Source: a virus. From it: a stretch of DNA of 20,836 bases. The notes beneath the pieces were generated by a model. That model worked only from the letters and a program-made list of their open reading frames with translations, was not told where the DNA came from and ran no database searches. Below are positions 1-20,836 of this stretch, piece after piece. Position 1 is the stretch's first letter, and each line of letters opens with the position of its first letter. Where the stretch lies: positions 1 to 20,836 of the IMG/VR virus record IMGVR_UViG_3300025769_001045, one strand, 5' to 3'. The translations under genes were made by a program, and so were the position numbers.

Positions 1-54
1 AAATTAAAAAAAAAAAAAACAAAATAATTCGTATATAACGGATATTGACCCTAA

Positions 55-149
55 GCTACCTTGTGTAACCACCGTAACCTTACCGTAACCGCTCAAACCC
101 ACGTTTGGCGGGGCTTCCAGGCCTTCGGTTACACGGTTACACCGGTTAC
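55..149. repeat. Mirrored cluster of six GTAACC/GGTTAC repeats (iteron-like)
   Basis: GTAACC occurs at 65-70, 74-79 and 85-90. Its complement GGTTAC occurs at 127-132, 135-140 and 144-149. A degenerate copy, GCTACC, sits at 55-60. Unit spacing is 8-11 bp, close to one helical turn, so bound proteins would line up on one DNA face. The two arms are arranged almost symmetrically about position 107. The central 36 bp contains a small hairpin, CAAAC-CCAC-GTTTG (94-107). The repeats themselves are directly visible; a role as replication-initiator binding site, operator or long cruciform is inference. Confidence 0.75.
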
Positions 150-152
150 GGC

Positions 153-201
153 TATTTTTATACTTTTTTTTATTTTCTATTTTATTTCCTATATATATAA
201 A
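153..201. other. AT-rich tract next to the repeat cluster (possible unwinding element)
   Basis: Forty-five of these 49 bases are A or T, with T-runs and an alternating ATATATATA stretch. It lies directly beside the repeat cluster and ends at the 10-bp palindrome AAACCGGTTT (199-208), just upstream of the SleB gene. Iterons beside an AT-rich tract is a common origin layout. It could equally be an AT-rich promoter region for the SleB gene. Confidence 0.45.
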
Positions 202-227
202 CCGGTTTTATAGTAGCCTACGATTCC

Positions 228-617
228 ATGGAACAACTTATGTGTATAGCCCTCGCAATCTACTTCGAGGCGCGTGGAGAAAGTTCTATCGGCCAGTGGG
301 CCGTGGGCAACGTGGTATTAAACCGTGTCCGTGATCCGCGGTACCCGAGTGATGCCTGCTTGGTCGTGAAGCAGGGCCCGTGGTCTTCGGGTTTACCTGT
401 GCGCCACAAGTGCCAATTTTCATTTTACTGTGACGGTAAGCCTGAAAGGGTATTTGAAGATCGCGCCTGGGTGAAAGCGGTTCGTGTTGCGGGTCTTTCG
501 ACTACTCTTGACGTAGTGGGTGGGGCCACGCATTACCACACGGACGCGGTTTTTCCTGATTGGTCCTCAGAGATGGAGTTGACCCGGAAGGTTGGAAGCC
601 ATTTGTTCTTTAAATAA
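228..617 (+). CDS. SleB-type cell wall hydrolase (probable endolysin)
   Basis: This 129-aa protein spans essentially a complete Hydrolase_2/SleB domain. Visible hallmarks are ALAIYFEARGE at residues 8-18 (E14 is the likely catalytic glutamate), AVGNVVLNRV at 25-34, CQFS at 62-65, CDG at 68-70, and the C-terminal GATHYH at 99-104 followed by P-x-W at 110-112. SleB enzymes cleave peptidoglycan glycan strands, and phages use them as endolysins. There is no signal peptide, so a holin or similar would be needed for access to the wall; none is recognised here. No clear Shine-Dalgarno precedes 228; the in-frame ATG at 240 would keep the whole domain and is an alternative start. The 3' end overlaps the convergent gene at 567-785 by 51 bp. 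Confidence 0.93.
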   Translation: MEQLMCIALAIYFEARGESSIGQWAVGNVVLNRVRDPRYPSDACLVVKQGPWSSGLPVRHKCQFSFYCDGKPERVFEDRAWVKAVRVAGLSTTLDVVGGATHYHTDAVFPDWSSEMELTRKVGSHLFFK

Positions 618-785
618 TTTTTTTGACTTTGGGTGCTTTTTCTCGAGTAGTGCCGATTCTTCGGGTAGGAGTTTTTTAATAACTCCGCCTTTGTTTAAAA
701 ATTCCTGCACGTGCCCTTCAATTTCTTTACTTCGCATTTTTTTTTGTTGTTTGTCGGGGTAAGATATTTTTTGCGGGTAGCCCAT
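567..785 (-). CDS. Small basic phage protein with FLxKGG motif, unknown function
   Basis: The 72-aa product is Lys/Glu-rich, with the core EFLNKGGVIKKL at residues 28-39. That resembles the 'FLxxGGxIxxL' core of many short phage proteins of unknown role. The charged character suggests nucleic-acid or protein binding, but no fold is recognised. No strong ribosome site precedes the ATG at 785, and the in-frame Met17 (ATG at 737) is an alternative. The gene converges on and overlaps the SleB gene, and is divergent from the 869 gene across an 83-bp spacer in which I see no convincing promoter on either strand. Confidence 0.6.
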   Translation of the reverse strand: MGYPQKISYPDKQQKKMRSKEIEGHVQEFLNKGGVIKKLLPEESALLEKKHPKSKKLFKEQMASNLPGQLHL

Positions 786-868
786 TGTATGCGATTCTAT
801 GTTGTGTTAATGTGAATAAAGGAGAAAAACTACAGTAAAGCTTAAACAATTTTTGACAGGAAAAAAAC

Positions 869-1087
869 ATGGAATTTAAATTTTTTGACAATATACCCGT
901 CCCAGAACGCAAACCAGGCGCAGAATCTAAATACGCGCCATTGCTCAAGATGAAAAAAGGACAATCTGTCATTGTAGAAACCTTAAACGACGCCAAGGCG
1001 GCACAAATGCTGTTCAGCCGCAACAACATGCTTGCCACGACGCGTAAGCAGCGAAATGGGGGCTATATGCTCTGGAGGGTTTATTAA
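869..1087 (+). CDS. Conserved-looking small phage protein, unknown function
   Basis: The 72-aa product has an N-terminal stretch with DNIPVPERK (residues 7-15), a central KMKKGQSVIVET, and a C-terminal TTRKQRNGGYMLWRVY. The pattern of Pro-rich start, 'M-x-x-G-Q-S-V' and a terminal 'RK...GYxxWR' is one I associate with short phage proteins often found near nuclease genes, but no function is known to me. AGGA at 858-861 lies 7 nt before the ATG, supporting this start. Its stop overlaps the next start as TAATG (1085-1089), so it is probably translationally coupled to the SNase-like nuclease. Confidence 0.75.
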   Translation: MEFKFFDNIPVPERKPGAESKYAPLLKMKKGQSVIVETLNDAKAAQMLFSRNNMLATTRKQRNGGYMLWRVY

Positions 1088-1491
1088 TGTACGAATACAA
1101 AGCAACCATTATAAAAATCGTGGATGGGGATACAGTCGATGTGGACATTGATCTTGGGTTTGATACTTGGCGTCGTAATGAGCGTATTCGTCTTCACGGT
1201 TGCGATACTCCCGAATGTCGCACAAGAAATAAGAAGGAGAAAGCTCATGGACTCCTCGCAAAAGAATACGTTCAAAAAGCTCTCGTCGTGGGAAGAACAT
1301 ATGCTCTCACAACAAAAGAGAAAGGAAAGTTTGGAAGATTTCTGGGCGAGTTCAAGACGGGAAAAGGAGCTATTACGAAACTCCTTATCAAAGAAAGATT
1401 GGCGGTTCCGTACACTGGGCAAAATAAAAAAGACATAGCCGCTGCGCAAGAAGCTAACCGAATAGCATTAGTAAAGGAAGGTAAATTGTAG
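1087..1491 (+). CDS. Thermonuclease-like nuclease (SNase family)
   Basis: This 134-aa protein has the staphylococcal-nuclease fold signature. It shows VDGDTV at residues 12-17 (metal-binding Asp), RIRLHGCDTPE at 33-43 with R35, D40, T41 and E43 matching the catalytic Arg and the metal/base residues of SNase, and KFGRFLG at 81-87 with R84 matching the second catalytic Arg. All key residues are present, so it should be an active Ca2+-dependent phosphodiesterase. In a phage it may help degrade host DNA or recycle nucleotides (inference). There is no signal peptide, so it acts in the cytoplasm. GGAGG (1074-1078) lies 8 nt before the ATG, and the start is coupled to the upstream gene by TAATG. Confidence 0.92.
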   Translation: MYEYKATIIKIVDGDTVDVDIDLGFDTWRRNERIRLHGCDTPECRTRNKKEKAHGLLAKEYVQKALVVGRTYALTTKEKGKFGRFLGEFKTGKGAITKLLIKERLAVPYTGQNKKDIAAAQEANRIALVKEGKL

Positions 1492-1493
1492 TC

Positions 1494-1528
1494 AAAAAAA
1501 ACCCCGCGGGAGATGGCTCAACCACGGG
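1494..1528 (-). terminator. Rho-independent terminator reading leftward
   Basis: Read on the minus strand, CCCGTGG (1528-1522) pairs with CCGCGGG (1509-1503) across a 12-nt loop, followed by G and eight U (complement of A1494-1501). One pair is G-U in the minus-strand RNA but would be a C-A mismatch in the plus-strand RNA, so the hairpin is fully formed only for leftward transcripts. There is also no U-tract on the plus side. It lies 67 bp beyond the stop of the minus-strand gene at 1595-1810 and just after the SNase stop. Confidence 0.8.
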
Positions 1529-1594
1529 TATAATCACTTCTCAGGGAGGTACAACACCTACAAGCTAGAACGTTTATATTTTTTTGTCAACAAA

Positions 1595-1810
1595 CTAATG
1601 AAAATTATCCTTAGGGTAACCTTCCTTTCGGGCATTTTGCACGTGTTTTACTAAATGCGTAAGAAGAGCTTCGGGGTCTTCAAAGTGCTCTTTCATTAAA
1701 TCTGCAACAGCTCTTATATCTTTATTCCAGGTTTTAGTATTCAAATTTTTCCATTCTATTAGTTCTTTTTCGCTAAACGCTTGATTTAAAAGGTGTTTTG
1801 CGTCGGTCAT
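1595..1810 (-). CDS. Small hypothetical protein, 71 aa
   Basis: Family not recognised. The product is soluble, charged and probably all-helical, with segments such as KELIEWKNLNTKTWN and LLTHLVKHVQNARKEG, and no membrane segment. The ATG at 1810 is preceded by AAAGGAAC at good spacing. The gene has a candidate promoter upstream (1865-1837) and a strong terminator downstream (1528-1494), so it looks like a complete single-gene transcription unit. That is the best evidence that it is real. Confidence 0.75.
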   Translation of the reverse strand: MTDAKHLLNQAFSEKELIEWKNLNTKTWNKDIRAVADLMKEHFEDPEALLTHLVKHVQNARKEGYPKDNFH

Positions 1811-1836
1811 AAGTTGTTCCTTTTATATGAATGCAC

Positions 1837-1865
1837 ATTAAATATGTTACAAGTACTTAGATCAA
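1837..1865 (-). promoter_or_regulatory. Sigma70-like promoter for the 71-aa gene
   Basis: On the minus strand TTGATC (1865-1860), a 17-bp spacer and TTTAAT (1842-1837). The predicted transcript starts near 1830, giving a short leader with the ribosome site before the ATG at 1810. The spacer contains the palindrome AAGTACTT (1851-1858). The -35 box is separated by one base from the -35 box of the opposing promoter at 1867. Confidence 0.5.
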
Positions 1866-1866
1866 G

Positions 1867-1895
1867 TTGTCACGCACATTTTTTTCCTATATTAT
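1867..1895 (+). promoter_or_regulatory. Sigma70-like promoter for the HTH/zinc-ribbon genes
   Basis: TTGTCA (1867-1872), a 17-bp spacer and TATTAT (1890-1895). Both boxes are close to consensus and spacing is ideal. The predicted start near 1902 leaves a leader of about 23 nt carrying AAGGGA (1914-1919) before the ATG at 1925. Confidence 0.6.
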
Positions 1896-1924
1896 CTGTG
1901 CTTTACAAACGGTAAGGGAAAGAA

Positions 1925-2089
1925 ATGAAAGCGCATCACGCTACCAAATATCCTTTTGAAATAGTAGAAGCCGTCCGCTATGCTAGAAACATTGAAAAGC
2001 GCTCTGTTAAGTGGATAGCCCAACAATATGACATCCCCATTGATACCCTTAGAGATTGGCTTTACAGAAACAGACGAGTTAACGACTGA
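1925..2089 (+). CDS. 54-aa helix-turn-helix protein
   Basis: A short open frame from ATG 1925 to TGA 2087-2089. It has the pattern YPFEIVEAVRYA (residues 9-20) followed by SVKWIAQQYDIPIDTLRDWL (27-46), a clear helix-turn-helix of the kind found in transposase-like and Hin-like DNA-binding domains. It is too short to be a transposase, and no DDE domain follows. A small phage transcriptional regulator is the simplest reading (inference). It has AAGGGA 5 nt upstream and a near-consensus promoter at 1867-1895. Its 3' end overlaps the next gene, in another frame, by 62 bp. Confidence 0.78.
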   Translation: MKAHHATKYPFEIVEAVRYARNIEKRSVKWIAQQYDIPIDTLRDWLYRNRRVND

Positions 2090-2285
2090 TGATGAAGCAA
2101 AATTATTTATTTGCCCAAAATGTGAAAAAAAGTTTCAGGCTTATGTAGAGACAATACAGGGAGACCCCGACATGATGCCAAAAGTAGAACTTACAATTTG
2201 CGCAGATTGCGAAAAGTCTTTAGACCCAATTAATCTGTATCTACTTTGGATGGACTGGAATAACGAAGACGATACGATTCACTAA
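2028..2285 (+). CDS. Small zinc-ribbon protein
   Basis: The 85-aa product has two Cys pairs, C29-x2-C32 (CPKC) and C58-x2-C61 (CADC), about 25 residues apart. That is a typical zinc-ribbon knuckle arrangement. The rest is acidic, with a Trp-rich C-terminus. Its function is unknown; such ribbons commonly bind nucleic acid or partner proteins. The start is uncertain: ATG 2028 lies inside the helix-turn-helix gene with only a weak GTGGA upstream, and the only other start-like codon before the first Cys pair is a TTG at 2040. Shared expression or coupling with the upstream gene is likely. The 3' end overlaps the convergent 46-aa gene by 56 bp. Confidence 0.65.
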   Translation: MTSPLIPLEIGFTETDELTTDDEAKLFICPKCEKKFQAYVETIQGDPDMMPKVELTICADCEKSLDPINLYLLWMDWNNEDDTIH

Positions 2286-2370
2286 GTTTTTGCAAAAGTT
2301 CAGGATATTCCTCAAGAAAAATTAATATCTCCTCAATGTCCTGCTCATCTAGCTGAATCGTTATTTTCAA
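2230..2370 (-). CDS. 46-aa acidic protein with TTG start, last gene of replication operon
   Basis: The frame runs from TTG (2370-2368) to TAA (2232-2230). It encodes MKITIQLDEQDIEEILIF, then EEYPELLQKLSESYRLRYSS and a short tail, a helical, amphipathic, acidic peptide. The TTG overlaps the stop of the ribbon-helix-helix gene as TTGA, the same kind of coupling seen at other junctions of this operon. No separate ribosome site is seen, which fits translational re-initiation. The family is not recognised. A small antitoxin-like or regulatory partner of the preceding protein is possible, but this is speculation. Confidence 0.5.
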   Translation of the reverse strand: MKITIQLDEQDIEEILIFLEEYPELLQKLSESYRLRYSSPSKVDTD

Positions 2371-2591
2371 AGCGTAAACTCAGGACGCGGTCGTCCTTCC
2401 TGAAGACGCTTCTTTTCTATTTCTTCAAGCAAATAAACACGATCTTTTTGACTTAGGTTTTCGTTAACCCAGGAATCGAAAATTAAACGAAGCTGTCCGC
2501 TTAAGGTTCGCCCCTCTACTTTCGATACGATGTACAGTTGATCGTACACTTCACGAGGAAGAAGCACCGATTTCCATTTGTTAGTATCCAA
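2367..2591 (-). CDS. Ribbon-helix-helix-like small protein (possible regulator)
   Basis: The 74-aa product begins with KWKSVLLPREVYDQLYIVSK (residues 5-24), a pattern of short beta strand (SVLLP) then helix. A second helix, RTLSGQLRLIFDSWVNE (28-44), follows. This is the CopG/Arc-like ribbon-helix-helix layout, a dimeric DNA-binding fold used by small repressors. The C-terminal part is charged and helical. The start codon is TTG (2591-2589), supported by TAGGAG 6 nt upstream on the minus strand. It lies 39 bp downstream of the polymerase gene in the same direction and could autoregulate the operon (inference). Confidence 0.7.
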   Translation of the reverse strand: MDTNKWKSVLLPREVYDQLYIVSKVEGRTLSGQLRLIFDSWVNENLSQKDRVYLLEEIEKKRLQEGRPRPEFTL

Positions 2592-2630
2592 GACAGTCTC
2601 CTAAACTTTATTGTATGAGATTATATAATA

Positions 2631-4556
2631 CTACTCAGCAATTTCAACATATTCTCCCCAGTTTTCGCCCATTTCTATGTCACATTTACTAGGAACGACT
2701 AACTCCACCGCCTTAGTCATAATGTTAGATAAACTTTTAGCCTCTGCCGCATCTGTAACACTGAACGCCAGCTCGTCATGGACTTGCAGCATGGGGGTCT
2801 TACCGCTCTTGTAGCAGTCAACCATGGCCTGCTTTGTCATGTCCGCGGCGCTTGCCTGAATTAACCGGTTCAGCGCCTTATAGGTGTAAGCACGCTTAAG
2901 TCTTGTCGTTGGTCCGTAGGCCGCGGCTGCTTCTTCGTAAGGCAACGCTTTGTTCATTTCAAAACTGTCCGGCTCCCATAAATCAAACCGGCACTTACGC
3001 CCCTTTATGCTTCGCACAGAGCCCGGTGAGCGCGGATCTTCTAAGTGACGCTGTATGCCCTGGGTAAGTCCTTTAACAAACGGTACGCGCTTGTGGTACT
3101 TCTTAACAAGGGCCTTAGCGTCCTCTAGAGGGATGTCTAGTTGTCCTGCAAGTTTCTGTGCCCCCATGCCGTACATCATGGCTAAGTTAATTACCTTTGC
3201 CTGTTTACGAGGGATATCCGCCATCTCAGCAACCATCGTATGGAAGTCCATGTCAGGGTTTTCGTTATAGGCCCGCACAAACTCCTCGACACCGGGCATA
3301 TTGAGATTTCGGTAATCACCAAAAACCTTGGCGTAATGAGTCAAGATCCGTGGTTCCTGCTGCGAGAAATCTATTGCAGCCCACTTCTCCCCTTCTTCGG
3401 GTAAAAACAGCTTTCTGATAAGGGGACCTATTTCAGGGTCACGCGCCGGGATTTGTTGCATGTTCGGGTTGTTCATCGAAATGCGGCCAGAGACTGTGCC
3501 GCCTTGATCAGAACGCACTTGATTGATATGACTGTGTATCCTACCGTCGCGCGCTACGTGCTTAATTAACCCGTCGATGAAGCTGCCCTGGGTTTTATTT
3601 AAGTTACGCGCCCTAACTATAGACTGTGCAAGTTCGTGAGGATGCTCACTGAGGAAAGTCTTAGTAAAGCTTGGAGCGCCTTTTTCCGTTCGAGGGTATG
3701 TAATCCCAACTTTGTCAAACGCTTTAGCTATTGATGCTCCCGCCCAGATTTCCACGTCACATCCTGCAATATGTTTGATATGCTTGCGGACTTGCTTTTC
3801 CTCTTTTAGAAGGTGCTGCTTTGTGCGTTCCGCTTGGTCTACGTCAAAGCGTATGCCTTTCTCCGTCATCTCAACCAGACACGGAAGCAGGTCTGTCTCA
3901 AGATTCCAAATGTCCCAAAGTTCTTCTTTATTCAACAGGTTCTGAAAGTGTCCCCAGAGCTCGAGCGTGATCTCAGCATCTACTTCCGCGTAAGGACCCA
4001 CATACATAGCGGGCAACCGCCACATCTCCCCCTTAGGATCGACGCCGAACTCAACGGCCGCCGCAGTAAGTGTTTGCTCCGACTTTGTTTTTCCCAAGTA
4101 ATCGTAGCAAAGTGCGTTAAGACTATAGCTGAATCGGTTTTCGTCCAGCAGCGCAGCGGTCAACATGGTATCGATGACTCGGCCTTTAACCTCAAAACCC
4201 ATAGCACGTATCCACCCGAGGTCGTATTGAGCGTTGTGCATAATCTTATCGCCTGGCGCTTCAAACACTTTCTTAAGCCATTTGTTTATTTGCCGTGCGT
4301 CCATATTGCCGCCGCCAAGATGATTAACCGGGAAGTAGCCTTTCCACCCTGGGACCGCTATAGCGTAGCCCACGACTTCACCGTTTTTGGTAGGCCAACC
4401 CGGACCAAAGGTCTTAAGGTCCGAGTCGCGTGTTTCGACATCTATGGCTATTTCTTTTGCTTCCAGGACCGCGTCAGGGAACGGATGCTCCGGTGGAAGC
4501 CAGTCTGATTTTGGAGGAAACATAGCCATCTGTAGTTTGTTATTTGCCACTATCAT
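2631..4556 (-). CDS. polA: Family A DNA polymerase with 3'-5' exonuclease (PolA type)
   Basis: Replicative phage DNA polymerase I relative, lacking the 5'-3' exonuclease domain. Residue numbers here count from an upstream TTG at 4622. Proofreading exonuclease: IDVET (D61, E63), HNAQYD (N130, D134) and YAEVD (Y211, D215). Polymerase: motif A DFSQQEPR (418-425), motif B RKQAKVINLAMMYG (472-485) and motif C VHDE (614-617). All catalytic acidic residues are present. L480 occupies the position of E. coli Phe762. Motif A has Q-E-P where most relatives have I-E-L. No DnaJ-like zinc insertion separates the two domains. I take the first in-frame ATG (4556), giving 641 aa and a 17-bp overlap with the zinc-ribbon gene. 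The ATG at 4529 (MAMFPPKSDW) is also plausible because the conserved part begins there. Confidence 0.95.
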   Translation of the reverse strand: MIVANNKLQMAMFPPKSDWLPPEHPFPDAVLEAKEIAIDVETRDSDLKTFGPGWPTKNGEVVGYAIAVPGWKGYFPVNHLGGGNMDARQINKWLKKVFEAPGDKIMHNAQYDLGWIRAMGFEVKGRVIDTMLTAALLDENRFSYSLNALCYDYLGKTKSEQTLTAAAVEFGVDPKGEMWRLPAMYVGPYAEVDAEITLELWGHFQNLLNKEELWDIWNLETDLLPCLVEMTEKGIRFDVDQAERTKQHLLKEEKQVRKHIKHIAGCDVEIWAGASIAKAFDKVGITYPRTEKGAPSFTKTFLSEHPHELAQSIVRARNLNKTQGSFIDGLIKHVARDGRIHSHINQVRSDQGGTVSGRISMNNPNMQQIPARDPEIGPLIRKLFLPEEGEKWAAIDFSQQEPRILTHYAKVFGDYRNLNMPGVEEFVRAYNENPDMDFHTMVAEMADIPRKQAKVINLAMMYGMGAQKLAGQLDIPLEDAKALVKKYHKRVPFVKGLTQGIQRHLEDPRSPGSVRSIKGRKCRFDLWEPDSFEMNKALPYEEAAAAYGPTTRLKRAYTYKALNRLIQASAADMTKQAMVDCYKSGKTPMLQVHDELAFSVTDAAEAKSLSNIMTKAVELVVPSKCDIEMGENWGEYVEIAE

Positions 4557-4722
4557 TTCTCCAGGTGGTTTCTCTAAAAATAGCTTCAGAAAAGTTTTGA
4601 CACTCAGCGCAGTACCATCCAAGTCTTTTGTTTTCTTTCACGTTTACGACGGCAGTCGCTTTACCATTACCGCACTTTTGGCAGGTGCTGTAATACAATG
4701 GGTCTATATCTTGTTTTTTCAT
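4540..4722 (-). CDS. Zinc-ribbon protein, 60 aa
   Basis: Cys pairs C14-x2-C17 (CQKC) and C38-x2-C41 (CAEC), with GWYC leading into the second pair, form a zinc-ribbon similar to the zinc elements of primases and small topoisomerase fingers. It sits between helicase and polymerase. Its ATG overlaps the helicase stop as ATGA (4722-4719) and its 3' end overlaps the polymerase start. Tight coupling on both sides suggests a replication accessory role such as DNA binding (inference). Its exact family is not recognised. Confidence 0.82.
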   Translation of the reverse strand: MKKQDIDPLYYSTCQKCGNGKATAVVNVKENKRLGWYCAECQNFSEAIFRETTWRNDSGK

Positions 4723-6221
4723 AAATTATAAGCTCGAGAGAAATCTTGGGGTTCAACAATGAAGAGGTTTTCCATGGCGCGAGTCACGCCTACGTAAAAT
4801 ACGCGATGCAAATCATCTCCCGGATTGTTTTGTGCGGCATTTGTTAGGTCCGTAAAGATAACAACGTTCTGTGCTTCGCCCCCTTTAGTTCCGTGAATCG
4901 TGGACAGTTTAATACGAGGCACTGCGTTAAACTTCTCACCTCTACGCAAAAGAGCTGTGATATATATCCGGTCGTTGTCCGGTATCTTATCGAGAGCTTC
5001 AAACCACGGCATATCTTTAGAAACTAACAAACCATGATTTTCCACAAGCATTTCAAAAGAAAGCAAGGCATCGTCCTTACCCACTATTCTTTTCTTACCG
5101 CGTTTTATTCGGGCACCGTTGCTAGACATGTATTTATAAATTATCTGAGCAGACTCCACGTGGATTAAACCGCCGTTACGGACGCGTTCCCAACTGTTTA
5201 CCGCAGTAGATAAGCTATTAGATATGCTCCGTGAGCCATTACGCTCAAACAAATAACCCATAGACTTAAGCTCATAGGCTAACTCCGTGAGCATATAGTT
5301 GGCTTGAGCCATCACAAGCCACGACCCTTCGGACATGTCTACTCCTCGGATGTCGTAGATTCTTTGGACAGACCCTTGTTCTTCTTTGGGATTGTACTGC
5401 TTGGGGAAACGGTGATGGATACGGCTGACGATCCGCTCAGCAAGACTGTGGACTGACCGAGGGACCCGGTAGCTTTGACTGAGAACTTCGCTTCCTCCTG
5501 GGAGGTTAATGAAGTGATCGACGTCTGCCCCAGCCCAGCGGTAGATGGCTTGATCGTCGTCACCTGCACAGTACATTCTTTCGGATTTTTTATCGATGGC
5601 ATGAGCTATGTCCCATTGTAACGGTGAAAGGTCTTGTGATTCGTCTAAGAACGCAAGTTTGAACGTAGGGCACACCCGATCTGAGTTTTCTACAAACAAG
5701 CGAAGCATGTCTGTGTAATCTACTAATCGGTTGGCCGACTTGTACGTGGCGTAGCACTCGGATACGTACAGCACTTCTTCCCACGTGCTGTGTATGTTGC
5801 TTAAGTTATATTCAGCTCTAAGATCGGTTTTTTTGAGACGTGCTAAGTTTATAATCGACAAGATAGGATGTTCCGTTATCCCTGACTTTCCGTCTTCTAC
5901 TTCTACCTGTTTGATTTTGTTGAGTTGAAACCCTATACGTTCGCTAAGCTCTTTAAAATGAGCGGCTTGCATTAGGTCCTTCTCTTTTAAGTTAAGCAGT
6001 TTGTACGTCAGGCTGTGAAGCGTCCGGAAGTAAAACAAATCTGTGTCTTGGTTAAGGTTAAAACGCTCAGCAGCGCGCTCTTTAGCTTCAGCAGCGGCTT
6101 TACGAGTAAAAGCAAGAAACGCTATCTCCTGAGGGTTTACCCCATTTGATAGCGCCTGATCTACCATGTTTAAGAGCTTGGTAGTCTTACCTGTTCCTGG
6201 AGGACCAAATATCCTAAACAC
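4719..6221 (-). CDS. UvrD/Rep-like superfamily 1 DNA helicase
   Basis: The 500-aa protein carries a full set of SF1 motifs. These are Walker A GPPGTGKTT (6-14), motif Ia AFTRKAA (37-43), Walker B FLDESQD (191-197), motif III GDDDQAIYRWAG (220-231), motif IV QSYRVP (249-254), motif V STIHGTKGGEAQNVV (440-454) and motif VI FYVGVTRA (475-482) with its arginine finger. It is shorter than bacterial UvrD/Rep (about 670-720 aa), as in compact phage versions. It should be an ATP-driven ssDNA translocase/unwindase for replication or repair. The start is GTG, overlapping the primase stop as TAGTG (6223-6219), with GAGG upstream. Its stop overlaps the next start as ATGA. It is the only classical unwinding helicase in the operon. 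Confidence 0.94.
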   Translation of the reverse strand: MFRIFGPPGTGKTTKLLNMVDQALSNGVNPQEIAFLAFTRKAAAEAKERAAERFNLNQDTDLFYFRTLHSLTYKLLNLKEKDLMQAAHFKELSERIGFQLNKIKQVEVEDGKSGITEHPILSIINLARLKKTDLRAEYNLSNIHSTWEEVLYVSECYATYKSANRLVDYTDMLRLFVENSDRVCPTFKLAFLDESQDLSPLQWDIAHAIDKKSERMYCAGDDDQAIYRWAGADVDHFINLPGGSEVLSQSYRVPRSVHSLAERIVSRIHHRFPKQYNPKEEQGSVQRIYDIRGVDMSEGSWLVMAQANYMLTELAYELKSMGYLFERNGSRSISNSLSTAVNSWERVRNGGLIHVESAQIIYKYMSSNGARIKRGKKRIVGKDDALLSFEMLVENHGLLVSKDMPWFEALDKIPDNDRIYITALLRRGEKFNAVPRIKLSTIHGTKGGEAQNVVIFTDLTNAAQNNPGDDLHRVFYVGVTRAMENLFIVEPQDFSRAYNL

Positions 6222-7768
6222 TAAAAAGGTGCCTCACTTTGTTTAGTCTCGAGGTTCGGCGTCTTAACGGACGTCGAGTAACTTTGAAATGCCGGAATAG
6301 TCCATACGCGCGTGGCTTTGCCGTTGATTTTAATCGACGTTGCACTACCATCTATATCGCGTAGTCGCTGAGCAATCTTGTGAGACTTAAAATCAAAGAA
6401 ACGATTCTTATGTAAGTACGCAGTAAAGTCCTTAAGCCTAAAGTATGTGCGGTTCTCATCTTCATCCGTGTACGGACGTCTTAACAGTATTTCTTCTTTG
6501 TTTTCCGCTTTCTGCATGTCGTTACAGAACTCTTCCAACAAATCGTAAAACTGACCGGAGATACTAGCGTCCTGAGATACTTCGACAATGGAGCCATCGG
6601 TATCGGACATCTCGGTTAATAGATGATTGATTTTTCCTTCCCACGAAGGCTTAGGTGACGATTTTGGCATAAAGTTTAACTGCTCTACGCACGCCCGCTG
6701 GAAAGCCATCTGATTCATTAAGGCATCGGTGTCTAGCTCTAAAGGCTGACCGTTTACATCCATGAACCAAACAGGCGGAGTCGAGTTGTATTTGCGTAGG
6801 TTTGCGATAGTCGCACCCGACACTGCTGCGTCAATACCGAACTTCCGTGTTCTACACACGTCGGCATTACAATAATCACAGATCGGGGCGTCTTTGCACT
6901 TGTAAGCGTACTCCTTTTTTTGAAGCTGTTTCGCTACAAGGTTGACCTCGTTAAGAGGCAACGGAGGGTTCAGGTATTTAGCGTTATAAACTAAAATCTC
7001 TGACTCCCAACTGTCTGGATATGCTTTCCGTAAATAGACGCCAATGTTAAACAAGCCGTTGTTACGACCTCCCTCACTTATGGTTTGAGAACATAGTGTC
7101 TGAAGACACGGAGGGCCGTCCTTTACAATAATATTAGAGTCGGTTTGGTCTTCAATAGTCAGCGCAGAGACTTGCTCTGGCGTTTGAACGTACTGTTCAT
7201 ACAGCTCAAAAAATTCTTCTAACGTTGCCGATTGACCGTCGTCCTTTACAGCATAACGCAAGCCGTCTTCAGAATCGTAATAAGGCATATTTAAAAAGTT
7301 GCCGACATCACCACGTTCTAAACACAGCTTGATTTGTTTCGGAAAAGTCTCGCATCCGCCGTAACCTAGGGCCGCAGCAGCATGCTTCAACGTTTCCTGC
7401 ATCTGTTTCGCAGAGATCCAGTCAGAAGTAAACAAGAAACAATGCGCGCCGCCCGACTTGCTGCGACAGACAACCATCGGCAGTTTCATCTTGCGGATTC
7501 TATCAATCAATTCTTTATGGTCTAGCGGGTATTGATCAACGTCGATACAGCCCCATTTGCAATTGTTGTCTTCGTTGATCGGAATGATACCTATAGCATC
7601 ACCCTTGCCAGAGAGGTGTCCTTCCCACGTCTCCTGCGTCCTAGGGTTTTTAACTACACCAGCTTTCCCTTGTTGCTTCCCGTTTGAAGCCGCCCGGTCA
7701 ATACGATAAGTACCGTAAGCTAGTTTTAGGCCGTCAAATATCCCCGCAAATCTTTTTGCGTGTTCCAT
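6221..7768 (-). CDS. Archaeo-eukaryotic-type primase (PrimPol-like)
   Basis: The 515-aa product has the AEP catalytic pattern. Motif I is CIDVDQY (74-80, metal-binding D76 and D78), motif II is SKSGGAHCF (103-111, with S105-x3-H109), and motif III is probably in GDVGNFLNMPYY (153-164). A helical PriCT-like segment, GGRNNGLFNIGVYLRKA (233-249), follows. After it comes a Cys cluster C291, C297, C300, C305 in a 'CKDAPICDYCNADVCRTRK' context that resembles a small metal site of phage primases. It would make primers and may also polymerise DNA. It replaces the usual DnaG or T7 gp4 type. The C-terminal third has no family I can name. The start ATG has only a weak ribosome site after an intercistronic hairpin. 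Confidence 0.88.
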   Translation of the reverse strand: MEHAKRFAGIFDGLKLAYGTYRIDRAASNGKQQGKAGVVKNPRTQETWEGHLSGKGDAIGIIPINEDNNCKWGCIDVDQYPLDHKELIDRIRKMKLPMVVCRSKSGGAHCFLFTSDWISAKQMQETLKHAAAALGYGGCETFPKQIKLCLERGDVGNFLNMPYYDSEDGLRYAVKDDGQSATLEEFFELYEQYVQTPEQVSALTIEDQTDSNIIVKDGPPCLQTLCSQTISEGGRNNGLFNIGVYLRKAYPDSWESEILVYNAKYLNPPLPLNEVNLVAKQLQKKEYAYKCKDAPICDYCNADVCRTRKFGIDAAVSGATIANLRKYNSTPPVWFMDVNGQPLELDTDALMNQMAFQRACVEQLNFMPKSSPKPSWEGKINHLLTEMSDTDGSIVEVSQDASISGQFYDLLEEFCNDMQKAENKEEILLRRPYTDEDENRTYFRLKDFTAYLHKNRFFDFKSHKIAQRLRDIDGSATSIKINGKATRVWTIPAFQSYSTSVKTPNLETKQSEAPF

Positions 7769-7786
7769 ATTTTATTATCTCGGGGA

Positions 7787-7807
7787 AGGGGGCGCATAGC
7801 GCCCCCT
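7787..7807 (-). promoter_or_regulatory. Strong intercistronic hairpin between SSB-like and primase genes
   Basis: On the minus-strand RNA, AGGGGGCGC pairs perfectly with GCGCCCCCU across a 3-nt loop (9 bp, almost all G-C). It begins 2 nt after the SSB-like stop and ends 18 nt before the primase ATG. No U-tract follows, so it is not a standard terminator. It could lower primase translation, mark an mRNA processing site, or protect the 3' end of the upstream message (inference). Confidence 0.7.
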
Positions 7808-7809
7808 AG

Positions 7810-8580
7810 TTACCACGGAATATCACTACTGTTTGTTTCTTCAGACTCATGCTTGACTTTGACTTCGCCTTTCATGATTGACTGAGCAAAGGTTTTTGCA
7901 CTTTTATACAAGTTAGCGTCCTCAATAGGACCTTCCAACGAGATCTCCCATCCATGCCAAGAGCCCTTGCTGTTTTCTTCCGAGACAGTCTTGAGATGAT
8001 AGATGTGCGAGAAACGTGGCGGAGTAAACGCGCCATTCGTACCGTTCATCACACGAGACTGGATCATGGAGTTCCATTTACGAGACTTCTTCATCTGAGT
8101 AGACTTCATGGTAATCAGCGCGGTTTGCTGTGTACCGTCTTGGTTAATAATCATAACGAAGTGCTGGTGGGTCTCCTCGAGGTACGAACCGTTACCACCG
8201 ACTACGTACTCACGGTTATCGTCAGCACTGCGCTCAGTCTTAGGACGTTGCTCGTCAGGAGTAAAAATATTTATGGGTGCGCCAGAGCCTGTGCCACGCG
8301 GTGCCCACTCGATGTATCGTCGCTGATACACGCAGGGAACCACCCGACACCCCTCTTTACCTTTAAAGATGTCACCAGTGACGGTGTTATATATGTCTCC
8401 AGCTTTGGCGTCGTCTAAATCATCTAGAGTAGGGTCCTGGCGGCTCAATACTTTGAGAAAAGGCAAAGCAAGATCTTCTTGCCCTAAGTTCTCAAGGCCT
8501 TGGCCTTGGTCCTGTTCGAACATAGTTGAATCAAACGGGATAATTTCTGCTGATTTCTTTCCTGCTATTTCTTTAGTCAT
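7810..8580 (-). CDS. Probable single-stranded DNA-binding protein
   Basis: The 256-aa protein has a conserved-looking core, LALPFLKVLSRQDPTLDDL (37-55), AKAGDIYNTVTG (58-69) and QRRYIEWAPRGTG (86-98). It has basic/aromatic residues suited to nucleic-acid contact. It ends in an acidic tail finishing SSDIPW, very like the partner-binding tip of bacterial SSB (acidic stretch plus DIPF). Together with its place directly upstream of the primase, this supports an SSB role, though the core is not a classical SSB sequence. No membrane segment is seen. ATG 8580 follows the upstream stop by 2 nt, within AAAAAGGG-rich sequence that may serve as ribosome site. Function is inferred from tail and context. 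Confidence 0.7.
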   Translation of the reverse strand: MTKEIAGKKSAEIIPFDSTMFEQDQGQGLENLGQEDLALPFLKVLSRQDPTLDDLDDAKAGDIYNTVTGDIFKGKEGCRVVPCVYQRRYIEWAPRGTGSGAPINIFTPDEQRPKTERSADDNREYVVGGNGSYLEETHQHFVMIINQDGTQQTALITMKSTQMKKSRKWNSMIQSRVMNGTNGAFTPPRFSHIYHLKTVSEENSKGSWHGWEISLEGPIEDANLYKSAKTFAQSIMKGEVKVKHESEETNSSDIPW

Positions 8581-8582
8581 GA

Positions 8583-9155
8583 TTATTTACCCTTTTTAAT
8601 ATTTGCACGTTGGCCAACGTAGGCCCCGAATAAGTCCATAGGAAACTCGTCCCCGGTTTCTACGCGTTCTTTTACAAACGCTTTGAGTGTAGAAGGGTGA
8701 ACCTCCTGTTTTTGATCAGCGTGAACGCCTTGATCAGCAGCCACCTTCAAGAACTGCTCAGCTTGTGAGTCTTCGCCGCGGCCAAATACGCACGAAACCG
8801 TGTTCTTAATGATGTCGTCAAAACCATTATCGCGCAGCCAGGAAAAAGCCTGAGGTCGATTATCGACCTTGATGTGCGCACCATAAGTAGGTTTGAGTTC
8901 GACCTTGCTTCCATCTTCAAGCTCGAATTTAGTTAATCCGATTTCGTGGAGCAGGGCAGGCAGGTCCTCGTCGGTCAGTTTAAGAAGCTTTCTCTTTTCT
9001 TCTTTCAACCGGTCATCCAACTGTACAACTAAGCTTTCCTGTGCAGCTACGGCACGAGCCATTTCCGCAACAGTTTGCAAGCCTTCGGTATTTATAGAGT
9101 CTAACGCGGAAACATCAGCTTGATCTGTCTCCATCTCTTCGAACAAGTTTTGCAT
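8583..9155 (-). CDS. Coiled-coil phage protein, replication-operon leader gene
   Basis: The first gene of the leftward replication operon encodes 190 aa. Residues about 27-62 form a heptad-like helix (MARAVAAQESLVVQLDDRLK, then charged KEEKRKLLKL). A compact domain follows with FELEDGSKVELKPTYGAHI (77-95), and a conserved-looking end HPSTLKAFVKERVETGDEFP (153-172) with DLFGAYVG. I do not recognise a named family. Position before the SSB-like protein suggests a replication accessory role. An in-frame ATG 51 nt further upstream gives a Cys/Lys-rich extension lying over the promoter leader. I prefer ATG 9155, which has AGGAAAA about 8 nt upstream. Confidence 0.75.
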   Translation of the reverse strand: MQNLFEEMETDQADVSALDSINTEGLQTVAEMARAVAAQESLVVQLDDRLKEEKRKLLKLTDEDLPALLHEIGLTKFELEDGSKVELKPTYGAHIKVDNRPQAFSWLRDNGFDDIIKNTVSCVFGRGEDSQAEQFLKVAADQGVHADQKQEVHPSTLKAFVKERVETGDEFPMDLFGAYVGQRANIKKGK

Positions 9156-9193
9156 AGGTCTTTTCCTCGTGGTTAAAGTGCATTGTTTAGCAC

Positions 9194-9220
9194 TTGAGGG
9201 ACACACTATATTCGTATAAT
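9194..9220 (+). promoter_or_regulatory. Promoter candidate for the SNF2 helicase gene
   Basis: TTGAGG (9194-9199) and a perfect TATAAT (9215-9220), but with a short 15-bp spacer. The predicted start near 9227 gives a leader of about 16 nt containing AAGGGG before ATG 9243. It overlaps the leftward promoter, so the two should compete for polymerase. Confidence 0.5.
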
Positions 9221-9233
9221 ATTAGATATGCAA
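9205..9233 (-). promoter_or_regulatory. Sigma70-like promoter of the leftward replication operon
   Basis: Minus strand TTGCAT (9233-9228), a 17-bp spacer and TATAGT (9210-9205), with transcription expected from about 9198. The spacer holds the inverted repeat ATATT-CGTAT-AATAT (9208-9222), a possible operator shared with the opposing promoter. Confidence 0.6.
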
Positions 9234-9242
9234 GGGGATACT

Positions 9243-10694
9243 ATGAATAATTATAAATTTAAGACTAAGCCTTACGACCATCAAGAAGAGATCTGGTCTA
9301 ATTCTTGGAAGAAAACTTTTTATGCCTTATTTGCAGAAATGGGAACCGGCAAAAGTAAAATTGCTATCGATACGATCGGCGCGTTATATCTTAAAGGAGA
9401 GATAGATACTGCGCTAGTTCTAGCCCCTAAAGGAGTCTTTGACAACTGGGTCAAGGGAGAGTTCCCTACACATTTGCCCGACAATATAAAGTACAAGATC
9501 GTTAGATGGCAGCCAAACTGGACTAAGAAGTATACAGAAGAAATAAAAGAAGTGGCAATCAGAGGTGATTCTAAGGCGCTCCATATCTTGGTAATGAACA
9601 TCGAGGCGCTTAGTACAGAGAAAGGCGCGGCCAGTGCCAAGCGCTTCCTAGAACGTAATCCGGACAATATGACACTGATTGACGAGTCTACGACTATAAA
9701 GAACCGCAAGGCTCAGCGTACCAAAACAGTCCTGGAGCTTACCGGGGTGTCAAAATACCGTCGCATTCTTACCGGTAGTCCCATCACTAAATCGCCTATG
9801 GACCTTTATGCTCAGTGCGCCTTTTTGGACTCAAAAGCTTTAGGATTTAAGAGTTTCTATGCATTTCAGGGGCGCTACGCTGTAATCCAGAGAAGAAACA
9901 TGGGGCACCGTAGCTTCCAGCACATCGTGGGCTACCGGAAACTGGACGAATTGAGTCAAAAGATTGACGGTTTTTCTGTCCGAGTGTTGAAAAGCGAATG
10001 CTTAGATCTGCCGGATAAGGTCTACACCAAGCGTGATGTTTCTTTGACTCCGCAACAAAAGAAAGTATATAGCGAAATGAAAGAGCTGGCCCTAGCGCAG
10101 TTAGAGTCCGGGGACCTGGCCACCACCGCAAGCGTGCTGACTCAAATTATGCGGCTACAGCAGATAACTTGTGGCTTCCTGCAACCTGACGAGGGCGAGA
10201 TACAAGACCTGCCCAACAACCGGCTCAGTGAGCTGTTAAACGTGGTCGAGGAATCGTCAGGGAAGATTATTATCTGGGCCACCTGGACGCACGACATTCT
10301 GAAGATAGAAAGCGAACTGACTAAGATTTACGGAGAGGACTCGGTTGCGTCTTACTACGGGGATACCGCTCAAGATGACCGCCAGGCCATCGTAGACCGT
10401 TTCCAAGACCCAGAATCATCGCTAAGATTCTTTGTAGGACAGCCTCGTACAGGTGGTTACGGCATTACTCTGACCGCTGCGCATACGATGATTTACTACT
10501 CAAATAGCTACGATTTAGAGATACGGTTGCAATCGGAGGACCGTGCACATCGAATTGGTCAGACCAAATCCGTGACTTACGTTGATCTTATTTCTCCGGG
10601 GACAATAGACGAGACCATCCTCACGGCTCTGCGAAACAAAATAAACCTTGCTTCGACAGTGCTTGGTGAGGACGTAAAGGACTGGCTGCGTTAG
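9243..10694 (+). CDS. SNF2-family helicase/translocase (SF2)
   Basis: The 483-aa protein has both RecA-like lobes of a Swi2/Snf2 ATPase. Walker A is EMGTGKSK (32-39), the DExx box is LIDEST (145-150), motif III is LTGSPITKSP (176-185), and GGYGITLTAAHTMIYY (404-419) with LQSEDRAHRIGQT (429-441) carry motifs V and VI with the arginine finger. It should translocate on double-stranded DNA using ATP; in phages this may mean fork remodelling, repair or clearing bound proteins (inference). It is the only large + strand gene here, isolated from the leftward operons. I choose ATG 9243, with AGGGG 5 nt upstream. ATG 9228 has no ribosome site and lies in the opposite promoter's -35 box. Its stop overlaps the convergent 1265-aa gene's stop by 4 bp. 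Confidence 0.93.
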   Translation: MNNYKFKTKPYDHQEEIWSNSWKKTFYALFAEMGTGKSKIAIDTIGALYLKGEIDTALVLAPKGVFDNWVKGEFPTHLPDNIKYKIVRWQPNWTKKYTEEIKEVAIRGDSKALHILVMNIEALSTEKGAASAKRFLERNPDNMTLIDESTTIKNRKAQRTKTVLELTGVSKYRRILTGSPITKSPMDLYAQCAFLDSKALGFKSFYAFQGRYAVIQRRNMGHRSFQHIVGYRKLDELSQKIDGFSVRVLKSECLDLPDKVYTKRDVSLTPQQKKVYSEMKELALAQLESGDLATTASVLTQIMRLQQITCGFLQPDEGEIQDLPNNRLSELLNVVEESSGKIIIWATWTHDILKIESELTKIYGEDSVASYYGDTAQDDRQAIVDRFQDPESSLRFFVGQPRTGGYGITLTAAHTMIYYSNSYDLEIRLQSEDRAHRIGQTKSVTYVDLISPGTIDETILTALRNKINLASTVLGEDVKDWLR

Positions 10695-13600
10695 CCCCTC
10701 AGAGAACCGATGCCTTGCGTGCGAATGATGTCGCTTGCCGTATCGAAAGGATACAGGGCCGCGTAGCGTGCTCTCTGGTTCGGGTTTGCTGGGGCGGGAG
10801 CGGGAGCCGCGGGCCGTGGGGCTTGTGCCACTGGAGGTGGTGTAGGGCTAGGTGCTGGTGCTGGTGTCGTAGGCTCCGGCGGAGGTACAGGAGTTGGTTG
10901 TACCCGACGTGGGTTCGTCCTTTGCTGTACCATAGGCGCGACCCCTGCTTCTTCGCGCTGAGCTTGTCTTTCTTCCGGCATGGTACGACCGTAGTAGTTA
11001 CCGCCAAACTCTTGGAAGCTCATGGCTGCCGGAACAAGACCGCCGCCTAGTAGGAACGTGTACATACGACGCAGCTTGTCTGTAGGCAGTTTCTGCCCAG
11101 GCTTGTAGTCACGAGCCAGCTCGAGTATTTCCGCCATGATCTTAGGTTTCTTAATCATCTCAGTCATGAGTTGATTGGCCAAGATACTTGGATTACGTGT
11201 GATTATTTCCCGGGCTAGGTTAGCACCCAACGCTGAGGTAATTAGTGATCCTGCTCCGCCCACGATTCCTGCTCGAGCAAGAAGGCCATAGAAGTTAGCC
11301 GCGATACCCGCACCAACCGCCCCGACACCGGCTTCTGTAATGCGCTGAGTAATTTGATTTTGAAGTTCTGCCGGTAAAATAGTGCCAAGCTCTTCTGAGC
11401 GCGCAGGACTCAGTGATTTTTGAAGCTTGTCCATCTCAGTCAAAATTTGAGTAATCTTAGCGAGATGCGCATCGCCCTCTTCTAAGATACCCGTCTGGGA
11501 CAAAATGTCCGCCACGGAGGTGCGGCGACCTGGGACGATAGGGTCAAACAAGTATTGCTTGAACTTTTCTACGTTAAAAGGCTGAACCCCGGTCCGTGGG
11601 TCAATGGCCGCGGAGCCTCCCGCATACACGTAGCCATGGTTAATTATGGTGTCAAGAAGTCCTTGTACCACATCCGGGTCGTCGGAAGCAGCTACGGTTC
11701 GAGCTATTTTAGTTAAGTCTCGAACAGGGTTTTCACGAGTCAGGGCCCGTGTATTGGGGCTTGCTATTATGTCTTGAACCACTTTGATAGGGTTGTCGTA
11801 AACACCTTGAAATAACGCCGTAAAGGCATCGGCGTTTTTTATGCTTTCATTAAGCAAGCTTTCTTCGTTTTGCAAAGTTTCAAACAACGTTCGAGTTTTT
11901 GCTACGTCCTCTAAATCCGTCTTCAATGCCGGGAAGTAATTTTCCAGGATTTTTTGAGTAGTAGGATCTTGCAAGAACGTATTAAACGCCTCTGTCTGCT
12001 CGATTGTTTCGCTAGGTATTTGTTTAGTCGGATCGTTAGGATCCGGAATCATCATAAGCTCGCCGTTTGCATCTCGCTTCGGAACGCGACGAAAGTACCG
12101 TGGTTCGTTAAGAATTCCACGTAAAACACGCTCCTGAGCATTGCGGAAATCGGCAGGGTTAAACGCTTCATTCATTTCTACGGCCTGAGCCGCATCTATT
12201 ATGTTTGAGGCTTCGGCTAGTTCATTAGATGCTTGCAGTGTGCCTAAATTCCTTTGGTTATATTCCAAGAGGAAATTAGCCGCATCGTCCAATTGTTGCA
12301 GACGCAGCATAGTGGGATTTCCCATGCCTTTAAACAAAACAGAGCCCGACAGTTCTGGAGGCACCCTTGTGCGCATTTCGCCAAGGAAGGCATTCGAGAA
12401 CACGTTATTAGCTTCATCTCGGAACGCTAAGTAGTTGTCGAAGTAACGAGCGAACTGACCGCCACGTGTGGTCACGTTTCGGTGCTCGCTAACTTGAGCC
12501 AGAGTATTCTTAGCTCCGTTTTCGATGTCGGATAAAAGCTCTAGCAAAGGCTGATTACCTGAGCGCAAAGCTTGTCTCTTGGACTGATCTATCGCATCCA
12601 AGAAATTTAAAAGCTCTCCGGTATTAACCGTATCATCAAAATCTTCTGCTTCCGGCATGACTACCGTCGTACCTGGAAGCTCTAGCTGCTCCCCGGTTAA
12701 GGTAGGTAAGTCCGCCGTCTCAGCGTATTTCTCAGGATTAACGTACGCATCGAATTCTTTTAAGACTCGATCTAAACTAACTAAGTCGCGACCATAGCTA
12801 AGTCTGGGCCGTTGGCCGCGGATACTCATCTGTTCGCCGATACGATTGAACACGTCAACCAAACCTTCCCCCGAAACGGCCCCTTCGGTATCAGGAATTT
12901 GTAATGCACCGACTGGAACTTCTATGTCTCGAGGTATCAGGTTTTTAAGCACGTTACCTTGACGTTGAATATCGCCAAAGACACCCCCGTTACCGTCCTC
13001 ACCAAAGAACGTGTTAAACAGAACACGCTGCGTGTCTAACGTTTCACCGCCCTCAAGCGCTTTGTTTACGGCATTTTGATAGCGGTCGAAAGCCTCTGTT
13101 ACGCGATTATTCATCAGAGCCCGGTAGTTCTGATCGCGTAGATCAGCAAACAAACCTAACGACTCTGGCGTATCCATTTCAACAAGGTCTGCAAGGAACT
13201 GGTTAAAATTGCGCATAGCACGCTGCTGTCTGTCTCGTATTTCAGGGTCCGGAGCAGACTCAAGCGTTTGACCGGCTCTTTTTCGAGCAGACTCAAGGCC
13301 TAAGCTTTCTAATAAGTACAGGACAGGGACGCCGGTTTGAAGCGCCGCCGTTCTGTTTTCAAAATCTATCCCAGCTTCATCTAAGAGTGCGGTGTAATCA
13401 TTGCCTTCATAACCTTCCGTCCCAGCCAACAGCCGAGGGATGATTTCATCAGGATTTTCTCCCGCTTCCTCCAAAATCTTACGAAGTCGTTGACCCGCAG
13501 CAAGCGCCCTGCGATCTGGAGACAAACCTTCAAGCATGTTTCTGATAACAGGGACTTTGTTTGAAATGAGTCGTCCAGTTCGCCCTACGGGGTCTGCAAG

Positions 13601-14488
13601 TACAGCACCTGTTTCTGCTATAAGATCAGCCGTTGCATTTACAGCACCTCGATCACCCCGAGCCATTTCCTCTGTTGCAGCGCCTACTGCACCCGCGGTA
13701 GCAATGTCTCGTCCTTCAGTAATTAAATAACCTAAAGGATTGTTTCGGGCGGCTTCGAAGCCTTCGGTAACCATTCTTTCGCCACGAGCTAGCCCTTCAC
13801 TTATGGGTTTTGAGAAAGGCATGTTGCGTAGGTTGTTTCCAATAAAGTTAGAACCAAGGCTAATGGTTGAATCCGCCGCCAACCAAGGCAGAGATAAACC
13901 GGGTACACTACCGCCTGTGATTTCTCCTGCCACGGCCAAGCCCGACTTATCTGCGTAAGGCAAATCTAGCTCGGGAGCCATCATCCTGCGGTAAGCGTCG
14001 CCAAAAAACAGACCTGTCAAACCACCGCCAATAACGCCGGGTAAACCAAGAGGAGAGCCCAACGTTGCACCCGTTATCATTCCGCCAGCAGGCGTGTAGT
14101 TCACCGCGGCCCGCTCCATATACTGCTGCATTGGAGAAACGTCGCGTACGTTAGCAAAGGTAGACAAAATGTCCGTGTCAGGGATGCCTGATTCCCGGAG
14201 TCTGTCGTAATAACCGGCAGGAAGACTTTGGTACTCGCCTTTTTCGTCCTGATACTTGTACAAGTTCTCGACGAGATACCGAGCTATCTCTGGCGTTTCA
14301 AGACCGAATCCGCGGATCCTGTCGATGTCCATGTCTACTTTGTTGTAGTCTTGGACCACCGAACGCATTACAGGCGTGGAATCTGTTTCGGGTATTGCGA
14401 GTGCGTTCATCTGCTGCTGAACTGCGACGTCGTCATTTACCGTGGCAGGTTGCTCTTCAATAAAAAGAGGTAATGTGTTTTCAGCCAT
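10691..14488 (-). CDS. Large virion protein, probable internal/ejection protein
   Basis: The 1265-aa protein is the last and largest of the leftward virion block. It has a Gly-rich hydrophobic stretch near residues 134-162, a long helical Gln/Glu/Asn-rich middle, a second Gly/Ala-rich hydrophobic stretch near 1053-1092, and a low-complexity Pro/Ala/Thr linker at 1194-1240. It ends in ARYAALYPFDTASDII...GIGSLRG. The size, the position at the end of the structural genes and the amphipathic segments resemble T7-type internal core proteins that are ejected to span the cell envelope. No lytic transglycosylase motif is visible, so this is inference from architecture. ATG 14488 has AGG 8 nt upstream. 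The stop TAA shares bases with the SNF2 stop (TTAG at 10691-10694). Confidence 0.8.
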   Translation of the reverse strand: MAENTLPLFIEEQPATVNDDVAVQQQMNALAIPETDSTPVMRSVVQDYNKVDMDIDRIRGFGLETPEIARYLVENLYKYQDEKGEYQSLPAGYYDRLRESGIPDTDILSTFANVRDVSPMQQYMERAAVNYTPAGGMITGATLGSPLGLPGVIGGGLTGLFFGDAYRRMMAPELDLPYADKSGLAVAGEITGGSVPGLSLPWLAADSTISLGSNFIGNNLRNMPFSKPISEGLARGERMVTEGFEAARNNPLGYLITEGRDIATAGAVGAATEEMARGDRGAVNATADLIAETGAVLADPVGRTGRLISNKVPVIRNMLEGLSPDRRALAAGQRLRKILEEAGENPDEIIPRLLAGTEGYEGNDYTALLDEAGIDFENRTAALQTGVPVLYLLESLGLESARKRAGQTLESAPDPEIRDRQQRAMRNFNQFLADLVEMDTPESLGLFADLRDQNYRALMNNRVTEAFDRYQNAVNKALEGGETLDTQRVLFNTFFGEDGNGGVFGDIQRQGNVLKNLIPRDIEVPVGALQIPDTEGAVSGEGLVDVFNRIGEQMSIRGQRPRLSYGRDLVSLDRVLKEFDAYVNPEKYAETADLPTLTGEQLELPGTTVVMPEAEDFDDTVNTGELLNFLDAIDQSKRQALRSGNQPLLELLSDIENGAKNTLAQVSEHRNVTTRGGQFARYFDNYLAFRDEANNVFSNAFLGEMRTRVPPELSGSVLFKGMGNPTMLRLQQLDDAANFLLEYNQRNLGTLQASNELAEASNIIDAAQAVEMNEAFNPADFRNAQERVLRGILNEPRYFRRVPKRDANGELMMIPDPNDPTKQIPSETIEQTEAFNTFLQDPTTQKILENYFPALKTDLEDVAKTRTLFETLQNEESLLNESIKNADAFTALFQGVYDNPIKVVQDIIASPNTRALTRENPVRDLTKIARTVAASDDPDVVQGLLDTIINHGYVYAGGSAAIDPRTGVQPFNVEKFKQYLFDPIVPGRRTSVADILSQTGILEEGDAHLAKITQILTEMDKLQKSLSPARSEELGTILPAELQNQITQRITEAGVGAVGAGIAANFYGLLARAGIVGGAGSLITSALGANLAREIITRNPSILANQLMTEMIKKPKIMAEILELARDYKPGQKLPTDKLRRMYTFLLGGGLVPAAMSFQEFGGNYYGRTMPEERQAQREEAGVAPMVQQRTNPRRVQPTPVPPPEPTTPAPAPSPTPPPVAQAPRPAAPAPAPANPNQRARYAALYPFDTASDIIRTQGIGSLRG

Positions 14489-14493
14489 GAGCT

Positions 14494-16680
14494 TTACCTA
14501 CTTGGTGCGTAAGGAACTCGAGTTGTTTCCCGGAAAATATCATCAAAAGAAGAAGACGGTGTTCCTTCGCTTCCCGGAGTAGAACCTCTGAGCTGAGTTA
14601 CGATTGTGCTTAGCTCGCCTAAACGGTCAGTCAACTCTCTTCGAATGAAGTCATATTTTTGTCGATCAGCTTGGCTAAGAGGCTGCTGAAGAAAACCTTC
14701 AACTCTTCTTAGGTCTGTCGTCATCTCACCTTCTAAAGCTTGGTACTTGCCTAAAGCGTCTGCTCTGTTGGATCGGGCTTGGTTTATGTTAGGCAATAAG
14801 TTTCTTAAGACTTCACGAGACTCGTTAGAAGCACGGCCCGGTCTTGCCGCCAGCATGGATTCGACAACCAACGTATGGAAAGCTTCCAAACCTTGCTCAG
14901 CGTTTGCTTCGGTTTGCTCCGGGGCTGCTGCCGCGGCGGCTTGTGGTCCAAGAAGGCCCAAAACAGCCGGACCATAAGTGTTCCAAGTCCGATCAAGCGA
15001 CGCCCACGTGCCGAACACTTTCTCAATGGGGTACTCCATCACGGCGCTTTCTATACCGCTGGGCTGATCGCTAAGGTCCGGTAACGCTGCATTTTGTATT
15101 TCAGTCAAAGACAAAGGCTGTCCTGTTCCTACTTGCGCATCGTAATCGGCAAACAAAGGATTAACTCCCTGCTCTCCCGCACCCGGCTGAGGCTGACCTA
15201 AGTAATCAGGCAACTGTACGTTAACGCCCGCTGCTATTGCTGTTTGTATCGCGTTGTTCCACTCTTCCGGCAGACGTTCACCGGCAACTTGGCGCATAAT
15301 TTCTATACCGCCAGGACCGTAATCCCCTGTTCCCACTGTTTTAGGACTAGTCTTAACAGCGATCGCTGCGTTCAAACGAGTGAGTTCTTGTGGCGTTGCA
15401 TTTCCAGAAGAAAGTTTCTCTAGCAAACCTCGATCCGTAAACACACCCTCAAGCTGCGAAGGGGTTAGTTCAGGCACAGTGACGTCTGGAACTAGGTCAC
15501 TCAAGTCAGGTAGCTTAGCAAACGTTATATCTTGACGACCTCCTTGAAACGCTCGCATGCGTAGAACATCTTTAGGATCTCTCATGTTAAAGATTCCGCC
15601 ATCGCTTATAGGGTTACCCTTAAAATCAACGGCGATAACGCCCTCAAATTGTAAACCATTGTTTCTAGCTTTTGCTTCCTCTACGGTCATGTCGTAGATG
15701 AATTTTTGATTCATCTCTAGACCTTTGAGACGATACTCCTCTTCCATTTCAGCGCGCTTTGCCGCTATCTTAGCCTCTTGCTCACGATCCGCGCCTACCC
15801 TGCCCGCAGCAGACTGTAGGGCCGCGTTGCGTGCACCTTGCTCACCTTTACGTAGTTCAGCTTGTTGTGCCGCGTAGGTGCCAGGGAGCGTTTGGAATAC
15901 GTTAGCTAACTGCGAGGCGACGTTGCCCGAGCCACCTGCACCGCCAGCCATAGCTAGGCCGCGCTGCGCGATGTCAAAGAACAACTGACGCTTAGAGGCG
16001 TCACGGTCCGCTTGAGTGGGAGCCATGATTTCTTGGAACGTGGCTAGGTCTTCGTCGTAGTAGTCCTTAAGAGAGCTGCCGCCCTCAGCGAACTTTCCCA
16101 CGACACCGCCTTGCGCCATTCCCGCCGGTTGAGGTGCCTGGCGTGACATCATGATGTTGCCCAGGCCCTGACCCATTCGGTTAGGAGCTCCAGGAGCGCT
16201 TTCCATAGGAACCCTGCCTGCTATGCCCGCCATGAGTTCGCCTATGCCACTTTCTGAGGCACCCTTTGCCGTCATCATCAAAGAAGGCTGCACCATTGTT
16301 AACACGCTGATAGGCGTGGCCGTGGCATCTTGTGGACCGACGTACTGAGCAAGCTCTTCGTACCGCGCTTCGAGAGGCTTTTGATTGCCACGGAAAGCGT
16401 TAATTATTTGCTCAGGGCCTTGTGCCTGAGCAAGATCCGCTTTGGCTTTGTCTGAAACCATAGAAGCGATACCCGCAGCCTGATCCGTGGGCCGTGCAGC
16501 AGGAGCCGCAGCCGGTGCTCTAGGAAGACCCATTGGACCCATTGGAGCCCTCGCAGGACGCATCGGGGGCATAGCACCTTGAGGCGCTGCGGCGGGACGC
16601 ATTGCCGCGGGAGGCGTGGGCATTGGTACGCGGGCCATGCCGCCTTGCTGCATAAAAAGAGGTCGTTTATATAAATTCAT
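14494..16680 (-). CDS. Virion protein with Met/Pro/Ala-rich N-terminus, probable internal protein
   Basis: The 728-aa protein starts MNLYKRPLFMQQGG, then a low-complexity Met/Pro/Ala/Arg segment to about residue 65. It contains AQGGVVGKFAEGG (189-201), a Gly-aromatic-Gly motif I associate with marine phage virion proteins. A long charged helical region (about 268-340, AELRKGEQGAR through EEAKARN) follows, then an Ala/Pro-rich, Asp-rich C-terminal half. No enzyme motif is seen. AGGA about 7 nt upstream supports ATG 16680, and only 5 nt separate its stop from the next gene. It is probably a second internal or tail-associated protein (inference from order and composition). Confidence 0.78.
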   Translation of the reverse strand: MNLYKRPLFMQQGGMARVPMPTPPAAMRPAAAPQGAMPPMRPARAPMGPMGLPRAPAAAPAARPTDQAAGIASMVSDKAKADLAQAQGPEQIINAFRGNQKPLEARYEELAQYVGPQDATATPISVLTMVQPSLMMTAKGASESGIGELMAGIAGRVPMESAPGAPNRMGQGLGNIMMSRQAPQPAGMAQGGVVGKFAEGGSSLKDYYDEDLATFQEIMAPTQADRDASKRQLFFDIAQRGLAMAGGAGGSGNVASQLANVFQTLPGTYAAQQAELRKGEQGARNAALQSAAGRVGADREQEAKIAAKRAEMEEEYRLKGLEMNQKFIYDMTVEEAKARNNGLQFEGVIAVDFKGNPISDGGIFNMRDPKDVLRMRAFQGGRQDITFAKLPDLSDLVPDVTVPELTPSQLEGVFTDRGLLEKLSSGNATPQELTRLNAAIAVKTSPKTVGTGDYGPGGIEIMRQVAGERLPEEWNNAIQTAIAAGVNVQLPDYLGQPQPGAGEQGVNPLFADYDAQVGTGQPLSLTEIQNAALPDLSDQPSGIESAVMEYPIEKVFGTWASLDRTWNTYGPAVLGLLGPQAAAAAAPEQTEANAEQGLEAFHTLVVESMLAARPGRASNESREVLRNLLPNINQARSNRADALGKYQALEGEMTTDLRRVEGFLQQPLSQADRQKYDFIRRELTDRLGELSTIVTQLRGSTPGSEGTPSSSFDDIFRETTRVPYAPSR

Positions 16681-16687
16681 AATAGTC

Positions 16688-17845
16688 CTATCCTACGCCC
16701 GCAAGAGCGCCTAATCCGGCAATACCGTATCCAATTGCTTGTCCAAGACCGCTCTGTTGAGGGGGCGTACTCGTTGACATTGTGCTTTGATTAGCAGGCA
16801 CGCGGTTTAGTACGTCGCTGAGGTAACCAAGTTGTTGGAACGGGAACTGCTGCCTCTCAAGGTTAGTGTTTCGTATGGCATCTAAGATGTTTTGCTCTTG
16901 AATTTGCCCTTGACCACCAAAACCAGATAGCGCCGAAACATCGCCGCGCATAAGATTGGTGGCAGTCGATCCTAGATCCGCTTCCGTAGTCCCTATGTTT
17001 GAAAAGTTAGTGCCTAAATTACCCAAAAGCTCTACGTCTCGCTGTCCCAATTGACCAAAGGTGCTGCCTAAATTGCCCAAGTAACTGCCACCGGTTAGTG
17101 CTCGGCGTTGTTGGTTTTCAAAAGCATTTCCCGCTGCTTCTAGCGCCCCCGCGTAACCGGTCTGACGCATTTTAGCCAAAGCGTTTAATTCTTCGCGGTC
17201 TATATTACGCAAGGCCTCTTGTTCCGTAACCGCGGCCCGTGAACCTCCAAAAGCTCCAGATCCAACGGCCTGTCGAGCTTGAATCGCCTCTTCCATGCGC
17301 CTCGCCCTGTCAAAATCTTCCTGTACCTGACCGACAACTTGATCTTCGTAAGGGTTAAAAAAAGCGCTAATACCGGAACTGGGGTCATCAAGTGTCCCTG
17401 GAGCAAAGGCGTCCATACCGCCTTCGATAGACCTGGAACCGGCTTCTTGGAACAAATACGGGTCTTCCCTAGTTTCTCCGGCAAGCGCTGCGGCTTGTTC
17501 GTACAAGCCCCCGCCACGTTGAATGCTGCCCAGGCCGCCTTGGATATAGGGCATAAACCCACCAAGGTTTTCTTGCAACAAAGATCGAGCTTGTCTTTGC
17601 TCCGGCGTAAAGCCCGCCACTTGATATGGTGGCGCGTAGGCGGGACCTACCGGTTGCCCGGTTACCGGATCAGTTATTTGCTTAGATTCATATATGGGAT
17701 TGCCCGCTTCGTCCACTCTCCCGGTGTCTTTGCGCTCAAAACCCATTTGTTGATTAACTAAATCAAAAACAGATTCGAACAGGCCTCTTTTATAAGCCTC
17801 GGTATACGGGTCTTCTCTTACTATGGATTCGGTAGTAGTGACCAT
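16688..17845 (-). CDS. Virion protein with NPYxxQVV and GAFGGSR motifs
   Basis: The 385-aa protein has FFNPYEDQVVGQVQEDFDRA (162-181) leading through a charged helix into AVGSGAFGGSRAAVTEQEA (193-211) and RQTGYAGALEAAGNAFENQQ (227-246). This arrangement is one I recall from structural proteins of marine podoviruses. Next come Gly/Leu repeats of LGNLGSxFGQLG type (256-292) and a hydrophobic Gly-rich end (GLGQAIGYGIAGLGALAGVG, 366-385) that could insert in membranes. The combination fits an ejected or tail-tube component, but its role is not established. Its ATG follows the previous stop by 2 nt, so it is coupled. Confidence 0.8.
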   Translation of the reverse strand: MVTTTESIVREDPYTEAYKRGLFESVFDLVNQQMGFERKDTGRVDEAGNPIYESKQITDPVTGQPVGPAYAPPYQVAGFTPEQRQARSLLQENLGGFMPYIQGGLGSIQRGGGLYEQAAALAGETREDPYLFQEAGSRSIEGGMDAFAPGTLDDPSSGISAFFNPYEDQVVGQVQEDFDRARRMEEAIQARQAVGSGAFGGSRAAVTEQEALRNIDREELNALAKMRQTGYAGALEAAGNAFENQQRRALTGGSYLGNLGSTFGQLGQRDVELLGNLGTNFSNIGTTEADLGSTATNLMRGDVSALSGFGGQGQIQEQNILDAIRNTNLERQQFPFQQLGYLSDVLNRVPANQSTMSTSTPPQQSGLGQAIGYGIAGLGALAGVG

Positions 17846-17847
17846 GG

Positions 17848-18759
17848 TTACGCCATCCTCGATTCTAAGCCGTTCATCATTTGATACATGTTACGTATGC
17901 CTTGTTCTCGACTACCGTTACCCATACCCTCAACCGCTTTTGCAGTCATCACAAACTCACCGTCTGAAAGCATGGCAGGAATATCGTCCGAAGTACCTGT
18001 ACCTGGACCAGAAATGCCACCTGTGCGACGTGGAAAAGTAGAAGGGTCTATATCGCCTCCCCCAGCGTATCCTCGGGCTATAGATGGGATGCCTATGCGG
18101 TAACCACCTGGATTTTGACGAAGCAACTTGCCTCCAGTAAGGCCACCATACTGCTGCACTTGCTGCTGCTCAACCGGGTCAAAGGCACCACCTGCATAGC
18201 CTGCCGCAATTAAACCAAGGAGTCCCGGGGCGTATTTCCGGAAAGGATCGGGCTTGCCCTCCGGGTCCGGCATAAACAACTGTTTAAGAGCGTTTCCCCG
18301 ACCACCGTCTCCGCTAACCACATCGCCCAGCGATTCCAAGATGCCGCGGGTATCCGCCGGTTGTATAGGGGTTAATGCAGATTTTCCCAACTGTGCTGCG
18401 TTTTGTTGCGAAAAGGGACTGGAAAAGCCCACCGAGGACTCTTTTGCAGAGCCTGCGGGAAGAAGGCCTCGTCGTTCCCCTTGAGTCTGAACGGCTTTCA
18501 TTAGACGATCTTGCAGGCCTTGTGCTGCGGGATCTAGGGGGGCCGAGGTAACTTGCTGACCCGTGGGCTGTGCCGCAGGTTGCTTGGGCTTAAATAAGTC
18601 AAAAGGAGAAGTACCGCCCAAGACACTTCCGGCCACATTAAGAGCCGCCTGAGCTTTAAAGGCGTCCTCAAAATCAACGTCCGTAACCAAAGACGCGACA
18701 CCCGCCTGAACGGCTGTATTCAAGGTTTTTGCAAGAAATTTTCTTAACAACTCTTCCAT
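17848..18759 (-). CDS. Virion-associated protein with GPGTGTSD...MLSDGEFV motif
   Basis: The 303-aa protein has a helical Ala-rich N-terminus, a Gln/Pro-rich middle, the Gly-aromatic element GIPSIARGYAGGGDID, and a well-defined C-terminal module GPGTGTSDDIPAMLSDGEFV (251-270). A short helix, GNGSREQGIRNMYQMMNGLE, follows (280-299). The 'GTSDxIPAMLSxGEFV' module recurs in tape-measure and other tail-linked phage proteins, so an injection or tail-interior role is likely. A strong AAGGAAGGAG lies before ATG 18759. Confidence 0.8.
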   Translation of the reverse strand: MEELLRKFLAKTLNTAVQAGVASLVTDVDFEDAFKAQAALNVAGSVLGGTSPFDLFKPKQPAAQPTGQQVTSAPLDPAAQGLQDRLMKAVQTQGERRGLLPAGSAKESSVGFSSPFSQQNAAQLGKSALTPIQPADTRGILESLGDVVSGDGGRGNALKQLFMPDPEGKPDPFRKYAPGLLGLIAAGYAGGAFDPVEQQQVQQYGGLTGGKLLRQNPGGYRIGIPSIARGYAGGGDIDPSTFPRRTGGISGPGTGTSDDIPAMLSDGEFVMTAKAVEGMGNGSREQGIRNMYQMMNGLESRMA

Positions 18760-18796
18760 TGGTAATCTTCTCCTTCCTTTAACGTAGGAAAGTCAT

Positions 18797-18808
18797 ATAA
18801 CATGTTAT
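18797..18808. repeat. 12-bp perfect palindrome in virion operon spacer
   Basis: ATAACATGTTAT lies in the 57-bp gap between the 100-aa and 303-aa genes, upstream of the strong ribosome site. It is an AT-rich symmetric site that could be an operator or a weak RNA hairpin. No promoter boxes with good spacing are seen around it. Confidence 0.4.
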
Positions 18809-18816
18809 CTCAGAGG

Positions 18817-19119
18817 TTATGTAATTACCACTGAGACAGAACCTAACACACCAGAGCCTGATACGCCTAAAGCGTTCGGCTCGTTTGCTAGAGCTATTTT
18901 TAAAAAACCTTCTTTTTCGTACACGGCCCCCGGCTCTAAGCCTTGATCTGACCCGCTTTGCAGGTTTGTCAGCGTTATGTCTGTTGCTCTGATATCGCCT
19001 GGGTTCTGAATCTGACGAATCAAAGTCTCATACGCTTCCTGAATAGTTGCAATAGTGTCCTGCTGATAATCGGCAGGCGGGTTTGGAAAGTAAACACGAG
19101 TAAGTTGTCTTGAGGACAC
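18817..19119 (-). CDS. Small virion-block protein, 100 aa
   Basis: The product starts MSSRQLTRVYFPNPPADYQQ. Its N-terminal half is helical (DTIATIQEAYETLIRQIQNP) and its C-terminal half beta-rich and Gly-rich (GAVYEKEGFLKIALANEPN, then GSGVLGSVSVVIT). That suggests a small assembly or tail adaptor piece, but no family is named. The start is GTG, overlapping the upstream stop as TAGTG (19121-19117), with GGGAG about 6 nt before it. It is conserved-looking and clearly part of the operon. Confidence 0.78.
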   Translation of the reverse strand: MSSRQLTRVYFPNPPADYQQDTIATIQEAYETLIRQIQNPGDIRATDITLTNLQSGSDQGLEPGAVYEKEGFLKIALANEPNALGVSGSGVLGSVSVVIT

Positions 19120-20836
19120 TACCTTCTCCCGTCTGGCCGAATATCTACCCTAGGAGTACCCAGACGCCACTGCGTATCAGTCGTATCCGACTCTACCTTT
19201 ACGGCAAAAGAACGCCCCCGTAATCGAACGAACGCTTGTTCGGTAAATAGCTCTACAGGAGTGGTGGCCGATTGCGTTACTTCAGAATCTTTGGTCTGTA
19301 AATAAGCACCACCAGGAAAGTTTCTTGCTTGCAATGTAAAATCTACGCTCGGAGCGTCCGATATGGAGTCTTCAAACGTTAAATCTGGAATCAATCGACT
19401 CAAGAAAACAAAGTTATTGCCTTCTCCGATGCTGAGTTGACTGCTTTCGATAAAACTTGTAATTGGACTAACCGGGTTGGTGCTGCCGTCATTCTGACCA
19501 TTTTCATGCAGGTACAAGTAACCGTCAGTAGAAGCCGCAATTGGGTACGTTTGAAGCCCTCGATCATTCCACGCAGTACGGACCATGCTGCCCACGGCCC
19601 AGGTGTTGTCCAAATAGTTATAAATAACGTAGCTGTCGTTTTCATTAGAGCTAAGGGAGGGGTAAAACCACCAGACTTCTGAAAAGGTCGAGTTTAGCGC
19701 ACACGTAACAAGAGAGGCTTGTCCCGTATTAAAGTTATCAAAAATGTAAGAACGAACCGCGCAAGGAACCTTTTGCGTTTGTCCCGTATAGGCGTAAAAA
19801 TCGCCTATGCCCATCCAAAATACCTTATCGTCCACCGCTGTAACAGCATTAGGACCGGCAATAGTAATGTTTTCTGCGATCTGAGCAATACCAAAAGTAA
19901 AAGGAGGACCTAGGTATTGCATACCATGCAACGATATGTCGGTAAACACTAGAACTTGATTACGTGTCTCGACTGCCGTAATAATCTCAGATCCCGAACC
20001 TACACGCAGGTCTCCCGCCGTGTTTGTTACGGAGGTAGTCCAGGTAGTTAAGGATTCTTGGTCCGAGAATCGAATCAATAAAGGGTCCTGGACGCCAATG
20101 TTGTTTTCGGAATCACATCCAAAAGCAATAACGTGCCTGTCCCTGTCGCTAACCAAAACCTGCTTGGCTATAGTCGGGGTTGTAGCGTCTGCACCAGGTA
20201 GTTGATAAAGCGCTGTAGCGCGGTCCGTAGTCAAGTCGTCGGCACTGGTGTCCCAGTAATAAATGCCCCCGTCACGAACGTTAAACAACAGATCCTCACC
20301 GAAGTTATCTACGCCCCACAGACGTAAAGAGTTAGTTACAGTGCTGGTTGCAGCAGAACCCCACGTACCGCGGCCCCATGTGCTTGAACCCCAACCAGTG
20401 CCCGTTACAGCAACTCCAAGGCCCGAGTTTATTTGATAGACACCAACCACGGAAGCACCTCCATTACCGGTGTCTGATCCGTCGGCCGTGACTGGCGTAG
20501 GATTAAGAACGCCATTTTCGGTAATGCTTGTGATACTTGTACCGGCCGTCCTGGCGGTAAAAGTGTAGGTGTTTTCGTTTACTACGTTTATTTGATACTC
20601 TTGATTAAGAACGGTAGCTGTAATTTGACCGCCAAGAGTAGCGGCACCACTAAAAGTGACAAAATCGCCAGTCGCAGCGCCGTGTAAATTATCCGTTGCA
20701 GTAATAGTATAAGAACCGTTAACCGCGGCAAATGTCACGTCTCCTGCGGAAGTGGTAGCACGAACAGGCGTGATGTCGTAGTAAAAGCCCCCTTCGTTTA
20801 TATAAAACTTATATCGTGTGCCTACTGAAACGAGAA
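19119..20836 (-). CDS. Beta-propeller tail/DNA-stabilisation-like protein, 5' end cut by window
   Basis: The frame stays open to the right edge. Beyond the in-frame GTG at 20738 it continues upstream as VGTRYKFYINEGGFYYDITP and VRATTSAGDVTF, so the gene is partial (about 571 codons visible). An N-terminal beta domain (ITATDNLHGAATGDFVTFSG) is followed by a GWGSSTWGRGTWG segment. Then come repeated WD-like beta blades: IRFSDQESLTTW, GDLRVGSGSEIITAVE, LHGMQYLGPPFTFG, VFWMGIGDFYAYTG and VWWFYPS. The blade pattern resembles the propeller of P22 gp10-type packaged-DNA stabilisation proteins, which close the head-tail junction. That assignment is inferred; a different tail propeller is possible. 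Confidence 0.82.
   Translation of the reverse strand, partial: LVSVGTRYKFYINEGGFYYDITPVRATTSAGDVTFAAVNGSYTITATDNLHGAATGDFVTFSGAATLGGQITATVLNQEYQINVVNENTYTFTARTAGTSITSITENGVLNPTPVTADGSDTGNGGASVVGVYQINSGLGVAVTGTGWGSSTWGRGTWGSAATSTVTNSLRLWGVDNFGEDLLFNVRDGGIYYWDTSADDLTTDRATALYQLPGADATTPTIAKQVLVSDRDRHVIAFGCDSENNIGVQDPLLIRFSDQESLTTWTTSVTNTAGDLRVGSGSEIITAVETRNQVLVFTDISLHGMQYLGPPFTFGIAQIAENITIAGPNAVTAVDDKVFWMGIGDFYAYTGQTQKVPCAVRSYIFDNFNTGQASLVTCALNSTFSEVWWFYPSLSSNENDSYVIYNYLDNTWAVGSMVRTAWNDRGLQTYPIAASTDGYLYLHENGQNDGSTNPVSPITSFIESSQLSIGEGNNFVFLSRLIPDLTFEDSISDAPSVDFTLQARNFPGGAYLQTKDSEVTQSATTPVELFTEQAFVRLRGRSFAVKVESDTTDTQWRLGTPRVDIRPDGRR

Follow-up and report, generated by a model that had tools for sequence, protein, structure and literature searches.

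What is the function of a short, strikingly ordered cluster of mirrored repeats at the edge of a marine virus contig? The window, as we call the whole stretch of DNA analysed (20,836 nucleotides), is a 20.8-kb virus contig carrying structural genes and a replication module composed of an SNF2-like helicase, two conserved proteins, an AEP-TOTE primase, a UvrD-like helicase and PolA; its relatives include Phage DSL-LC04 and the HTVC023P-type pelagiphages. The initial annotation, made from the sequence of the window, left the choice between a phage origin and a master operator. Here, we argue that the mirrored repeats are very probably the replication origin in a large group of marine bacterial viruses. 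Judging from sequence co-variation, we put at roughly 80% the probability that the opposed iteron triplets of this origin are bound by the winged-helix beta-wing of the phage's own AEP primase. Primases ordinarily do no more than begin new DNA strands; the wing in question is a small loop that evolves rapidly.

The motif positions bear out the arrangement first described, namely six GTAACC/GGTTAC units in two opposed sets of three, with start-to-start distances of 8-11 bp, spanning window positions 65-149 around a centre at 107 (Table 1). GTAACC occurs 19 times in the window, as against an expectation of 9.06 +/- 2.73, and this count was reached in 0 of 100 shuffles. Six of these copies are packed into 85 bp and the remaining 13 are scattered, so that the cluster is indeed more ordered than the copies elsewhere, in a pattern that the shuffles did not produce. 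The AT-rich stretch and the 10-bp palindrome noted beside the repeats are both present; relatives keep the AT tract and a TATATA box, but the palindrome is not conserved. The low-coordinate outer box falls just before position 1 and is visible in an overlapping contig (L010/L090), where the whole element lies between sleB and terS and has 50-nt arms that are 78% complementary (L010). The core contains a small variable inverted repeat of the GGCC(n)GGCC type, on weak evidence. A central hairpin with compensatory changes is not claimed, since stems of at least 4 were found in 45% of cases versus 31% of shuffles, a weak difference, and no RNA family in Rfam matched at the element site. To the left of the element, at window 228-2300 and correspondingly in relatives, lies hypervariable cargo that is swapped between close relatives and includes SleB, an SNase-like nuclease and small ORFs.

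Table 1. Features of the window discussed in the text (positions within the window)
Feature	Position	Strand	Remark
Candidate origin element	1..205	.	truncated by window edge; whole element about 230-240 bp between outer TATA boxes (L010/L090)
Iteron 1, GTAACC	65..70	+	motif count
Iteron 2, GTAACC	74..79	+	motif count
Iteron 3, GTAACC	85..90	+	motif count
Central core separating opposed arrays	91..126	.	36-38 bp in nearly all relatives
Iteron 4, GTAACC (as GGTTAC)	127..132	-	motif count
Iteron 5, GTAACC (as GGTTAC)	135..140	-	motif count
Iteron 6, GTAACC (as GGTTAC)	144..149	-	motif count
AT-rich tract beside arrays, candidate unwinding region	about 150..188	.	second tract about 1-35
Outer box CTATATATATAA (CTATATAG in relatives)	189..200	.	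TATATA-type box
10-bp palindrome AAACCGGTTT	200..209		
Cell-wall hydrolase gene (Hydrolase_2/SleB), neighbour of element	228..617	+	place not conserved in relatives
Family A DNA polymerase, replication module	2631..4622	-	
UvrD-like SF1 helicase, replication module	4719..6221	-	
AEP (TOTE-type) primase, proposed origin-recognition protein	6221..7768	-	
Predicted C-terminal winged-helix domain of primase (aa 400-497)	6278..6571	-	model, pLDDT 88
Predicted beta-wing of that domain (aa 475-492), proposed specificity region	6293..6346	-	
Codon of Ser478 (476 of G011 reference), co-varying residue	6335..6337	-	

The array is far from peculiar to this contig. Absence of the repeats from close relatives, or an equal density of them elsewhere in the genome, had been named as outcomes that would speak against a special role; instead, the array is kept in close and distant relatives and is unique in near-complete genomes. 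A scan for mirrored arrays (cut-off, a score of at least 5) gave scores of 5 or 6 in 20 relatives plus the window and in 0 of 1,640 shuffled relatives. In a set of 80 PolA-related contigs, mirrored clusters were found down to 70% PolA identity, and in every case the cluster lay a few kilobases beyond PolA with terS immediately downstream. Two further searches based on terS yielded 185 loci (some contigs being fetched twice) with 126 distinct upstream sequences, and 169 of the loci had a typable array; an array with rigid spacing lies directly upstream of terS in more than 100 related contigs. In 96 distinct elements the iterons start at 0, 9 and 17-18, and then, in the opposed orientation, at 58-60, 69-72 and 78-80. 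The outer CTATATAG boxes are 229-232 bp apart where both are present, with few copies elsewhere. The repeats are confined to one place, with at most one array in each marine contig examined, near-complete ones included, in a sample made up mostly of metagenome contigs. The element shows three features of an iteron-type origin: regularly spaced short repeats, a neighbouring AT-rich region and, in the marine phages, a single location. A GC skew without a switch at the repeats had likewise been named as speaking against them, and skew does only rise in slope at the element and keep its sign; coding strand dominates skew in these genomes, however, and the signal is confounded with gene module and strand, so that the missing switch is uninformative and does not refute an origin.

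Several variants deserve mention. No equally clear array was seen at the corresponding site in DSL-LC04, HTVC027P or 023Pt_psg01; in the last two of these, terS is inverted. HTVC023P has a different, TAGGAA-type repeat set upstream of terS (L169 11597-11765). Upstream of terS in DSL-LC04 (L089 12038-12240) are 36-nt inverted arms, 83% complementary and 131 nt apart, and these arms with their less clear iterons are perhaps a diverged version of the element. Pelagic relatives (L111, L142 and similar contigs) carry extra forward GTAAC copies past the reverse array (AAATATGTAAC), in a constant place. The GTAAC array pattern was not found in GTDB species genomes, and so there is no lead towards a prophage or satellite.

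The position next to terS, found in both marine phage groups (see below), is not required by an origin alone. Could the element instead be a packaging site (pac or cos), with the repeats bound by TerS, whose gene comes next downstream, and with terminase cleavage at the core or close to it? In the cultured phage SH-Ab 15497, which has two arrays, one is likewise just upstream of terS. Known pac sites can have intrinsically AT-rich flanks, and those of the element recall them. On the other hand, the near-complete contigs examined end elsewhere than at the element, although contig ends are weak evidence, and the cultured phages have a further array upstream of the primase gene. The question turns largely on which protein reads the repeats.

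Natural variation in the iterons provides a way to approach that reader. Five iteron alleles (GTAAC, GTTAC, GGTAC, GGGAC and GGGAT) occur on one scaffold, and all copies on both sides are replaced together. Relatives with different iterons share near-identical outer arms, core and terS, and the AT tracts and CTATATAG boxes are kept. Such concerted replacement on a conserved scaffold implies a reader whose specificity changes. TerS, the ribbon-helix-helix (RHH) protein and the VRR-NUC protein were set aside as readers, because each can be 100% identical in phages whose iterons differ in type, and the left-flank genes because they are not common to all types. A genome-wide comparison of phages with GGGAC (G010) and GGTAC (G011) revealed no clear candidate for a swapped regulator that all types possess, and in a whole-protein association within 10 kb the sole standout was the element's own non-coding ORF. 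The RHH protein is small (window 2367-2591), its KWKS DNA-contact strand is almost invariant in relatives, and its target is not the iterons. One locus upstream of terS (L227) has GGGAC in the left array and GGTAC in the right, with the remaining sequence shared; as a left/right chimera it was dropped as a case of identical flanks with different iterons, and it may have arisen either in assembly or by recombination within the iteron cassette. As for packaging, TerS is 100% identical in some pairs of phages with different iterons (GTAAC/GGTAC and GTAAC/GTTAC), no TerS column segregates with type, and the iterons track the primase instead. We consider the packaging site the least probable of the readings discussed here, and highly improbable in itself.

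The link to the primase emerged from a column-by-column scan of 15 neighbouring core proteins (5,180 columns), in which a single outlier was found, primase position 476 (numbering of the G011 reference; Ser478 in the window). Valine or serine at this position goes with GTAAC, leucine with GTTAC, and glutamine with both GGGAC and GGTAC; primases of the latter two types differ at 477-478, being LK and IR, respectively. MI/H for column 476 is 0.92, compared with 0.50 for the next column, in 37 distinct primase/type combinations; the GGGAT contigs (L230-L232) contain no primase sequence, and the comparison covers the other four alleles. The iteron type switches within five clades of primases less than 7% apart, each time in agreement with 476; to judge from these sequences, the iteron-type switches matched at this position number four or five independent events. 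Position 476 alone fully segregates the types in four of the five multi-type clades, while every other column does so in at most two; in the fifth clade, glutamine is common to GGGAC and GGTAC, yet separates both from V/GTAAC. The only variation within a type is serine for valine in more distant GTAAC clades, and because the clade of the window is one of these, with the same GTAAC, residues and bases do not correspond one to one. Contigs retrieved once the rule had been recognised provided an out-of-sample test, and they fitted it. Two sister phages, L331 (VVLK) and L332 (VLLK), have GTAAC and GTTAC, respectively, and V476L is the only one of the 15 differences between their primases that lies in the wing; two others (L323 and L329, both VLLK) have GTTAC. 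The remark in the initial annotation that no initiator gene adjoins the repeats is literally true, but the likely initiator gene is in the same window.

Structure prediction places position 476 in the wing of a putative DNA-binding domain. The full-length primase model is moderate (pLDDT 68), and conclusions therefore rest on a separate model of the C-terminal domain, which is predicted to be a winged helix (pLDDT 88, pTM 0.79) whose first wing strand, immediately past the recognition helix, carries the co-varying residue. Pfam gave no match for this DNA-binding domain and no PriCT or HTH, so that the winged helix comes from structure prediction only. The AEP domain of the primase model matches CRISPR-associated Prim-Pol (E 8e-7; sequence profile E 5e-7). 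In the PDB, the C-terminal model best matches TcpK, both alone and bound to oriT DNA (E 0.02, probability 0.99, TM 0.55). TcpK reads 9-nt tandem repeats, mainly via a wing in the major groove (PMC6137059). A TcpK-like mode of recognition by the modelled domain would agree with the co-variation, an independent line of evidence, and with the 9-bp period of the iterons, though the E-value alone is weak.

The layout, down to the CTATATAG boxes and the terS/VRR-NUC adjacency, recurs in a second marine phage group, with primases about 40% identical and iterons of the GTAAAC, GTATCC, GTACTC, GTTCTC and GACTC-like types. The iteron/wing pairs GTAAAC/VQAI, GTACTC/TK, GTTCTC/QNI and GTATCC/QH each occur in two divergent lineages, so that wing motif and iteron are shared together by phages with substantially different primases. 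Between close primases, it is mainly the wing that differs; all 5 differences among the 491 residues of the L346 and L338 primases, for example, fall there. The contigs L338 (wing TK) and L312 (QIS) do not include the element.

The same association extends to cultured phages. A tblastn search uncovered primases about 30% identical in phages of Acinetobacter, Salmonella, Klebsiella, Pseudomonas and Providencia, with mirrored GCAAC or GGAAC arrays upstream of the primase gene and, in each of three phages read whole, a second array elsewhere. In cultured Acinetobacter, Salmonella and Providencia phages, the paired arrays lie at 20961-21062 and 43040-43133 (L444), at about 20886 and 43644-43900 (L445), and at 39186 and 14182 (L447), one of each pair being just upstream of the primase gene. 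By analogy, they are reminiscent of P4 ori plus crr. Array offsets are nearly superimposable between Kokobel2 (0, 9, 17, 61, 73, 94) and a marine phage, G022 (0, 9, 17, 61, 73, 96). The wing TKL(R/K) accompanies GGAAC in four phages and ALK accompanies GCAAC, while the Acinetobacter phage JeffCo (host ATCC 23055) has VIR with GTAAC, its valine being the residue of the marine GTAAC phages. Bhz9 and phage 53 have mixed arrays, and the wing-iteron code is thus imperfect there.

Since one array precedes the primase gene in the cultured relatives with two arrays, some arrays may regulate rather than initiate, and autoregulation is possible. This brings up the other half of the original proposal, a divergent promoter/operator in which the outer TATATA boxes serve as promoters and a repeat-bound regulator controls terS and a divergent gene. 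The outer boxes do resemble outward-pointing -10 elements, and the element is upstream of terS. However, the left gene faces the element in some relatives, so the symmetry exists without a transcriptional need; CTATATAG is nearly limited to the pair in the element and is no general promoter motif; and the reader appears to be the replication primase rather than a regulator, the RHH protein being identical between types. We regard the operator as very unlikely. The origin half of the original alternative is strongly supported by the conserved, unique array and its co-variation with the predicted DNA-binding domain of the primase, while no positive evidence for the operator half appeared; both the packaging-site and the operator readings fit less well than an origin. 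How, then, does the neighbouring terS relate to an origin? In a variant that is compatible with the origin reading, the primase-bound arrays would be the origin, and the outer arms or core would serve TerS-dependent packaging, coupling the two processes. The adjacency to terS is kept across distant groups alongside the primase co-variation, and the arms and core are conserved whatever the iteron type. Binding of TerS to the arms would be an additional assumption, and the adjacency may be inherited gene order; we judge such dual use unlikely.

The case for a primase-read origin combines an array that is conserved and unique, iterons that are replaced in concert, and a wing that co-varies with them in three phage groups. 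From these we infer that the primase physically binds the arrays, that strands open and the helicase is loaded there, and that replication starts. The C-terminal beta-wing would bind the 5-6 bp iterons of both opposed triplets, such that primase copies assemble in opposite orientations on the two arrays. Once assembled, the primase would open the AT tract on one or both sides, bring in the UvrD-like helicase and make the primers that the family A polymerase extends.

A broader proposal, for which we would give somewhat less than even odds, is that these phages represent a widespread replicon class in which the primase is the origin-recognition protein and a hypervariable wing gives each lineage a private origin type. 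If true, private types would keep the initiators of co-infecting phages (or satellites) from acting on one another's origins, and a type switch would consist of a few wing substitutions plus a swap of a roughly 100-bp iteron cassette. The proposal invites one to ask what drives such rapid evolution of origin specificity, and it would extend the short list of origin-recognising primases by a phage family. On the practical side, the analysis gives a precise origin candidate, a probable reader and a residue-to-base code; a search for arrays would locate origins in many uncultured phage contigs, and the same system is carried by cultured phages of laboratory-tractable hosts.

How does this system compare with others? 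No description of this origin was found in the open-access literature. The cultured phages SH-Ab 15497, PMBT28, VLCpiS6a and Kokobel2, of Acinetobacter, Salmonella, Klebsiella and Providencia, offer a close likeness, with a homologous primase (about 30%), a UvrD-like helicase, PolA and mirrored arrays at nearly window-like spacing; they differ in having two arrays per genome and other iterons, and several carry adenylosuccinate synthetase (purZ-like) genes. The alpha protein of satellite phage P4 is a primase with an SF3 helicase domain and a C-terminal winged helix, and short iterons are present at ori and crr. The phages described here share the primase with a (predicted) C-terminal winged helix and the short iterons, and SH-Ab 15497, PMBT28 and Kokobel2 also have two iteron loci. 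Unlike P4, however, they have a separate SF1 UvrD-like helicase, no SF3 helicase domain being found, and there is only one array per marine phage. TcpK, which acts on oriT of pCW3, is the closest solved fold to the primase C-terminal domain, but it is a conjugation accessory protein of about 12% identity and not a primase. In geminiviruses, iterons of 5-6 nt vary among close relatives, each set being recognised by its cognate Rep (PMC12548392); that Rep is a rolling-circle nuclease of ssDNA viruses, and both the enzyme and the origin layout are unrelated to those considered here.

The ColE2 plasmid offers another close parallel. ColE2 Rep, an AEP primase, binds specifically to its own origin, and the primers it makes are extended by DNA polymerase I, a family A enzyme (PMC4538821); the polymerase is that of the host, and the origin is at the end of rep or just after it (PMC5304414). 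Here too, an AEP primase domain is present and a family A polymerase is part of the module. The phages differ in their AEP-TOTE catalytic domain, their phage-encoded helicase and polymerase, and their mirrored iteron arrays; in addition, the window primase gives no Pfam match to the PriCT plus HTH architecture of ColE2 Rep, and the element is about 6 kb from the primase gene, and up to about 9-10 kb in relatives. Because neither the PriCT/HTH architecture and gene-linked origin that define ColE2 nor the SF3 helicase fusion that defines P4 alpha was found here, the phage system would seem to work like both while being a member of neither.
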